Shown piece after piece: positions 1 to 64,000 of a stretch of 64,000 nt of DNA. Every line of letters begins with the position of its first letter. Position 1 is the stretch's first letter. The position numbers and the translations under genes were made by a program. This DNA is from Rahnella laticis (GTDB lineage: Bacteria; Pseudomonadota; Gammaproteobacteria; Enterobacterales; Enterobacteriaceae). The stretch lies in NCBI RefSeq assembly GCF_015644585.1, contig NZ_JADOBI010000002.1, positions 434,001 to 498,000 of the forward strand. Reading direction: 5' to 3'. The notes under the pieces were generated by a model that was not told the origin of the DNA, did not search any database, and saw nothing but the letters and a program-made list of their open reading frames with translations.

Positions 1-381
1 TGCATAGCCTTTGACATTCACGCTTCGTCCCTGTAATTGCAGGTTGTCAGCATTAAATACGGCTGTGCCGCCGCCGGTATCGGCCTGAACAGAGAGACTA
101 TATGACGCTGATTCTGAATTATCGGTTATGTGAGCGTCCGTCAGGCTGACGTCAACGTTTCCACCCGTTGAGGCCACATTAATCGTATTGTTGAACGTTG
201 TTCCGTCAGCAGTGAATTGCAGGTTATCGGGACCCGAAAAGTTAATCGAATCATTAATGGTTTCATTACCGTAATTCAGTGGGGGTGTTTGAGCATGTGC
301 ACTGTTTGTAATAGCCAGAGAGATTAAAGACGCCAGAACTACTCTTTTCGTATGACATGAATAACTTATTCGTTTTTTCAT
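1..381 (-). CDS. Autotransporter-like surface protein, N-terminal part (partial)
   Basis: The reading frame is open from an ATG at 381 to the window edge, giving 127 visible residues. They begin with a signal peptide (basic MKKR start, hydrophobic VVLASLISLA, cleavage near SAHA) followed by a Thr/Asn/Asp/Ser-rich passenger start typical of beta-helical autotransporters. The first 30 residues closely match the start of the autotransporter encoded just upstream on the same strand (shared LASLIS core and NSA-x-A cleavage region), so the two genes are tandem paralogues. The C-terminal barrel lies outside the window, so the autotransporter class is inferred from the paralogue. A palindrome at 579-592 lies about 200 bp before the start. 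Confidence 0.72.
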   Translation of the reverse strand, partial: MKKRISYSCHTKRVVLASLISLAITNSAHAQTPPLNYGNETINDSINFSGPDNLQFTADGTTFNNTINVASTGGNVDVSLTDAHITDNSESASYSLSVQADTGGGTAVFNADNLQLQGRSVNVKGYA

Positions 382-578
382 CGCGTAAACTCTTTTTTCA
401 CGAATATATCTTCCGTCTGCTGGCCGCAGATGAATTAAATTCGCTTGGTAGCAGGAATAAAATTGCGCACGACTTCGCCTTTGTTTTCAGGTCAAAGTGG
501 TATTGGCGCCAGAATTAAATCCCTGACTTGCCGGGGATTTCATGGCGCAAGAATATCGACTTTTGCTTTTCATTTCTT

Positions 579-592
579 GTCCAATTTTGGAC
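579..592. promoter_or_regulatory. Palindrome GTCCAA-TT-TTGGAC, candidate IprA-family operator
   Basis: Perfect inverted repeat with 6-bp arms, about 200 bp upstream of the autotransporter start at 381. The core TCCA-N4-TGGA recurs at 3349-3362, 22136-22151, 29290-29303 and 29378-29391, all in front of surface-structure or IprA-family regulator genes. The assignment to an IprA-type protein is inference. Confidence 0.45.
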
Positions 593-731
593 TGGAAAAA
601 ATGTGCATTGATAAGTTGCGAGTATTACATGGTGTCAATGTATTGATGTGGTAGATATTAATTTTTGATAATTCAGGTCTACATAAGGGACTTTCAGGGA
701 GGTCTTGCGAGTCATAGCAGAGCGCCGAAAC

Positions 732-755
732 AAAAAAGGCCGCTTTCGCGGCCTT
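732..755 (-). terminator. Rho-independent terminator of the autotransporter gene
   Basis: On the minus strand an 8-bp stem (AAGGCCGC / GCGGCCTT) with a GAAA loop runs into a T tract, about 30 bp after the stop codon of the 803-residue autotransporter. Confidence 0.85.
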
Positions 756-786
756 ACAGTTTTGAATATTACGGATTGATGCAGTT

Positions 787-3198
787 TTAGAATTTAAATT
801 CCGCACCTAAATACGCGTGAACTTCGTTGCTGACGTCGCTTGCAACCAACGTATTCACCTTCGCGGTGGTGCTCCAGTTCTTGCTCAGCTGTGCGTTCAG
901 CCCGGCACCGACGCTGCCGCCGTTGAGGTTCTGGCCGCCGAAGTTGTAATCGGAGGTATTGAATTTCGTGTCCTCAGAGAAACGCCCGACGTAGGAGGTT
1001 TCGATATACGGACGCAATACCTGGCCGCCTTTGAGGGTGATGTTTTTACCCGCTTTCACGCCCGCACCGGCAAAACCTGCGCTGAATTTACCGTCTGCGA
1101 CGTGGCTGTAGCCATCGTTATACGCATCAGTTTCCGTCTGGCTGTAACCGAGAACGGTGTAAGGCTGAACCCACCAGTCCTGCGCCAGATTGATCTGCGC
1201 ACCGACGCGCGCCTGCCATAACCAGGAGTTACCGTCATAATCGCCACCGGCTTTCAGCGTGCCGTCTTTACCGGACGCTGAATAGCTCATGTCGCCGTAA
1301 GTCGCGGTGGTGTCTGCGAACAGATGCCAGTTCTGGCCTTCGGCCTGATGCTGCGTCCAGCCCGCGTACAGGCTGTAATAATTACCGTCGATGTCGTTAC
1401 TGCCGTCGCTGCTGGTCACATCCAGATCGTTGTGCAGATAACCGAGGCCGGCACCGATGGAAAGGGTGTCGCCGTTAGCCAGCGCCCAGGAGGTGTCCGC
1501 GCCCAACTGGAAGCCGGAAATATCGTTGCTGTATTCGGTAGTGCCCGCCGTGCGGTCGCCGCCGGAATAAATGCCGTCCATCCAGACATTGCTGTCCGCA
1601 GTTTGCGCACTGTTTTCACCCATATGGCGGGCGTCCAGATGCTGGGTGATGCTGCCTGCGATGCGGTGGATCATATCGTCACTGGCTAACAGACCGGCCT
1701 GCGCAGCCTGTAAGTCAGCGGCAATATTTTTGACCGGTGTTACCGGGTTAACGGGATCAACAGGGTTTACCGGATCGACAGGATTTACCGGATCGACAGG
1801 ATTAACCGGGTCTACCGGATTAACAGGGTCAACCGGATCTACAGGATTGACAGGATCAACCGGTAATGGCGGCAACGGAGGTTTAAGCGGCGTCGGTGGC
1901 ATTTCATTCGCGGTAAATGCGATGCTGTAGTAGCCTTTTTCCGCTAAATTCTGTGCGGCGCTTTCATCCGTGATTTTATAGGCCATACGGTCAAGCACAT
2001 AGGAACCGGTGCGCACCGTGTCCGCAATATAACGGCCATCAATAGAGTTTGCTATTGTCACTTGCTCGCCGTCATTGAAGAAGAAATAAGACGCTTTGCC
2101 GGTATTAACCAGCGACGGATCAACATAATTGACGTTGAAATTCACAGAATCGTAATTGGTTATTTTCTGAGGCGCGCCGATCGATTCCCCGCCAATTATG
2201 CCGCCGTTATTAACATTTACCGTTAAAGCATCGGACGCTATATTACTTGTCGATGTAATATTTCCGCGATAGATAGCGTTGGATACATTAATTGTTGTGT
2301 CAGATTTTTTTCCCGCGCTATCCGAGGTGTTACCGGTTGAAATATTCCCATTGACATCTGATTTATCTAGGTTTAACAATATCACAGAACCATTAAGATT
2401 TATATTCCCATTGATGGTTGTATTGTTTTTGAGATTAACACTGGTATTGCCCGCGCCTTTTACAATCAGGGACGCTGTTGTATAATTATCAATATCAACA
2501 ATGCTGTCTGTACTGGAAAAAACTGATATATCCTGCGTTGAACCTTTAGGTTGTTGCGTATCTGTATTCTTGAGGTTCAGCGTTGTAGCTCCGGCGCTCA
2601 TCAATGAAATTGCACCGGTTATATTGCTGTCTGTTACATCAGTAAAGATATCATTGTTCCTTTCGACTCCATCCCGGGACATATTAGTCGTCCCTTGAAT
2701 TTTAGCTAGCTGGCTATTATCAACTGATAGATAATAACTCGAGGTATTCAGCATCAAAGTTTCGCTAAAGTTCGAATCAGATATATTAATATTTGCCCTT
2801 GCCGTTGCAACCGCGTCTTGAAGTACGAATAGAGAAATGCCGGTTTTTTTATCAATTACGGTATTTTTTATCACTAAATTTAATTCATCCACTGATTGAA
2901 TAAATAGTGAATTGCTATTTATTGGGGCTGGTTTTGTATTTGTAAAGTGGCTATCCGATATCAGTATGTTTGCATTGTCGCCAATATCCATATTTTTTAA
3001 AGCAACTGAGGAGTTAAAAATACTGTTTTTAGCGGTGAAATTGTAACTTTCGCGGCTGGTTAAATATATTTCATCCGTTACGTTTTGATTGCTGTAATCA
3101 TAATCTACAGCCTGCGCGCTATTTGCACTTGCTGCCGATATCAATGAGGCTAGCAACAATTTTTTTGTTGAGCATCTGTAAATTTTTTTTGTTTTCAT
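787..3198 (-). CDS. Autotransporter with Pro-rich linker and beta-barrel domain
   Basis: 803 residues. A signal peptide (MKTKK, hydrophobic LLLASLISA, cleavage after NSAQA) is followed by a Thr/Asn/Ser-rich, repetitive passenger to about residue 430, a proline-rich linker of repeated PVDPVN units (about 440-485), and a C-terminal domain of about 270 residues with alternating aromatic strands ending in ...LGAEFKF. The terminal aromatic residue is typical of an autotransporter (type V secretion) barrel. The passenger would be displayed at or released from the cell surface; its function cannot be read. The gene lies downstream of an IprA-family regulator on the same strand and upstream of a paralogue. 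A candidate operator is at 3349-3362. Confidence 0.9.
1739..1868 (-). repeat. Tandem 18-nt repeats encoding PVDPVN linker units
   Basis: A run of degenerate units of about 18 nt, each encoding Pro-Val-Asp-Pro-Val-Asn, forms the linker between passenger and barrel. Such in-frame repeats can change copy number by slippage; whether they do here is unknown. Confidence 0.8.
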
Positions 3199-3348
3199 TC
3201 CTAAAATCCTTCCTTGTTGAATATATTTCGCATTATTCCTGTTGCCATCTTAAACTTGACGGCAGAGATAATACTGATGTTTGAATTTAATCTCAGGGGG
3301 AGTGAAATTCGATGGAAGGAGAATATCTATTTTTTATTGGCTATACTC

Positions 3349-3362
3349 GTCCACTTTTGGAC
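3349..3362. promoter_or_regulatory. Palindrome GTCCAC-TT-TTGGAC, candidate IprA-family operator
   Basis: Inverted repeat with one mismatch, about 155 bp upstream of the full-length autotransporter and in the gap after the IprA-family gene. It shares the TCCA-N4-TGGA core with the other sites in the window. Confidence 0.45.
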
Positions 3363-3463
3363 AGTACTGAAGAATATTCCTTTTTTCTAAATTTGATAAC
3401 CAATGCTGAATAACGATATGTATAGTGCAAAAAACATTTTTTTAAAAAAAAATTTATCAAAAT

Positions 3464-3490
3464 TAACCCATCCGGCAAGCCGGGATCAGA
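3464..3490 (-). terminator. Possible terminator of the IprA-family gene
   Basis: On the minus strand, CCCATC...GATGGG and an inner CCGG/CCGG stem overlap the stop codon of the regulator, followed by an A/T-rich tract containing a long T run. The stem is imperfect. Confidence 0.45.
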
Positions 3491-4190
3491 TGGGGTGAGC
3501 ATTTTTTGCAGAATCGGGTGCGGGAAGGCTTTTAATTATCTGAATTAACTTACCATTCTCGATGATGATATATCCCTCTTCACGCAGGGTTGCAATAATC
3601 TTCATGATTCCGCTTCGTGCAAGATTACTGCGCGTGAGTACGAATTTAGATACGCCTGTTTTCAGCCTCTCCTCTGGCTTTAATTTCGCCAGTTCTTCAA
3701 GTAAGCCGCAAACAATGTGCAGTGACGTTCTGTTAATCAGCAAATTATTGCGGTTAGCCTGGTAATCATTGAGATAGGTTTGATAGGTAAGAACGTGCGG
3801 GAAAACACGGTGTTTAACCGCGAGTTTCAGCGCTTTTTCACGGGGTAACAGGCTGATTTTAGACTCTTTAGTGGGTAAGATTTTGAACAGCGTGTACTGA
3901 AAACGTGACCCTTGTAACCCCAAAATAAAGGGTGCCCGGGCGGTGGCAAGCAGCACCATATCCGAACGGTGGTAGATGTTCACTTCACCTTCAGTGACAA
4001 GCGCCACCGTCAGCAGGTTATTTTCATATAAATTTAAGCTGCCATCGCCTCTTCTTTTTTCCAGCAGAGGTGTCGCATATGGGAGAAATAGGGAAACAAG
4101 CTCTTCCAGTGCTGCCAGCGGTTTTTCCATTGGAAGCTGCACTGGGGGGGAATCAGAGGTAATCGTCATGGTAACTCCGGTTGCGTCCAT
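3486..4190 (-). CDS. IprA-family helix-turn-helix regulator (copy 1)
   Basis: 234 residues. The protein has a CRP-like N-terminal sensor region and a C-terminal winged helix with the family pattern RSNLARSGIMKIIATLREEGYIII followed by a GKL(I)xI ending. Escherichia coli IprA (formerly YaiV), a regulator linked to peroxide resistance, has the same C-terminal pattern. Two further family members lie at 21322-21960 and 22223-22879. The gene sits 288 bp upstream of an autotransporter on the same strand, so it may control that gene. The start at 4190 could be replaced by an internal Met six codons later. A palindrome-like site at 4280-4293 precedes it and suggests autoregulation. Confidence 0.75.
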   Translation of the reverse strand: MDATGVTMTITSDSPPVQLPMEKPLAALEELVSLFLPYATPLLEKRRGDGSLNLYENNLLTVALVTEGEVNIYHRSDMVLLATARAPFILGLQGSRFQYTLFKILPTKESKISLLPREKALKLAVKHRVFPHVLTYQTYLNDYQANRNNLLINRTSLHIVCGLLEELAKLKPEERLKTGVSKFVLTRSNLARSGIMKIIATLREEGYIIIENGKLIQIIKSLPAPDSAKNAHPI

Positions 4191-4550
4191 TCTTAATTAA
4201 TAATCCAAAAGATTAAGTGTTCTATTTATGTTGGCGGACATTATTCAAACAAAACTGACCAGAGGCAAGGAGAGGAGACGTCCAAAACTAGACACTGAAA
4301 TAGCGATATAAGAAGTCCCCCCTATTAGCAGGTGATAATACAGAGGTCCTCAGCGCGGTTGGATATTAGTGAAGCGTCATTCTTTTAAGAAAATGACGGA
4401 AACTGGCCTGGCTGGACAAACCCATTCCAAAAGCCTTCATGATGCCTGATGTTCGCCGTTTGCTCTTTTTCTTGCGTGAATGTATCCATATATTCCACAA
4501 TGCGTGCTAAGCAAACCCGCCAACATTTTCAGATTCCGGAACATTACGAA
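4191..4550. other. 360-bp divergent intergenic region
   Basis: Separates the IprA-family gene (minus) from a LysR gene (plus). It contains a near-palindrome GTCCAA-AA-CTAGAC at 4280-4293 and an inverted repeat with arms CGTCATT (4375-4381) and AATGACG (4392-4398). An in-frame upstream extension of the LysR frame exists but is not expected to be coding. No other gene is seen. Confidence 0.5.
4280..4293. promoter_or_regulatory. Degenerate copy of the TCCA-N4-TGGA palindrome
   Basis: GTCCAA-AA-CTAGAC, one mismatch in the TGGA half, about 95 bp upstream of the IprA-family start. A plausible autoregulatory operator; weaker than the other copies. Confidence 0.3.
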
Positions 4551-5462
4551 ATGCGCAAAACAGATCATCTGGGTGGTATCACGGCGTTTGTCACGACGGC
4601 GCAGTGCGGGAGTTTTACCGCGGCGGCGGAACGGCTGGGGCTGACGAAATCGGCGGTGGCGAAAAGCGTCGGGCGGCTGGAAGCGCGGCTCGGGCTGCAA
4701 CTTTTTCAGCGTTCGACGCGGCGGCTCAGCCTGACGCCGGACGGTGAGCGTTATCTGCAAAGCAGCCAGAACGCGATTGAAATTCTGGAACAGGCCGAGG
4801 CGGAACTGATGTCGCATACCGCAAAACCCTCCGGCCGGTTGCGGGTAGATTTACCGGCGGCGTTCGGGCGGCAGCGGATCATGCCGCATCTGCTGGCAGT
4901 TATCCGGCAATATCCTGAACTGGAAATGACGATTACGTTCAGCGAGCGGTTTATCGATCCGATTGAAGAGGGTATCGATCTGGTGGTGCGTATCGGGGAA
5001 CTGACCGACAGCAGCGGGCTGATAGCGCGCCGTCTGACCACGCAAAAGCTGGTGATCTGCGCCGCGCCGGATTATCTCGCGCAATATGGCGAACCGCATG
5101 AACCTGAAGAACTCAGCCAGCATCGCTGCGTGGTGGGCGTGCGGCGCAATCAGCCAAAATTCTGGATCCTGCGCAACGCGCGCGGCGACGTGAGCCGCTA
5201 TACGCCGCCCGCGACGTACGAATTTGCCGACGGCGACGCCATGCTGGCAGGCGTGCTGGCCGGTTGCGGGCTTTCGCAATTGCCGCTGTGGCTGGTAGGG
5301 AAATATCTGGCAAGCGGGGAGCTGAAAGAGGTGCTGACAGGGCATTCCGGGGGAGAAATGCCTGTCAGCGCGTTGTGGCCTAAAAGCCGTCAGCTGTTAC
5401 CGAAAATCCGCTTTGTGGTGGATACGCTGATCAAAGCCGCGGAAGACGGCCAGCTCGACTGA
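4551..5462 (+). CDS. LysR-family transcriptional regulator
   Basis: 303 residues from ATG 4551 (MRKTDHLGGI), where the LysR domain begins; an in-frame extension further upstream has no family counterpart and was not used. The N-terminal helix-turn-helix reads FTAAAERLGLTKSAVAKSVGRLEARLG, followed by the usual periplasmic-binding-like effector domain. It resembles the DmlR/AaeR branch of LysR proteins. It is convergent, 6 bp apart, with a gene for an old-yellow-enzyme reductase and an exporter, which are the obvious candidate targets. The effector is unknown. Confidence 0.9.
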   Translation: MRKTDHLGGITAFVTTAQCGSFTAAAERLGLTKSAVAKSVGRLEARLGLQLFQRSTRRLSLTPDGERYLQSSQNAIEILEQAEAELMSHTAKPSGRLRVDLPAAFGRQRIMPHLLAVIRQYPELEMTITFSERFIDPIEEGIDLVVRIGELTDSSGLIARRLTTQKLVICAAPDYLAQYGEPHEPEELSQHRCVVGVRRNQPKFWILRNARGDVSRYTPPATYEFADGDAMLAGVLAGCGLSQLPLWLVGKYLASGELKEVLTGHSGGEMPVSALWPKSRQLLPKIRFVVDTLIKAAEDGQLD

Positions 5463-5468
5463 TGCGGC

Positions 5469-6575
5469 TTATGCTTTTTCGTCATAGAACGGGTAATCGG
5501 TGTAGCCTTTTTCGTTGCCGCCGTAAAACGTGGCGCGATCCGGCTCCGTCAGCGGCCAGTTATTTGCCATCCGTTCGACCAGATCCGGGTTGGAAATAAA
5601 CGGTCGGCCAAAGGCAATCAGGTCAGCGCGGTCTGCCTGCAACCAGGCCTCCGCACGGTCTTTCTCAAAACTGCCTGCGATGATCAGTGTGCCGGAATAG
5701 GCTTTGCGGAATGAATCCGTGAATCCTTGCGGAATCGCCTGCGCGCCGAGGCTTTGCTGGTCGCTCAGATGCACAAAGGCCAGCGAACGCGTGCTGAGTT
5801 CTGCGGCCAGCGTTAACCAGGTTTCCGCTTCACCTTCAAATTCATGCATATCAAAAAGACGACCAAACGGCGCGAGGCGGATCCCGGTTTTACCGGCACC
5901 AATGGCCTCCGCCACGGCGTCCGTCACTTCCAGCACAAAGCGCAGGCGGTTGGCAATTTCCGCGCCGCCGTATTCATCTTCACGGGTATTTAAGCCGCCG
6001 TTGATGAACTGCTCCGCCAGATAGCCGTTGGCCGCGTGGATTTCCACCCCGTCGAACCCGGCGCGGATGGCGTTTTTCGCGGCAGTCACGTAATCCTGCA
6101 CCACGCCGCGGATTTCCTCTTTGGATAACGCGCGCGGCATGGAAACGGCGACCGGGCCATATTTGCCTTCGTCGTTAATCCCGAAGCAGGTGGCGTTTTC
6201 TGCCCTGACCGCTACCGAACTCACCGGCGCTTCACCTTTATTTTGCAGGCTGGTGTGCGAAACGCGGCCCACGTGCCAGAGCTGGATAAAGATTTTGCCG
6301 TTTTTGTCATGCACCGCTTTTGTTGTCAGCGCCCAGCCTCTGACCTGCGCTTCGTTATAAATCCCCGGCGTGAAGGCGTAACCCTGGCCCTGAACGGAAA
6401 TCTGCGAACCTTCAGAAACGATCAGCCCGGCAGAGGCGCGCTGCTGATAATAGCGGGCGGTCAGTTCGTCCGCCGTGTCGCCTTTATCCGCACGCGAACG
6501 GGTCATCGGTGCCATCACCACGCGGTTGGATAATGTGATATCCCCCAGTTTGTACGGCGTAAATAATTTCTCCAT
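5469..6575 (-). CDS. Old yellow enzyme family alkene reductase (NemA-like)
   Basis: 368 residues, the usual length for NADPH-dependent FMN ene-reductases such as NemA/XenA. Family signs: LSNRVVMAPMTRSRA near the N-terminus, QLWHVGRVSH, the substrate-binding pair in GVEIHAANGYLAEQF (His...Asn type), LRFVLEVTDAV and FGRPFISNPDLVERM. Such enzymes reduce activated C=C bonds and nitro compounds in the cytoplasm. A clear AGGAGAG ribosome site precedes ATG 6575. An MFS exporter ends 41 bp upstream on the same strand, so the two probably form a detoxification operon. NemA itself is not claimed because the sequence is rather divergent. Confidence 0.9.
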   Translation of the reverse strand: MEKLFTPYKLGDITLSNRVVMAPMTRSRADKGDTADELTARYYQQRASAGLIVSEGSQISVQGQGYAFTPGIYNEAQVRGWALTTKAVHDKNGKIFIQLWHVGRVSHTSLQNKGEAPVSSVAVRAENATCFGINDEGKYGPVAVSMPRALSKEEIRGVVQDYVTAAKNAIRAGFDGVEIHAANGYLAEQFINGGLNTREDEYGGAEIANRLRFVLEVTDAVAEAIGAGKTGIRLAPFGRLFDMHEFEGEAETWLTLAAELSTRSLAFVHLSDQQSLGAQAIPQGFTDSFRKAYSGTLIIAGSFEKDRAEAWLQADRADLIAFGRPFISNPDLVERMANNWPLTEPDRATFYGGNEKGYTDYPFYDEKA

Positions 6576-6616
6576 GGTTCTCTCCTTTCACTGAATGTTG
6601 TTAGAAAAATGCGGAA

Positions 6617-7813
6617 TTAATTCTGTTTCGCGTGTTCGTTTCTGTGGGTCTGGCAGGCAAGGTCACCGGCGTCCACGCGCTGTTTGATGTAAATACTGAG
6701 CCACGCGGCGGCGGCGAAAATGATGCTGCTCAGCACCACTGAACGCGTACCGAATTCGGCGATAAACCAGCCGCCCGCCAGTGAACCGACGGTGATGCCC
6801 AGATTTGAAAATGACATGTACAGGCTGTTGGCGAATTCCGGCGCCTGGCTGGCTTCGCGCATCAGCCACGTCTGGCTGACCACCAGCCCGGAAGAGTGGA
6901 ATGCGCCCCAGAAAATCATCAGTGCCCACATGGCAAGCAGGGAGTCACCGGCCAGCCAGACGAGGATGAAAATCAGCGCGTACAGCACCGGATACAGATG
7001 TGTCGTTTTGTTGGCGTTTTTTTGCAGGAAGCTGCTGAACACAAAGTTCCCGGCGAACCCGCAGACACCAAAGACGATGAGCATCGCCGTGATCATATTG
7101 CTGTTGAGGTGCGTGACGCGTGACAGGTAATCCGCCACGTAGCTGAAACTCGAGAACATCGCGGCGAAAATCATCGTGACCGTGACGATCGTCAGCCATA
7201 GCTTGCCGTTACGCAGCACGCTCACCTGGCTGGCGAAGGACACTTTGGCCGTGGCAGGCATCGAAGGGACGAAGAAGAGGATCCCGAAGAACGCGAGGGC
7301 GCAGGACATCGCCGCAAAGTAGAACGCACCGGCCAGCGATAAATGTTCCGCAATCAGCGAACTTAACGGCACGCCGAGCACCAGCCCGATCGCCACACCG
7401 GCAAACACTTTCGCCGCCGCACCGGCACTTTTTTCTTTCGGCACGGCCTGCGTGGCAACCACCAGCGCGACCGCAAAGAATACCGCGTGCGTGAGTGCCG
7501 GAAGAATGCGGAAGACCAGCATCATATTGAAGACGTCGGTAGTGGCGTAAATCAGGTTGGAAACCACGAACACAAAGAGAATCGAAAGCAGCACGGTTTT
7601 TTTGTTAAACCCTGACAGCAAAAGCGTAATGAAGGGGCCGGTGACGGCGACGATCACGGCGTAAATGCTGACCAGAAAACCAACCTGTGTGGCGGTGACG
7701 TGGAGCTGTTCGATGAGTTTCGGCAACAATCCGATGATGCCAATTTCCGTGGTAATGACGCTGAAAACTGCGACGGAAAGTGTCAGCAGCAGGAGTGAAT
7801 TTTTATTTTGCAT
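6617..7813 (-). CDS. MFS (DHA1-type) efflux transporter
   Basis: 398 residues with about twelve hydrophobic segments and two six-helix halves. The N-terminus (LSVAVFSVITTEIGIIGLLPKL) and the loop FNKKTVLL resemble drug/sugar efflux transporters of the SotB/YdhP/NepI group. Inner membrane exporter; substrate unknown. First gene of a probable two-gene unit with the downstream ene-reductase. Confidence 0.85.
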   Translation of the reverse strand: MQNKNSLLLLTLSVAVFSVITTEIGIIGLLPKLIEQLHVTATQVGFLVSIYAVIVAVTGPFITLLLSGFNKKTVLLSILFVFVVSNLIYATTDVFNMMLVFRILPALTHAVFFAVALVVATQAVPKEKSAGAAAKVFAGVAIGLVLGVPLSSLIAEHLSLAGAFYFAAMSCALAFFGILFFVPSMPATAKVSFASQVSVLRNGKLWLTIVTVTMIFAAMFSSFSYVADYLSRVTHLNSNMITAMLIVFGVCGFAGNFVFSSFLQKNANKTTHLYPVLYALIFILVWLAGDSLLAMWALMIFWGAFHSSGLVVSQTWLMREASQAPEFANSLYMSFSNLGITVGSLAGGWFIAEFGTRSVVLSSIIFAAAAWLSIYIKQRVDAGDLACQTHRNEHAKQN

Positions 7814-8140
7814 TGAAAGCCTTGTGGAACCGAATGTGCAGATGAAAAGTTGAACCTGATCATCCGGCAGTTCGTATTATTCGGAAAGGCCTCTCCGGGC
7901 GCATCTTAGTAGACATAACTTCGCCAATGGAATGCGGGACGTGCCGTATCGTTTTTGTCCGATTTTTACAATGCGACTTAACCGAAACTTTATTAATTGA
8001 TAATTAATTCAATGAATTGCAGTGTAAATATTTCAACGCTCATCATATCGGCAGGGGATTACTTCGCCGGAAACTATGATAAAATGCGCGGCCCAGGGTT
8101 TCCCCGCACGACCATTAAAAGAAAAGGTTTATCCCGAGTA
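7814..8140. other. 327-bp divergent intergenic region
   Basis: Lies between the MFS exporter (minus) and dgcP (plus), so both promoters should be here. It is A/T-rich near 7985-8020. No gene, repeat or recognised operator is seen; the in-frame codons upstream of dgcP lack family similarity. Confidence 0.4.
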
Positions 8141-9157
8141 ATGTCTGACAATCTTATTGAGCGCATTTCGAGTGCGTTAGAATCTGAATACACGCTTGAA
8201 GGACTCGTTCGACAGCTTCTTGAAATGCTTGAGCTGGTGACCAATATGGAATCGACGTATCTCACCCGCATCGAGCCGGACGGCGATTACCAGCACATCC
8301 TGTTCTCCCGCAACACGCAAAGTATGCAAATTCCCGAGGGGCTTTCGGTGCCGTGGGGCGATACGTTGTGCAAGCGCGCGCTCGACGAAGGCCGCCGTTA
8401 TACCTGCGATGTCGCCAGTATCTGGGGCGATTCCGAGGCGGCAAAAGCGCTGGGGATCATGACTTACGTGAGCACGCCGGTGACGCTGGTGGATGGTTCG
8501 CTGTACGGCACGCTGTGCGCCGCCAGTTCAGAAAATCGCGAGCTTTCGGAACGCAGCGAACAGGTGTTGCAGCTTTTCGCGCAACTGATCGCCCAGCAGA
8601 TTCAGAACGAACAGTTGCTGAAAAAGCTGCAAGAGGCGAATGCCGCGCTGACTGCCGTCAGCCTGACCGATGAACTCACCGAATTGCCTAACCGCCGCGC
8701 GGTGTTTGAAACGCTGCCCGACCTGTTTGATCGTGCCGCTGATAAGGCGAATTATGTTCTGGTGGCATTTACCGATCTGGATAATTTCAAGCAGATCAAT
8801 GATATCTACGGCCACGAAACGGGCGATGATTTCCTGTATGCCGTCGGGCAAAGGCTGAAAGCGGGCGCTGCGAAAGGGGAAATTCTCGGGCGTGTCGGCG
8901 GTGACGAATTTATCGTCGCCGGAGAAGGGCCGTCAGGATTTGATGACGCGCAACTGGCGGCGGATGCATTCAAAACCCGTCTGCGCAGTATGCTTACCGG
9001 CGAATACAAACTGCATTCGTGCACGCTGGATTACGCAGGCCCGAGCATCGGCGCGATCGCCATTAATCCTGCTGCCGTTAATCCGGATCAGGCGCTGCAT
9101 GAAGCCGATCAGGCAATGTATCTGGATAAAAACCAGAGAAGAACAAAAGTGAAGTAA
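8141..9157 (+). CDS. dgcP: Diguanylate cyclase DgcP (GAF-GGDEF)
   Basis: 338 residues from ATG 8141 (MSDNLIERIS); the E. coli protein (YeaP, 341 residues) starts similarly and shares the stretch LVRQLLEMLE. An N-terminal GAF domain (about 15-165) is followed by a GGDEF domain (about 180-335) with LPNRRA, FTDLDNFKQIND and an intact GRVGGDEF active site, so it should make cyclic di-GMP from two GTP. No RxxD inhibitory site is seen at the usual position before GGDEF. E. coli DgcP acts at the cell pole. Together with the HD-GYP protein at 59680-62610 the window holds both synthesis and candidate degradation functions. Confidence 0.92.
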   Translation: MSDNLIERISSALESEYTLEGLVRQLLEMLELVTNMESTYLTRIEPDGDYQHILFSRNTQSMQIPEGLSVPWGDTLCKRALDEGRRYTCDVASIWGDSEAAKALGIMTYVSTPVTLVDGSLYGTLCAASSENRELSERSEQVLQLFAQLIAQQIQNEQLLKKLQEANAALTAVSLTDELTELPNRRAVFETLPDLFDRAADKANYVLVAFTDLDNFKQINDIYGHETGDDFLYAVGQRLKAGAAKGEILGRVGGDEFIVAGEGPSGFDDAQLAADAFKTRLRSMLTGEYKLHSCTLDYAGPSIGAIAINPAAVNPDQALHEADQAMYLDKNQRRTKVK

Positions 9158-9168
9158 AGCCGGATCCT

Positions 9169-9196
9169 GCGCCTTTGCGTTTTACTCCAAAGGCGC
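9169..9196. terminator. Hairpin between convergent genes
   Basis: GCGCCTTTG / CAAAGGCGC with a 10-nt loop lies between the ends of dgcP and the ABC ATPase gene. It may act as a terminator for both, although no strong T tract follows. Confidence 0.5.
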
Positions 9197-9208
9197 GGTA
9201 TTCAGAAA

Positions 9209-9946
9209 TCAGTTGTGATGTAAATCGCTCAAAAACTTCTGCGCACGGGCGTGCTGCGGACGCGTGAAGAAGTTCTCCGGCGTGGATTTCTCCAGAATTT
9301 TCCCCTGATCCATAAACCAGATCGTGTCCGCCACTTCACGGGCAAAATTCATTTCGTGCGTCACGCACATCATGGTCATGCCTTCGCGCGCCAGACCGCG
9401 CATCACGTTCAGCACTTCACCAACCATTTCCGGATCCAGCGCTGACGTCGGTTCATCAAACAACATCACCGGCGGTTTCATGGCTAACGCCCGCGCAATG
9501 GCGACGCGCTGCTGTTGCCCGCCGGAAAGCTGCGCCGGATAGGCATTGGCTTTGTGCGACAAACCGACGCGTTCCAGCAGTTCACCCGCATGCTGACGCG
9601 CTTCCTGCCGCTTCACTCCGAGCACTTTCACCGGCGACATCATGATGTTTTCCAGCACCGAAACGTGCGGGAAAAGGTTGAAGTTCTGGAACACAAACCC
9701 GATGCGCGTGCGCAGCTGGTTCAGGCGCGTGCTGGTGCCGTGAATGTCGATACCATCAAATAAAATCTGGCCTTCTTCAATTGGCTCCAGCCGGTTGACG
9801 GTGCGGATCAGCGTTGATTTCCCCGAGCCGGACGGCCCGCACACCACCACCACTTCACCGCTTTTAATTTCTGCACTCAGATCGGTCAGCGCCTGGTATT
9901 CGCCATACCATTTATTGACCTGATTAAATAAGATCACCGGTCGCAT
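9209..9946 (-). CDS. Polar amino acid ABC transporter, ATP-binding subunit
   Basis: 245 residues, GlnQ/HisP type. Walker [11 protein letters not shown]-loop [11 protein letters not shown], signature [15 protein letters not shown], Walker [15 protein letters not shown] and the switch His in VTHEMNFA are intact. It energises uptake through the two permeases encoded just upstream on the same strand. No binding protein is encoded in this operon; the nearest on the same strand is at 17999-18841, in a separate unit of the same island. Confidence 0.92.
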
Positions 9947-9955
9947 CGTCGTTCC

Positions 9956-10711
9956 TTATTGTGATTGAGTCTTGGTCAGCAGCATCGTCTGCGCCACGTT
10001 GTCCGCTTCCGGCACGCGGTTCTGCCGTTTACGCGTAATGCGCGCTTCCAGCTTATTGGCGAGCCACGTCAGGCTGAAACAGATCAGGTAATAACCAATC
10101 GCGACAATCGCGAAAACCTGAAACGGCTTGGTCAGCAGCTGGTTGTTGACCTGATTGGCGGCAAAGGTCAGCTCCGGTACGTTAATCACGTAACCGAGCG
10201 TGCTGTCTTTGATAATAGAAACCAGCTGGCTGACCAGGCTTGGCAGTGTGTTGTACAACGCCTGCGGCAGAATAATCAGGCGCAGCGTTTTGAAATAACT
10301 CATGCCTAACGCGCGCGCCGCCTCGTACTGGCCGCCGGGCAGCGCCTGAATGCCGCCGCGCACAATCTCGGCGATATAGGCACTTTCATAAATCACCAGC
10401 GTACACAGCATGGTGCTGAACCCGCTGATGTTGTGGCCGATTAATAACGGAACGCAAAAGTACGTCCAGAACACCACCATCAGCAGCGGAATACCGCGTA
10501 AACCGTAGACCCAGCAGGCGGCGGGCCAGCTCAGCCAGCGGAACGGCGATAAACGCGCCAGCCCGAGCAAAACTCCCACCGGCAGCGCAAACAGCACGGC
10601 CAGCACGGAAATCAGCAGCGTACAGAGGATCCCGCCGAGCGGCCCCTGCGGGTATTGTCCCATCAGGAACAGCATCCCGTTGTCGTGCAAAATCGTGAAC
10701 ATTTCGAGCAT
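9956..10711 (-). CDS. Polar amino acid ABC transporter permease
   Basis: 251 residues from ATG 10711 (MLEMFTIL), preceded by GAGGTAAT; a longer upstream start would overlap the previous gene and lacks a ribosome site. It has about five membrane helices and the HisM/GlnP-type EAA loop (YEAARALGMSYFKTLRLIILPQA) that contacts the ATPase. It begins 4 bp after the preceding permease gene, which indicates translational coupling. The two permeases probably form a heterodimer. Confidence 0.9.
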   Translation of the reverse strand: MLEMFTILHDNGMLFLMGQYPQGPLGGILCTLLISVLAVLFALPVGVLLGLARLSPFRWLSWPAACWVYGLRGIPLLMVVFWTYFCVPLLIGHNISGFSTMLCTLVIYESAYIAEIVRGGIQALPGGQYEAARALGMSYFKTLRLIILPQALYNTLPSLVSQLVSIIKDSTLGYVINVPELTFAANQVNNQLLTKPFQVFAIVAIGYYLICFSLTWLANKLEARITRKRQNRVPEADNVAQTMLLTKTQSQ

Positions 10712-10715
10712 GGGA

Positions 10716-11411
10716 TTACCTCGCGTAGACCCGCTGGAACCGGCGGGCCAGCAACGCACCGGCACCCATCAGCAGCAGAGAGAAGAACAGATAACCGGCA
10801 GAGGCCACCAGATACGATTCGAAAGTGCGGAACGTCTGGTTTTCAATATCACGGGTCACGTAAGTCAGCTCAGCCACGCCAATGACCATCGCCAGGCTGG
10901 TGTTTTTGAACAGTAAAACGGTGTGGTTGAGCAGCGACGGCAGCGCGTTACGGATGCCCTGCGGCAGGATCACCGAACGCAAAGAACGGGTGTAACTCAT
11001 GCCCAGGGCGCGTGATGCCTCGGTTTGCCCTTCAGGAATAGCGCGTAAACCGCTGCGGATGTCTTCGGAGAAATACGCCGCCTGGCATAATCCCAGCGCA
11101 AACATCGAGAACAGAAACTCGGCGTTAAAATCGTTAATCCACATCTGCACCGATTCCGGCAGCAGCGTCGGAATGGCGAAATACCACATCATCAGCTGGA
11201 TAAGCGTCGGCACATTGCGGTGATACGACACATACGCACGGACAAAATATTCGGCGGCGCGTTTGTGCGTCAGCCGGATGACCACCAGCAGCAGGGCAAT
11301 AAACATCGCCAGCAGCCAGGATCCCAGCGCCAGCTTGAGGGTGACAACCAGTCCATCGACGATCATCTGCCCGAACTGACCGGTCAGGACTTTGCTGAAA
11401 TCGAGCGTCAT
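10716..11411 (-). CDS. Polar amino acid ABC transporter permease
   Basis: 231 residues with hydrophobic helices and the EAA loop [23 protein letters not shown]. Partner of the permease that follows it 4 bp downstream. Substrate inferred only as a polar amino acid or derivative. Context with Pxp proteins makes 5-oxoproline or a related amino acid a candidate. Confidence 0.9.
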   Translation of the reverse strand: MTLDFSKVLTGQFGQMIVDGLVVTLKLALGSWLLAMFIALLLVVIRLTHKRAAEYFVRAYVSYHRNVPTLIQLMMWYFAIPTLLPESVQMWINDFNAEFLFSMFALGLCQAAYFSEDIRSGLRAIPEGQTEASRALGMSYTRSLRSVILPQGIRNALPSLLNHTVLLFKNTSLAMVIGVAELTYVTRDIENQTFRTFESYLVASAGYLFFSLLLMGAGALLARRFQRVYAR

Positions 11412-11476
11412 CGTATTTTCACCCTCCTGAATGGTTGAACTGTCGGTTTATAAGGAAAACGGGTTTAGCGGGAAAA

Positions 11477-12226
11477 TCACAGACCTTCGCCGGGACGCAT
11501 GGTGGAAAGGCCACCGGGAACCTGCAACGTCGGGGTGATCTCGATGTTGCCGATGTTCACGGCAATCGGCGCAGAGACGGCAAACGCCACGCAGTCGGCG
11601 ATGTCTTTGGCTTCCGGCAGTTCAAAACCGTCAATGAAGCGGCGGCGGGCTTCTTCGTGATCGCCGGAAACGTTGCCGAAAATGTCCGTCGCCACGCGGC
11701 CTGGGCAGATTTCGGTAATGCGCACCCGCTTGCCGTAGCAGTCAACGCGCAGCTGGCGCGAGAGGGCGTGAACGCCGGCTTTGGTGGCGTGATAAATCGA
11801 GTTGCCGCCGAAGTTATAAATCGCGGCAATCGAGGTGATGTTAATGACGTGGCCGCGATCGCGTTCCATCATGCCCGGCACCAGCAGGCGGCAGAGATGC
11901 AAAACGGCGCGCAGATTGACGTCCACCTGCGTATCCACGGATTCTTCATCGGCGTTCAGGATAGAGCCGGGGCGTGAAACACCAGCATTGTTCACCAGAA
12001 TATCCACGCTGATTTCGCTGCACAGGCGCGTGACGGCGTCGAGATCGCTGACATCGAGCGCATGAGGAATACAACCAGTGCGGGCGGCGAGGGCGGCCAG
12101 CTGATCGGCGCGGCGGGCGACGGCGTGAACCGTGATGCCTTCCTGACAAAGGCGTTCGACAATGGCTTCACCCATTCCGGCCGATGCGCCGGTCACCAGC
12201 GCGGTTTTGTAATCTGAAAATGGCAT
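11477..12226 (-). CDS. Short-chain dehydrogenase/reductase (YdfG-like)
   Basis: 249 residues. Classical SDR with the cofactor motif TGASAGMGEAI, the NNAG motif (ILVNNAGVSRPG), catalytic Ser in ITSIAAIYNFGG and the YHATK active site, followed by a PG motif (CPGRVATDIFG). The pattern is like YdfG, which oxidises 3-hydroxy acids such as serine or allo-threonine with NADP. It is probably first in an operon with the ABC transporter. A 31-bp element at 12308-12338 upstream recurs before the binding-protein operon. Substrate unproven. Confidence 0.88.
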   Translation of the reverse strand: MPFSDYKTALVTGASAGMGEAIVERLCQEGITVHAVARRADQLAALAARTGCIPHALDVSDLDAVTRLCSEISVDILVNNAGVSRPGSILNADEESVDTQVDVNLRAVLHLCRLLVPGMMERDRGHVINITSIAAIYNFGGNSIYHATKAGVHALSRQLRVDCYGKRVRITEICPGRVATDIFGNVSGDHEEARRRFIDGFELPEAKDIADCVAFAVSAPIAVNIGNIEITPTLQVPGGLSTMRPGEGL

Positions 12227-12307
12227 TGCGACTCTCCTGTTAAACCCCCGGCTCCGTCATGTTCTGCCGGTGGGTGTTTTCTGACTGTATCCAGTAATTC
12301 TCAGACG

Positions 12308-12338
12308 GTATAAGACATAAACCGTGTGAGGCGATAAG
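12308..12338 (-). promoter_or_regulatory. 31-bp shared upstream element (copy 1)
   Basis: Starts GTATAAGA and ends GGCGATAAG. It matches 25 of 31 positions with 18962-18992. Both copies have the same orientation relative to the minus-strand operon behind them (SDR-ABC here, binding protein-PxpBC there). Likely a common regulator site; the regulator is not known. Confidence 0.45.
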
Positions 12339-12344
12339 CGGGAC

Positions 12345-13142
12345 TTATAACAGCGCGTTTTCCCGCGCCAGCTCGCGGCGTTGCCGGGCTGGCGGCATCA
12401 GCGCGATGTCCATTTCGGCAATAATTTCCCGCAGCGTATGCACCATTTCGATGGATTCCGGCGTATCGCCGTGAACCAGAACCGACGTTGCCGTAACCGG
12501 CAGCGTCACGCCGTCGATGCTTTGCACCGTGCCTTCGCGCAGCAGCTGGCGGATGCGCGTGCGCACCTGCTCTTTGTCATGAATGACCGCGCCCGGTTTC
12601 GCCCGGCTGACCAGCAGCCCGTTGCTTTCATACGCGCGGTCGGCGAGAAACGTGCAAATCACCGGTAACGCCAGCTCACGCGCCATGCGTTCGACGGCGT
12701 TGCCGGACATTGTGCTGATGATCATCTGCGCATCGAAATCCTTCACCGCCTGCAATAACACCCGCGCCAGCTGAGCGTCTTCGGAGACCATATTCCCCAG
12801 CGCGCCGTGAAAACTCATGTGCGTCAGCGGGTAATGCGCCGCTCTGGCGAACGCCGAAAGCGCGCCCAGCTGGTAAGTGACGTAATGCGCCATGATCTCG
12901 GGTTCGATGTGCATCCGGCGGCGGCCAAACCCGGACAAATCGGGGAACCCGACGTGTGCACCGAGATCGACCTGATACTTTTTCGCCAGCGCGACGGTTT
13001 TCGCCATAATCACCGCGTCCCCGGCGTGAAACCCGCAGGCCACGTTGGCGGAGGTGATCAGCGGCATCAGCGCGGCGTCGTCGGCAAGGGTGTAATCGCC
13101 AAATCCTTCGCCGATATCGGCGTTTAAATCGATGTATTTCAT
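12345..13142 (-). CDS. pxpA: 5-oxoprolinase subunit PxpA (LamB/YcsF family)
   Basis: 265 residues. The family signature DLNADIGEGFGDY is at the N-terminus, followed by the conserved ANVACGFHAGD, LGAHVGFPDLSGFGRR and TFLADRAYESNGLLVSR. PxpA works with PxpB and PxpC to hydrolyse 5-oxoproline (pyroglutamate) to glutamate with ATP. The partners are encoded 3 kb away at 16287-17995 rather than adjacent. The gene overlaps the preceding BCCP-like gene by 4 bp, so the two are coupled. Confidence 0.93.
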   Translation of the reverse strand: MKYIDLNADIGEGFGDYTLADDAALMPLITSANVACGFHAGDAVIMAKTVALAKKYQVDLGAHVGFPDLSGFGRRRMHIEPEIMAHYVTYQLGALSAFARAAHYPLTHMSFHGALGNMVSEDAQLARVLLQAVKDFDAQMIISTMSGNAVERMARELALPVICTFLADRAYESNGLLVSRAKPGAVIHDKEQVRTRIRQLLREGTVQSIDGVTLPVTATSVLVHGDTPESIEMVHTLREIIAEMDIALMPPARQRRELARENALL

Positions 13143-13585
13143 GCGGCCAGCTCCTCGCGGCGTAACGTGAAAATCTCCGCACCGTATTCCACGCAGTCCC
13201 CGTCTTTTACGGAAAGGGGTTCCACCACGCCCTGCACCGGGCTGCGCAGCGGCAGGTAAATCACGCCGACTTTCAGCAGGCCGAGCAGCGCGTCTTTCCC
13301 GACTATTTCACCGGGCTGAGTAAACGGAATTTTGCTGAGCGGATGCTGTAGCAGCACGATACCGGGGAAGGGCGCACACACCGCGTCGGGGGCAGCCAGC
13401 GCGGGAAGCGCAGGCGTTTCGTCCGGCACGCGGCACGGCAAAAGGGCAGGGGAAACGGGCGCGTATTTTATGCTGACCCGAAAGCCGTTTCCGCGCAGTT
13501 CAATCTGGCTGAGGCCGGACTTGCGCATCTTCTGTGCGACAGAGCGCAACTCGCTGAGTGCTGGTGCTTTTTTTTCCATATCCAT
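13139..13585 (-). CDS. BCCP-like protein lacking the biotin-accepting lysine
   Basis: 148 residues with the layout of acetyl-CoA carboxylase biotin carboxyl carrier proteins: an N-terminal helix region (ELRSVAQKMRKSGLSQIEL), a Pro/Ala linker and a C-terminal biotinyl-like fold (PFPGIVLL..., PGEIVGKDALLGLLKVG, SPVQGVVEPLSVKDGDCVEYG). When the end is aligned with real BCCP sequences, the AMKM biotin site falls on V106-G107-V108-I109, so the modified lysine is replaced by valine. No biotin carboxylase gene is adjacent. Similar carriers accompany pxp genes in other bacteria, usually with AccC (family knowledge). Its role here is unknown; it may be a structural or vestigial subunit. Confidence 0.8.
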   Translation of the reverse strand: MDMEKKAPALSELRSVAQKMRKSGLSQIELRGNGFRVSIKYAPVSPALLPCRVPDETPALPALAAPDAVCAPFPGIVLLQHPLSKIPFTQPGEIVGKDALLGLLKVGVIYLPLRSPVQGVVEPLSVKDGDCVEYGAEIFTLRREELAA

Positions 13586-13701
13586 CCCGTCAAAGAGAGA
13601 GTGTCCCCGCGCAATAACGACGACAAAACGACCCGCTGAGCGGGCGGTAAACGCACTCTATCGTGTCACTGCGGACGTCAGGAAAGAGGATTTCGCTTTG
13701 C

Positions 13702-13724
13702 GGTAATAAGGTGCGCTTATTACC
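13702..13724. terminator. Inverted repeat at the end of the Nac-like gene
   Basis: GGTAATAAG / CTTATTACC with a 5-nt loop spans the stop codon region of the regulator. Hairpin only; no T tract follows, so termination is uncertain. Confidence 0.35.
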
Positions 13725-14643
13725 CCACCAGCGTCAGTGGCCGGTTATCCACCGTGCGGCTGGCCATCAGCGACAGTAAAATCGCTTTGACCGCTTCGGC
13801 CGGCTGGGAAAGGGGCAGATGGTCGGACATACAAAATGACAGCGCTGCCTGAATGTTCGGTTTATCGATTTTTGCCATCCATGAACCCGAGGCTTTGAGC
13901 ATGGCGCGGGCGGCGGATTCCGGCATGATCGTGCAGCCCAATCCCGCGGCCAGCGCGGCATTGAGGGTGGTTTGCGATTCGATTTCGCACTTCACGCGGT
14001 ACGTCACTTCTTCGTGAATAAACGCGTCGTCGATGACTTTGCGCATGATGTTATAAATGCGTGGCAGGAAGAGATCGTACTTCGCCACCTGCGCCAGGCT
14101 GACGGATTTCAGCGGTTTGCTCAGTGCGTGCGGGCACACGAAATACAGCTCTTCTTTCATCAGCGGCATAAAGCGCAGCCCGTGAATTTCTCGGTTGCCG
14201 TAAATCACCGCCATATCCATCCGGCCATTCATGATGAGTTCGCTCAGCGTGGTGCCGAAGTTTTCATTGAAATACAACACGATGCCCGGATATTGCCGGT
14301 GAACTTCTTCCATCAGCGGCAATGCCAGCTGTTGTGCGGCGGTGCCCGGCGCCAGCCCGACGGAAACGCTGCCCGAAAGCGCCAGCGCCGAGCCGTCAAT
14401 CGCGCTCTGCGCCTGATCGCATTGGCGCAAAATGGCCTGCGCGTGGATATACAAAATCTTGCCCGCTTCGGTCGGCGTCACGCCGCGTTTGGTGCGGATC
14501 AGCAGTTGCTGATTCACTTCGCCTTCCAGCGTGGCGAGTTGCTGGCTGAGCGCAGGCTGCGCAATGTGCAGGATATCTGCGGCCTGAGTGAGGCTGCCCA
14601 CATCGACAATCTTGATAAAATATTTAAGGCGGCGGAGATTCAC
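13720..14643 (-). CDS. nac: LysR-family regulator Nac (nitrogen assimilation control)
   Basis: 307 residues. The N-terminal 80 residues are almost those of enterobacterial Nac (MNLRRLKYFIKIVDVGSLTQ, then HIAQPALSQQLATLEGE and LIRTKRGVTPTEAGKILY), and the effector domain has the same length and C-terminal region. Nac couples the NtrC/sigma-54 signal of nitrogen limitation to sigma-70 promoters. The upstream DNA has a consensus sigma-54 promoter (14694-14709) and an NtrC site (14838-14854), as for nac in Klebsiella. It lies amid pyroglutamate and amino acid transport genes. A dedicated Nac paralogue is the alternative to the global Nac. Confidence 0.8.
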   Translation of the reverse strand: MNLRRLKYFIKIVDVGSLTQAADILHIAQPALSQQLATLEGEVNQQLLIRTKRGVTPTEAGKILYIHAQAILRQCDQAQSAIDGSALALSGSVSVGLAPGTAAQQLALPLMEEVHRQYPGIVLYFNENFGTTLSELIMNGRMDMAVIYGNREIHGLRFMPLMKEELYFVCPHALSKPLKSVSLAQVAKYDLFLPRIYNIMRKVIDDAFIHEEVTYRVKCEIESQTTLNAALAAGLGCTIMPESAARAMLKASGSWMAKIDKPNIQAALSFCMSDHLPLSQPAEAVKAILLSLMASRTVDNRPLTLVG

Positions 14644-14676
14644 GATGGCATCCTCATCACGTAAACGCGTGGTGTT

Positions 14677-14691
14677 ATAAGTAATGTGTAT
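14677..14691. promoter_or_regulatory. Nac-like site ATA-N9-TAT
   Basis: ATAAGTAATGTGTAT lies between the -12 element and the nac start codon, fitting the ATA-N9-TAT framework known for Nac with one departure in the TnG position. Position suggests negative autoregulation. Confidence 0.35.
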
Positions 14692-14693
14692 GA

Positions 14694-14709
14694 AGCAAGA
14701 TGAGTGCCA
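14694..14709 (-). promoter_or_regulatory. Sigma-54 promoter of nac
   Basis: On the minus strand TGGCAC-TCATC-TTGCT matches the -24/-12 consensus exactly with 5-bp spacing, about 50 bp before the nac start. Confidence 0.85.
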
Positions 14710-14837
14710 ACACGCACTGATGCGCTGATTTATGCCTGAACGCCGGTTTTTCCTCTGATTTCAGCGGCAGTTTGTTCACTGCGTCGCCGTTTATTTTCGG
14801 CGTTTGCGCCGCCTGCCGGAAAATGACGCCCCCCGCC

Positions 14838-14854
14838 TGCACTGCACCGGTGCA
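14838..14854. promoter_or_regulatory. NtrC-binding enhancer
   Basis: TGCACT-GCACC-GGTGCA fits the NtrC consensus TGCACY-N5-GGTGCA and lies about 140 bp upstream of the sigma-54 promoter of nac, a usual enhancer distance. Confidence 0.75.
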
Positions 14855-15012
14855 AATTGCCTGATTTGCGCGTTCAGCCATTGCTTTGTGTTATGTCACC
14901 ACAACAAAGCGCTATTGGTCGGCGCGGTCCGTTCCTCATTACTCTTCCCCCTGTAGTGCCTCATCGCTGTCCGTCTTTTTACGTTCGATAAAAACAATGG
15001 AACCCCAGGACC

Positions 15013-16215
15013 ATGCCTGATATCGCCGATCGCTTAAAAAATGTCTCTGTTTCTGCCTCCGTCGCTATGACGCAAAAGGCCCGTGATCTCGCCGCCGCAG
15101 GCGTGAACGTCATCGCACTTTCTACCGGCGAGCCGGATTTCCCGACGCCACGACACGCCACGGAAGCGGCCTACGCCGCCGCGCTCGGCGGTGATACCCG
15201 CTATCCGCCAACGGACGGAACCCCGGCTTTGCGGGCGGCTATCGCGCGTAAATTCCAGCGCGATAACAATCTGGATTACGACGTGAGCCAGATCCTCACC
15301 GCAGGCGGCGCGAAGCAAATAATCTTTAACGCGATGCTGGCGACGATCAATCCGGGCGATGAAGTGGTGATCCCGACGCCGTCGTGGATCAGCTATGCGG
15401 ATATTGTCAAATTCGCGGGCGGTATTCCGGTGCCGGTGGCCTGCCCGGAAGAGAACAATTTCAAGCCGTATCCGCAGGACATTGAGGCGGCGATCACGGC
15501 AAAAACCAAATGGCTGCTGCTGAATTACCCGAGCAACCCGACCGGTTCCGTGGCAACGCGCCAGGAATTGCAGGCGATTGGCGAAGTGATGCTGCGCCAT
15601 CCGGGCGTGTGGATCCTGACTGATGATATTTACGAACACCTGATTTATGACGACGTGACGTTTTACACGCTGGCCGAAGTGGAGCCGCGTTTGCTCGATC
15701 GCGTGCTGACGGTTAACGGCGTGTCGAAAGCCTATTCCATGACCGGCTGGCGTTTAGGTTTTTGCGGCGGCCCGAAAGATCTGATTAAAGCCATGAGCAA
15801 CGTGAACACGCAAAACAGCGGGGGCGTCACCACGCTCACGCAGGCGGCGGCGGTTGCTGTGCTGAACGGCCCGCAGGATTTACTGAAAGAGCGCGCTGAA
15901 ATCTACCGTCAGCGCCGCGATTACGTGCTCGAGCGTTTAACGTCCGTGCATGAACTGCGTTGCCATAAACCGCAGGGCGCGTTTTATCTGTTTGTGAATA
16001 TCGAAGGCTGTATTGGTAAAACCACCGCAGGCGGGCGTCACATCGATAACGATGCTGATTTTGTGATGGCGCTGATCGAAGAAAAACACGTTGTCACCGT
16101 GCAGGGCGCGGCGTACGGCATGAGCCCGTATTTTCGCATTTCCTACGCCACCAGCATGGAGATCTTGCAGGACGGCTGCGACCGGATCGCCGAGTTTTGT
16201 GCCGGTCTGAAGTAA
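15013..16215 (+). CDS. PLP-dependent class I aminotransferase (aspartate/aromatic type)
   Basis: 400 residues, fold type I subgroup I-gamma pattern: STGEPDFPTP near the N-terminus, GGAKQIIFNAM, LNYPSNPTGSV (the cofactor-ring Asn region), LTDDIYEHLIYD, the PLP lysine in VSKAYSMTGWRLGF, and the substrate Arg near the end in PYFRISYATS. It transfers amino groups between an amino acid (aspartate-like) and 2-oxoglutarate. It is divergent from nac and sits between the two halves of the pxp genes, so it may process the glutamate made from pyroglutamate or a related imported amino acid. A strong bidirectional terminator follows. Confidence 0.9.
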   Translation: MPDIADRLKNVSVSASVAMTQKARDLAAAGVNVIALSTGEPDFPTPRHATEAAYAAALGGDTRYPPTDGTPALRAAIARKFQRDNNLDYDVSQILTAGGAKQIIFNAMLATINPGDEVVIPTPSWISYADIVKFAGGIPVPVACPEENNFKPYPQDIEAAITAKTKWLLLNYPSNPTGSVATRQELQAIGEVMLRHPGVWILTDDIYEHLIYDDVTFYTLAEVEPRLLDRVLTVNGVSKAYSMTGWRLGFCGGPKDLIKAMSNVNTQNSGGVTTLTQAAAVAVLNGPQDLLKERAEIYRQRRDYVLERLTSVHELRCHKPQGAFYLFVNIEGCIGKTTAGGRHIDNDADFVMALIEEKHVVTVQGAAYGMSPYFRISYATSMEILQDGCDRIAEFCAGLK

Positions 16216-16238
16216 CAAAATCTGAGTTCGGGACATAA

Positions 16239-16267
16239 AGAAACGGGCCTTTTTCGGGCCCGTTTCT
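16239..16267. terminator. Bidirectional terminator
   Basis: Stem AGAAACGGGCC / GGCCCGTTTCT, 11 bp with a 7-nt T-rich loop, between the convergent aminotransferase and pxpC genes. Confidence 0.8.
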
Positions 16268-16286
16268 GTTTCATCAGGAAGGAAAT

Positions 16287-17288
16287 TTAAAACCCCATCG
16301 CCGTTTTCACCGGCATTACGTTATCGCGCAGGCGGGTGAACCACTGGTTGATCTGACGTGCCACGGCAATGGCTTCGCGTGCATCGCTTTTGACTAGCTG
16401 AATACTCTGACCGGGCTGAACCTGCGCCAGACGCCACAAATCTTCTTCAATAATCCCGGCAATTTTCGGATAGCCCCCGGCGGTATTGGCGTCGGCCAGC
16501 TGAATGATCGGCTCGCCCGCAGGCGGAACCTGTACGATACCGGGGATTAACCCGTAAGAACGCATTTCAATGACTTTCGACGGCGTTACCGGCTCGCCGG
16601 ACAGGCGGTAACCGGTGCGGTTGCTGTGCAGGGAAACCTTCCAGGGCTGCGACCAGAAGCGGGGAAGATCGGCTTCAAACAGCGCATATTCACCGGCGGG
16701 AATGGCGCGCAGTTGCACCAGTCCCTCAGTGCTGGTCGGGAACACGTGGGCCAGCGCAATCTGCGGCGGCTCGATACCCATGCCTTGCGCAGGCAAAGGT
16801 GAGATGAAAGAAATACCTGTCGCCAGACGATCGTTTTTCGCCAGCGGTCGCCCGTCTGTTCCGCCGAAACCGCCGCGCAGGGCGGTGCTGCGCGAACCCA
16901 TCACGACCGGCACGTCAATGCCTCCGGCCACGCACAAATAGCTGCGCGCGCCGGAACGCGGGAATTGCATTTCCAGCTCCTGCCCGGCGCGGACGGAACA
17001 GGCCCACCAGGGCGGAAGCTCTTCGCCGTCGAGCTTCGTGCGGCAATCCGCGCCGGTAACGGCAATGCTGGTATCGGCAAGAAAGCGGACTTTAAACGGG
17101 AACATCTGCACTTCAATGCAGGCGGCGTTTTCGTCGTTGCCCAGCAGGATGTTGCCCGCGCGAAACGCCAGCGGATCCATCACGCCGCTGACGGACACGC
17201 CGATATCCCGAAATCCGCTGCGGCCCGCGTCCTGAACGGTATTCAGCGGGCCGGTTTTCACTATTTCAATCACAGCTTTTTGGGTCAC
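16287..17288 (-). CDS. pxpC: 5-oxoprolinase subunit PxpC (KipA/biotin-dependent carboxyltransferase family)
   Basis: 333 residues. Family features: GPLNTVQDAGRSGFRDIGVSVSGVMDPLAFR, the TGADC motif, YLCVAGGIDVPVVMGSRST, SNRTGYRL and the QLADANTAGGYPKIAGI region. It forms the catalytic partner of PxpB in ATP-dependent 5-oxoproline hydrolysis. Its start overlaps the end of pxpB by 4 bp. Confidence 0.93.
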   Translation of the reverse strand: MTQKAVIEIVKTGPLNTVQDAGRSGFRDIGVSVSGVMDPLAFRAGNILLGNDENAACIEVQMFPFKVRFLADTSIAVTGADCRTKLDGEELPPWWACSVRAGQELEMQFPRSGARSYLCVAGGIDVPVVMGSRSTALRGGFGGTDGRPLAKNDRLATGISFISPLPAQGMGIEPPQIALAHVFPTSTEGLVQLRAIPAGEYALFEADLPRFWSQPWKVSLHSNRTGYRLSGEPVTPSKVIEMRSYGLIPGIVQVPPAGEPIIQLADANTAGGYPKIAGIIEEDLWRLAQVQPGQSIQLVKSDAREAIAVARQINQWFTRLRDNVMPVKTAMGF

Positions 17289-17995
17289 AGTTCTATCCTT
17301 TCTGGCAGAAACCGCACGCTGTCACCCGGTGCCATCAGCGCGGGATTTTCAGCACGCGGGTCAAACAGCGTCAGTTCGGCGAATCCGATGGCGTTCCAGC
17401 CGTTTGGCCCGGTGAGCGCGGAAACGCCGGTCTGCGCGCCGCCGATGGTTACGGTGCCTTTGAGCATATTGAGCGAAGGGACTTTTTTACGCGGCGTGGC
17501 GAGAGACGGGTCCAGCCCGTGGAGATAGCCAAAACCCGGCGCGCTGCCCAGCGAAAACACCGTGTAGCTGCCCTGAGAATGGCGGCGGATGACCTCGCGC
17601 GGCGAAAGCCCGGTATGCTGGCAAACCGCATCCAGATCCGTGGCGTGTTCACCGCCGTAAATCACCGGAATTTCAATCAGTTTACCTTGCGGATGAACGG
17701 CCTGCGCCTGTTCCCACGCGGCGGTCAGCAGGGCGAAAGTCGCGTCGTAATCTTCCGGCGTCTGGCGAAACAGCACCAGCAGATTGGTGACGCCGGGGAT
17801 CAGCGATTCGACGTCATCGCGTGCGCGCAGTGTGGCCGCCAGCGACCAGATGCGGCGCTGCGCGGGCAGGTCGAAATCCCCCGGCGCTTCAATCAGCCAG
17901 GCGCGGCTGCCGATGGTGGAGATTTTGACGTTGTCGCCCTGACTGGCAAGAATAAAAGAGGCGCGGGAAGGCGCCTCGTGCGACACAAGGGTCAT
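17285..17995 (-). CDS. pxpB: 5-oxoprolinase subunit PxpB (KipI family)
   Basis: 236 residues. Family signs: IPVIYGGEHATDLDAVC, LSPREVIRRHSQGSYTVFSLGSAPGFGYLHGLDP, and VTIGGAQTGVSALTGPNGWNAIG. It works with PxpC (overlapping downstream) and PxpA. It begins 3 bp after the stop of a periplasmic binding protein gene, so uptake and hydrolysis are encoded in one operon. Confidence 0.93.
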   Translation of the reverse strand: MTLVSHEAPSRASFILASQGDNVKISTIGSRAWLIEAPGDFDLPAQRRIWSLAATLRARDDVESLIPGVTNLLVLFRQTPEDYDATFALLTAAWEQAQAVHPQGKLIEIPVIYGGEHATDLDAVCQHTGLSPREVIRRHSQGSYTVFSLGSAPGFGYLHGLDPSLATPRKKVPSLNMLKGTVTIGGAQTGVSALTGPNGWNAIGFAELTLFDPRAENPALMAPGDSVRFLPERIEL

Positions 17996-17998
17996 CGG

Positions 17999-18841
17999 CT
18001 ATTCCAGAGGTTCGAATTTAAGGCTGGAGAGTGGCTGAACTTTGTCCTCGCGCACCATTTTGTATTCGGTATTTGGCCCGATCCAGGTTGCCCAGATTTT
18101 GTCGATGGTACCGTCGTCATCCATCGCTTTCAGGCTGCCGTTCACTTTTGCCAGTAACGCCGGTTCGTCCTTTTTCATGCCGACGCCAATCGGTTCCAGC
18201 GCCATCGGCTCTTTGATCATCCCCAGTTCGATGCCGTCTTTTCCGGCCTGAGAAATCATCTTGATAGCGGTCATGGTGTTGGTGACAAAGCCCACGGCTT
18301 TATTCTGTTCGAGTGCCAGAAACGCCGACGCGGCATCCTGGAAGGTCACGGCTTTTGCGCCCGCCAGATAAATGGATTGTTCAGACGTCGTGCCTTTGGT
18401 GGCGCTGATGCGTTTGCCTTTAAAATCCGCACGGGTTTTATCGACGTTCGGCTTTTTCACCACCAGCACTTCTTTCGCCACGTAATACGGGTCGCTGAAC
18501 TGAATCTGCTGGCCGCGCGTTTTGGTGTACGCCAGATTGGCAATCAGCACGTCGGCGCGGCCGGTGGCGATCACCGCGATGCGTGCTTCAATAGAGGTCG
18601 GCATCAGATTGAGTTTTACGCCCATCTGTTTGGCTAACGCGGTGCATAAATCCACATCCATTCCGGCCAGCTGGCGGGTTTTCGGATCCGGCGAAGAGAA
18701 CGGCGGCACATCGGAATACACGGCACAGTTAAGTGCGCCGCGCGCCTGAATATCAGAGAGAACATCGGCTTTCGCAGAGGAAAAGGCCGCCATCAGCGGC
18801 AATGCCAGCAAAGAGCAAGACAGTAACTTCAGCTTCATCAT
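17999..18841 (-). CDS. Amino acid ABC transporter periplasmic binding protein
   Basis: 280 residues. A signal peptide (MMKLKLLSCSLLALPLMAAF, cleavage near SAKA) is followed by the SBP family 3 fold: PPFSSPDPKTRQLAGMDVDLCTALAKQMG, RADVLIANLAYTKTRGQQIQFSDPYY, KGKRISATKGTTSEQ. It is translationally coupled to pxpBC, suggesting that the ligand is 5-oxoproline or a compound converted to it. It probably delivers to the permeases at 9956-11411, whose operon has no binding protein of its own; this pairing is inference. Confidence 0.9.
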   Translation of the reverse strand: MMKLKLLSCSLLALPLMAAFSSAKADVLSDIQARGALNCAVYSDVPPFSSPDPKTRQLAGMDVDLCTALAKQMGVKLNLMPTSIEARIAVIATGRADVLIANLAYTKTRGQQIQFSDPYYVAKEVLVVKKPNVDKTRADFKGKRISATKGTTSEQSIYLAGAKAVTFQDAASAFLALEQNKAVGFVTNTMTAIKMISQAGKDGIELGMIKEPMALEPIGVGMKKDEPALLAKVNGSLKAMDDDGTIDKIWATWIGPNTEYKMVREDKVQPLSSLKFEPLE

Positions 18842-18961
18842 TCATTCTCCGGGTCTTTTAATTAGCGGTGTGTGACGACAACTTCCCCTGGCTCACTGTG
18901 AGCAAAACTGGCTGCGGTTTCTTATGAGGTCAACCCGACTATATAAGCTCAATCTGGCGTT

Positions 18962-18992
18962 GTATAAGAAGTAAACCCTGTATGGCGATACG
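18962..18992 (-). promoter_or_regulatory. 31-bp shared upstream element (copy 2)
   Basis: Starts GTATAAGA and ends GGCGATACG; 25 of 31 positions match the copy at 12308-12338. About 120-150 bp before the binding protein start. It could also serve the divergent DMT transporter. Confidence 0.45.
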
Positions 18993-19002
18993 CTTTTTGT
19001 AT
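18988..19002. promoter_or_regulatory. Nac-like site ATA-N6-TTG-TAT
   Basis: ATACGCTTTTTGTAT fits the Nac framework ATA-N6-TnG-TAT exactly. It lies in the divergent region between the binding protein-pxpBC operon and the DMT transporter, overlapping the end of the 31-bp element. Confidence 0.45.
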
Positions 19003-19078
19003 GACCGCAAAAAAGGCGGCTCTGCCAGAATAGTGGTCAGTTTCAGACCGCTAATCTCAAAGAGCAAAAGGGTTAAAC

Positions 19079-20005
19079 ATGAACGCCAGAATGGGTGTTT
19101 CGCTGAAAATATTATCCGCCCTGTGCGCCACGCTCATGCTGGCCTGCGTAAAAGGGTTGGGCGGAAATATTCCTACCGGAGAAGTGATATTCTTTCGCTC
19201 TTTCGTCGCCTTATTTCCGCTGCTGATCTGGCTGAAATTGCAGGGGCCGGTGATTGCGCAAATTAAAACGAAGAATATATTCGGCCATTTAATTCGCGGA
19301 TTTTCCGGCACCGGCGGCATGTATTTTAACTATCTGGCGCTGGTGTATATCTCGCTGGCGGACGCCACGGCAATCAGTTACGCCGCGCCGCTGTTTACGG
19401 TGATCATGGCCGCTATTTTGTTGCGTGAAAACGTGCATGCCGCCCGCTGGATGGCGGTGGTGGTGGGTTTCACCGGTATTCTGGTGATGCTGTGGGCGCA
19501 TCTGCGTGACAGCGGTTCGCTGCTTTCTGGCGGATTTACACAGGTTTCAGCCGGACTCGGCGTGATCCTGGCGCTGCTGGCGGCAATGTGTACGGCGGTG
19601 TCGTCGGTACAGATCCGTTTTCTGAACGGTATCGAAAGGCCGGGCGCGATTGTCTTTTACTTCTCGCTGATGACCATGCTGATCGGGCTGGCGACGATTT
19701 TCTTCGGCTGGAAAATCCCTGATAACAAACAGCTTTTGCTGCTGACTGGCTGCGGATTTTTCGGCGGCATGGCGCAGATTCTGATTACGCTGAGCCTGCG
19801 TTACGCCGACGCCTCGCTGCTGGCACCGTTCGATTACACCACGATGGTCTGGTCGATGATGATTGGTTTTCTTTTCCTCGACAGTCTGCCCACGGTCTCC
19901 ACTTTGGTTGGCGCATCGGTGATTGCCGCCGCCGGAATACTGGCCGTGCTGAGCGAAAGACGCCGGGGAAAAGCGTTGCTCATCAAGCCGGTAAAAGCCG
20001 AGTAG
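19079..20005 (+). CDS. DMT/EamA-family transporter
   Basis: 308 residues with about ten hydrophobic segments in two EamA repeats (first repeat GEVIFFRSFVALFPLLIW, FNYLALVYISLADATAISYAAPLF; second repeat LSLRYADASLLAPFDYTTMVWSMMIGFLF). It resembles RhtA/RarD-like metabolite exporters of the inner membrane. It is divergent from the binding protein operon and may export a metabolite of the same pathway. Start ATG 19079 follows an AAGGG-type site. Confidence 0.85.
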   Translation: MNARMGVSLKILSALCATLMLACVKGLGGNIPTGEVIFFRSFVALFPLLIWLKLQGPVIAQIKTKNIFGHLIRGFSGTGGMYFNYLALVYISLADATAISYAAPLFTVIMAAILLRENVHAARWMAVVVGFTGILVMLWAHLRDSGSLLSGGFTQVSAGLGVILALLAAMCTAVSSVQIRFLNGIERPGAIVFYFSLMTMLIGLATIFFGWKIPDNKQLLLLTGCGFFGGMAQILITLSLRYADASLLAPFDYTTMVWSMMIGFLFLDSLPTVSTLVGASVIAAAGILAVLSERRRGKALLIKPVKAE

Positions 20006-20084
20006 CCCTGCAACGCCCGTGGTGAGCGGCGTGCGAAGAAATTCGGGATTTACTTTTCGTGCTAAGCAATGATAAATTACCGCC

Positions 20085-20144
20085 ATGAAAACTCAGATAC
20101 ACACCATGACCACACCACGTTGTTCCTGGTGGCTGCCAATTTAA
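20085..20144 (+). CDS. Putative Trp leader peptide of trpS
   Basis: A 19-codon open frame (MKTQIHTMTTPRCSWWLPI) with two adjacent Trp codons at 20127-20132 near its end. A shorter start at 20106 gives a 12-residue peptide. Neither start has a strong ribosome site. It lies 100 bp upstream of a tryptophanyl-tRNA synthetase gene, directly before a pair of mutually exclusive hairpins ending in a terminator. The layout is that of the trp operon leader (which encodes tandem Trp codons), so its job would be to sense charged tRNA-Trp by ribosome stalling. Confidence 0.65.
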   Translation: MKTQIHTMTTPRCSWWLPI

Positions 20145-20200
20145 AGGCGGCCGAATTTCTGTATCTGTTCACAAAGCCGCCGGAAGGCGGCTTTGTTGTT
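20131..20200 (+). promoter_or_regulatory. Trp attenuator with alternative hairpins
   Basis: Four segments can be read: segment 1 GGCTGCC (20131-20137), segment 2 GGCGGCC (20146-20152), segment 3 GCCGCC (20176-20181) and segment 4 GGCGGC (20186-20191). Segment 1 pairs with 2, and 3 with 4 in the terminator. Segment 2 can instead pair with 3 as antiterminator. A ribosome stalled on the Trp codons at 20127-20132 would cover segment 1 and favour the antiterminator. Confidence 0.65.
20172..20200 (+). terminator. Attenuator terminator before trpS
   Basis: CAAAGCCGCC-GGAA-GGCGGCTTTG, 10-bp stem, then TTGTTT, placed between leader peptide and trpS rather than after a gene. Confidence 0.75.
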
Positions 20201-20243
20201 TATCAGACTCCCTTCCGGCGTAAAAACCCAAAAAGGAACTCTC

Positions 20244-21251
20244 ATGAACAACGCAAAAACCATTCTTACCGGCGACCGTCCTACCGGTCAGCTGCATCTG
20301 GGCCACTTTGTGGGCTCCCTGCGCCAGCGTGTGGCGCTGCAACACGATAACCAGCAATACATTTTGATAGCCGATCTTCAGGGGCTCACAGACAACGGCA
20401 ATTCTCCGCAAAAAGTCGCCGGTAATATTCTCGAAGTGATGGCGGATTATCTGGCGGTGGGCATCGACCCGACCAAAACAGTGGTATGCCTGCAATCCGC
20501 ATTGCCCGCGCTGGCCGAACTCACCCTGCTGTATATGAATATTGTGACCGTAGCGCGCGTCGAACGTAACCCGACCGTGAAAAGTGAAATTGCCCAGAAG
20601 GGATTTGCCCGTTCGCTGCCGGTCGGTTTTATGGCGTATCCGATCAGCCAGGCGGCGGATATCACGGCGTTTCAGGCGGATTTGATTCCCGTCGGCGATG
20701 ATCAGTTGCCGATGATTGAGCAGACCAATGAAATCGTCCACAAGATGAACAGCCTGACGGATCAGCCGGTGCTGCGCCATTGTCAGGCGCTGCTAAGCAA
20801 AACGGGGCGTCTGCCGGGCATCGACGGTAAGGCAAAAATGTCGAAATCCCTCGGCAATACGCTGACGCTTTCTGCCAGCGAAGAAGACATTCATCAGGCG
20901 GTCTGCGCGATGTACACCGATCCGAATCACCTGCGGGTCAGCGATCCCGGTCAGGTTGATGGCAACGTGGTGTTCAGCTATCTGGACGCATTCCACCCGG
21001 ACGCAGAAAAAGTCAGCGCGATGAAAGCGCATTATCTGCGCGGAGGATTAGGCGACCGGGCTTGTAAGGACGAGCTGGAAGGGTGCCTGCAAGCACTGCT
21101 TGCGCCGATCCGCAGCCGCAGAAATACGTTTATTCAGGACAAAGGCCAGTTGCTGGCGTTGCTGCGCCACGGCAGCGAGCAGGCGCAAAACGTCACGCAG
21201 CAAACGCTGGTGCAGGTGAAACGCGGACTCGGGTTGCCGGTGATGTTCTGA
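20244..21251 (+). CDS. Tryptophanyl-tRNA synthetase, divergent (second-type) form
   Basis: 335 residues from ATG 20244 (MNNAKTILTG), with AAGGAA 7 bp before it; an upstream in-frame start would run through the attenuator. Class I motifs are present: the HIGH-like sequence in PTGQLHLGHF and KMSKS in AKMSKSLGNT. Tryptophan-site features include LIPVGDDQLPMIE. It charges tRNA-Trp in the cytoplasm. It differs clearly from the E. coli-type TrpS (which begins MTKPIVFSGAQPSGE), so it is likely an auxiliary copy beside the housekeeping enzyme. That is inference, because the housekeeping gene is not in the window. Regulation by the leader attenuator is strongly suggested. Confidence 0.9.
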   Translation: MNNAKTILTGDRPTGQLHLGHFVGSLRQRVALQHDNQQYILIADLQGLTDNGNSPQKVAGNILEVMADYLAVGIDPTKTVVCLQSALPALAELTLLYMNIVTVARVERNPTVKSEIAQKGFARSLPVGFMAYPISQAADITAFQADLIPVGDDQLPMIEQTNEIVHKMNSLTDQPVLRHCQALLSKTGRLPGIDGKAKMSKSLGNTLTLSASEEDIHQAVCAMYTDPNHLRVSDPGQVDGNVVFSYLDAFHPDAEKVSAMKAHYLRGGLGDRACKDELEGCLQALLAPIRSRRNTFIQDKGQLLALLRHGSEQAQNVTQQTLVQVKRGLGLPVMF

Positions 21252-21255
21252 AAGC

Positions 21256-21292
21256 AAAATCCCCTCAGCGCTCAGCGTATTGAGGGGATTTT
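21256..21292. terminator. Bidirectional terminator
   Basis: AAAATCCCCTCA / TGAGGGGATTTT, 12-bp stem with a 13-nt loop between convergent trpS and the IprA-family gene. Confidence 0.85.
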
Positions 21293-21321
21293 CCGGTTCA
21301 GCGGGCAGCAATAAACACGCT

Positions 21322-21960
21322 TCAGAACTTCTTCGGCAACGAGTTTATTTTAATCAGCAGCCCTTTGCTGATCGTAATATATCCGCCGATCCTCAGTGAG
21401 GAGAGCGTTTTCATTATTCCGCTGCGCGATAACATGCTGCGTGTCTGGATATATTCCAGCGCCGTGGTGGTCGCGCGTATTTCAAACGATTCTTTATTCA
21501 GGGAATAGAGAAGGTTACAGATTAATTCGTAATTACTGACGCCGACCGTTTCTTTCTGATATTCGCTGAACCGGGTAGATGAAAGCATCAGCATGTAACA
21601 CATATTTTTCCATAATCCTTTTTCTTCGGCCCATGAAAATAAATCACTGGCGACGACCAGGCTGTATTCTACCTCGCTGGTAGAAGAAACCTGCACGTCA
21701 GATTTAACGTGGAAAATATCCTGTAAGCCAACGATACATGGACCGTGGATGGTCGAAAGCACCAGTGAGTCGTTCACTCTTTTCACCAGCCCGGTGCCGC
21801 TAAACAGGATAAAACACAGGCGCTTATCGCTTTGTTCGAGATTAAATTTTTGCCCCGGCTTTCCCTTGCGAACCGCACACAGTGATTTTAATGAAGTGAA
21901 AAAATCCTCAAATTCGAGCTGCGGGGGGGATTTCTCAATGACTTTACTAAAATCATACAT
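21322..21960 (-). CDS. IprA-family helix-turn-helix regulator (copy 2)
   Basis: 212 residues. CRP-like N-terminal domain (PGQKFNLEQSDKRLCFILFSGTGLVKR) and C-terminal winged helix RSMLSRSGIMKTLSSLRIGG YITISKGLLIKINSLP, matching the ending of E. coli IprA (RKGNYIEMNKGKLISINRLP). No cyclic-nucleotide-binding motif is evident. It is divergent from copy 3, with 262 bp between them containing a perfect palindrome. The pair stands at the end of a fimbrial operon and probably controls it. Confidence 0.8.
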   Translation of the reverse strand: MYDFSKVIEKSPPQLEFEDFFTSLKSLCAVRKGKPGQKFNLEQSDKRLCFILFSGTGLVKRVNDSLVLSTIHGPCIVGLQDIFHVKSDVQVSSTSEVEYSLVVASDLFSWAEEKGLWKNMCYMLMLSSTRFSEYQKETVGVSNYELICNLLYSLNKESFEIRATTTALEYIQTRSMLSRSGIMKTLSSLRIGGYITISKGLLIKINSLPKKF

Positions 21961-22135
21961 GACGATTCACCGGGGCTGTCGGAACAGCCGTTAACAATAT
22001 AAGAGAAATTACAGTGTTCAGTATTTAATGAAGCAGGAAATGTACTGTTAATAATTCCCTGGCCTCTGGTTCCTAAGTATTATCTTATAATTATCCTGAT
22101 GTCTCAAAGGCTTCGGGATTCATTTTTACCTTCAC

Positions 22136-22151
22136 AATCCATTAATGGATT
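22136..22151. promoter_or_regulatory. Perfect palindrome AATCCATTAATGGATT, candidate operator
   Basis: 16-bp perfect inverted repeat with the TCCA-N4-TGGA core, in the divergent region of the two IprA-family genes, about 72-87 bp before copy 3. Suggests auto- or cross-regulation. Confidence 0.5.
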
Positions 22152-22222
22152 TTGCGTTCTTAAGGCCGAAGCTAAGAAAAATCCGGGCGCAATATTTATT
22201 AAATCAGCTATAGTTTTTTTAA

Positions 22223-22879
22223 ATGGTTCACATAATGGTACTTATGAATAACAGCAAGTCTGTCGCCACCCTGAAACCCGTTACTCACATTCAGATTTTG
22301 CAGGAATCGCTGGCCGGGGCGAGTAAGAAATTAAAAGCCAAACCGGGGCAACGTTTTCAGCTGATCCAGAGCGGGACCAAGATGTGTTTTCTGCTGTTTC
22401 AGGGGAAATGCGATGTAAAACGCTACGGTGATTCACTGATTCTGGGGTCGATCGAATCGCCCAGCATGATGGGGATCAGCGAACTCATCCCCGATCCTTC
22501 TAATGTCTTCATACAGGCAACCACCCAGATTGAGTATATCTACCTGCCGCTGGAGGAGGTTTTGCAGCACGTTGATGAACATGATTTATGGAAAAGCGTG
22601 TCTTACTTCCTGATGCACGTGTGTTCACGTTTTAATGAATATCTCAAAACTAACAGCGGGATATCCACCTATGCGCTGATTTGTAATCTGCTGCGGGCGC
22701 TGAACGATGAGGATTTCGAAACACGCGCCACCGTCCCGGCAGCACGGTACATTCTGGACAGAACCCCCATGTCACGAAGCGGGGTAATGAAGGTTCTGTC
22801 TAATCTGAATAAGGGGGGCTATATCGTTATCAAACGCGGGTTGCTGATCCGGATTAATGAGTTGCCCGCCGATTACTGA
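22223..22879 (+). CDS. IprA-family helix-turn-helix regulator (copy 3)
   Basis: 218 residues from 22223; in-frame Met codons at 22235 and 22244 are equally possible and none has a good ribosome site. CRP-like fold (PGQRFQLIQSGTKMCFLLFQGKCDVKR) and winged helix TPMSRSGVMKVLSNLNKGGYIVIKRGLLIRINELPADY, very close in pattern to the E. coli IprA C-terminus (SINRLPSEY). It is clearly paralogous to copy 2, from which it is divergently transcribed. Its 3' end faces the last gene of the fimbrial operon. Confidence 0.82.
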   Translation: MVHIMVLMNNSKSVATLKPVTHIQILQESLAGASKKLKAKPGQRFQLIQSGTKMCFLLFQGKCDVKRYGDSLILGSIESPSMMGISELIPDPSNVFIQATTQIEYIYLPLEEVLQHVDEHDLWKSVSYFLMHVCSRFNEYLKTNSGISTYALICNLLRALNDEDFETRATVPAARYILDRTPMSRSGVMKVLSNLNKGGYIVIKRGLLIRINELPADY

Positions 22880-22923
22880 CTGGCGCAGAAAGGCGGAATG
22901 AGTTGGCGGGCTGTGAGGGTAAT

Positions 22924-22947
22924 CCGGCATGAAGATATTCATGCCGG
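22924..22947. terminator. Perfect hairpin between convergent genes
   Basis: CCGGCATGAA-GATA-TTCATGCCGG, 10-bp perfect stem between iprA copy 3 and the fimbrial operon end. No T tract, so a transcription or mRNA-end hairpin rather than a classic terminator. Confidence 0.5.
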
Positions 22948-22957
22948 AGAGTGCCGG

Positions 22958-23470
22958 TTACTGATAGGTGAAGTTCAGTTGTACAACACTGTTGAAAGTA
23001 CCGGGTCCGGTATTTCCGTTGATGCTGACCAGACGCCCGGCCAGTAAATACGTTGCCTGATGTTGCGCATCAATATTCACCGTCATGCTGGTGCCATTTC
23101 CCAGGATGTTTGATTTGTCAGCGTACGTCGCCATTTGTACGGCAACATTGCTGGCGGTACCGGCATTGTCGTACATCGTGGCATCCTCTTGCGCCGGATT
23201 CCCGGTGAAGGTGACTTGCGCTTTCGTGGTTGAAACAGGGCAGTTAATCAGGTTCACACTGAACGATTTCCAGTCGCTGGCCGACCCCGCGTCTTTTAAA
23301 TCCGTGCTGCGGACTGTGCCGAAATCAACGTCTTTACTGACGGATGAAGTATCAACGGTACAGGGGCTGGCGATGACAGTACCGCTGATATTGAGATCAA
23401 GTGCCTGAGCCGCGTGGCTCATCGCTCCCGCCATCAAAATCAATACTGTTTGTTTAAGTAATCTGCGCAC
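22958..23470 (-). CDS. Fimbrial minor subunit
   Basis: 170 residues. Signal peptide (LLKQTVLILMAGAMSHAAQA), then a type 1 pilin-like domain: ISGTVIASPCTVDTSS near the N-terminus, INCPVSTTKAQVTFTG in the middle (the cysteine pair) and the C-terminal VVQLNFTYQ beta-strand that docks with the chaperone. Last gene of the operon; 28 bp after the preceding pilin gene, with which it is paralogous. Confidence 0.9.
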   Translation of the reverse strand: MRRLLKQTVLILMAGAMSHAAQALDLNISGTVIASPCTVDTSSVSKDVDFGTVRSTDLKDAGSASDWKSFSVNLINCPVSTTKAQVTFTGNPAQEDATMYDNAGTASNVAVQMATYADKSNILGNGTSMTVNIDAQHQATYLLAGRLVSINGNTGPGTFNSVVQLNFTYQ

Positions 23471-23498
23471 TCAGGCTATTCCTCGTGATTCGCTGAAT

Positions 23499-24014
23499 TT
23501 AGTTATACGTAAAGCTGGCTTGTACAACTGTGCTGACGTTACCCGGCATAACGCTGCCTGCGGTGGTATAGGCACGGGCATTCAGCGCGTAAGTGACGGT
23601 CTTGTCGGCCAGCACCGGCTGAGTCAGCGTGCTGTTGTTGCTCAGGATCGTGCCGGTGCCTTGCTGGGAAAGCTCCACGGCGACGTTGGTTGCCGTTCCG
23701 GTACTTTTATACATCGTTGGTGACGCGGTATCCGGCGTACCGCTAAACGTGACCTTAACGTTGCTGGTGCCGAACGGGCAGGCGGTTAACGCTAAATTAA
23801 AAGGTTTCAGTGTCGAACCATCGCCGGGGGATGCCAGATCAGTGGCCTGAATGGCATTGCCCAGGCTGACATTCAGATTGCTGGTGTTGTTATTCACGGA
23901 GCAGGGCGCAGCGACGACGTTGCCGGTAATATTGATATTGATCGGGTCAGCATTTGCGGCCTGATAACTCATTGCCAGTAATGCCAGAACTGAAAATTTT
24001 GCTATTCCTTTCAT
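23499..24014 (-). CDS. Fimbrial minor subunit
   Basis: 171 residues. Signal peptide ending in ANA, pilin motifs ITGNVVAAPCSVNNNTSNL and ACPFGTSNVKVTFSGTPDT, and a C-terminal VVQASFTYN strand. Paralogue of the following gene. Probably an adaptor between rod and tip or a terminator of assembly. Confidence 0.9.
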   Translation of the reverse strand: MKGIAKFSVLALLAMSYQAANADPININITGNVVAAPCSVNNNTSNLNVSLGNAIQATDLASPGDGSTLKPFNLALTACPFGTSNVKVTFSGTPDTASPTMYKSTGTATNVAVELSQQGTGTILSNNSTLTQPVLADKTVTYALNARAYTTAGSVMPGNVSTVVQASFTYN

Positions 24015-24094
24015 GATTTTTCCTTTTTTACTTTGATGTAAAGAGGAAGCTGTTAACTTCCCCGTTTCCTTTATGGAATAAATAAATTAACGCG

Positions 24095-25042
24095 TTACTG
24101 ATACGTTATTTCCAGTGTCGCCGTTGCATTTGCCGAACCTGCGGTAACCGCCGTTTTGGTCTGATAATATTGTGCCGTGAACGGGAAGGTTTCTTGTCCA
24201 CCAGAGGCAGTTTTAAGTACGACGTTATTATTAAAAACTACCGGCGCATCATTATAAAGAATCTGAATCCCCACACCGTTTGCGACATTATTACCACCGG
24301 CACCGGTGAGCTGTAACACACCATTCACGCTGCTATCGGTATTTTGCGTACCGGTAAGTTTGGCATTGATTTTTGCGCCTGCTTCACACTCCAGACCGAC
24401 ATTAAATAGTTTTGGTTTAGCGGTAGTGCCGACAGAGGTTAAGTCACTGGCGAAAACATCTTCCAAAGGAACTTGAATGCTTGTGTTATTTATCGAACAG
24501 GAAAGCACAGTTATCGTCGGTGAGTTCGCTATAAATATTTTCTCGATAACTCCGCCGCCCCACGTCCACTCGCCATATTGCCCGGCAGGCAGCACGCCTG
24601 ATGTAATGGGCCCTGTTTTAATGAGCCGGAGTGACGATGTTGTTTCTATAAGAGTCGCATCGCTGGCGCCCGTGGTGGTCTGGCTTGGCCACGCCCTGCC
24701 ATTACTAAAACTGGTTGAATTGTAACTTATTGCATATCCGATACCGGGAACAGAAGTTGAATATACCTGGCTATTTCCGCTCATCATTCCCGAATTACTG
24801 CCTACAATATTTTTTCTATTATCAATAACAGTACCGGAGCAACCTAAGGCACCTCCAACCGGTGATGATACATCCCCTTGCCATAATATTGTTCCTACTG
24901 GCACGTCTACGTCTCGTTGGAAACTGAGGGCTGGAATAGTTTGATTAATCGTTGCTGCAACTATGTTTAAGCAATCTGCTTTACCAAAAAATGATAAAAA
25001 ACAGAGGGGCAGTAATATAAGATGTCTGATATTAAAATTCAT
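24095..25042 (-). CDS. Fimbrial tip adhesin (two-domain)
   Basis: 315 residues, roughly twice a pilin. After the signal peptide there is an N-terminal domain of about 160 residues without pilin motifs (GTILWQGDVSSPVGGALGCSGTVI, AQYGEWTWGGGVIEKIF), expected to bind a host or surface ligand. The C-terminal part is a pilin domain (VLSCSINNTSIQVPLEDVFASDLTS, LECEAGAKINAKLTGTQ, ATLEITYQ). This matches FimH/MrkD-like tip adhesins. Ligand unknown. Located directly after the usher gene, 7 bp apart. Confidence 0.87.
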   Translation of the reverse strand: MNFNIRHLILLPLCFLSFFGKADCLNIVAATINQTIPALSFQRDVDVPVGTILWQGDVSSPVGGALGCSGTVIDNRKNIVGSNSGMMSGNSQVYSTSVPGIGYAISYNSTSFSNGRAWPSQTTTGASDATLIETTSSLRLIKTGPITSGVLPAGQYGEWTWGGGVIEKIFIANSPTITVLSCSINNTSIQVPLEDVFASDLTSVGTTAKPKLFNVGLECEAGAKINAKLTGTQNTDSSVNGVLQLTGAGGNNVANGVGIQILYNDAPVVFNNNVVLKTASGGQETFPFTAQYYQTKTAVTAGSANATATLEITYQ

Positions 25043-25049
25043 AAAATTA

Positions 25050-27635
25050 TCACCTGCACTGTGCGTTAATTGTCTGAACGCCAGAGTTATTTGTTTTTTC
25101 TGCCAGGGAATAACTCACCTGACACTTTTGATTTACCTCATTTCCCCATTTCGCCATTAATATGCCGTTTTCGCTCATGCCCGATAAATACACCTGACCG
25201 TTATCACCGACGATAAATGCCTGGGTATTTTTCTGAGCGGCATCGGTGACTGTCGCACCAAATGGCAGCGGGGCGCCGTCCTGACGTAATATTGTCATTA
25301 ATACGCGCTGACCGACGTTGGCGTTAAAGTTTGCCTGCACCACAGCGCCACGCGTAGGGACCACGTTTTGGGAGGTCAGCGTCAGATCGACATCATCCGG
25401 TAATGTCTGCGTATTCAGCTCGACCTGATTTTTCCGGTATGGCGATGCGTACGGCACGATGGCATAACCGCGCCAGTCGGTTTTTACGCCGGTCTGGTTA
25501 CTGACGCCTACGCCTTCAGCCCCCGGCGCTTTTACAATAGCGATGGTTTCGCCCAGCGGCTGGCCGATGGTCACGCCGTTTTCATGCGCCACAATCCCGC
25601 CCTGTAAACCGTAGTTCAGGCGCTGCGTGTTCTTGTCATAGCCGTAACCGCCGTTCACTTCGCCGTAGGTGCCACGATAATCTGCATTCAGGTTACCGCT
25701 GTTGCCCGTGCCCTGACTGCCGTAGCCTTCCTGCGCACTCCAGCTCAGGTTATGGTCATCGAGAAGGGTACCGTTCAGACCTGCAGTATTGGTGGTGTTG
25801 CCGTTTTTACTGGTGCTGAGGTTATGCGTTGCATAGGTATTTGGCAGCCAGCGGCTCAGCGGAATGCTGACGTTGAAAGCAAAGATCTGATCGCGGTCAT
25901 AAACACGACCGCCGCCACCGGTGCTGTTGCCATATTTATCGCTGTTACTGGCATTCGCCGTGGAGTTCTCGTTATAGCTGTAATTCAGGCCATAACTGAT
26001 GCCGTTCCAGCTGTTGTTGTAACCCAGGCCGATCGACTTCATATTCCGACCGCTGTTCCAGTAATCTTCGCTCACCAGACTGACGGATATCGAACCGGCG
26101 TTTTCCCACAGGTTCTGGTTCATTGTCAGTTCTGCGCGGTTACGGCGGCGTTCAGTCTGCGGGTCGTTGGTATCGTTGCGATACGTATCCAGAACTTCCT
26201 GCATGCCGTAAAAACCCGCCGTCGAATAACGATAACCGGCGATGGAGAAGTTGGTCCCGGTTTGCAAAATATCTTTGCTGTAGCGCGCGCGCCATGACTG
26301 ACCGCTCTCTTTCGCCTGATCCTGCATCGTTGACCACGCCTGCGTCACGTCTACGGAAAGCGCACCGAAGTCACCGAAGTTTTTACCCACGCCTGTCGCC
26401 AGAGACTGATATTTGCTGGCGAACTGACCGCCGCCGTACGCGGTGAAACCGTGTGATAAACCGTAAATCGCGGTGCCCTGGCTGAAGGCCGTTTTATCCA
26501 CGCTGCCGTCATAAGACCGGTACTGGCCGCTGGTCAGGGAGTATTTCAGGCGGCCTTCACGTTGCAGAACGGGCAGGGAGGCAAAAGGCACCACTAACTG
26601 CTGCTCGCTGCCGTCGGCTTCTTTGATCGTCACATATAAATCGCCGCTGCCGCCGGTCGGGTACATATCGGTGATTTCGAACGCGCCCGGTGAGACGTAG
26701 CTCTGGTAAATCACATAGCCGTTCTGTTTGATGATGACTTGCGCATTGCTGCGGGCTATCCCGCGCACAACAGGCGCGTAGCCTTTCATGCTGTCCGGCA
26801 TCATGTCGTCATCCGACGCCAGCTGGCCACCACGGAAAGGCATGCTGTCAAAGACGTCCGCAGGGGAACTGCTGTCGCCCAGCGTCATCTGGCTTTTGAG
26901 GGCAATAATACTGCGCTGCACGTATGTGTAGACGGTATCCCACTTGTCCCCGTCCGTGCTGCTGCGGCTGTAAGTAGAATAGTTACGCAAACGCCATGGC
27001 CCGATATTCGCGCCCGGACGCAGGTTCACAAACTGGCTGTCGTTATCCTGAACGGAGTTGTTTCGGGCGTAATTGCTGGCACCTGTCACGCTATAGTTCA
27101 GCAGCAGGGTGGTGATGCCGTTATCCCACTGCTCCGGGGGAACATATCCACGCGCCGTTTGTGAAACGGCGGCCTGCGGCATACTCAGCAGAAGTTGCTG
27201 AGCGCCGAAACGAAACTCCGCACTGGCCAGCGGAATGGCACTCAAATCAGCGCACTCACCGGTGCCGAGTTCAGCGAACTGCGTGGTTTTAACGCCCATG
27301 TTTGCCAGCGCTTTGACGCTCAGGCAAGGCTGCAATGTTTCTTTGCCGTCTTTCCCCTTTTGCAGGGAGAAAGTGACATCACGGGTATCGACCTTGTCGT
27401 TGTTCAGATAGATATCAACATGATAAACACCTGGCGCCTGTCCTCCGTTATTTTCAAAAACCGAGAGATCCGTTGCGCCCTGCTGCGGATTGTCCACCTG
27501 CAAAAGATCGGGGTTGAAGTAATCGGCAGCCTGAGCACTCATATTCAGGCTGCCGGAAAGTGCCGCAATCAGATAAGCAAGATGACTTATCCGTGGTGCC
27601 TTCCGGCGGGTCTTTTCGTATTGCTTATGACTCAT
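25050..27635 (-). CDS. Fimbrial outer-membrane usher
   Basis: 861 residues, the normal usher length. Signal peptide ending near SAQAADYFN, N-terminal chaperone-binding domain (FNPDLLQVDNP...GVYHVDIYLNN), a long barrel region with PYASPYRKNQVELN, the plug region PPTGGSGDLYVTIKEADGS-like stretch, and C-terminal domains (GQVYLSGM...CQVSYSL). It assembles and exports the fimbria. AGGAG lies before ATG 27635. Confidence 0.93.
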   Translation of the reverse strand: MSHKQYEKTRRKAPRISHLAYLIAALSGSLNMSAQAADYFNPDLLQVDNPQQGATDLSVFENNGGQAPGVYHVDIYLNNDKVDTRDVTFSLQKGKDGKETLQPCLSVKALANMGVKTTQFAELGTGECADLSAIPLASAEFRFGAQQLLLSMPQAAVSQTARGYVPPEQWDNGITTLLLNYSVTGASNYARNNSVQDNDSQFVNLRPGANIGPWRLRNYSTYSRSSTDGDKWDTVYTYVQRSIIALKSQMTLGDSSSPADVFDSMPFRGGQLASDDDMMPDSMKGYAPVVRGIARSNAQVIIKQNGYVIYQSYVSPGAFEITDMYPTGGSGDLYVTIKEADGSEQQLVVPFASLPVLQREGRLKYSLTSGQYRSYDGSVDKTAFSQGTAIYGLSHGFTAYGGGQFASKYQSLATGVGKNFGDFGALSVDVTQAWSTMQDQAKESGQSWRARYSKDILQTGTNFSIAGYRYSTAGFYGMQEVLDTYRNDTNDPQTERRRNRAELTMNQNLWENAGSISVSLVSEDYWNSGRNMKSIGLGYNNSWNGISYGLNYSYNENSTANASNSDKYGNSTGGGGRVYDRDQIFAFNVSIPLSRWLPNTYATHNLSTSKNGNTTNTAGLNGTLLDDHNLSWSAQEGYGSQGTGNSGNLNADYRGTYGEVNGGYGYDKNTQRLNYGLQGGIVAHENGVTIGQPLGETIAIVKAPGAEGVGVSNQTGVKTDWRGYAIVPYASPYRKNQVELNTQTLPDDVDLTLTSQNVVPTRGAVVQANFNANVGQRVLMTILRQDGAPLPFGATVTDAAQKNTQAFIVGDNGQVYLSGMSENGILMAKWGNEVNQKCQVSYSLAEKTNNSGVQTINAQCR

Positions 27636-27710
27636 CTGTTAACGCTCCTGTACCTGCAAGGACGCACGGCGTCCATTCCCTGATCTCACAGCCTTATGAG
27701 AGTTTTAAAT

Positions 27711-28394
27711 TCAGATCGCGCCGGTGTGCTGAGGTCCAATACCGCCGTAGTCACTGATAATTTTCCAGTTCACACTGTTACCGGTGATGCCCGCTGGCAT
27801 CTCAAAACGGGCAGTGCTCATCGGCGCGACATACGTCGCTTCTTTAACTTCTTTCCCGCCCACGGTGACCTGCTGGAAGTTCATGTAGAACGGCGTCGGG
27901 TTCGTGACCTGAAGCTGGTTGCCACTGCGCTGCCACTTCAGGTTCTGTGTCATTTCTTCCGGCACACCTTTCAGGCCATCAGGGCGGAAAATCAGTTTGA
28001 TGCGTGTTTTCACCGCCACCTGCAGGGTGTTCTGGCCTTCTTTTTTCTCAGCAGACGGAATGGATTTAATGTTCATCCAGTACAACGATTCTTTGTCGCT
28101 GGCGAGATTGCCGCCCGCGCGGATCACACGCAGAACGTTTTGCTGACCACCATCAAGCCGGAACAGGGGAGGCGTGATGATAAAGGGGGCTTTCTCAGCG
28201 CCACCGCCGGTGGTTTCTACCCACGACTGAATCAGATAAGGTGCTTTGTCCGGGTTATTGACGCTCAGTGAAGACTCCTTTTTTCCACCGTCATAAATCA
28301 GGCGTGTCCCGCCAATGACAACGCCTGCTTGTGCAACAGAAATCGTCGCGGTGAATAACAACGCGGCGAACAGCGCTTTTTGTTTAAATTTCAT
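27711..28394 (-). CDS. Periplasmic fimbrial chaperone
   Basis: 227 residues. Signal peptide (MKFKQKALFAALLFTATISVAQA) then the PapD-like chaperone fold: GVVIGGTRLIYDGGKKESSLSVNNPDKAPYLIQSW, PPLFRLDGGQQNVLRVIRAGG (the Arg/Lys pocket region), LYWMNIKSIP and ATYVAPMSTARFEMP. It holds pilin subunits by donor-strand complementation and delivers them to the usher. Confidence 0.93.
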   Translation of the reverse strand: MKFKQKALFAALLFTATISVAQAGVVIGGTRLIYDGGKKESSLSVNNPDKAPYLIQSWVETTGGGAEKAPFIITPPLFRLDGGQQNVLRVIRAGGNLASDKESLYWMNIKSIPSAEKKEGQNTLQVAVKTRIKLIFRPDGLKGVPEEMTQNLKWQRSGNQLQVTNPTPFYMNFQQVTVGGKEVKEATYVAPMSTARFEMPAGITGNSVNWKIISDYGGIGPQHTGAI

Positions 28395-28490
28395 CGAAAA
28401 AATCCACAGTAAAGATTAAGAAGAGCGGGCCGGTGACCTAAGCCACCGACCCGAATTTTCACTGCCTGAGGCCGGAGCCTGGGAGCAAAC

Positions 28491-29018
28491 TTAGTTGTAG
28501 TTAACGGTGAAGCTCGCTACAGAGTTTGCCGGGCCGGCAGTCACGGTGTCTGAAGTCGCGATATAACGGGCAACGAAGTCCAGATCGTTATCTTCGGTAG
28601 AAGACAGTTCGTAAGAGGCAGAAGCGGTGAACAGTGGCAGAACGGCGTTAGACGCGTCGGTCAGCTGAATACCTACACCCGTTGCTACGCCAGATTCGTC
28701 AGTCAGGGCCAGAACGCTGTTATCGCCATCTGCTGCAGTGCCGTCGAATTTAACTGTCGCGCTGGAAACGGTTTCCGGACAGTCTTTCAGTTGCAGGGTG
28801 AACTTAGTTGTTGCTGCAGTGGAACCCGCGCCAGTGAAAGCCGTTTTAGCGACCTTACCCAAAGTTACGTCCAGTGGGTTGCTCACGCTGTTAACCACGG
28901 TACATGCTGAATCAATGATTTCGCCTTTGAAGTTAACCTGGCCATCTTCAGCGAAAGCAGAAGAAGCAGACAGGATAGAAACAGCAGCGATAGCAGCAGC
29001 AATAAGATTCTTTTTCAT
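28491..29018 (-). CDS. Major fimbrial subunit (FimA-like)
   Basis: 175 residues. Signal peptide (MKKNLIAAAIAAVSILSASSAFA), pilin core VNFKGEIIDSACTVVNSVSNPLDVTLGKV, LKDCPETVSSATVKFDG and final VASFTVNYN. The two cysteines form the pilin disulfide. First gene of the operon. Codon usage and length fit the rod subunit; a gap of about 95 bp before the chaperone may hold a processing or attenuation point. Its long upstream region holds two candidate IprA-type operators. Confidence 0.92.
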   Translation of the reverse strand: MKKNLIAAAIAAVSILSASSAFAEDGQVNFKGEIIDSACTVVNSVSNPLDVTLGKVAKTAFTGAGSTAATTKFTLQLKDCPETVSSATVKFDGTAADGDNSVLALTDESGVATGVGIQLTDASNAVLPLFTASASYELSSTEDNDLDFVARYIATSDTVTAGPANSVASFTVNYN

Positions 29019-29289
29019 AGCAATATTCCTTGAGTGTTAATATGTTAGCCAAATGAATCGGGCAATAATTTCCCGTCCGTTAATTAACGGATGTATTCAT
29101 TCGGTCTTTCCATGTGTTGTTGCGTAAGTTATTTACAGAAAGATTTCGCCCGAATAATAAATCACAATGATTCATATTTTTATGAGCCATTCATTTATTA
29201 TTGTTTAACGTTGTTCTCTCTGTTGGGGCGCATTATCCACAGGTCCGTTAACAAGCTCAAACCCTTTTGGATTCAAATATACATTGGAA

Positions 29290-29303
29290 GTCCATTTATG
29301 GAT
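29290..29303. promoter_or_regulatory. Palindrome GTCCAT-TT-ATGGAT, candidate operator
   Basis: Inverted repeat with the TCCA-N4-TGGA core, 88 bp from a second copy at 29378. Confidence 0.45.
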
Positions 29304-29377
29304 TTGCAGTTTATTTTCTTTCTGGGGTGTGAGTAATAATTGGTTAACTTGCTGTTTTATAGGTGAAATAATTCGTT

Positions 29378-29391
29378 GTCCAAATGTGGAT
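29378..29391. promoter_or_regulatory. Palindrome GTCCAA-AT-GTGGAT, candidate operator
   Basis: Inverted repeat with the TCCA-N4-TGGA core and imperfect flanks, upstream of fimA. Confidence 0.4.
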
Positions 29392-29521
29392 CCTTTTTAA
29401 ATGGTAAATGTGCGGCAACAGAATTACTGTACGCACATTAAGTCTTATAAAATTACTGATAAAAGAATAAGCGGTGGCGCTTTTCAGATGTCAGGTTTCA
29501 TCCGCAAGGGAGAAGAACATT

Positions 29522-29683
29522 ATGTTGCTTTCTTTATATAAAGCCGTCGTCCGTGAAAAAACACTGACTATCACAATATTTCTTATTGTGTATTGTTTAC
29601 TGATGATTGGTTTGTCTGTCTCACTGACCGTTTGCAATATTAATTCTTTATCTCATATTAACTGGCTGCTGGGTTTCAGGTGA
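29522..29683 (+). CDS. Small membrane protein, 53 residues
   Basis: From ATG 29522 with AAGGGAGAAG about 8-17 bp before it, giving a 53-residue protein with a basic start (MLLSLYKAVVREK) and one hydrophobic segment (ITIFLIVYCLLMIGLSVSLTV). No family recognised. It lies alone between the divergent fimbrial promoter and the next small gene. The ribosome site and membrane helix support a real gene, but no homology evidence is available. Confidence 0.45.
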   Translation: MLLSLYKAVVREKTLTITIFLIVYCLLMIGLSVSLTVCNINSLSHINWLLGFR

Positions 29684-29878
29684 ATAAGCCCTGAGAACTG
29701 CCGTATTTCTTCTCCGCTAATAGCTGCATTACCCCTCCCTCAGGCTGTGACACACGGCATTCCCAACCCGCTGGCTCAGAAAATTTGAGTAAAGGTTCGG
29801 TAAAAAAAACAAACTTTTATCAAATTATGCCGTTAACCTAAAAACAGTGTTTTATTTTCAGGCGTGATGGAGTTTGCT

Positions 29879-30079
29879 ATGCGAGAGTCCGGTCAGATTT
29901 TTGAAGAGGCCTGCAGGATGGTGGGTGAATGTTGTTTGATGCTTGCTCAGAACTGTGAGGAAGTCAGCCGCAGGCGTATTGTTTTTTGTCTCGAACGTGC
30001 GCAGGAAGAGGCGTTAGATTTCCACGGTGAGCCGAACTCGGCGCTCCAGCTGGCGATCAAACACATTAAAGGCTTATGA
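29879..30079 (+). CDS. Small helical protein, hypothetical
   Basis: 66 residues from ATG 29879 with GGAG 7 bp upstream; an earlier in-frame start lacks spacing. Predicted mostly helical (FEEACRMVGECCLMLAQN, SRRRIVFCLERAQEEAL, ALQLAIKHIKGL). The spacing of hydrophobic positions is a little like the YmgB/AriR biofilm-regulator family, but this is a weak impression. It ends 53 bp before an MBL-fold hydrolase gene. Confidence 0.45.
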   Translation: MRESGQIFEEACRMVGECCLMLAQNCEEVSRRRIVFCLERAQEEALDFHGEPNSALQLAIKHIKGL

Positions 30080-30132
30080 GTCGCTAAACCACGATGTTGC
30101 AGCCTCATGCACGTAGTTAACCTGAGGTGATT

Positions 30133-30990
30133 ATGAACAATCCGTCTTTTGCATCCCGCCAGATTGGGGATTTTACTGTAACCGCCCTGAGCGATGGGAA
30201 CATGGCGGCCAGCCTGGATCTCTTGTCCGGCATTGAGGCGGCAGATGCCGCGCAAATACAACGTGATGCCGGGCTGGCAGAGCCCGGCAATATTCATATC
30301 AATTGTTATCTGATCCGCGGGCAGGGGCGCATCATTCTGGTCGATTCCGGCACCGGCGGGCTGAATAATTCCGGCGGAAAGCTCGGTGAAAATCTGCGGT
30401 CTGCGGGCGTGGCTCCCGAAAATATCGACACGGTTCTGCTGACGCACGCGCACCCGGACCACATCGGCGGGCTGCTGGACGCGCAGGCGCAACCGGTTTA
30501 TCCCAATGCAGAAATTCATATTCACCCGCTCGAAGCCGAATACTGGCGCGATGACAGCAAAATGATGCAGGTCGCGGAGCACCGGCAGCGTAATTTCTTG
30601 CTGGCGCGCCGGATGCTGACGGCTTACGCGGCGAAGCTGAAGTTTTTTGATGGCGCGGAGATTGTGAAAGGCATTCGTTCCGTCTGGCTGCCCGGTCATA
30701 CGCCGGGGCACAGCGGATACCGCATCGATTCGGGCGAGCAAAGCCTGCTGATTTGGGGCGACATCGTGCATTTCCCGCATATTCAGTCCGCGCAGCCCGG
30801 CGTTTCCATCGCGTTTGATTGCGATCCCGTTCAGGCGGAAAACACCCGTAAAACGATCATGGCGCAGGCCGCCCGGGAAAACCTGCTGGTGGCCGGTATG
30901 CATTTCGGCGAACCGGGTTTTGCGCATATTCTGCCGCTGACCTCGCCGGACAATACCGTGGGCTATCATGTGGCTTATCCGAAAAGCTGA
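30133..30990 (+). CDS. MBL-fold metallo-hydrolase
   Basis: 285 residues from ATG 30133, preceded by GAGGTG. Metallo-beta-lactamase fold with the metal motif LLTHAHPDHIGGLLD, a downstream metal His in LPGHTPGHSGY, Asp in LIWGDIVHFPH and a C-terminal His in AGMHFGEPGFAH. The group includes lactonases that open N-acyl-homoserine lactones, so quorum quenching is one possibility, given the luxI homologue in the window. Other hydrolytic functions are equally likely. Confidence 0.85.
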   Translation: MNNPSFASRQIGDFTVTALSDGNMAASLDLLSGIEAADAAQIQRDAGLAEPGNIHINCYLIRGQGRIILVDSGTGGLNNSGGKLGENLRSAGVAPENIDTVLLTHAHPDHIGGLLDAQAQPVYPNAEIHIHPLEAEYWRDDSKMMQVAEHRQRNFLLARRMLTAYAAKLKFFDGAEIVKGIRSVWLPGHTPGHSGYRIDSGEQSLLIWGDIVHFPHIQSAQPGVSIAFDCDPVQAENTRKTIMAQAARENLLVAGMHFGEPGFAHILPLTSPDNTVGYHVAYPKS

Positions 30991-31109
30991 AAAATGTTAA
31001 CCGGTGACGTTGATGCACTCAAAAGCATGATCCACACTCAGTGAAATGTCGGATACCGTGAATCTTCGAACTTTGCGAAACGGACGTCGCTTGCCTGCAG
31101 GGGTCTGTG

Positions 31110-31445
31110 ATGCTCAAACAAAACCGCAACGTCAAACTGGATGAGGATATCTGCGTTCATATTTTTACGGCGTCAGCGGCGATGGTTGGCGTCTGCATTA
31201 CGGTTATCGGGATTTTTCAGGTCATCACGACGTTACGAAAAGAAGGGACGCTGGGCGACGATTTGCTGGCGGTTAACGCCATTTTGTATCTGGCGAGCAC
31301 CATTCTGTCTTACTGGGCGCTGCGCACGCGTAATGTGCGGCGCAACCACAAGCTGGAAAAAACTGCCGACATACTTTTTCTCGTCGCGCTGACCTTCACC
31401 ACCGTTGTCGCCGGGGTGATCACCTGGGCGATGACGTTTACCTGA
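31110..31445 (+). CDS. Small inner-membrane protein
   Basis: 111 residues from ATG 31110 (GTG three bases earlier is an alternative), with three hydrophobic segments (HIFTASAAMVGVCITVIGIFQVI; LLAVNAILYLASTILSYWAL; ILFLVALTFTTVVAGVITWAM) and basic loops. Conserved-hypothetical type; no function can be read. AGGGG-type site upstream. Confidence 0.65.
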   Translation: MLKQNRNVKLDEDICVHIFTASAAMVGVCITVIGIFQVITTLRKEGTLGDDLLAVNAILYLASTILSYWALRTRNVRRNHKLEKTADILFLVALTFTTVVAGVITWAMTFT

Positions 31446-31550
31446 TATCCCTCAATGCTTGCGGCTTCAACTCGGAACTGTCCGTAACACACCTCGGGCA
31501 GGCTGAGGTGTTCTACCCTTAAGGCTACGTTTTAAGTTTAAGGAGCCGTC

Positions 31551-32459
31551 ATGAGCAGTCACAAAACCCTTCCGCCGTCCCTCAATCAGCCACATGTGGA
31601 TGCCTATCCGAAGCCCCCTTTTGAAAGGCAGAAACAGCCATTTCCGGGTCTGGCGAGCAAAATGATCCCGGTTCCGGATCACGGTGAAACCTCTTATCAG
31701 GGGAGTTCCAGGCTTGAAGGCCGCAAGGCACTGGTGACCGGAGGTGATTCGGGCATTGGCCGCGCTGTCGCGATTGCATTTGCGCGGGAAGGCGCAGATG
31801 TCGCGATCAATTATTTGCCGGAAGAAGAACCGGATGCCCGGGAAGTCGTCGATTTACTGCGCAGTGAAGGGCGCAAGATTATTGCAATTCCGGGGGATAT
31901 CCGTAATGAGCAGTTTTGCCAGAAGCTGGTGAAAGAAGCCGCCGAACAGCTCGGCGGGCTGGATCTTCTGGTGAATAACGCCGGGCGTCAGCAGTTCTGC
32001 AACTCGATTAAAGACCTCACAACGGAGGCGTTCGATGCGACGTTTAAAACCAACGTTTACGCGATGTTCTGGATAACCAAAGCGGCGCTGGATTATCTTC
32101 CGCGCGGCAGCTCGGTGATCAACACGACCTCGGTTCAGGCATTTTTGCCGAGTGAAAACCTGCTCGACTATTCGCAAACCAAGGCCTCCATCGTGGCGTT
32201 TACCAAATCACTCGCCAAACAGTTAGCGCCGGACGGGATCCGTGTGAATGCCGTCGCGCCCGGCCCGTACTGGACAGTCCTGCAAACCTCGGGTGGTCAG
32301 CCGCAGGAGAAAGTGGAAAAATTTGGCGAGCAGGCACCGCTGGGGCGCCCCGGCCAGCCTGCGGAAATCGCGGCGCTGTATGTCGCGTTTGCATCGCCGG
32401 AAAGCAGCTATTCCTCAGGGCAGGTCTGGTGTTCTGATGGCGGGACGGGAACGCTGTAA
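31551..32459 (+). CDS. SDR oxidoreductase (YghA-like)
   Basis: 302 residues. An N-terminal extension of about 50 residues (PPSLNQPHVDAYPKPPF) typical of the YghA/general stress SDR group precedes the Rossmann core: ALVTGGDSGIGRAVA, LVNNAGRQQF, INTTSVQAF, the catalytic Tyr in LDYSQTKAS and VNAVAPGPYWTVLQ. NAD(P)-dependent. AAGGAG before ATG 31551. Often linked to glutaraldehyde or stress tolerance in the family; the substrate here is unknown. A strong terminator follows. Confidence 0.9.
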   Translation: MSSHKTLPPSLNQPHVDAYPKPPFERQKQPFPGLASKMIPVPDHGETSYQGSSRLEGRKALVTGGDSGIGRAVAIAFAREGADVAINYLPEEEPDAREVVDLLRSEGRKIIAIPGDIRNEQFCQKLVKEAAEQLGGLDLLVNNAGRQQFCNSIKDLTTEAFDATFKTNVYAMFWITKAALDYLPRGSSVINTTSVQAFLPSENLLDYSQTKASIVAFTKSLAKQLAPDGIRVNAVAPGPYWTVLQTSGGQPQEKVEKFGEQAPLGRPGQPAEIAALYVAFASPESSYSSGQVWCSDGGTGTL

Positions 32460-32489
32460 TTAGCACTAAAGTCATCAGCACTAAAAACT

Positions 32490-32518
32490 GACCCCGTCAC
32501 GTTAGCCGTGACGGGGTC
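32490..32518. terminator. Terminator after SDR gene
   Basis: GACCCCGTCACG / CGTGACGGGGTC, 12-bp stem, loop TTAGC-type. Serves the SDR gene and possibly the convergent pptA gene. Confidence 0.8.
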
Positions 32519-32544
32519 TTAAACAAGGGGGGCAGTGAGAGAGA

Positions 32545-32775
32545 TTACAGGGTATAACCGGGTTTTTTCGCCATCTGCTCTAATGCCGGTTTGATGACCG
32601 GATCATACACATCGCTTTTCCACGCATCCGGCTGAACTTCTGTGAGCATCACGGAGATGGCTTTGTCCGTTGTTCCCAGATGATTGATCAGCACGGCGGA
32701 AAGGTCATCGACCAGTTTCTGCGTCGCTTCTTCTGAAAGTCCGCGCGGGTAAAATTTCAAATCAATATGTGGCAT
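32545..32775 (-). CDS. pptA: Tautomerase PptA
   Basis: 76 residues, 4-oxalocrotonate tautomerase superfamily with the catalytic N-terminal proline (MPHIDLKFYPRGLSEE). The ending KKPGYTL resembles E. coli PptA (KKPGYSM). Such enzymes interconvert keto and enol forms of small acids in the cytoplasm. The physiological substrate is unknown. Confidence 0.85.
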   Translation of the reverse strand: MPHIDLKFYPRGLSEEATQKLVDDLSAVLINHLGTTDKAISVMLTEVQPDAWKSDVYDPVIKPALEQMAKKPGYTL

Positions 32776-32832
32776 TACGGTGCTCCTGTCGGATTGGCTG
32801 AACCATTTCCCGTAAAGCTACCGTAATTCACG

Positions 32833-33405
32833 TCAGCTCAGCAAACCTAAATGCTCGACCAGAATCGAGGTACCGATGCCAATCAGCACGATACCGCCCA
32901 GCACTTCGGCCCATTTACCGATGGCTGCGCCGAGAAAACGGCCAAGCAGCATGCCGGAAGTCGCCATAATGGTGGTAGCCGCGCCAATCGTCAGCGCCAT
33001 CACCAGAATATTCACTTGCAGGAATGCCAGCCCGACGCCGACGGCCATCGCATCCAGGCTGGTTGCGATCGCGGTGGTCACCAGCAGCCAGAAACCGTGA
33101 CGGCGCGGCGCTTCAACCTCTTCGGCCTTATCTTTTTTGAAGGCTTCGGAAATCATACGAATACCCAGAACCAGCAGCAGGGTAAACGCCACCCAGTGAT
33201 CCCAGCTCATAATAAACTGGCTGGCCGCCAGCCCGATTGCCCAGCCGATCACCGGCGTAATGGCTTCAATCACGCCAAAAATTAATCCGGTACGCAGTGC
33301 CTCTTTCAGCGGGGGACGGTGCAACGCAGCACCTTTGCCGATAGCCGCCGCGAAGGCATCCATAGACATACCAAAAGCCAGAATGAGGATAGTATAAAGT
33401 TGCAT
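32833..33405 (-). CDS. mntP: Manganese efflux pump MntP
   Basis: 190 residues with six hydrophobic helices in two repeats. Start [25 protein letters not shown] and second-half [16 protein letters not shown] contain the conserved Asp residues of the MntP (YebN) family. Exports Mn2+ to prevent toxicity. An MntR-type palindrome lies about 120 bp upstream (33527-33548). No yybP-ykoY riboswitch was found in the leader, unlike E. coli. Confidence 0.93.
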
Positions 33406-33728
33406 AAAAACGGACCGGTCAGGCCTTTGGTGACAAAAAGGCGGGTTATCATCAGAAGCGCGCAGTCTGCCACAAAAAACAAAATAAAAAAACCATAATA
33501 TTCAACTAGTTATAGTATTGGTTAAGAATGTTAGCCTTGGCTATATTTGTATGAAAAGGCTTCATTTGGCCTGAAATTCATCCACTGAGAGATAAAAAAG
33601 CCTGTAATCCTAATCCGTTAGGTTCTGAAGGGAGTATTCAGTAATTCTCAGCGGGTGAGGCGCAGCCTGCGGGCGGCTGAGCCGGAAATCAAAAATAACC
33701 GGCTTACCTATCATTACGCGATGACCCG
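33406..33728. other. 323-bp intergenic region upstream of mntP
   Basis: Holds the MntR-type palindrome of mntP, A/T-rich DNA near 33480-33520 and two minus-strand hairpins (AGCCGG near 33702 and CCTAA-TCCG-TTAGG near 33618-33631) that probably end the nitrilase transcript. No gene. Confidence 0.45.
33527..33548. promoter_or_regulatory. MntR-type box upstream of mntP
   Basis: An inverted repeat around TAGCC-TTGGCTA (arms ATGTTAGCC / GGCTATATT) resembling the E. coli MntR box (AAACATAGC / GGCTATGTTT type). Similar sites precede sitA. Probably binds MntR with Mn2+. Confidence 0.6.
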
Positions 33729-34733
33729 TTAAACTTTACGTGATGCCGGCCCCGTGGCTTCTTCGGAAAAACGTGCGGTGATGGCGTCGCGTTCGTAGCC
33801 CTGATGCTCGGTCAGAATGGAATACAATTCAGGGCGTCGGCCGTAGATCCAGCGGCGGCCGGAACTCAGGGGGATCAGCGTTAAATCCAGTTCGGCGCTG
33901 ACCATGGCGTCGGCGGCAACCCAGGTTTCGCTGATGATCCGGCCATAAGGGTCGAGGATCATCGCGTTGCCGGTGCGGACTTCATCCGCATCTGCGCCCA
34001 CGCCGTTGCTGAATAAAATGAACAATCCGTTATCGTGCGCGCGCGATGGCAGCCAGCGCAGGATCCATCCGCGGCCACTTTCCCCTTTAAACGCGGCGGT
34101 GATTTCTTCCTTTCTTTCCGCACGCTGTTCCCACAATTCCAGCGGAATGGGTTTCATGCCGTGCGGGCTGCGCGAATGGGTGCCGCCGGTCTGATGCGGT
34201 GCCAGCAGGATATCCGCGCCAAGCAGCGTGGTCGCGCGTACGTTTTCCACCAGATTATTGTCCCAGCAAATCAGGATCCCCACCTTCACGCCCCACGGCG
34301 TATCAAATACGGTAAAACCGTCGCCGCAGCTGAATGCAGGATGCTCAAACGCGTGCAGTTTGCGATGCGCGTGATAAGAACCGTCCGGCATGCAGGCTAC
34401 GTAGGTGTTATAAATCCGGCCATCTGCCGCGCGTTCGATAAGACCTGCGCCAATCAGCATCTGATTTTTCGCCGCCAGCGCCCTGATCAGTGCCAGCGAC
34501 GGGCTGGTTTCAACCGGTTCAGCCAGCGCATTCACTTCTTCCGCCGACAACCCCGGCACGTGCCAGTAACCGGTGATGCACATTTCCGGGAAGGCCAGGA
34601 TCTTCACGCCCTGCGCAGCAGCCTGTTCAATGTATTTCTCCATAATCAACAGGTTGTAAGCCTTATTACTGGCCTGATGCTGAAACTGAACCACTGCCGT
34701 TTTTATCGATTTGACTGACGTTACTTCGCTCAT
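33729..34733 (-). CDS. Carbon-nitrogen hydrolase (nitrilase superfamily)
   Basis: 334 residues from ATG 34733 (MSEVTSVKSIK), with GGAGAA before it; a longer frame exists but lacks a site. The Glu-Lys-Cys triad is seen in LAFPEMCITGY, HRKLHAFEH and GILICWDNN. These enzymes hydrolyse nitriles or amides such as carbamoyl compounds. It is divergent from a LysR regulator 107 bp away, the usual regulator-target arrangement. Substrate unknown; a nitrogen-scavenging role would fit the window theme. Confidence 0.88.
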   Translation of the reverse strand: MSEVTSVKSIKTAVVQFQHQASNKAYNLLIMEKYIEQAAAQGVKILAFPEMCITGYWHVPGLSAEEVNALAEPVETSPSLALIRALAAKNQMLIGAGLIERAADGRIYNTYVACMPDGSYHAHRKLHAFEHPAFSCGDGFTVFDTPWGVKVGILICWDNNLVENVRATTLLGADILLAPHQTGGTHSRSPHGMKPIPLELWEQRAERKEEITAAFKGESGRGWILRWLPSRAHDNGLFILFSNGVGADADEVRTGNAMILDPYGRIISETWVAADAMVSAELDLTLIPLSSGRRWIYGRRPELYSILTEHQGYERDAITARFSEEATGPASRKV

Positions 34734-34839
34734 CGCCGTTCTCCGCAAAGGGTCACAAAGGGTGACTTTCACTGGCATTACAGCAATCCGGTTGATAACT
34801 TTATAATGAATTGTTTTTCATTTTTGATAACCAAACGGA

Positions 34840-35709
34840 ATGCAAAATATGAATACGCGACTGCTCAGGGCGTTCGTGGTGCTGGCTGAAAAAGGAAATT
34901 ACGCGCTTGCAGCAGAGGCGCTGGCGATATCACAACCTGCGCTCACCAAACAGATCAATCTGCTGGAATCCCGGGTGAACCTGATGCTGTTTACGCGTGG
35001 CCGCCACGGCACCGCGCTGACGGCGGGCGGGCAGCGGCTGTTGCCGGAAGCAAAAAAAGTCGTCGCGCAGGCCGGGCTGTTTTTGCATCACGCGGAACAG
35101 GTGGCGAAAGGGCGCGAGGGTTTTCTGGCGGCAGGCTTCGGGCTGTCCAGTTTTTATTTTGCGCCGCAATGCATTGCGCAGTTCCGGGCGCAGTTTCCCG
35201 GCGTCGATATTACGCTGGAAGATTTGCCCTCGGCACAGCAATACGAAATGCTGCAAAGCGGGGCGTTGCAGGTCGGGTTTGTCCGCGTGCCACCGGCAAA
35301 ACCGCTCAGTTATCACAGCCTGTTTGACGATAATCTGGTGCTGGTCACGCCGGAGAATAACGGTCTGAGCATCGAAGACTGGCTGCAAAAATTCCCGTTG
35401 CTGCGTTTGTACCCGGCGCGCGGCGGCGGCCTGAATACGCAGACGACGCTGTTCCTGCACGACCAGCACATTTTCCCGGCCTCCACGCAGCAGGTGGAAG
35501 ATATTCAGACCATTGTCGCGCTGATTATTGCCGGTACCGGCGTGGCGCTGTTGCCGCAAAGCGTGGTGCATATCGCGCCGCCGGGGCTGAATATTGTGCC
35601 GCTTCCGGGTGGGGCAACCCGCTGGCAGGTGGGGATCGCCTGGGATCCGCGCTATGACGATTCTGTCCGCGATAATTTTATTGCGATCGCAAAAGGCTTT
35701 GTGCGTTAA
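34840..35709 (+). CDS. LysR-family transcriptional regulator
   Basis: 289 residues. N-terminal helix-turn-helix (NYALAAEALAISQPALTKQINLLESRV) and an effector domain. Divergent from the nitrilase-family gene, which it probably controls; the region between them must hold the shared operator (not identified). Confidence 0.9.
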   Translation: MQNMNTRLLRAFVVLAEKGNYALAAEALAISQPALTKQINLLESRVNLMLFTRGRHGTALTAGGQRLLPEAKKVVAQAGLFLHHAEQVAKGREGFLAAGFGLSSFYFAPQCIAQFRAQFPGVDITLEDLPSAQQYEMLQSGALQVGFVRVPPAKPLSYHSLFDDNLVLVTPENNGLSIEDWLQKFPLLRLYPARGGGLNTQTTLFLHDQHIFPASTQQVEDIQTIVALIIAGTGVALLPQSVVHIAPPGLNIVPLPGGATRWQVGIAWDPRYDDSVRDNFIAIAKGFVR

Positions 35710-35822
35710 ATGTTTCTTTTATGTAAAGAAAATGAGGGTTGTTGAGGCGTTGAACATGTGGCAGCAGCTATACTCTGAAAATGGGATAACAAAGGTTGTC
35801 CTGAGACATCGCGAAGCCACTT

Positions 35823-37697
35823 ATGACACATATAAAAAAGAAATCATCGCTGCTTACTGTGACTGTGGCCTGTATTGGTGTCGTCTATGGCGACATCGGT
35901 ACCAGCCCGTTGTATACCCTGCGGGAGTGCCTGACCGGCCAGGCGGGCATTACCCTGACACAAAGTTCTCTGTTCGGCTTTCTGTCACTGATCTTCTGGC
36001 TGCTGATGCTGGTCGTTTCGGTCAAATACATCAGTTTTGTGATGCGCGCAGACAACGACGGCGAAGGGGGGATTCTCACCCTGATGTCGCTGGCTGTGCG
36101 CAATCTGAGCCCGCGATGGGTGCCACTTATCATGTTTCTCGGGCTGGTGGGCGGCAGTTTCTTCTACGGCGACGGCGTCATTACCCCGGCGATTTCGGTG
36201 CTTTCCGCCATTGAAGGGCTGGAAATCATCGAGCCTTCTCTCGACCGTTTTATCATCCCTTTTTCCATTGCCGTTCTGACGTTGCTGTTTTTCATTCAGA
36301 AAAATGGCACCGGCAGCGTCGGGAAGATCTTTGCGCCGGTGATGGTGCTGTGGTTTGTCACGATTGGCGTGCTGGGCATAAGTGGGATCCTGCGTAATCC
36401 GCAGGTTTTGCAGGCGCTGAACCCTTACTGGGCGGTGCATTTCTTTGCGGAATACAAAACCGTTTCATTTTTCGCGCTCGGCATGGTGGTGCTGTCCGTG
36501 ACCGGCGGGGAAGCGTTGTACGCTGACATGGGACATTTCGGTAAAAAGCCGATCCGTATCGCGTGGTTTATTCTGGTCGGGCCGTCGCTGGTGATGAACT
36601 ATTTCGGGCAGGGCGCGCTGTTGCTCAGCAAACCTGATGCCATCCAGAATCCGTTTTTCCTGCTGGCACCGGGCTGGGCGCTGATCCCGCTGCTGATACT
36701 GGCGACGCTGGCGACGGTGATTGCCTCGCAGGCGGTGATTTCGGGCGTGTTCTCCCTGACGCGGCAGGCCGTGCGGATGGGGTATCTGCCGCCGATGCGC
36801 ATCATTTATACCTCGGATGAAGAGTCGGGGCAGATCTATATTCCGGTCGTCAACTGGCTGCTCTATTTCGCGGTGCTGATTGCCATTCTCAGCTTCAAAC
36901 ACTCCAGCAATCTGGCGTCGGCATACGGCATTGTGGTGACCGGTACGATGGTCATTACTTCACTGCTGATTGGCATTGTGATGGTCAAAAACTGGGGCTG
37001 GAAAAGCTGGGTGGGCGGCCTGATGATGGCGGTCATGCTGCTGATTGATGTGCCGCTGTTTGCCGCGAATCTGGTCAAACTGTTCTCCGGCGGCTGGCTG
37101 CCGGTGGTTATCGGCCTGACGATTTTGCTGATCATGCTGACCTGGAAAACCGAACGTAACCGCCTGCTGAGGCGTTTGCGTCAGGATCCGGAAGCGCTCG
37201 AAGCGCTGATCGTGTCACTGGAAAAATCGCCGCCGAAACGCGTACCGGGCACCGCCGTGGTGATGTCGCGCGGGCAATATGAAGTGCCGCTGGTGCTGCT
37301 GCATAATCTCAAACATAACAAGATATTGCATGAACGCGTGATATTGCTGACGGTTGCGACGGAAGACGTGCCTTACGTGCATAACGTCCGGCGTGTGACG
37401 ATTGAGCAGCTTTCACCGTCGTTCTGGCGGGTGATTGCCAGTTATGGCTGGCGGGAAAAACCCAACGTCACTGATATTTTGTACCGCTGCGGGCTGGAAG
37501 GGCTGAAGTGTACGATGAATGAAACGTCGTTCTTTATGTCGCGGGATACGTTTGTGCTGGGCGATCCGCGTCCGTGGTATCTCAAAGCGCGGGGGAAACT
37601 GTTCCAGGTGTTACAACGTAACTCCCTGCGTGCGCCGGAACATTACCATATTCCGCCAAACCGTGTGATTGAGCTGGGTGCGGTGGTGAAATTCTGA
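35823..37697 (+). CDS. kup: Low-affinity potassium transporter Kup
   Basis: 624 residues, close to the E. coli length (622). The N-terminus [22 protein letters not shown] is the family signature, followed by about twelve helices and a C-terminal cytoplasmic domain of about 150 residues. Couples K+ to H+ uptake in the inner membrane. A 16-bp stem terminator follows. Confidence 0.95.
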
Positions 37698-37702
37698 AAG
37701 CA

Positions 37703-37743
37703 AACGGCCCGTTTCCGGGGATGAAATCCGGAAACGGGCCGTT
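37703..37743. terminator. Bidirectional terminator after kup
   Basis: AACGGCCCGTTTCCGG / CCGGAAACGGGCCGTT, a 16-bp perfect stem with a 9-nt loop, between convergent kup and lipoprotein genes. Confidence 0.85.
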
Positions 37744-37759
37744 CAGAAAGCAGAACGGT

Positions 37760-38542
37760 TTAGCTCTGCGGATCCTGAAGTTCGGTGATGTTAGCGGCCT
37801 GAGGCGATGACGTTGTGGTGTCCGTCTGCGACTGCAACGTGGTGACAGGCACAGACTGCGTCGTGGTCTGCGTGGCCGGTGTCGTCGTGGTTTCAGTCTG
37901 TGTTGTGGCAGCCGGAGTTGTAGTTGCCGCAGCCGGTGTCGAAGTGGTTTCGGTTTTGGTCGTCGTCGCCGGTGCTGTGGTGGCTGGCGTTGATGATGTA
38001 GCCGTCGTGGCTGCTGCCGGTGCTGGAGTTTCTGCTGGCGTAGTGGCTGATGCCGCTGGCGTTGTGGTTTGCGCCTGAACGTCCGTTGCCGGAGCTTCAA
38101 TTTGCGTTGGCAGGGCCGGGATCGGTTCTAACGGCACCGATTCTGACTTAGGTTTCGGGACCGGCGTTGTCGCGCGAACCAGGAATGTCGGCTTGAGATT
38201 CGCAACGGAATAGGTCACATGGCTGATGTCGTTACGTGACGTTGTCACATCGACAGGCGCAATAGTCACGCGCCCGATCAGTGAACGGGCATAACCGCCG
38301 ACCTGATGTTTCCCTTCCGGAAGCTGCACTTCCACGCTTTCGCCAAGCCCCAGCGCACCGGCATCTTTGCCATCAATGGTGACGTAAATCTGGGTGCCAT
38401 CGTCGGTTTTGGTCGGAACGTGTGTCACGGTCAGGCGCGTGGAACCGAGATCGAACGCCGGTTTTTCAGCGGTTTTGGTGTTTGCGCATCCTGTGAGTGC
38501 GAAAACGGCCGCAACGGCGGCCAGGGTGAAACGATAACTCAT
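37760..38542 (-). CDS. Thr/Pro/Ala-rich lipoprotein with PEGA-like domain
   Basis: 260 residues from ATG 38542 (MSYRFTLAAVAAVFALTGCANT); an upstream start is not needed. The lipobox LTGC gives an acylated Cys at position 20. A small domain with IDGKDAGALGLGESVEVQLPEGKHQVGG, like PEGA-type surface modules, follows. The last 120 residues are a low-complexity tract of Thr, Ala, Pro and Gln (about 150-240), probably a flexible spacer. Convergent with kup. No function known. Confidence 0.7.
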   Translation of the reverse strand: MSYRFTLAAVAAVFALTGCANTKTAEKPAFDLGSTRLTVTHVPTKTDDGTQIYVTIDGKDAGALGLGESVEVQLPEGKHQVGGYARSLIGRVTIAPVDVTTSRNDISHVTYSVANLKPTFLVRATTPVPKPKSESVPLEPIPALPTQIEAPATDVQAQTTTPAASATTPAETPAPAAATTATSSTPATTAPATTTKTETTSTPAAATTTPAATTQTETTTTPATQTTTQSVPVTTLQSQTDTTTSSPQAANITELQDPQS

Positions 38543-38702
38543 AGTGCGACGTCTTCCTTTAAGGGATTTTTGTGATCTGCGTACCAATATACCCGATCTC
38601 AGGATTGAGATGAATGTCGCGGCGGGGAACTCGGAGGATTCTTCTTATCAGTCTGTCACCCTCACCAAACTTTCGGTTGAAGCGCTTCGTCAATTTGTGT
38701 AT

Positions 38703-38727
38703 TTTTATGCAAATTATCTGCATAAAA
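38703..38727. promoter_or_regulatory. Inverted repeat upstream of amino acid ABC transporter
   Basis: Arms TTTTATGCA and TGCATAAAA, perfect, 7-nt spacer, ending about 22 bp before the start of the binding protein gene. A candidate operator; regulator unknown. Its half-sites bear only loose resemblance to ArgR boxes. Confidence 0.4.
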
Positions 38728-38749
38728 TAACAAACTCACAGGAGTGTCC

Positions 38750-39517
38750 ATGTTCAAGTCTTTAGTTCTCACCGGGTGCCTGCTTTCTTCCTTAATCACT
38801 TCAGCCTACGCGGCGCAGACCACTTACGTGGTCGGTTCCGGCGGCACGTACCGCCCTTTCGAATATGAAAACAGCCAGAAACAGCTGGAAGGTTTTGATA
38901 TCGACATCATCAAAGCTATCGCGAAAGCGGAAGATTTTGACATCAAACTGGTCAATACGCCGTGGGAAGGGATTTTCGCCACCCTGAATTCCGGTGATCG
39001 TGACATCATTATTTCCGGCATCACCATTACCGACAAACGTAAAGCGATGGTCGATTTCTCTGCGCCGTATTTCCCGGCAGAACAGTCCATCGTGGTGCCT
39101 GCGGATTCTAAAGTGGATTCCGTTGCTGCGCTGAAAGGCCTGAAAGTCGGTGTGGTGAATTCCAGCACCGGCGACATCGTGGTATCTGACGCACTGGGCA
39201 AAAACAGCACGGACATCAAACGTTTTGATAACACGCCGCTGATGTTGCAGGAACTGGCGGAAGACGGCATTGGCGCAGCGGTCGGCGACGTCGGCGTGGT
39301 GAAGTACTACATCAAATCCCATCCTGAAAAAGCCCTGAAACTGGTGCCGGACAGCAAGTTCGAACGTCAGTATTTCGGCATTGCTGTCGCCAAGGACAAC
39401 ACGGAACTGTTGGGTAAAATCAACGCCGGTCTGAAGAAAATCGTGGCTGATGGCACCTACGCAAAAATCTACGAAACCTGGTTTGATAAGAACGTGCCAA
39501 CGCTGCCAGCGCAATAA
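38750..39517 (+). CDS. Amino acid ABC transporter binding protein
   Basis: 255 residues from ATG 38750 (MFKSLVLTGCLLS), AGGAG 5 bp before; a GTG two codons earlier is an alternative. Signal peptide ends near YAAQ. SBP family 3 pattern: GTYRPFEYENSQKQLEGFDIDIIKAIAKAEDFD, DIIISGITITDKRKAMVDFSAPYF. First gene of a three-gene operon for a polar or basic amino acid. Confidence 0.9.
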   Translation: MFKSLVLTGCLLSSLITSAYAAQTTYVVGSGGTYRPFEYENSQKQLEGFDIDIIKAIAKAEDFDIKLVNTPWEGIFATLNSGDRDIIISGITITDKRKAMVDFSAPYFPAEQSIVVPADSKVDSVAALKGLKVGVVNSSTGDIVVSDALGKNSTDIKRFDNTPLMLQELAEDGIGAAVGDVGVVKYYIKSHPEKALKLVPDSKFERQYFGIAVAKDNTELLGKINAGLKKIVADGTYAKIYETWFDKNVPTLPAQ

Positions 39518-39576
39518 ATCCCCCAGAAAAATATTGGTATGCAGGGGCGTGAAAACGCCCCTGAACAAGGACAGGT

Positions 39577-40341
39577 ATGACCGGATTTCGCTGGGAGATA
39601 ATCTCAGAATATGCGCCGCTGTTTGTGCAGGGCGCGCTGATGACCATCAAATGCACCATCATTTGCGTCATTTTAGGCACCACCTGGGGCCTGCTGCTTG
39701 GCCTCGGACGCATGGCCCGCGCCGACGACGGCCCGTGGAAATACGTTCTGCGCTTCGCCGTGCAATGGCCGGTGCGCATTTACGTCAGTGCATTTCGCGG
39801 CACGCCGCTGTTTGTGCAAATCATGGTGGTCCACTTCGCGCTGGTTCCGCTGTTCATCAACCCGCGTGACGGAATTTTAGTCACCAACGGCCTGATGTCT
39901 TCCGATTTCGCCCGTGCGTTACGCTCCGATTACGGCGCGTTTTTATCCTGCGTCGTCGCGATTACCCTGAACGCGGGCGCTTACGTTTCCGAGATTTTCC
40001 GTGCCGGGATCCAGTCGATCGATAACGGCCAGATGGAAGCGTCGCGTGCATTAGGGATGGGCTGGGGTAAAACGATGCGCAAAGTGATTTTGCCGCAGGC
40101 GTTTCGTCGCATTCTGCCGCCGCTGGGCAATAACGCGATTGCGATTGTGAAAGATTCTTCGCTGGCGTCAGCCATCGGCCTGGCCGATCTGGCTTACGCG
40201 GCGCGAACTGTTTCCGGCGCTTACGCCACCTACTGGGAACCCTACCTGACGATTTCGCTGGTGTACTGGGTTCTGACTTTCCTGCTCTCGTTACTCGTTC
40301 AACACATGGAAAAGAGGTTCGGCAAAAGTGATTCACGTTAA
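39577..40341 (+). CDS. Amino acid ABC transporter permease
   Basis: 254 residues, HisM/GlnP type, with four or five helices and the EAA loop [25 protein letters not shown]. Starts 60 bp after the binding protein gene. Its end overlaps the ATPase gene start by 14 bp. Confidence 0.92.
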
Positions 40342-41050
40342 GGATTTACAGAAACAGTTCGGTGAAACCCACGTTTTGCGCGGCATCTCGTGTGATATCG
40401 CAGAGAAAGAAGTGGTGTGCGTCATCGGCCCGTCCGGTTCGGGGAAAAGTACCTTCCTGCGCTGCCTGAACGCGCTGGAAAAACCGAACGACGGCGAAGT
40501 GGTGGTGAACGGTTTCGCGGTTCATGACCCGAAAACTAATCTGAATACGCTGCGTTCCGGCGTCGGAATGGTGTTCCAGCGCTTTAATCTGTTTCCGCAC
40601 ATGACGGTGCTGGAAAACCTGATTATGGCGCCGATGTCGCTGAAAGGGTTATCGAAAGCCGACGCGGTTTCACGTGCTGAGAAGCTGCTGCAAAAAGTCG
40701 GGCTGATCGACAAAATCGATGCCTGGCCTTCCAGCCTTTCCGGCGGTCAGCAGCAGCGTGTGGCGATCGCCCGCGCGCTGGCGATGGAACCTTCGATCAT
40801 TTTGTTCGACGAACCGACATCTGCGCTCGACCCCGAGCTGGTCGGCGAAGTGCTGGCCGTCATGAAACAGCTGGCGCTTGAAGGTATGACGATGGTGATC
40901 GTGACCCACGAAATGGGCTTTGCCCGCGAAGTGGCCGACCGCGTAGTATTTATCGATCAGGGCGTGATCCAGGAAGAAGGGCCGCCGGCGCAGCTTTTCA
41001 CCGCCCCGACCAATCCGCGTACCCGCGAGTTCTTGAGTAAGGTGTTGTAA
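40328..41050 (+). CDS. Amino acid ABC transporter ATP-binding subunit
   Basis: 240 residues. Walker [11 protein letters not shown]-loop [10 protein letters not shown], signature [15 protein letters not shown], Walker [15 protein letters not shown] and switch His VTHEMGFA. It overlaps the permease gene, which indicates coupled translation. Confidence 0.93.
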
Positions 41051-41056
41051 TCCGTC

Positions 41057-41081
41057 ATCCGGAGGTGATTTGCCTCCGGAT
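41057..41081 (+). terminator. Hairpin after ABC operon
   Basis: ATCCGGAGG / CCTCCGGAT stem of 9 bp with a 7-nt loop, directly after the stop codon. T tract is weak. Confidence 0.5.
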
Positions 41082-41204
41082 ACTTCCTCCCTCCAGATAC
41101 TTTCCATCTCCAGACACGTCCCGCCTTCTGAGTTTTACCGGGCAAAAGTCCGCGCCCTGATTTTGTGCTAAATTACCCTCAAATTCCCCGCATCCCGAGG
41201 CACC

Positions 41205-42203
41205 ATGATTACCCCGCAAAACCGTACAACCCGCGAAATGAAGATCAATAACGTGGTGCTGGTCACTCAGGCGTTGAAATCTCTGGGCTCGGCGACCAAA
41301 GCGGAAGTGGCGGCGCAAACGGGGCTGAGTATTGCGACCTGCGGCGCGGTGCTTAATGAATTACGTCTGACGCGGGAAGTGCTGGCGCTTGAGCTGGAAG
41401 AATCCCGCGGCGGGCGGCCTGCGCAGCGTTACGCCTATAACCCCGATTATTTCTCCGTGCTGAGTCTCTATGCGCAGGGCAGCGATGAGGCGGCGCAGAT
41501 TATCTGGTCGGTGAATTCGGCCACGGGCGTGAGCCTGGCGCAGGGCGAAGTGCGCTTTCTGACGCTCAGCCTGGAGACGTTTTATCAGCAAATTGCCGGG
41601 TTGCTGGCGGATTATCCGAACATTAAAGCCCTCGGTATCGGCCTGCCGGGCGTGGTGGTGAAAGGGCACGTGGCGACCTGCGATATCAGCGTGTTCGCCG
41701 GTGTGGATGTCGAACAACAGCTGCGCGAAAAATTCGGTATTTACGTGCAGGCCGATAACGACATGAACTACACCGCCTATGGTTTTTACCGCAGCAGCTG
41801 TGCGGGAGAAACCGCGCCGGTGGCCTACATTTTCAAGCCTGACGTGCCTTGCCTCGGCTGCGGAATGGTCATCAACGGGCAGGTGTTGCAGGGCGCCAGT
41901 CAGTTTGCGGGCGAGGTGTCGAACCTGCCGTTTAAAGATCTCGATAAGCTGCCTGTGGCGGAAGAAATGGCCAAGATCATTGTCTCGCTCAGCGCCATTA
42001 TCAATCCGGCGACAATTGCGCTCTCCGGCCCGAAAATCTGCGATGCGCTGATCCCCGAACTGACCCAACGCTGTCAGGAGCACATTCCCGCGCAGCATAT
42101 GCCCGCGCTGATTTATCGCCCGTCGATGCGGCAGGACTATCTGCAAGGCATCACTGAACTCACGCTGAATAACTACAACCTGCATATCGCTTTCGGAAAC
42201 TAA
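41205..42203 (+). CDS. ROK-family transcriptional regulator
   Basis: 332 residues. An N-terminal winged helix (VVLVTQALKSLGSATKAEVAAQTGLSIATCGAVLNELRL) is fused to a ROK sugar-kinase-like domain (KALGIGLPGVVVKGHV, FAGEVSNLP). The zinc-binding Cx2CGxxGC motif of many ROK proteins is not present at the usual place. The group includes Mlc, NagC and XylR. A perfect palindrome at 42254-42274 lies just downstream, before an MFS gene that is its likely target. Effector sugar unknown. Confidence 0.82.
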   Translation: MITPQNRTTREMKINNVVLVTQALKSLGSATKAEVAAQTGLSIATCGAVLNELRLTREVLALELEESRGGRPAQRYAYNPDYFSVLSLYAQGSDEAAQIIWSVNSATGVSLAQGEVRFLTLSLETFYQQIAGLLADYPNIKALGIGLPGVVVKGHVATCDISVFAGVDVEQQLREKFGIYVQADNDMNYTAYGFYRSSCAGETAPVAYIFKPDVPCLGCGMVINGQVLQGASQFAGEVSNLPFKDLDKLPVAEEMAKIIVSLSAIINPATIALSGPKICDALIPELTQRCQEHIPAQHMPALIYRPSMRQDYLQGITELTLNNYNLHIAFGN

Positions 42204-42253
42204 TCGCGCCTCAGGCGTTGACTTTGCATTGCCCGGATCAATATACTGCGCAC

Positions 42254-42274
42254 TTATTAAAAGTCTTTTAATAA
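42254..42274. promoter_or_regulatory. Palindrome TTATTAAAA-N3-TTTTAATAA, candidate ROK operator
   Basis: Two perfect 9-bp arms with a 3-bp spacer, between the ROK regulator and the MFS gene. The TTATT/AATAA ends resemble the framework of Mlc/NagC operators, the same protein family. Confidence 0.45.
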
Positions 42275-42301
42275 CTATCCAATACGGCACAGGAGCGCAC
42301 T

Positions 42302-43483
42302 TTGTCACTGTCACCTGAATTAGAGAAACCCGCTGAGTGGGTCGGCGCACCGGGCCGCCGTGTCGCTACGCGGATGATATTTTTTGTAACCGGCATGGCG
42401 ATGGGGTTGTGGGGTGCGCTGGTGCCCTACGCACAGCTGCGAACGCATTCCGAAGCCGGTGCGCTCGGTATGCTGCTGTTGTGTCTCGGCGCAGGATCGT
42501 TGTTATCGATGCTCGGCTCCGGCCGGATCATCGGCCGTTTCGGTTGCCGCGCGGTGATCCTCGCCGCCGTGGTGATGTATTGTCTGATGATGCCGCTGCT
42601 GGCGACATTCAGCGATATCCGGCTGATGGCGCTGAGTCTGTTCATTTTCGGCATGGGCATCGGCCTGGCGGACGTGGCGGTCAATGTGCAGGGCACGATG
42701 GTTGAACAGGCCGCAGATAAACCGCTGATGTCCGGTTTTCACTGTCTGTGGAGCGTCGGCGGGATTGCGGGCGCGGGTGGCGGTGCGCTGCTGCTCAGCG
42801 CCGGTATCACGCCGGCGGGCAGCACATTTTTCGCCATCGTGCTGGTGATTTTGGGGACGGCATTTTCGTGGCGCAGCTTGCTGCCGTTCGGGGCGCACGA
42901 GGAAAGCTCGCACGAAGGTAAAGCCAAAGCACGGCCTAATTTCCGACTGATCCTGATGGCGGTTATGGCGATGATTTGCTTTATGGCTGAAGGCGCAGTG
43001 CTCGACTGGGGCGGCGTTTTCCTGACCCGGGAGCGCGGGCTGGCGCTTGAACATGCGGGATGGGGATTTGCGGTGTTTGCCATCGCGATGTCCGTGATGC
43101 GTCTGACCGGCGACGCGATTGTCAGCGCGCTGGGACGTAAACGCGTTCTGGTGATGGGCGGAATTCTCGGGATTGCCGGTTATCTGATGGTGATCCTGCT
43201 GCCGGGCTGGTTCCTGCCGATTTGCGGATTTGCGCTGGTCGGGATTGGCGCGGCGAACATTGCGCCGGTGTTGATCACGCTGGCCGGTCAGGAAAAAGTG
43301 ATGCCGGTGAACATGTCAGTGGCGTTTGTCGCCACACTCGGGTATCTCGGAATTTTGGGTGGCCCGGCGCTGATTGGTTTTGTCGCGCACCTGTCAAGTT
43401 TGTACGTGGCGTTTTCCGCCGTCGCTGCCGCATTCCTGATCGTGACGTTCGGCGCGTACAAATTAAAATATCAGGCTGATTAA
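42302..43483 (+). CDS. MFS transporter (YbjJ-like)
   Basis: 393 residues from a TTG codon at 42302, with AGGAG about 8 bp upstream; a later ATG would remove the first helix start, so TTG is preferred. About twelve helices; motifs GADVAVNVQG-like (GLADVAVNVQGTMVE) and LWSVGGIAGAGGG match the YbjJ branch of the major facilitator family. It is followed by a YbjI-type phosphatase, as in E. coli, and preceded by a ROK regulator. Sugar or sugar-phosphate-related transport is plausible. Confidence 0.83.
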   Translation: MSLSPELEKPAEWVGAPGRRVATRMIFFVTGMAMGLWGALVPYAQLRTHSEAGALGMLLLCLGAGSLLSMLGSGRIIGRFGCRAVILAAVVMYCLMMPLLATFSDIRLMALSLFIFGMGIGLADVAVNVQGTMVEQAADKPLMSGFHCLWSVGGIAGAGGGALLLSAGITPAGSTFFAIVLVILGTAFSWRSLLPFGAHEESSHEGKAKARPNFRLILMAVMAMICFMAEGAVLDWGGVFLTRERGLALEHAGWGFAVFAIAMSVMRLTGDAIVSALGRKRVLVMGGILGIAGYLMVILLPGWFLPICGFALVGIGAANIAPVLITLAGQEKVMPVNMSVAFVATLGYLGILGGPALIGFVAHLSSLYVAFSAVAAAFLIVTFGAYKLKYQAD

Positions 43484-43589
43484 TAAAAGTTTATAACTGA
43501 GTGGCATCTTGCCAGCTGGTGTGCAGAACCCCGCCAGCCTTTTTTTGTTTATGATGATTGTTTTAAATCCGACCCTGTAAGGAGCTGTA

Positions 43590-44402
43590 ATGGCCGTAAA
43601 ACTTATTGCCGTCGACATGGATGGCACTTTCCTGGATCAAAACGGTGAATATAACAAAGCCCGTTTTCGCGGGCAGTATGCGCAAATGCTGGAGCGCGGT
43701 ATCAAGTTTGTCGTCGCCAGCGGTAACCAGTATTACCAGCTGAAATCCTTCTTTGATGACATTGATGAAGGGATCGCTTATGTGGCGGAAGGCGGCGGTT
43801 ACGTCGTCGATAAAAAGCAGGAAATCTACTGCGGCAAGCTTGAACCTGAACAGGTCACGCTGGTGCTGGACTGGATCAGCCGCACGCCGGGGATCAACAC
43901 GATTGTCTGCGGCAGGCTGGGTGCATATGTGCTGGAAGGCACGCCCGAAGCGTTTATCAGCCGGATGCGCCGTTATTATCATCGTCTGACCAAAGTGCAA
44001 AGTTATGCAGAAATCAGCGATACGATTTTCAAGTTCGCGCTGAGCTACGTGGAAGACGACGTTTACCCGCTGATGGGGGAAATCACAGAGCAGCTCGGCG
44101 GGATTGTTGCGCCGGTGACCAGCGGACACGGATCCGTTGACCTGATTATCGCCGGGAATCATAAAGCCAGCGGGCTGCGCAAAATCCAGCAGATTTACGG
44201 CATCCGAGATGATGAAGTGCTGGCGTTCGGTGACAGCGGTAATGATCTGGAAATGCTGAGTTACGCGGGCTACGGTTTTGCGATGGAGAATGCGTCCGCA
44301 CCGGCAAAAGCCGCAGCGAAATACCGCGCGCCTTCACATGAAAAAGAGGGCGTGCTCGAGGTGATTGACGATGTATTCAATGCGCGTCCGCCGTTCGCAT
44401 GA
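43590..44402 (+). CDS. HAD-superfamily Cof-type phosphatase (YbjI-like)
   Basis: 270 residues. HAD motif I VDMDGTFLD, motif II VVASGNQ, motif III Lys in HKASGL and motif IV FGDSGNDLEML, with a C2-type cap. YbjI in E. coli is a FMN/sugar-phosphate phosphatase. The neighbouring MFS gene is YbjJ-like, so gene order is conserved with E. coli. Precise substrate is not established. Confidence 0.9.
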   Translation: MAVKLIAVDMDGTFLDQNGEYNKARFRGQYAQMLERGIKFVVASGNQYYQLKSFFDDIDEGIAYVAEGGGYVVDKKQEIYCGKLEPEQVTLVLDWISRTPGINTIVCGRLGAYVLEGTPEAFISRMRRYYHRLTKVQSYAEISDTIFKFALSYVEDDVYPLMGEITEQLGGIVAPVTSGHGSVDLIIAGNHKASGLRKIQQIYGIRDDEVLAFGDSGNDLEMLSYAGYGFAMENASAPAKAAAKYRAPSHEKEGVLEVIDDVFNARPPFA

Positions 44403-44436
44403 CTGACGCGAACCGGGGCTAAATCCGGTTAAAACG

Positions 44437-44467
44437 AAAAGGCTGCCGCAGATTACGGCAGCCTTTT
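44437..44467. terminator. Terminator after the YbjI-like gene
   Basis: AAAAGGCTGCCG / CGGCAGCCTTTT stem with 7-nt loop and TTTTTT on the plus strand; the other strand also ends in A/T, so it serves the convergent glycine-zipper gene too. Confidence 0.88.
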
Positions 44468-44493
44468 TTATTGTTTGTGTTATGGCTTAGCGT

Positions 44494-45033
44494 TTACTGA
44501 ACATAATCAGGCGGAATGCCATTGTCGCCCGGCTGAGACGGGTAGTAATCCGGCGGCACCGGGCTTTGCGGCGCAGAGTCCTGACGGTCGCTGTAGCTGG
44601 CGTCTACCGGCACTTTGTTGCCTTTGGCGTACATGCACTGGGTGTAAACCGTATCGTACTGATCCTGCAAATCGCCGCTGCTGGCACCGGCACTGTTATT
44701 GCCCATCGCGCTGCCAATTAACAGCCCGCTGCCTGCGCCAATCAGCGCGCCCGCACCGGCCTGATGTGACGCCGCGCCAAGCAGCGCACCGGCTGCGGCA
44801 CCCACCGCCGTGCCTGCTGCCGCGGTATTCACCGCAGTATTATTGGCCGTTTGCGCACCGCCGTTCACACTGCCGTAGGCCGCATTCCGGCAGGACATTT
44901 CATCCCTCTGAAACTGCTGATAATCCTTTCCCGTACCCGGTAAAACCATCACGTCCGGACGGGTCGGGGGAGATACGCAGCCAGAGAGCGCTGCGGCCAG
45001 GGCAATAACCGCCAGCGGAGTAAACCTGTTCAT
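44494..45033 (-). CDS. Glycine-zipper lipoprotein
   Basis: 179 residues. Lipobox LSGC after a hydrophobic start gives a lipid-anchored Cys at 19. A Gly/Ala-rich segment (AAGTAVGAAAGALLGAASHQAGAGALIGAGSGLLIGSAMG) is a glycine-zipper membrane module as in YMGG/OmpA-like lipoproteins. C-terminus is Pro/Tyr-rich. Envelope protein of unknown function. Confidence 0.75.
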   Translation of the reverse strand: MNRFTPLAVIALAAALSGCVSPPTRPDVMVLPGTGKDYQQFQRDEMSCRNAAYGSVNGGAQTANNTAVNTAAAGTAVGAAAGALLGAASHQAGAGALIGAGSGLLIGSAMGNNSAGASSGDLQDQYDTVYTQCMYAKGNKVPVDASYSDRQDSAPQSPVPPDYYPSQPGDNGIPPDYVQ

Positions 45034-45047
45034 GACATTATCGCCTG

Positions 45048-45410
45048 TTAACGTGGAGCGGAATCACCGACGACGACCTTCATCCAGCCGCGCGCACAGC
45101 GTGGAACTTGCGGGTAATATCCCGCCGGATTCTGGCAGTAGTAAGCATAATTAGGGGTTTTCTCGACGTAAGTCTGCGGTTGCGCAGGCGCAACATAGAC
45201 AACCGGCGGTGGCCCGTAATACACCGGCGGCGGCGGGCCCCAGGGAATACCGACAACAACACGCGGTCCGCCATACCAGCCGCGGCCGTAATATCCATGA
45301 CCATAGCCGTGACCATAATAGCCATGACCGTAATACCCATAGGCGAACGACGCAGAGCTGGCTGACATCAGCGCGCCAGCGGTAAGCATCAACAACAACA
45401 GCCTTTTCAT
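45048..45410 (-). CDS. Gly/Tyr/His-rich secreted protein
   Basis: 120 residues from ATG 45410 with GAGGTGG upstream; a longer frame upstream has no site and no signal peptide. Signal peptide (MKRLLLLMLTAGALMSASSASFA) then repeats of YGHGYYGHG-type sequence, a PPPPVYYGPPP segment and a C-terminal domain with two cysteines (YYCQNPAGYYPQVPRCARGW). The C-terminal module is seen in many enterobacterial YXWGXW-like or YajD-type small proteins, but the function is unknown. Confidence 0.72.
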   Translation of the reverse strand: MKRLLLLMLTAGALMSASSASFAYGYYGHGYYGHGYGHGYYGRGWYGGPRVVVGIPWGPPPPVYYGPPPVVYVAPAQPQTYVEKTPNYAYYCQNPAGYYPQVPRCARGWMKVVVGDSAPR

Positions 45411-45616
45411 AACCACCTCGAAGCACATTGACCGGATGCACGGAGCGGCAAAAATGACACCACTCCTGAGGCTAAAGATACGCTTGCGTGGTGTAAAAGG
45501 TTGGCGGGAGAACTGGGGGAATGTGACAAGAGTTTGGGTGTAATTGTGTATAAAGAATTCAGGGAGATACGTTTGTTGACGAACGGCCCGCCGCCTTGCG
45601 CAGACGGGCCAGAAAG

Positions 45617-46159
45617 TCACTTTTTCGCGCTGATTTCCTGGCTTGCGGTAAAGCGCCGGAAAGCGGCCAGCGTTTCGTCGCTGACGTGATGTTCCACACC
45701 TTCCGCATCAAGGCGTGCCGTTTCTGCGCTGATGCCCAACGCGATGAAAAAGGCTTCTACGACGTTATGACGTTCGCGGTTTTCCGCCGCCAGTTTCTCA
45801 CCTTCCGGCGTGAGGAAAGTGCCGCGATATGGCAGCTGATGAACCAGCCCGGCGTTCGCCAGACGTTTCAGCGTTTTCGCCACCGTCGGCTGCGAAACGC
45901 CCAGACGTGCAGCCAGATCGACCTGTCTTGCTTCACCAAATTCATGAATTAAGTCTGAAATCAGCTCAACGTAATCGTCCATTAATTCCCGGCGATGCGC
46001 CTCGCGCACCTGTAAAAAACCCTGAGCGTGTTCTTCCACATCCAGTAATGGATTTATTTTTTTATCTTTCACTACGCCTGCCTCTTTCTTGCTCAACGGT
46101 TTTCCACCGCAGCCGCGCTCACCGCAGCAATCCGTGCATTGTAAACCAAGTGCACACAT
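45617..46159 (-). CDS. mntR: Manganese-responsive repressor MntR
   Basis: DtxR/MntR family. The core is nearly that of E. coli MntR (155 residues): [39 protein letters not shown] and [10 protein letters not shown]-like [14 protein letters not shown], with the metal ligands in place. The longest frame (180 residues) adds a Cys-rich N-terminus ([17 protein letters not shown]) that has no counterpart. TTG at residue 22 or GTG at residue 30 (46072) would give the normal length, and each has a purine-rich stretch upstream. Divergent from sitABCD, which it should repress with Mn2+. Confidence 0.9.
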
Positions 46160-46173
46160 CTACCAATTTCTGA

Positions 46174-46212
46174 AAACTTTGCCTTGGCTATGGAGTATAG
46201 CCTGTGCTATAC
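46174..46212. promoter_or_regulatory. Tandem MntR-type boxes before sitA
   Basis: Two sites: one around TTTGCC-TTGGCTATG (46178-46192) and a perfect palindrome GTATAGC-CTGT-GCTATAC at 46195-46212. A -35/-10-like pair overlaps them, so MntR binding would block sit transcription. They also lie in the mntR leader. Confidence 0.65.
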
Positions 46213-46260
46213 CTGAATAATAAACCGCCGATTGTTGTGGTGTTTCACAGGAGAACGTTG

Positions 46261-47202
46261 ATGGGAAATGGACAGAGCCTCTTAAAATTATTCAGTTATT
46301 CACCGTTTCGTTTGCGTCTGATGCTGATCGGTATGATTGTTGCGCTGATCACCGGAAATGCGACGGCGGCAGAGAAAGACAAAAAAAAGTTCAAAGTGGT
46401 GACGACCTTCACGGTGATCCAGGACATCGCGCAGAACGTCGCCGGTGATGCGGCGACCGTAGAGTCGATCACCAAGCCGGGCGCGGAGATCCACGATTAT
46501 CAGCCGACGCCGCGCGATATCGTCAAAACGCAGTCTGCGGACCTGATTCTGTGGAACGGTTTTAACCTCGAACGCTGGTTCGGGCGCTTCTTTGCCAATA
46601 TCAAAGATGTGCCGTCGGCGACTGTCACGGACGGCATTACGCCAATGCCAATTCAGGAAGGGCCGTATCTCGGTAACCCGAATCCGCACGCCTGGATGTC
46701 CGCGAAAAACGCACTGGTCTACGTCGAGAATATTCGCGCCGCGCTGGTGAAATACGATCCTGAAAACGCCGCGACCTATGACCGTAATGCCAAAGATTAT
46801 TCGCAGAAAATTATGCAGCTTGATGCGCCGCTGCGCGAACGTCTGGCGAAAATCCCGGCCGGTCAGCGCTGGCTGGTGACCAGTGAGGGCGCATTCAGTT
46901 ATCTGGCGAAAGATTACGATCTCAAAGAAGCGTATCTGTGGCCGATCAACGCCGAAGAACAGGGCACGCCGCAGCAGGTGAAAAAGCTGATTGATCTGGT
47001 GCGTCAGCAAAATATCCCGGTAGTTTTCAGCGAAAGTACGATTTCGGATAAACCGGCGAAACAGGTCAGCAAGGAAACCGGCGCGAAATACGGCGGCGTG
47101 TTGTATGTCGATTCGCTGTCCGCTGCTGACGGCCCGGTGCCCACGTATATTGATTTGCTGAAAGTGACGGTTGGCACGATTGCGCAAGGGTTCGGGCAAT
47201 GA
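46261..47202 (+). CDS. sitA: Mn/Fe ABC transporter binding protein SitA
   Basis: 313 residues from ATG 46261, with AGGAGA 8 bp upstream; the longer frame begins inside the MntR site region. Signal peptide-like N-terminus ending near ATAAEKD. SBP family 9 (TroA/PsaA/YfeA) with metal His ligands in [22 protein letters not shown], and the C-terminal [10 protein letters not shown] region. Brings Mn2+ (and Fe2+) to the permeases. First gene of sitABCD, each with ATGA-type overlaps. Confidence 0.93.
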
Positions 47203-48023
47203 ATGAATCGCGGCTTCACCTCAGGGTTGATGATGTCACCGTGACCTACAACAACGGTCACACCGCCATTGAAGACGCGAGTTTTACGCTGCACGGCGGC
47301 TCGATTTGCGCGCTGCTGGGCGTTAACGGCAGCGGTAAGTCCACGTTATTCAAAACCATTATGGGCATTATCCGGCCGACGCACGGCAGCGTGACGCTGG
47401 ATGGCCTGAACGTCGCTAAAGCGCTGAAGCAGAATCTGATCGCTTACGTGCCGCAGTCGGAAGAAGTGGACTGGAATTTTCCGGTACTGGTGCGTGACGT
47501 GGTGATGATGGGGCGTTACGGCAAAATGTCGTTTCTGCGTATTCCCTCGCAGGAAGATAAAAATCAGGTTGCGTCGGCGCTGGCGCGTGTCGGGCTGACC
47601 GATCTGGCGCATCGTCAGATTGGTGAGCTGTCCGGCGGCCAGAAAAAACGTGTTTTTCTCGCGCGTGCGCTGGCTCAGCAGGGGCGCGTACTGCTGCTTG
47701 ATGAGCCTTTTACCGGCGTGGACATCAAAACGGAAAACGCCATTATCGAACTTCTGCGCCAGCTGCGTGAGGAAGGGCATCTGATTCTGGTGTCCACGCA
47801 CAATATCGCCAGCGTGCCGGATTTCTGCGATCGCGTGGTGCTTATCAACCGGACGGTGATGGCCGCCGGTGAGCTGGAAGCCACGTTTACGCACCAGAAT
47901 CTGGAAAATACCTTTGGCGGCGCACTGCGTAATATCGGCTATTTTTTGCATAAAGAGAGCATGCAGAAAGAGGGGATGCATAAAGAGAGCATTCCGGAGA
48001 CAGCGGTAAGGCGGGTGGTATGA
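47199..48023 (+). CDS. sitB: Mn/Fe ABC transporter ATPase SitB
   Basis: 274 residues. Walker [10 protein letters not shown], signature [17 protein letters not shown] and Walker [15 protein letters not shown]-terminal tail repeats KES[11 protein letters not shown] and is unusually charged. Overlaps sitA by 4 bp. Confidence 0.93.
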
Positions 48024-48871
48024 CCGAACTGCTGCTTGAGCCGTTTCAGTATAATTACATGGTCAAAGCCATCTGGGTCAGTGCGGGCGTGGGCGCGGTG
48101 TGCGCGTTTTTGTCGGCGTATCTGATGCTCAAAGGCTGGTCGCTGATGGGTGATGCTTTATCCCATTCGGTCGTTCCGGGCGTGGCGGGCGCATATGCGC
48201 TTGGTTTTCCGTATGCCGTCGGTGCTTTCGGCACCGGCATTCTGGCCGCGCTTTCCATGACGCTGTTGCGCCATTTCACCAAACTGCGTGAAGACGCGAT
48301 TATTGGCTTCGTTTTCTCCACGTTCTTCGCACTCGGCCTGCTGCTGGTGTCGCTTAACCCGACGTCGGTCAACGTCCAGTCGATCCTGTTCGGCAATATT
48401 TTAGGCATCGATGACGCGGATATTTTGCAGGTGCAAATCATCGTCGGCGTTTCGCTGGTGGTGCTGTGCGTTATCTGGCGGGATCTGCTGGCGGTGTTCT
48501 TTGATGAAGCGCACGCCGTGTCGGTCGGGCTTTCTCCGCTGAAGCTGAAAATCATTTTCTTCACCATTTTCAGCGCGTGCAGCGTGGCCGCTTTGCAAAC
48601 CGTCGGCGCGATTTTGGTGATCGCGATGGTGATTACCCCCGGCGCCACGGCGTATCTGCTCTCTGACCGCTTCTCACATTTGCTGATTATTTCGGTGATT
48701 ATTGGCGCGGTCACCAGTGCAGTTGGGGCGTGGCTGAGTTACTACCTGGATGGCGCGACCGGTGGCGTTATCGTCTGCCTGCAAACCGTCGTCTTCCTGC
48801 TGGCGTTTCTGTTTGCGCCGAAACACGGCTGGCTGGTTAATCACTTCCGGATCCGCAGGAGCCGCGCATGA
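48020..48871 (+). CDS. sitC: Mn/Fe ABC transporter permease SitC
   Basis: 283 residues, eight or so helices of the ABC-3 (ZnuB/TroC) family, with [24 protein letters not shown] and [10 protein letters not shown]. Partner of SitD. Overlaps sitB and sitD by 4 bp. Confidence 0.93.
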
Positions 48872-49722
48872 TGGGCTGGCTGGATGTTTTGCTTGAGCCG
48901 ATGGGCTTCGAATTTATGCAGCGCGCGCTGCTGACCGCGGCGGCGACCAGTATCGTCTGCGCGATTTTTTCCTGTTTTCTGGTGCTGAAAGGCTGGTCGC
49001 TGATGGGCGACGCCATTTCTCACGCCGTTTTACCGGGCGTGGTGCTGGCCTATCTGGCGGGTATTCCGCTGGCCATCGGGGCGTTTGGTTCCGGGCTTTT
49101 CTGCGCCGTCGCCACCGGTTTTATTAAAGAGCATTGCCGGGTAAAAGAAGATTCGGTGATGGGCATTGTGTTTTCCGGGATGTTCGCCGCCGGGCTGGTG
49201 CTTTTCTCGCGGGTGAACACCGAGCAGCATCTCAGCCATATTTTGTTTGGCAACGTGCTCGGTGTAACGGACAGCGAAATGCTGCAAACGCTGATTATCG
49301 CAGCAGTGGTGACGCTGGCTATCCTGTTCAGATTTAAGGATTTGGTACTGTTTTGCTTTGACCCGGTTCAGGCCAAAGTCATCGGGTTACCGGTTCGTTT
49401 TTACCACTACGCGTTGCTGTGCATGCTGGCGATGACCATTGTTGCGGCGCTTCAGGCGGTCGGCGTGGTGCTGGTGGTGGCGATGCTGATCACGCCGGGT
49501 ATTACCGCATTTCTGCTGTGTAAAACATTGCCGAAAATGGTGATGATTGCAGTGACGGTGTCACTTTCTGCGGCGGTGTCAGGCACGTTTATCAGCTTTT
49601 ATATTGATGCCGCGACGGGGCCGACAATTGTGCTGATTCAGGCGCTGTTTTTCCTGCTGGCGCTGACGGCTAATTTACTGCGAAAATCCATAAAACCGCG
49701 CCAGTCCGCACCGATTGCGTAG
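48868..49722 (+). CDS. sitD: Mn/Fe ABC transporter permease SitD
   Basis: 284 residues, second ABC-3 permease with [24 protein letters not shown], clearly paralogous to SitC. Ends 57 bp before a flavin reductase-like gene. Confidence 0.93.
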   Translation: MMGWLDVLLEPMGFEFMQRALLTAAATSIVCAIFSCFLVLKGWSLMGDAISHAVLPGVVLAYLAGIPLAIGAFGSGLFCAVATGFIKEHCRVKEDSVMGIVFSGMFAAGLVLFSRVNTEQHLSHILFGNVLGVTDSEMLQTLIIAAVVTLAILFRFKDLVLFCFDPVQAKVIGLPVRFYHYALLCMLAMTIVAALQAVGVVLVVAMLITPGITAFLLCKTLPKMVMIAVTVSLSAAVSGTFISFYIDAATGPTIVLIQALFFLLALTANLLRKSIKPRQSAPIA

Positions 49723-49778
49723 TGCTGGCCGGGCTGATTTGCCATGCTGTTTTCTGACATTTTTGCTGAGAGATTCTG

Positions 49779-50366
49779 ATGACCCCACAATTTGCGCCCG
49801 TCGAACTGGAAAAAGCCTACCGCCTGATCAACCACGGAACCACCGCGCTGGTATCCGCCCATCACGCGGGTGTGGACAACGTGATGTCAGCGTCCTGGGT
49901 GTGCGGGCTGGATTTCAAACCAGCAAAACTGACGGTGGTGATCGATAAAATCGCCCGTACCCGCGAGCTGATTGAGCAAAGTGGTTATTTCGTGATTCAG
50001 GTGCCAACGGTGGCGCAATTGCAGATGACGTACGATCTGGGCAACAGAACGCTGCGTAACGATCCGGATAAATTGCAGCACTGCGGCGCAGAGCTGTTTC
50101 GTATGGAAGGGCACGGCGACCTGCCGTTTGTCGCCGGTTGTTCCGCGTGGCTGGCGTGCAAGCTGATCCCAGAGCCGCACAACCAACAGGCGCATGATCT
50201 GTTTATCGGCGAAATTGTCGGTGCCTGGGCGGATACCCGCGTATTCAGCAACGGTCACTGGCATTTCGAAGACGCCGAACCGTCCCTGCGCAGCTTGCAT
50301 TACATCGCTGGCGGCCAGTTCTATGCCACCGGCGAAGCCCTGAACGCCAATACCGACCTGGACTGA
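49779..50366 (+). CDS. Flavin reductase-like domain protein
   Basis: 195 residues, matching the FMN-binding split-barrel flavoprotein family: NVMSASWVCGLDFKPAKLTVVIDK, SGYFVIQVP and ACKLIPEPHN. Likely binds FMN and acts as a reductase or related oxidoreductase in the cytoplasm. Function is not specific. Placed between sit and nor genes, downstream of sitD; a separate transcript is likely. Confidence 0.82.
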   Translation: MTPQFAPVELEKAYRLINHGTTALVSAHHAGVDNVMSASWVCGLDFKPAKLTVVIDKIARTRELIEQSGYFVIQVPTVAQLQMTYDLGNRTLRNDPDKLQHCGAELFRMEGHGDLPFVAGCSAWLACKLIPEPHNQQAHDLFIGEIVGAWADTRVFSNGHWHFEDAEPSLRSLHYIAGGQFYATGEALNANTDLD

Positions 50367-50384
50367 TCAGGTCGCGTTAAACGT

Positions 50385-50423
50385 AAAAATCCCCTGTCAC
50401 GGAAATTCGTGCAGGGGATTTTT
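50385..50423. terminator. Bidirectional terminator
   Basis: AAAAATCCCCTG / CAGGGGATTTTT, 12-bp stem, T tract on both strands, between convergent flavin reductase-like gene and norW. Confidence 0.9.
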
Positions 50424-50427
50424 TTGC

Positions 50428-51561
50428 TTATGCGCTCAGTTCACGCAACAGCAGGAAAGCCTGTCTGGTGTGTTCCTCGCTGGCGATAAACGCCCGCAGC
50501 TGATTCTGGTCATCCCGGCCTTTCGCCATCATGCCCTGACTGTTCAGGGTAATGTCCCAGTTCAGGTCGGTGCGTGTGGTTTCACCGGCGAAGAACAGCG
50601 GTAAATCCGGCGTTTTGACCTTCACCAGCATGGCGGGAAGATTCAGCGTTTCTGCGCCGCCCAGCAGGTTTTTCGCCAGCGTCATTGCGCCAATCTGCGC
50701 CGGTTGCAGGAAAGGCAGAATTCGCCCTTCAATTTCGGCGCAGTCGCCAAGCGCGTAAATGGCCGGATCCGACGTTTGTAACTGACCGTTGACCACGATG
50801 CCGCGCTGCGTGTGCAAACCGGCGTCTGCGGCGAGGGCGGTTTCCGGTTTCAGGCCGATGGCGGCGATCACGGCGTCAGCACGGATTATCAGGCCATTTT
50901 TCAGCGAAACGCTCAGACCCTCCGCCGTTTTAGCCACCGATTCCAGTTCGTTATTTAACGCCAGCTGAATGCCCATCTGGCTGAATTTATGCTGTAACCG
51001 GCTGCTGATTTCTGCTGGCATCACCGAGCCCAGCAGGCTGTGGGAACGGTCAACTACCGTGACCTGTTTTCCGGCGCGCTGTAAATCCATCGCCAGTTCG
51101 CTGCCAATCAGGCCGCCGCCCAGTACCACAATCTGTTTCGCCGACTGCAAAGCGTCCTGATTCTGCCGGTACTCATTCTGGCTGTTAAACGTGAAAATCC
51201 ATTCGCTGCCCGGCAGCGCAGGCAATATCGCCTGCGCGCCGGTCGCCAGCACCAGTTTCCCATACTCAAAAAACCGGTCGCCGCACACCACGCGTTTATT
51301 CCTGCGATCGACAGCCGTGACCCGCGTGTTTGAAACTACCGTGAGGTTGTTTTCTGCGGCAAACTGCGCCGCACTCTGGCGCGTCAGGTCATCCGCGCCT
51401 TGTTTCTGCGTGAAGACATGGCTCAGATCCGGTTTGTTGTAATCGTCTGCGCTGTCTGCCGCGATCAGCGTGACCGGTACCTGTTTGTCGGCGCGGCGGA
51501 TGTTTTTTATCAGCTGGCGCGCGGCAAATCCGGCGCCAATAATCACAATGTTGTGTTCCAT
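50428..51561 (-). CDS. norW: NADH:flavorubredoxin reductase NorW
   Basis: 377 residues from ATG 51561 (MEHNIVIIGAG), preceded by AAGGGA; a GTG at 51576 overlapping norV is the alternative. The length equals that of E. coli NorW. FAD motif IVIIGAGFAARQLIKNIR, NAD motif VVLGGGLIGSELAMDLQRAGK, and a C-terminal FAD site IYALGDCAEI. Passes electrons from NADH to the rubredoxin domain of NorV. Confidence 0.95.
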   Translation of the reverse strand: MEHNIVIIGAGFAARQLIKNIRRADKQVPVTLIAADSADDYNKPDLSHVFTQKQGADDLTRQSAAQFAAENNLTVVSNTRVTAVDRRNKRVVCGDRFFEYGKLVLATGAQAILPALPGSEWIFTFNSQNEYRQNQDALQSAKQIVVLGGGLIGSELAMDLQRAGKQVTVVDRSHSLLGSVMPAEISSRLQHKFSQMGIQLALNNELESVAKTAEGLSVSLKNGLIIRADAVIAAIGLKPETALAADAGLHTQRGIVVNGQLQTSDPAIYALGDCAEIEGRILPFLQPAQIGAMTLAKNLLGGAETLNLPAMLVKVKTPDLPLFFAGETTRTDLNWDITLNSQGMMAKGRDDQNQLRAFIASEEHTRQAFLLLRELSA

Positions 51562-51572
51562 CTGGCTTCCCT

Positions 51573-53006
51573 TCACAGCGGATCAAAGACGGATTTACCC
51601 AGCGCACAGCCCGGGCAAAGGAAGGATTCCGGTACGTCAGACCACGCGGTTCCCGGCGCGACATCCTGCAACGGCTCACCCAGCTCCGGGTCATAAACCC
51701 ACTGGCACACGGTACAAATCATTGAAACACCGGCGTCGGCTTTCGGCTCTGCGTTGCATCCGCAGGCAGATTCAACGGGCTGCACCGGCGCGCGGGTTTC
51801 ATTGAGCGGATGTAAAGCCCATTCGCGGGCGATTTTGCGGCCATGTTCGCGGCACTCTTCCAGCGCTTTGCCGTCCGGGCGCCATTTGGCTTTCAGTGAC
51901 AACGCGATATCAAAACCGGCATCCATCAGCCGGGTCTGAATGCGGTCAACCGCGCCGCCGGTCCAGCCAAAGCTGCCAAACGCGGAGGCTTTTTTGTTGC
52001 GAAAACGCAGACCGGCCAGCTCTTCCAGCATGCCTGCAACTTTCGGCATCATCACGTTATTCATGGTAGATGAACCGACCAGCACGCCTTTGGAGCGGAA
52101 GATTTGCGTCAGGATCTCGTTCTTATCGTGGCGGGAGATGTTGTAGATTTTCACCGCGACGGTCGGGTCTGTGTCATGAATGCCCTGTGCAATGGCGTCG
52201 GCCATCATGCGGGTGTTTGAGGACATGGTGTCGTAGAAAATAGTGATGCGGTCTTCCTGATAATCCGCCGCCCATTCAAGGTATTTCGCCACAATTTGCG
52301 TCGGATTGTCGCGCCAGACCACTCCGTGCGAGGTGGCAATCATGTCCACCGGCAAATTAAAGCCGAGGATCTCGTTAATTTTTGGCGTCACCAGACGGCT
52401 GAACGGCGTCAGAATATTGGCGTAATACCGGGCGCACTGCTCGTAGAGCTCTGTCTGATCGACCTCATCGTTAAACAAATGCTCGTCGCAATAGTGCTGG
52501 CCAAAGGCATCGTTGCTGAACAATACGGCGTCTTCCGTCATATACGTCATCATGCTGTCCGGCCAGTGCAGCATTGGCGTCTCAACAAAAATCAGCGTTT
52601 TGCCGTTACCGATATCCAGTGAGTCGCCGGTTTTCACAGTGTGGAAATTCCATTCAGGGTGATGATGATGGCCGTTGATGGAATCAATCGCGTTGGTGGT
52701 GCAGTAAATCGGCGTGTCAGGAATGCGGGACATCAGCTCGGTCAGCGCGCCGGCATGGTCTTCTTCGGCATGGTTGATAATGATGTAATCGATCGCCGCA
52801 AGGTCGATTTCTTTCTCCAGATTGGCGACAAAGTCACGGCTGAATTTATGATCGACGGTGTCAATCAGGACGTTTTTGCCTTCACGGATCAGATAACTGT
52901 TATAGCTGCTGCCCTGATGGGTTTTATATTCGGTGCCGTGAAAATCGCGCACTTCCCAGTCACGTTGCCCGACCCAACTGATGTTATTTTTAACCTGAAT
53001 AGCCAT
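51573..53006 (-). CDS. norV: Anaerobic nitric oxide reductase flavorubredoxin NorV
   Basis: 477 residues from ATG 53006 ([22 protein letters not shown]), with AGGAAAC before it; longer frame rejected because E. coli NorV starts here (479 residues). Diiron beta-lactamase-like domain with [11 protein letters not shown] (ligands His, Glu, Asp, His), a flavodoxin domain (about 255-400), and a C-terminal rubredoxin ([21 protein letters not shown]). Reduces NO to N2O under anaerobic conditions. Sigma-54 promoter and NorR sites upstream. Confidence 0.95.
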
Positions 53007-53048
53007 GATAGTTTCCTGAAAAAGTAATGGATGGTCTTCTTCAGAGAG

Positions 53049-53064
53049 AGCAATGACCGTGCCA
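53049..53064 (-). promoter_or_regulatory. Sigma-54 promoter of norVW
   Basis: On the minus strand TGGCAC-GGTCA-TTGCT, perfect -24/-12 elements with 5-bp spacer, about 43 bp before the norV start. Confidence 0.9.
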
Positions 53065-53107
53065 GTTATTATATTATTGATTTTATGAGTTTTAATAAAA
53101 TTATGAG

Positions 53108-53163
53108 TCATTTTGACAATGCGGTACTATTGTCAAAATGACTTTACCTGTGTCGGAATGACA
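53108..53163. promoter_or_regulatory. Three NorR enhancer sites
   Basis: GTCATTTTGAC (53108-53118), GTCAAAATGAC (53133-53143) and GTCGGAATGAC (53153-53163) each fit the NorR site GT-N7-AC. The first two form a larger 14-bp inverted repeat (53108-53121 / 53130-53143). E. coli also has three sites in this position. Confidence 0.85.
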
Positions 53164-53165
53164 TT

Positions 53166-54704
53166 ATGAGCTTATCCATTCAGTCCCTGGCGGGCATCGC
53201 CATCGAATTACAAAACGGTCTGTCCGGTGAGGATCGCTTTCAGCATCTGATTGCCAGCGTGCGTGAACTGCTCAAATGCGATGCGTCGGCGTTGTTGCGT
53301 TATGAAGAACAGCAGTTCAGGCCGCTGGCGATTGATGGTTTATCGCCGGATGTGCTCGGACGGCGTTTCGCCCTGGCCTCACATCCGCGTCTCGAAGCCA
53401 TTGCCCGCGCGGGGAACGTGGTGCGTTTCCCGGCCGACAGCCATCTGCCGGATCCGTACGACGGGCTCATCCCCGGTCATGACGATCTGAAAGTTCACGC
53501 CTGCATCGGTTTGCCGTTGTTTGCCGATCAGGCGCTGATTGGCGCGCTGACGTTTGACAGCCTGAACCCGGAACAATTTGACGCGTTCAGCGATGAGGAG
53601 TTGTGGCTCATCGGCGCGCTGGCGTCTTCTGCGCTCAATAATGCGCTGCTGGTGGATGCCCTTGAAAAGCAGGCGTTACCGGCGATGGCTGCGCCGAATG
53701 CGCGTAAGCAAAACGTTCGCAGCCCGGAAGAAGAAATGGTGGGGCTTTCCGACGCCATGCAGCAATTACGGCATGAAATCAGCGTGGTGGCCGGTTCGGA
53801 TCTCAACGTGCTGATCACCGGTGAAACCGGCGTGGGTAAAGAGCTGGTGGCCAACGCCGTGCATCATCTTTCACCGCGTGCGGGAAAACCGCTGGTGTAT
53901 CTCAACTGCGCGGCGCTGCCTGAAAGTGTGGCGGAAAGTGAACTGTTCGGGCATGTGAAAGGGGCGTTTACCGGCGCCATCCATAACCGCACGGGCAAGT
54001 TTGAGATGGCGGATAACGGCACGCTGTTTCTCGATGAAATCGGCGAGCTATCGCTGGTGCTTCAGGCCAAGTTGCTGCGCGTGATTCAGTACGGTGACCT
54101 GCAACGGGTCGGCGATGATAGCACCAAACGCGTGAATGTCAGGATCCTGGCCGCGACGAACTGCGACCTGAAAAAAGCGGTGGTGGACGGGACTTTCCGC
54201 GTCGATCTGTTCCATCGCCTGAGTGTGTTTCCGCTTTTCGTGCCGCCGCTGCGCGAAAGAAAGGGCGATATCGTTCTGCTGGCCGGTTTTTTTGTCGAGC
54301 ACATCAAAAACAAACTGGGGATTTCGCAGCTCAGGCTGCCTGCCGACACGCTTTCGATGCTGGTCAGTTATGGCTGGCCCGGCAATGTACGTGAGATGAA
54401 ACACGCGATTGAACGTGCGGCGGTGCTGGCGCGGGCGTCGCAAAATCAGGGCGACGTCACGTTACATCGTGCGCTGTTTAACTTTTCTGAGGCCGGAAAT
54501 CCGGACGTCATGGCTGCGCCCGAAACCGAAGTCCCGGAGACAACTACACTCAATCTGCAACAGGCCACGCAGGATTTTCAGCGGCAACAAATTACCAGAA
54601 TCTTGCAGGCAAATCAGATGAACTGGTCTGCGGCGGCGAGAGCGCTGGAAATGGACGGCGGAAATCTTCACCGGCTGGCGAAGCGGCTAGGAATGAAGGC
54701 GTAA
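53166..54704 (+). CDS. norR: NO-responsive sigma-54 activator NorR
   Basis: 512 residues, close to the E. coli length (504). N-terminal GAF domain (about 1-165) that binds NO at a ferrous iron, AAA+ domain (about 190-425) with Walker [16 protein letters not shown] loop in [18 protein letters not shown] and Walker [10 protein letters not shown], and a C-terminal Fis-type helix-turn-helix ([24 protein letters not shown]). Activates norVW by the sites between the genes. Confidence 0.95.
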
Positions 54705-54772
54705 TATCAGGGGAGATTAAGGTGTGGGGCTGGCGAATAATTAGCCAAAATAGTTTGAGGCGTGAAAATAAT

Positions 54773-54823
54773 AAATGCTACGGAAGCGAGAACTGTTGAA
54801 ACGCGTCCGCTTCTGTAGCATTT
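54773..54823 (+). terminator. Hairpin after norR
   Basis: AAATGCTACGGAAGCG / CGCTTCTGTAGCATTT, a 16-bp stem with a G-U pair and a 19-nt loop, followed by T residues. Confidence 0.65.
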
Positions 54824-54871
54824 TAGGTATAACTTCTTTTAAAAATTTCCCTGGTGTTGGCTAATGTTGCT

Positions 54872-54900
54872 ACCTGACTCTAACGGTCAGGTTTTTTTTT
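54872..54900 (+). terminator. Strong Rho-independent terminator
   Basis: ACCTGAC-TCTAACG-GTCAGGT followed by a 9-nt T tract. It lies 50 bp after the first hairpin, so it may end a separate short transcript. Confidence 0.85.
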
Positions 54901-54974
54901 GCTAATTAATTATTATGCGGTGATTATACGGGGGGAGACGCAACCCGATAGTTGTACTAAGGTGTAATCGTGCA

Positions 54975-54990
54975 CTGTACTTTGTGACAG
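54975..54990. promoter_or_regulatory. Lux-box-like site before luxR
   Basis: CTGTACTTTGTGACAG, a 16-bp imperfect palindrome sharing 11 of 16 bases with the EsaR box type CTGTACTATAGTGCAG. About 52-67 bp before luxR start; suggests auto-repression. Confidence 0.4.
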
Positions 54991-55041
54991 AAAGACCACG
55001 AAAATCAAAAGGGAAGCCGCGTCAGCCAGGGGGGAAGAGGA

Positions 55042-55803
55042 ATGCATTCGCGTGTTAGAAATGATGAAAAGATTATCGATATGTTACGTGATTATCTCGA
55101 AAGGAAATTACTTCCTTACGGCAATCTGAAATACACCTATCTGGTGATCAATAAAAGAAATCCGGTCGACATCTTTGTCGTCACCAGCTATCCGGATGAA
55201 TGGGCCGATATCTATAAATCGCATAATTACCAGCATATCGACCCGGTGGTTCTGACCGCGCTTAAACGTGTTTCCCCGTTCGCGTGGGATGAAAATCTTA
55301 CCGTGCTTTCTGATTTAAAATCATCCAAAATTTTCTCGCTTTCTAAGAAATATAATATCGCGAACGGTTTTACTTTCGTGCTTCATGACCACATGAATAA
55401 TCTGGGCATGCTGTCGCTGATTATGGAAGCGGGCGCGGATAAAGGGCCGGAAAACAGGGTCGCGCAGGATATGGATAAGCTGCAATGCCTGCTGATCAAA
55501 ACCCATGAAAAGATGCTGATGCTAAACCAGAGCGCGGCGCGTTCATCGCAGATTTCGCCTTCATTGGTGTCGGGCGGAAAACCGATTTTCTCACCGCGTG
55601 AAAACGAAGTGCTGCACTGGGCGAGCATGGGGAAAACCTACGATGAGATTTCGCAGATCATCAATATCACGACGCGAACCGTGAAATATCATATGGCTAA
55701 CGTGGTGAAAAAGCTGGGGGTTATTAACGCCAAGCAGGCAATCCGGCTTGGCGTTGAACTGGAACTCATCAAACCTGTACTGGTGTCACCGGCAAAGACA
55801 TAG
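55042..55803 (+). CDS. LuxR-family AHL receptor/regulator (EsaR/ExpR-like)
   Basis: 253 residues. The autoinducer-binding domain has the conserved Trp-Tyr-Asp-Pro-Trp set (YPDEWADIYKSHNYQHIDPVV...FAWDENL). The C-terminal LuxR helix-turn-helix is FSPRENEVLHWASMGKTYDEISQIINITTRTVKYHMANVVKKLGV. It is convergent with luxI and overlaps its end by 35 bp, as for esaR/esaI in Pantoea. It is probably a ligand-releasing repressor in that class, but this cannot be proven from sequence alone. Confidence 0.9.
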   Translation: MHSRVRNDEKIIDMLRDYLERKLLPYGNLKYTYLVINKRNPVDIFVVTSYPDEWADIYKSHNYQHIDPVVLTALKRVSPFAWDENLTVLSDLKSSKIFSLSKKYNIANGFTFVLHDHMNNLGMLSLIMEAGADKGPENRVAQDMDKLQCLLIKTHEKMLMLNQSAARSSQISPSLVSGGKPIFSPRENEVLHWASMGKTYDEISQIINITTRTVKYHMANVVKKLGVINAKQAIRLGVELELIKPVLVSPAKT

Positions 55804-56419
55804 GCCATTCACATAACGCCTCCAGGGAGGCTTCGGACTGATCGCTGATGCGCCGGGCAAGGATGCCCTGGTTATGCAAATCAATCGGCAAACGGAGCAG
55901 GTAAATAGGCTCATTTTCGCTGACGAAACCTTCCTTTATCACTTCAATTTCCCAGCCGGAACGTTTCGCAATCGTCAGCATTGCCCGGCTGACAATGGTG
56001 TATATTCCGGTGTGTCCGTGATGGCGCGCATAATTAATCATCGAAAGAAACAGAACATGGCTGATCGGGAAACGGCTGCCGAGTAATTCTTTTGCGCGGT
56101 TCTTATCCACGAAAAATCGGCTCGATTCGATATAATCACCTTCAGGTAATTTCACGTCATCAAATAGCCGGTTAAAAGTATGGGTGATCATATTTGGCAG
56201 ACGTAAATCAACAAAGCGCACGCTGCACACCAGCTGGTTGTCGTAAATACCCAGCATGTAGCGCGTATCGGCATTATCAAATTCATCAAATTCCATGTCA
56301 TTGCTGCACTGAACAGCCCAGTCCAGGCGGTCTTTAAACGTTTTTTTCCTCAGTTTGTAGAGATCATCCGAACGTTTACCTGTCAGGTCGTTGTAACTCA
56401 CATCGAAAATTTCCAGCAT
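55769..56419 (-). CDS. N-acyl-homoserine lactone synthase (LuxI family, EsaI-like)
   Basis: 216 residues from ATG 56419 (MLEIFDVSYNDL), AGGAA before it. With this start the invariant LuxI residues fall at their standard numbers: R24, F28, W34, D45, D48 and R68, which supports the start. The E-x-SRFFVD core is present. Makes an acyl-HSL from S-adenosylmethionine and acyl-ACP; acyl chain length cannot be read. Last 35 bp overlap luxR. Confidence 0.93.
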   Translation of the reverse strand: MLEIFDVSYNDLTGKRSDDLYKLRKKTFKDRLDWAVQCSNDMEFDEFDNADTRYMLGIYDNQLVCSVRFVDLRLPNMITHTFNRLFDDVKLPEGDYIESSRFFVDKNRAKELLGSRFPISHVLFLSMINYARHHGHTGIYTIVSRAMLTIAKRSGWEIEVIKEGFVSENEPIYLLRLPIDLHNQGILARRISDQSEASLEALCEWPMSLPVTPVQV

Positions 56420-56552
56420 TTTTTTTCCTGATTTTGAATACGGTCGAAGGGTTATATTTGGCATCTGCATTGATTATTACAATATACAATCGGCAAATAA
56501 ATCACCGTCTGTAGGGGGAATTTGTTTATGAGGGGAGTTTGTGATGTAAAAC

Positions 56553-56581
56553 AAAAAAAAGCCATGCCGTTAAGACATGGC
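56553..56581 (-). terminator. Terminator of mtr
   Basis: Minus strand GCCATG / CATGGC stem with 9-nt loop and an eight-T tract, about 25 bp after the mtr stop. Confidence 0.85.
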
Positions 56582-56604
56582 CTGATGCCGGTATTTATGC
56601 GCTG

Positions 56605-57849
56605 TCAGTGATAAACAGGTAACAGATTTACGCTGGAAAGAATATGTACGGCCGCGTTGAGCACACCAAACAGTAATACCAGCACAATCATTTTATTTCC
56701 GCCCCACACGCGGTACAGCGGGCTGCCGAAGCGCAGACGCGATGCGCGCGCCATCAGCGCCGGGACGATAACCGCCCAGACGGTGGCCGCCAGACCGGCA
56801 AAGCCGATCGCATAGATAAAGCCATCCGGATAAATCACGCCGCCAACGATGGGCGGGATAAACGTCACCAGCGCGGTTTTAAAGCGTCCGGTGCGGCTGT
56901 CATCAAACCCGAACAGATCCGCCAGATAGTCGAACAGGCCAAGCGTCACGCCGAGGAATGAACAGGCGACGGCAAAGTTGGAGAAGACCGTCAGCAGGAG
57001 ATCTAATCCTTCGCTGTTGAGGATCTGGCTCAGTGACTGCACCAGCACGTCGATGTTGCCGCCACGGGCCGCAATGCCGATGAACTCAGGGCGCGGTATG
57101 TTCCCCATCGTCCCCAGCATCCAGATGATGTAAAGCCCGAGCGCCATCAGCGTGCCCAGCAGCAGGCATTTTTTTATGATCTGCGGATTTTTGCCGTAAT
57201 ACTTCATCAGGCTCGGCACGTTGCCGTGATACCCGAATGATGCCAGGCAGAACGGCAGCGTCGCCAGCACGTAAGGCATGTAGCATGGATTGATTTCGAC
57301 GCTGTTGAGTAAATTCACCGGCTTGATGTGCCACAGCAGGCTGCCGAACGTCAGGAAGAAAGCGATGATTTTAGCGCCCAGCACAATCGCCGTCATGCGG
57401 CTCACCGCGCGGGTACTCAGCCAGACAATAAACGCCACGGCAAGCGCCGTCAGCAGCCCGCCGAGACGCGGGGAGAAGTTCACCGACATTTCGCGCATTG
57501 TATGCTGGAGCACGGAACCGCTGGCTGAGATATAGGCATACGTCAGGATATACAGCACGAAGGCGATGGTCAGGCCGTTAAGCCGGTTCCAGTTTTTGCC
57601 CAGCAGATCGCCAGTCACCGTGTTGAAACTCGATCCTACCGGATAATTCAGGTTGGCTTCGAGGATCATCAGGCCGGAATGCAGCATGCAGAACCAGGTA
57701 AAAATCAGTGCCGCGACAGACCAGAAAAACCAGGCACCGGACATCACCACCGGCAGGGAGAACATCCCGGCACCAATAATGGTTCCTCCGATAATCATTG
57801 CGCCACCCAGCACCGAGCGTTGTGGGGTGGTCACGGAAAGCGTCGCCAT
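56605..57849 (-). CDS. mtr: Tryptophan-specific permease Mtr
   Basis: 414 residues, the same length as E. coli Mtr, with very similar sequence ([66 protein letters not shown], ending [10 protein letters not shown]). Aromatic amino acid/H+ symporter of the inner membrane with eleven helices. A TrpR operator-like site lies upstream at 58001-58020. Confidence 0.95.
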
Positions 57850-57967
57850 AGTGCGGTTCCTCGCGTGGCTTTTATCACGATTCGTTCAAGAATTGCTGTA
57901 AAAGAATTGATAGGGGAAATGACCAAAAATCGCAGTTTTATCCTGCCTTGTTAGCCTTACGCGCCGC

Positions 57968-57996
57968 AATATAGTGCATCTCGTGCCAGATGTACA
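57968..57996 (-). promoter_or_regulatory. Promoter of mtr
   Basis: Minus strand -35 TGTACA (57991-57996) and -10 TATATT (57968-57973) with 17-bp spacing, next to the TrpR operator. Confidence 0.5.
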
Positions 57997-58000
57997 CTGC

Positions 58001-58020
58001 TGCACTAGTTTGCTGGTACA
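58001..58020. promoter_or_regulatory. TrpR operator upstream of mtr
   Basis: TGCACTAGTTTGCTGGTACA resembles the trp operator (ACTAGT / CTAGTAC arms) and the E. coli mtr operator. Suggests repression by TrpR with tryptophan. Confidence 0.65.
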
Positions 58021-58192
58021 AAGCAGCACATTGGCGAAGATGCCGGGCAGGGCGCGAATCGGGATGTTTCTAAAATATGAAAATGTTGATTTTTTAGGTT
58101 AAAACGCTTACCCCTATATCTGGTGCAGATCACAGTTTTCATTATTATTTCTTATCAAAAAAGGGAGCGAAAACCTGTGCTTAAATACAGTG

Positions 58193-58220
58193 TTGACACA
58201 CTGCTCATAACGAGTAAATT
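58193..58220 (+). promoter_or_regulatory. Sigma-70 promoter of the candidate RNA
   Basis: TTGACA (58193-58198) and TAAATT (58215-58220), 16-bp spacing, perfect -35. Confidence 0.55.
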
Positions 58221-58310
58221 AGAAGTCAGCCCCGCAGAGAAATGAAGTGAAGATTTTATTTCCCGGTGCATTTAACAAGTTGATAAACTTGTCAGTAATG
58301 AGATGCGATA

Positions 58311-58521
58311 AAGGCCACGAAGTATTTTTGTTTGGGTGATTCAATATCAGGCGATATTTGAAGGTCTGTGAGATGATGCTTTAAGGCCACGCAGTAAATC
58401 TGTGCAATCGCATTATGTGGACGAAAACGCGATGATGTAACGCCTTGTAATTAAGAGTAATGTTCGCGATTTGGGTACGTAAGTCTGAAATCGAGAATAT
58501 CGCGAAGAGAGTAAGGCCACG
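58311..58521 (+). repeat. Three AAGGCCACG repeats
   Basis: Copies at 58311-58319, 58383-58391 and 58513-58521, spaced 72 and 130 bp; the last two share TAAGGCCACGCA. All lie in the candidate RNA. Confidence 0.75.
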
Positions 58522-58740
58522 CATCAAAGAGTCTATATCGCGAGGGTGATGTACTCATTTATCCTGACGTGAAAAACCAGGCTGAGTGAAATGAACAGGA
58601 TAACGATGTTATTCCATAATATTATAGGAGGATAGCGTTAACTGGCTTCAAAAATATATCCTGTGAAACGATGTACATCTGTAGAAGTAAGTATCTGTAA
58701 TTAAGTTGATGAATGTTAAATACTAATTTGATAGTACCTT

Positions 58741-58773
58741 AAAAGCCCCGGCAATAACTTGCTGGGGCTTTTT
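58741..58773. terminator. Terminator of candidate RNA and pirin gene
   Basis: AAAAGCCCCGGCAA / TTGCTGGGGCTTTT, 14-bp stem with one G-U pair and loop TAAC, then T residues on the plus strand. Also usable on the minus strand. Confidence 0.88.
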
Positions 58774-58824
58774 CATTCAGGGCATTGTAATATCTCGGAT
58801 TATTCGTAACGCTAGCCTGTTGCC

Positions 58825-59574
58825 TTATTTTACGTTACCGAATTTACCGCTGATGGTGCCTTCCAGAACAGATTCCGCATCCAGATACACCAGAAAACAC
58901 ACCAGCGTCGTCTCTTTTGTGGCCGTAGCAGGTGTCAGTGCGCTGGCTTCGTCGCTGATTGCGTCACCTTTAGCCAGCGTGTGACCGCCAATTATCATCT
59001 CGCCGTCCATGACGTACAGCCATTGCGCAAATCCCGGATGCGTGGGGATTTCAATTGTCGTGTCAGCGTCCAGGCGGGTATCGTAAATGTAGATGGCCTG
59101 GCGGATTTCAAGCAGCGAATCAATGCCTTCCGGCGCGCCAATCAGTGTCCATGCGTTTTGTTTCGGTCCGTCCCGACGTTCCATAAACTGCACGCGGCCT
59201 TCCAGATTCGCCTTGCGCGGGCGGATGAAAATTTGCAGCATCTCGGCCGAAACCAGAGGTGTGGATTCTTCATGCCAGAAACTTTCCCCGGCATTCATCA
59301 TCATCAGTTTTTTCGGCGAAAGGGGAACGCGGTTGCCGGCAGAATCTTCGTGAACCATCGACCCGCGCCACATATAGCTGAGGATCTCGTCATTATTGTG
59401 CTCATGCATTTTCACCAGCGTCCCCTGTTCGAGATTCGCGTGGTCAATAACACTCAGCGGGCCAAAAGCATCGTCACCGCGCTCCGGCAGGATCTGCCCC
59501 GGACGCATACGCCGGATCCGGAAAGGGCCGTATTCGAAAGTCGTTTTGGGTTCAGCACGTAATACGTTAAACAT
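58825..59574 (-). CDS. Pirin-family protein
   Basis: 249 residues, bicupin pirin fold: DHANLEQGTLVKMHEHNNDEILSYMWRGSMVHEDSAGN has the iron-binding His/Glu set (His-x-His, His-Glu), followed by PRKANLEGRVQFMERRD and a degenerate second cupin. Pirins may be quercetinase-like dioxygenases or transcription cofactors. No link to neighbours. Confidence 0.85.
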   Translation of the reverse strand: MFNVLRAEPKTTFEYGPFRIRRMRPGQILPERGDDAFGPLSVIDHANLEQGTLVKMHEHNNDEILSYMWRGSMVHEDSAGNRVPLSPKKLMMMNAGESFWHEESTPLVSAEMLQIFIRPRKANLEGRVQFMERRDGPKQNAWTLIGAPEGIDSLLEIRQAIYIYDTRLDADTTIEIPTHPGFAQWLYVMDGEMIIGGHTLAKGDAISDEASALTPATATKETTLVCFLVYLDAESVLEGTISGKFGNVK

Positions 59575-59679
59575 GTTTTCTCCGGCAGCTTATTTTAGTC
59601 TCCGGCCAGTCTACCAAGGAGGCGAAGAGGGGGTGATCTTTTTGTTAAGAATGCGGCGTTTCCTGGCTGCGGGTACTTT

Positions 59680-62610
59680 TCACGCCGGGCTTACTTCACA
59701 AAAAATATCCTCAACAGGCTGCGGTGCGATTTTTGCCAGCAGGGCGGCGATGTCCACGCTGTCTGTTTTCTCCGGTTCTAAATAGGTTTGGGCATAATCA
59801 CGCCAGATACCCGATTGCAGAAACAGGATGAATAAGTCCCGGTCCAGATGATGTTCATTCACCATGCTGACCATAATATTCAGCGCTTCCGAGAGCAGTT
59901 TTCCCGGTTTGTACGGCCGGTCAGCGGCGGTCAGTGCTTCGAAAACGTCCGCAATCGCCATCATCCTGACCTGAACACTCATCTGCGTGTAATTAAGCTG
60001 ATACGGATACCCTTTGCCATCGACGCGCTCATGATGGCCGCCGGCAATCACCGGCACGTTTGACATCGTGCGCGGGAATGGCAGGTTTTCCAGCATGATA
60101 ATGGTCTGCATGATGTGCTCGTTGATTTTGTAACGCTCCTCGTCGTTCAGTGTTCCGCGGCGGATTGCCAGGTTGTAGATTTCGCCATAGTTATACTGCA
60201 ATTCCGGTTTTTTCAGTTTGAAGTGATAACGGTCCGCCTGTTTGCTGGTGCCATCGCGGTAGACGATATGCTCTTCTTTGTCTGCCAGCATCGGTTCCTG
60301 AACCGGTAACGCCGGTTGCGGCAAACGTTGTTTGCGCACCAGCTCTTCGCGTGAAATCCCCGCCGTATCGTCGAGCGTGCGCGTCCAGCGGTAACCGGCA
60401 ATCTGACTGATTCGCACCAGCGCATCATCGGAGAGAAACTCACTGCCGATATTACAGCGGGCAATAAAATAGAAATCATCGTCGAGCTGGCGCAGCGTTT
60501 CGTTCAGAGCGTGCGCCTGCGCGCTGTCAGCAGGCTGTCCGGCGTGTTCACGTAAAAATGCGATCTCTTTCTCGCGTTTCAGTAATTCAAACCGCATGCG
60601 AATTTCATGGATCCGGTTATAAATCAGCTCCAGCTTGGTGGCTTTATCCACCACGGCTTCCGGCGTGGTGATCTTGCCACAGTCGTGCAGCCAGCAGGCG
60701 GTATGCAATTCCTCCCACTCGTTTTCGGAAAGCGTAAAACCGGCGAAAGGCCCTTCGCGGCTTTCAACCGCGGCTTTGGCCAGCATTTTGGTAATGACCG
60801 GCACGCGCTGACAATGTCCGCCGGTATAAGCGCTTTTCTCATCGATGGCACCGGCGATCAGCTTGATGAAGGCGTTCATCAGATTCTTTTGTTCCACCAG
60901 CAGATGCTGCGCTTCAATCGCCACGGAAAGCATGCCGACCAGCGAATTGATCAGCTGGATTTTGGCGTTTTCATGCGTGTCGGTGAGCGTTCGGGTATTG
61001 AAAAGCAGCAGAAAACCCAGAAGCTGGTTATCGTGCGTCTGCATGGGAACCGCGACGTAGCGCAGCGGTAAATGTGGCCGGAAGAAGGTGAGCAGCGGGG
61101 CGGGCAGCGACTCCTGCGTCAGCGTTCCGCTAATAGTCTGGCCTTTAACGATTTGCCAGAACTCGCTGCAACGGTCGTTATCGATTTCCAGAGGCGAAAT
61201 CCCGGTAAGCTCAATATTTTCCTCACGCCAGCGAAATGCCGCGGGCGTAAATAAATTCATGTCCTGATTGGCAAGAAAGACCATGCCGCCGGTCATGTCG
61301 GCTATTTCCGTGGTCTCCGTTAACAGCCCCTGCATTTGCTGGGTAAAATTATTCTTCACCGTCAGCATACTGCCCATCGAGATAAATTTGGTCAGTGTGA
61401 GTTTCATTTTCGCCATCGCGGTATGTAAATCATCGACCTCTTCAATCACCGAACTGTGTCCGGCATGGTCTTCCACTTCGAAGTGCAGATTACTGATTGC
61501 CTCGGCATCTTTTCGCAGGCTGATCAGCGGGCGGGAGATCCTGCGCGAGAAATACCAGATCACCGGCAGGCTGAGTAACAGCAGCAGGAAAGCAATCAGC
61601 GTCGAGCGGTTACTGATCGCACTGGCATCCGCCGTCAGGAAAGCCGAAGGCGTGGCGATCGCCAGGCGATAGTCGTTTCCCATACTGTGAATATTGATGA
61701 CGGCACCGTACCAGTCCTGATTATCCACGCTGAAAAGACGGCTGTTTCCGGCGTTATCCTGCGTGAACAACGGTTGTAAAACGGGGAGATTTCCCACACC
61801 GGTATTCCCGCGTATTTGTGCCGGCTGGCTGGCGATGACTTCGCCGGATTCTGACAAAATCGCCGCCTGACTGCCCGGCGGTAATCCCTGCTGCTGCAAA
61901 AAGGCGGACAGCGAGGCAAGAGAAACGTCGAGTCCGATCACGGCGTGCTGATTATCTGCCTGCTGGCTGTAGGTAAAGCCGGTTTCGCCCGTGCCTTTGA
62001 AAATATAGTTGGGCGAGGTAATCAGTCCCTTTTCCGCGCTGGCCAGCGTGAACCATTTTCTGCTGCGCGGATCGTAATTGTCATAAGGCACAGTGGCTGA
62101 GGAAATCACGTTTTGCTTATTGTCTAAATAGAACTCTTTTTTCTCCGGCGTCGCTAAATCAAACCGGTAGTTTTGAGCCAGCCATTGCGCACTGGCCGGT
62201 GCATTAAATAACGCCCGATTCTGATCGGTTAACCGGCGAAGAATAAAAAAGTCGCCGTTCTGATAGGCGCTGTAGACCGAGCTGGCGTAATGATTCTGCT
62301 GCAATACCATGATGAAATTGCTCACCAGCGCCATGCGTTGTGCTTCGGTTTGCGCCGCGGTGATGGGCATTTTCGTCAGAATATCCACTGACATCGCCAT
62401 ATTACGTGTCACTGAATCCAGCTCAGCGGCAATGGCCTCACCGGTTTTCTGGTACTGCTGATGCGTGCTGACTTCGGTCAGTTTTGTCAGCCGGGTGTGG
62501 CTGAAAAGAATAATAATGCAGCCGATCGAAACAATTAAAAACGTAAAAAGGACTGTGATCTGGATGTGTAGCGGATACCGGTTTTTTAGTTTTTTAATAC
62601 GGGTTTTCAT
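59680..62610 (-). CDS. Membrane sensor with HD-GYP domain and large insertion
   Basis: 976 residues from ATG 62610 (MKTRIKKLKNRY), GGGGAA upstream; longer frame at 62649 is possible. N-terminal helix (HIQITVLFTFLIVSIGCIIILF), a periplasmic Cache-type sensor region (about 45-325), second helix (ISNRSTLIAFLLLLLSLPVIWYF), HAMP (about 350-415), a GAF-like region (about 420-600) and HD-GYP. The latter has HDCGKITTPEAV and a GGHHERVDGKGYP motif, but about 160 residues are inserted between them. Expected to hydrolyse cyclic di-GMP. Ligand unknown. Confidence 0.85.
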   Translation of the reverse strand: MKTRIKKLKNRYPLHIQITVLFTFLIVSIGCIIILFSHTRLTKLTEVSTHQQYQKTGEAIAAELDSVTRNMAMSVDILTKMPITAAQTEAQRMALVSNFIMVLQQNHYASSVYSAYQNGDFFILRRLTDQNRALFNAPASAQWLAQNYRFDLATPEKKEFYLDNKQNVISSATVPYDNYDPRSRKWFTLASAEKGLITSPNYIFKGTGETGFTYSQQADNQHAVIGLDVSLASLSAFLQQQGLPPGSQAAILSESGEVIASQPAQIRGNTGVGNLPVLQPLFTQDNAGNSRLFSVDNQDWYGAVINIHSMGNDYRLAIATPSAFLTADASAISNRSTLIAFLLLLLSLPVIWYFSRRISRPLISLRKDAEAISNLHFEVEDHAGHSSVIEEVDDLHTAMAKMKLTLTKFISMGSMLTVKNNFTQQMQGLLTETTEIADMTGGMVFLANQDMNLFTPAAFRWREENIELTGISPLEIDNDRCSEFWQIVKGQTISGTLTQESLPAPLLTFFRPHLPLRYVAVPMQTHDNQLLGFLLLFNTRTLTDTHENAKIQLINSLVGMLSVAIEAQHLLVEQKNLMNAFIKLIAGAIDEKSAYTGGHCQRVPVITKMLAKAAVESREGPFAGFTLSENEWEELHTACWLHDCGKITTPEAVVDKATKLELIYNRIHEIRMRFELLKREKEIAFLREHAGQPADSAQAHALNETLRQLDDDFYFIARCNIGSEFLSDDALVRISQIAGYRWTRTLDDTAGISREELVRKQRLPQPALPVQEPMLADKEEHIVYRDGTSKQADRYHFKLKKPELQYNYGEIYNLAIRRGTLNDEERYKINEHIMQTIIMLENLPFPRTMSNVPVIAGGHHERVDGKGYPYQLNYTQMSVQVRMMAIADVFEALTAADRPYKPGKLLSEALNIMVSMVNEHHLDRDLFILFLQSGIWRDYAQTYLEPEKTDSVDIAALLAKIAPQPVEDIFCEVSPA

Positions 62611-62682
62611 GCTGTGTTCCCCGGAAAAATGTTTCTGCTTTTTAAGCATAACCGACGCGGGTAAAAGCGACAGGCTGGCACG

Positions 62683-62708
62683 AAAAAAGGCCGCATTTCT
62701 GCGGCCTT
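62683..62708 (-). terminator. Terminator of the ABC-F gene
   Basis: Minus strand AAGGCCGCA-GAAA-TGCGGCCTT followed by T residues, just after the ABC-F stop. Confidence 0.85.
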
Positions 62709-62728
62709 AAAGGGGAGATACTTAAACG

Positions 62729-64000
62729 TTAATTCAGTTCCAACAGGGCATTCAGTTCGGCGATTTGCCGTTGCCACTGGCGTTGTAATTCCGGTTTCTG
62801 ATGTCTGGGCTTTCGCGCCAGATCTTCTTCCAGTTTACTTTCCAGCTCCAGCAGCGTCGCCAGCCAGTGCTCCTCTTCGGTTTCGGGAACCGCAGACGCA
62901 GCCACCTGTGGTTTTACCGCAGCCGGAGTATTCGCCACCGGAATATCGGCGAGGATCGCGCAGACCGGCGCGAAACTGTGCCATTCCTCCAGCCGTTGCT
63001 GATGAATAAGCCAGAAGCGGTTGCAGCTTTGCGCAATCAGCGTCCGGTCGTGAGAAACCAGCAGCACCGCACCGCTGAAAGTTTTCAGCGTTTCCGCCAG
63101 CTCCTCTTTACCTTCCATGTCCAGATGGTTGGTCGGCTCATCGAGCAGCAACAGCGAGTAATTCGCCAGCGTCAGCCCGATAAACAGCAGCCGCGAACGC
63201 TCGCCGCCGCTCAGCGTGCTGACTTTTTGCTGATGGCGGAGATACGGAAAACCAGCACCGATCAGCGCCATTTTTCGCTGTTCTTCGGTCAGCGGCGCAA
63301 AGTGTGCCAGCGCATCCGACAGCGAATCCTCATCCTGTAGTTGCCGCAGGCTCTGGTCGTAATAGCCCGTACGCACTTTAGGATGAAACATCACGCCCTC
63401 AGCGGCGGTTTCCGGCTGACTGTAAGCCTGCCACAGATGGTGCAGCAGCGATGATTTTCCGCAGCCGTTGCGGCCCACCAGCGCGATACGGTCGCCGCTT
63501 TTCACCCGCAGTTCGCCAATTTCAAACAAGACCGGCGCATCCGCGGCGGGCCGGATCGGTAAGGCAGAAAGCGCCAGTACGCGATCCGCCGGTAAGGCTT
63601 CTCCGCGCAGCCGCAACTGCCAATGATTGCCCGCGGTGACATCGGTTTGCTCTTCCTTCATGCGGTCGACCTGTTTTTCCATTTGCTTGGCCTTGCGCGC
63701 CAGACCTTCGTTGTCGTAAATGCTGCCCCAGACGGCCAGCCGTTTGGCGCTTTTGGTGACACGGTCGATCTCCTTTTGCTCGGCTCTGCGGCGCAATGCG
63801 TCCGCCGCATCTTTTTCGGCCAGCGCCTGACGTGCCTGAGTGCAGGGGAGACGGATAAATTGCAGCGTTTTGTCGCGCAGGATCCAGGTACAGTTGGTGA
63901 CGCTGTCCAGCAGGCTGCGGTCGTGGGAAACCAGCACAAAGCTGCCGCCCCAGTTTTGCAGAAACTGTTCGAGCCACAGCAACGTGGGCAGATCCAGATG
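62729..64000 (-). CDS. ABC-F family ATPase, C-terminal part (partial)
   Basis: The frame is open to the window edge (423 visible residues), beginning inside the first ATPase domain at HLDLPTLLWLEQFL just after its Walker B. A linker with charged helices (KRLAVWGSIYDNEGLARKAKQMEKQ) and a complete second ATPase follow: Walker A GRNGCGKSS, signature LSGGERSRLLFIGL, Walker B LLLLDEPTNHLD, switch VSHDR. ABC-F proteins act on ribosomes (EttA, Uup, YheS types). No membrane segments. C-terminal charged tail. Which member it is cannot be decided here. Confidence 0.9.
   Translation of the reverse strand, partial: HLDLPTLLWLEQFLQNWGGSFVLVSHDRSLLDSVTNCTWILRDKTLQFIRLPCTQARQALAEKDAADALRRRAEQKEIDRVTKSAKRLAVWGSIYDNEGLARKAKQMEKQVDRMKEEQTDVTAGNHWQLRLRGEALPADRVLALSALPIRPAADAPVLFEIGELRVKSGDRIALVGRNGCGKSSLLHHLWQAYSQPETAAEGVMFHPKVRTGYYDQSLRQLQDEDSLSDALAHFAPLTEEQRKMALIGAGFPYLRHQQKVSTLSGGERSRLLFIGLTLANYSLLLLDEPTNHLDMEGKEELAETLKTFSGAVLLVSHDRTLIAQSCNRFWLIHQQRLEEWHSFAPVCAILADIPVANTPAAVKPQVAASAVPETEEEHWLATLLELESKLEEDLARKPRHQKPELQRQWQRQIAELNALLELN

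Follow-up and report, generated by a model that had tools for sequence, protein, structure and literature searches.

Comparative analysis of the 975-bp gap between mtr (positions 56605-57849) and a pirin-like gene (58825-59574), both located on the minus strand of the window (the whole 64-kb stretch of DNA that was analyzed) and both named from Pfam, indicates that the plus strand of this gap probably harbors an independent gene whose product, a structured non-coding RNA about 550 nt long, is under LexA control, is induced by DNA damage and acts as an RNA. The boundaries of the putative unit, its predicted structure, the absence of a shared open reading frame (ORF), the distribution of the family and the operator-like sequence all emerge from the comparison of relatives. 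To our knowledge, the SOS response includes few known non-coding RNAs, all of them parts of toxin-antitoxin systems or pieces of mRNAs. If the interpretation proposed here is correct, a large folded RNA with its own LexA-controlled promoter has escaped E. coli as the model organism: the RNA is present in about a fifth of the sampled genomes of the family (76 of 392) and was not detected in any of the E. coli records that were searched. Such an RNA would be a candidate for direct tests in harmless strains from soil and plants and would offer structural biology a new natural fold, and its link to a cold-shock RNA chaperone would be an entry point to its function. The stretch is very probably the gene of a previously undescribed RNA, which many relatives of E. 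coli possess and which was not found in E. coli itself. No description of it was found in the literature searched or in Rfam 15, these searches and Rfam being the scope of the statement; the available part of a report on RNA discovery in 50 genomes names no such motif (PMC11109978), and a relative of the family may have been predicted earlier among the 113 predicted loci with LexA boxes mentioned in the accessible part of another study (PMC2527527).

In this order, the plus strand of the gap contains a TTGACA hexamer, a TAAATT hexamer, a body in which long ORFs are lacking and, at its end, a strong terminator; judging from the sequence, a LexA-type operator, a sigma-70 promoter, a predicted transcript of about 550 nt and a terminator make up one gene unit. 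The -35 hexamer detected in the promoter scan (TTGACA, 58193-58198) is exact in 46 of the 58 non-redundant members of the family, and the -10 hexamer, which follows after a 16-nt spacer (TAAATT, 58215-58220), conforms to TA(A/G)ATT in 46 of the 58 members. With a score of 10 out of 12, this promoter ranks at the top of the 9 promoter-like sites in the region 57000-60000 (3.8 expected); the antisense promoters in the region are consensus matches only. The predicted non-coding RNA (58226-58776), the start of which is placed by the position of the -10 hexamer, corresponds to a unit that is conserved in relatives, contains no shared ORF and has a predicted folding energy of z = -4.7, none of 100 dinucleotide shuffles of the body being as stable. 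At the 3' end lies an intrinsic terminator (58742-58771) in which 99.3% of the alignment cells are paired and double changes are found at 4 of the 12 pairs; a terminator scan did not list it. Three copies of AAGGCCACG (58311-58319, 58383-58391 and 58513-58521, plus strand) occur in the 64-kb window, all of them inside the gap, compared to 0.66 expected, and three copies were reached in 3 of 100 shuffles. The preliminary description of this region had pointed out the 975-bp gap upstream of mtr, the TTGACA promoter, the body without open frames and the three AAGGCCACG copies, all of which are confirmed here. The terminator that it called perfect is indeed present, but the word is slightly too strong because the arms (58741-58754 and 58759-58772) are 93% complementary. 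The preliminary description missed the LexA-type operator and the linked cspA-type gene, the latter of which can be detected only with other genomes.

The family is widespread among the relatives of the window's genome. A BLASTN search with a 641-bp query yielded matches in 16 of 59 relatives, including all 14 genomes of the genus (the window's own among them), and in 74 of the 392 genomes of a family-wide sample; a covariance model of the 138-position core detected members in the 76 same-family genomes mentioned above, which represent 34 of 154 genera, on plasmids as well as chromosomes. When the covariance model was run with stricter filters that lose weak matches, 6 of 247 genomes in an order-level sample, all 6 in the window's own family, and 1 of 274 in a class-level sample, the window's own, were detected. 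Matches were found in 67 plasmid records, 14 of which cover at least 80% of the query (Pantoea, 49 records; Rahnella, 12; Duffyella, 3; Ewingella, Yersinia and Citrobacter, 1 each). There was no match among 50,697 phage records or among the 20,395 E. coli records searched, and no remnants were found beside the csp genes of E. coli in the Qin prophage or in the cspH-cspG region. A pattern scan of named genomes identified 77 stretches, the titles of which include Pectobacterium, Serratia, Citrobacter, Proteus, Kluyvera, Pantoea, Erwinia, Buttiauxella, Enterobacter and Klebsiella grimontii, and 8 viral contigs from IMG/VR hold the RNA; all 85 score at least 140 bits with the whole-unit profile. 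The pattern-scan stretches and the genome-sample loci overlap in species and genomes, and their counts are not additive. The 126 extracted copies, many of them near-copies, span nearly the whole profile; trimming left 123 (L100, L025 and L026 were lost), of which 58 are non-redundant at less than 90% identity. Although the family is otherwise enterobacterial, one member is found on a contig titled Chryseobacterium (L100), possibly a mixed assembly. In the window's genus, three loci (L025, L026 and L027), which may be remote members, match mainly at the terminator; their scores with the whole-unit profile are circular, given that they were part of one early profile, and they are not counted as members.

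In 23 aligned loci, the conserved block starts at the operator and stops at the terminator. Among 11 same-genus copies, the mean identity is 65% in the upstream intergenic DNA and 89.8% in the operator box. The RNA itself reaches 88-95% over its first 328 nt and 83-84% over the following 187 nt; the terminator is 90% identical and the DNA right behind it 34%. For the neighboring coding stretches, identity is 80% over 250 bp of mtr and 78% over 376 bp of the pirin gene, and therefore the RNA, at 83-95%, evolves slower than the adjoining genes. No Rfam family reached its gathering score anywhere in the 64-kb window or over the RNA in 18 related loci, which rules out a known Rfam family, as the preliminary description had supposed; below the threshold, Spot 42 is the highest-scoring family in the gap, with a match at the terminator end that reaches 27 bits where 80 are required.

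The predicted structure was analyzed with two alignments, A1 with 57 of the 58 sequences (L038 was left out) and A2 with the 34 that are longer and better aligned. The consensus fold obtained from the 34 sequences consists of 46 pairs in 8 helices, with 98.8% of the cells paired. The preliminary description had proposed that relatives be aligned in search of compensatory changes; in the named fold, both sides of a pair are changed in 86 cells compared to 25.3 +- 6.6 in shuffles, none of 500 shuffles being as high, and in at most 16 cells when the partners are slid, although the excess over the slid versions is partly built in, as this very alignment (A2) also served to derive the fold. Further pair types are a less clear measure (39 versus 36.1; 18 of 500 shuffles as high). 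In a structure-free covariation screen of the 58 sequences with a tree-based null model, no pair was found at E < 0.05, and the one pair at E < 1 (58465-58504) is part of the consensus fold; many core pairs are invariant, and variation in the core may be too low for this screen to have much power. The fold is a prediction that is supported by covariation on the named structure and by the 5' hairpins, the structure-free screen being non-significant. The 5' hairpin (58229-58269) comes from separate folding of the first 50 nt of 51 of the 58 sequences, the promoter anchor not being found in the others: z is below -1 in 33 of the 51 (mean -1.54), and 8 of the 51 have z above 0 and no such stem. 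The hairpin occupies the same place whereas the sequence of its stem varies (GCACC/GGUGC, AACAGC/GCUGUU, AUCAGC/GCUGAU).

Downstream of this hairpin, two predicted domains lie side by side, each closed by a GCGAU/AUCGC helix. In domain 1 (58303-58413; closing helix 58303-58309/58407-58413), the GGCC of the first AAGGCCACG copy (58313-58316) pairs with that of the second copy (58385-58388), and the two helices have 96.6% and 98.5% of the cells paired, with double changes in both. Domain 2 (58428-58542) is closed by the helix 58428-58434/58536-58542, in which 100% of the cells are paired, and includes the pairing of an upstream GCC (58442-58444) with 58515-58517 in the third AAGGCCACG copy and a further helix, 58464-58467/58502-58505; at one pair of this domain, U-A is replaced by C-G in 16 of 57 sequences. 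In the window sequence, AAGGCCACGCA-NN-AAA is found on the 3' side of both domains. A long-range helix (58548-58679), formed by GAUGUAC (58548-58554) and GUACAUC (58673-58679), has 99.6% of the cells paired and shows a G-C to A-U replacement at one pair in 6 of 34 sequences; conserved A/U-rich stretches (58702-58706 and 58712-58721) precede the terminator. In the consensus, the AAGGCCACG copies are not three equal loops, the first pairing with the second and the third with the upstream GCC. Sequence conservation, compensatory changes, the lack of a shared ORF and the absence from Rfam support the suggestion, made in the preliminary description, of a large structured non-coding RNA of about 550 nt.

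Two bases short of the -35 hexamer, the window contains an exact match to the LexA-type operator, CTGT-N8-ACAG (CTGTGCTTAAATACAG; 58175-58190, plus strand). Among the 58 members, the eight fixed letters of this box show no mismatch in 8, one in 37, two in 10 and more in 3, that is, at most one mismatch in 45 of the 58; when the 37 other offsets for which the sequence suffices are examined, none of the 58 comes this close, with the exception of 14 of the 58 at exactly 14 nt upstream. This family-wide conservation is the real argument for a candidate operator, chance being non-negligible for one box in one genome: two CTGT-N8-ACAG sites were found in the 64-kb window versus 0.43 expected, and two were reached in 7 of 100 shuffles. 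The second of these sites (54975-54990), located about 50 nt before a luxR-type gene (55042-55803) that faces a luxI-type gene (55769-56470), may be due to chance. The longer pattern TACTGT-N8-ACAG has 13 sites in this genome (21 rows, compared to 7 for the reversed control pattern), which include recA, sulA, recN, uvrD, a yebG-like gene and four umuD-type genes (named by reading the N-termini); the presence of these sites at SOS-type genes indicates that the LexA of this genome uses that code. The window's own box is missing from this list because it lacks the leading TA. One of the four umuD-type sites (G000:C12:419453-419472) shares the contig of the window and precedes it by about 15 kb.

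With the caveat that LexA control of the RNA gene is suggested by a candidate operator, we infer that the unit is transcribed, bound by LexA and induced by DNA damage, and that its product acts in trans. In an undamaged cell, LexA would occupy the operator beside the -35 hexamer and block the promoter. Upon DNA damage, RecA would trigger the self-cleavage of LexA, whereupon the sigma-70 promoter would fire and the RNA would be made up to the terminator. The RNA would then fold into the 5' hairpin, the two similar domains with their GCGAU/AUCGC helices and a third part tied by the long-range helix, and would work as an RNA, most likely via its folded core. Candidate partners are proteins, other RNAs and further copies of the same RNA; the ribosome can be named as well.

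Several alternatives have to be weighed against this scenario. It is possible, albeit unlikely, that the RNA is structured but has no link to SOS, the palindrome beside the -35 hexamer being the site of another regulator or a part of the promoter. This view draws on the proximal half-box, which is CTGT in 8 of the 58 members and ATGT in 40, a replacement that should weaken a single LexA site; in the ATGT members, the LexA interpretation would rest on two overlapping imperfect boxes, which occur in some members, and both of which have at most one mismatch in 13 of the 58 only. In addition, the 30-nt CTGTTATTAAAAACATGTTATTAAAAACAG of some members is a near-palindrome around CATG, and the ColE1 operator, a binding site of LexA, is only loosely alike, with one mismatch in the first box and two in the overlapping second one (at offset 15, not 14). 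However, the box is exact in 8 of the 58 members, the window included, and stays within one mismatch in the 45 members counted above at one fixed place, and the larger palindrome, too, begins with CTG and ends with CAG. A LexA-controlled RNA could also be a trans-acting antisense regulator that works with Hfq or ProQ, an option to which we assign a similarly low probability. Its own promoter and terminator, and the conserved A/U-rich stretches before the latter, are compatible with such a role, for which there is a precedent in the same bacterial family: the SOS-induced DinR of Klebsiella pneumoniae, an Hfq-dependent RNA derived from the 3' end of the dinI mRNA, base-pairs with the ftsZ mRNA (PMC10907235). 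DinR is cut from an mRNA, whereas the RNA described here, for which LexA control is predicted, would have its own promoter and a large fold, with conservation that spans two large folded domains; moreover, the U tail is short, with 4 or 5 T in 36 of the 58 members by a crude count.

Another precedent for RNAs under LexA is the locus of IstR and tisB in E. coli, which form a toxin-antitoxin pair. The combination of a LexA-type operator, a structured leader and a Shine-Dalgarno-like GGAGG (58627-58631, plus strand; present in 29 of 34 members) resembles tisB, and one could imagine a type I toxin mRNA in which a short ORF for a toxic peptide is concealed; a 29-codon frame, MFAIWVRK..., is indeed common to a part of the window's clade. 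This is nevertheless an improbable explanation: no start codon followed by a frame common to the family was detected in the 34 members, and none that is shared follows the GGAGG. Frames of 11 to 45 codons follow the start of the 29-codon frame, which is present in 20 of the 34 sequences; among sense starts, the most widely shared (25 of 34) opens frames of 10 to 52 codons with dissimilar peptides, and among antisense starts the best one (31 of 34) opens frames of 11 to 92 codons. Within 58226-58775, the longest ORF encodes 48 amino acids and is antisense, and the longest wholly internal sense ORF encodes 30. A protein-coding role was rejected on the grounds that no frame is shared family-wide, and in this respect the family differs from the IstR-2/tisB locus, where IstR-2 is under LexA (PMC2527527). 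The length, repeats and stem-loops resemble those of the CsrB/RsmZ sponges, which sequester CsrA, and the preliminary description had considered a protein- or RNA-sequestering RNA. The RNA lacks, however, the many GGA loops that define such sponges, with 2-8 GGA per RNA (mean 4.9; 34 members) and no ANGGA in the three sequences counted, and no Rfam sponge model matched; a CsrB-type sponge is contradicted by the GGA counts and, as an account of the family, is hardly conceivable. Highly improbable, too, is a cis-regulatory leader of a cold-shock gene. Of the 56 loci with sufficient sequence, 16 have a cspA-type gene downstream on the same strand, at a distance of 263-388 nt from the RNA (none of 55 loci has one upstream), but the conserved terminator lies in between, and 40 of the 56 loci, the window included, have no csp gene there. 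Moreover, the csp gene has a leader of its own in all five csp-linked loci that were scanned, namely the cspA thermoregulator (RF01766), which is part of the csp mRNA and does not overlap the RNA; as a csp leader, this thermoregulator is placed directly downstream of the RNA in the 16 loci.

A different kind of alternative is a relative of GOLLD and ROOL, that is, a large ornate RNA of mobile DNA that forms homo-oligomers via GGCC palindromes; we consider this doubtful. The size, the extensive fold, the presumed damage induction and the location of some relatives at prophage edges, where an integrase (L058) or a phage tail protein (L060) is the neighbor, fit this notion. ROOL and GOLLD are reported to form cages, the kissing loop of OLE to have a GGCC palindrome, and GOLLD to rise during phage lysis (PMC12286853). 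Yet the RNA described here differs in sequence, the GOLLD, ROOL and OLE covariance models not being even among the weak Rfam matches in the gap; it is shorter than GOLLD, has its own LexA-type operator, seldom has a tRNA gene nearby (4 of the 54 loci that were scanned) and is absent from the 50,697 phage records, although 8 IMG/VR contigs hold it, and the GGCC copies form intramolecular pairs in the consensus. The stand-alone, LexA-controlled RNA gene appears to us the probable interpretation, and a more elaborate version of it, which we regard as speculative, would be an SOS-induced mobile module. The two-domain RNA would assemble into a particle, of RNA alone or of RNA and protein, and might capture 30S subunits via the GGAGG without a start codon or pair with itself through GGCC; in one clade it would be part of a cassette with a cspG-type chaperone gene that settles beside tRNA or stable RNA genes and prophage edges.

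The gene neighborhoods of the RNA vary between genera. In three loci of the window's genus with differing flanks (L018:1372-2589, L021:1177-2394 and L023:1117-2402), a block of RNA and csp is shared; in the window's genome, the flanks of the L018 site are present, with 1,666 other bases between them. The csp gene is labelled cspG in one Citrobacter record. A midpoint-rooted tree of the 58 members separates 21 without csp, including the window's copy, from 37, of which 16 have csp (support 93/96), and the csp label changes 9 times on this tree, compared to 14.2 when shuffled; copies from the window's genus are found in both parts. A complementarity between a loop of the RNA and the csp cold box, seen by eye, is not conserved and was dropped. 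Genes for tRNA and similar stable RNAs are frequent insertion places of mobile DNA. Members of the family were observed near genes for tRNA-Sec (L037:147-237), tRNA-Phe (L113:2641-2716), tRNA-Asn (L080:7795-7870), 4.5S RNA (L101:7693-7789), RNase P (L078:7584-8000) and the phage C4/isrK RNA (L050:2543-2776). In one of the viral contigs, a gene with a colicin pore-forming domain (L055:4670-5779) is located 1.1 kb from a family member.
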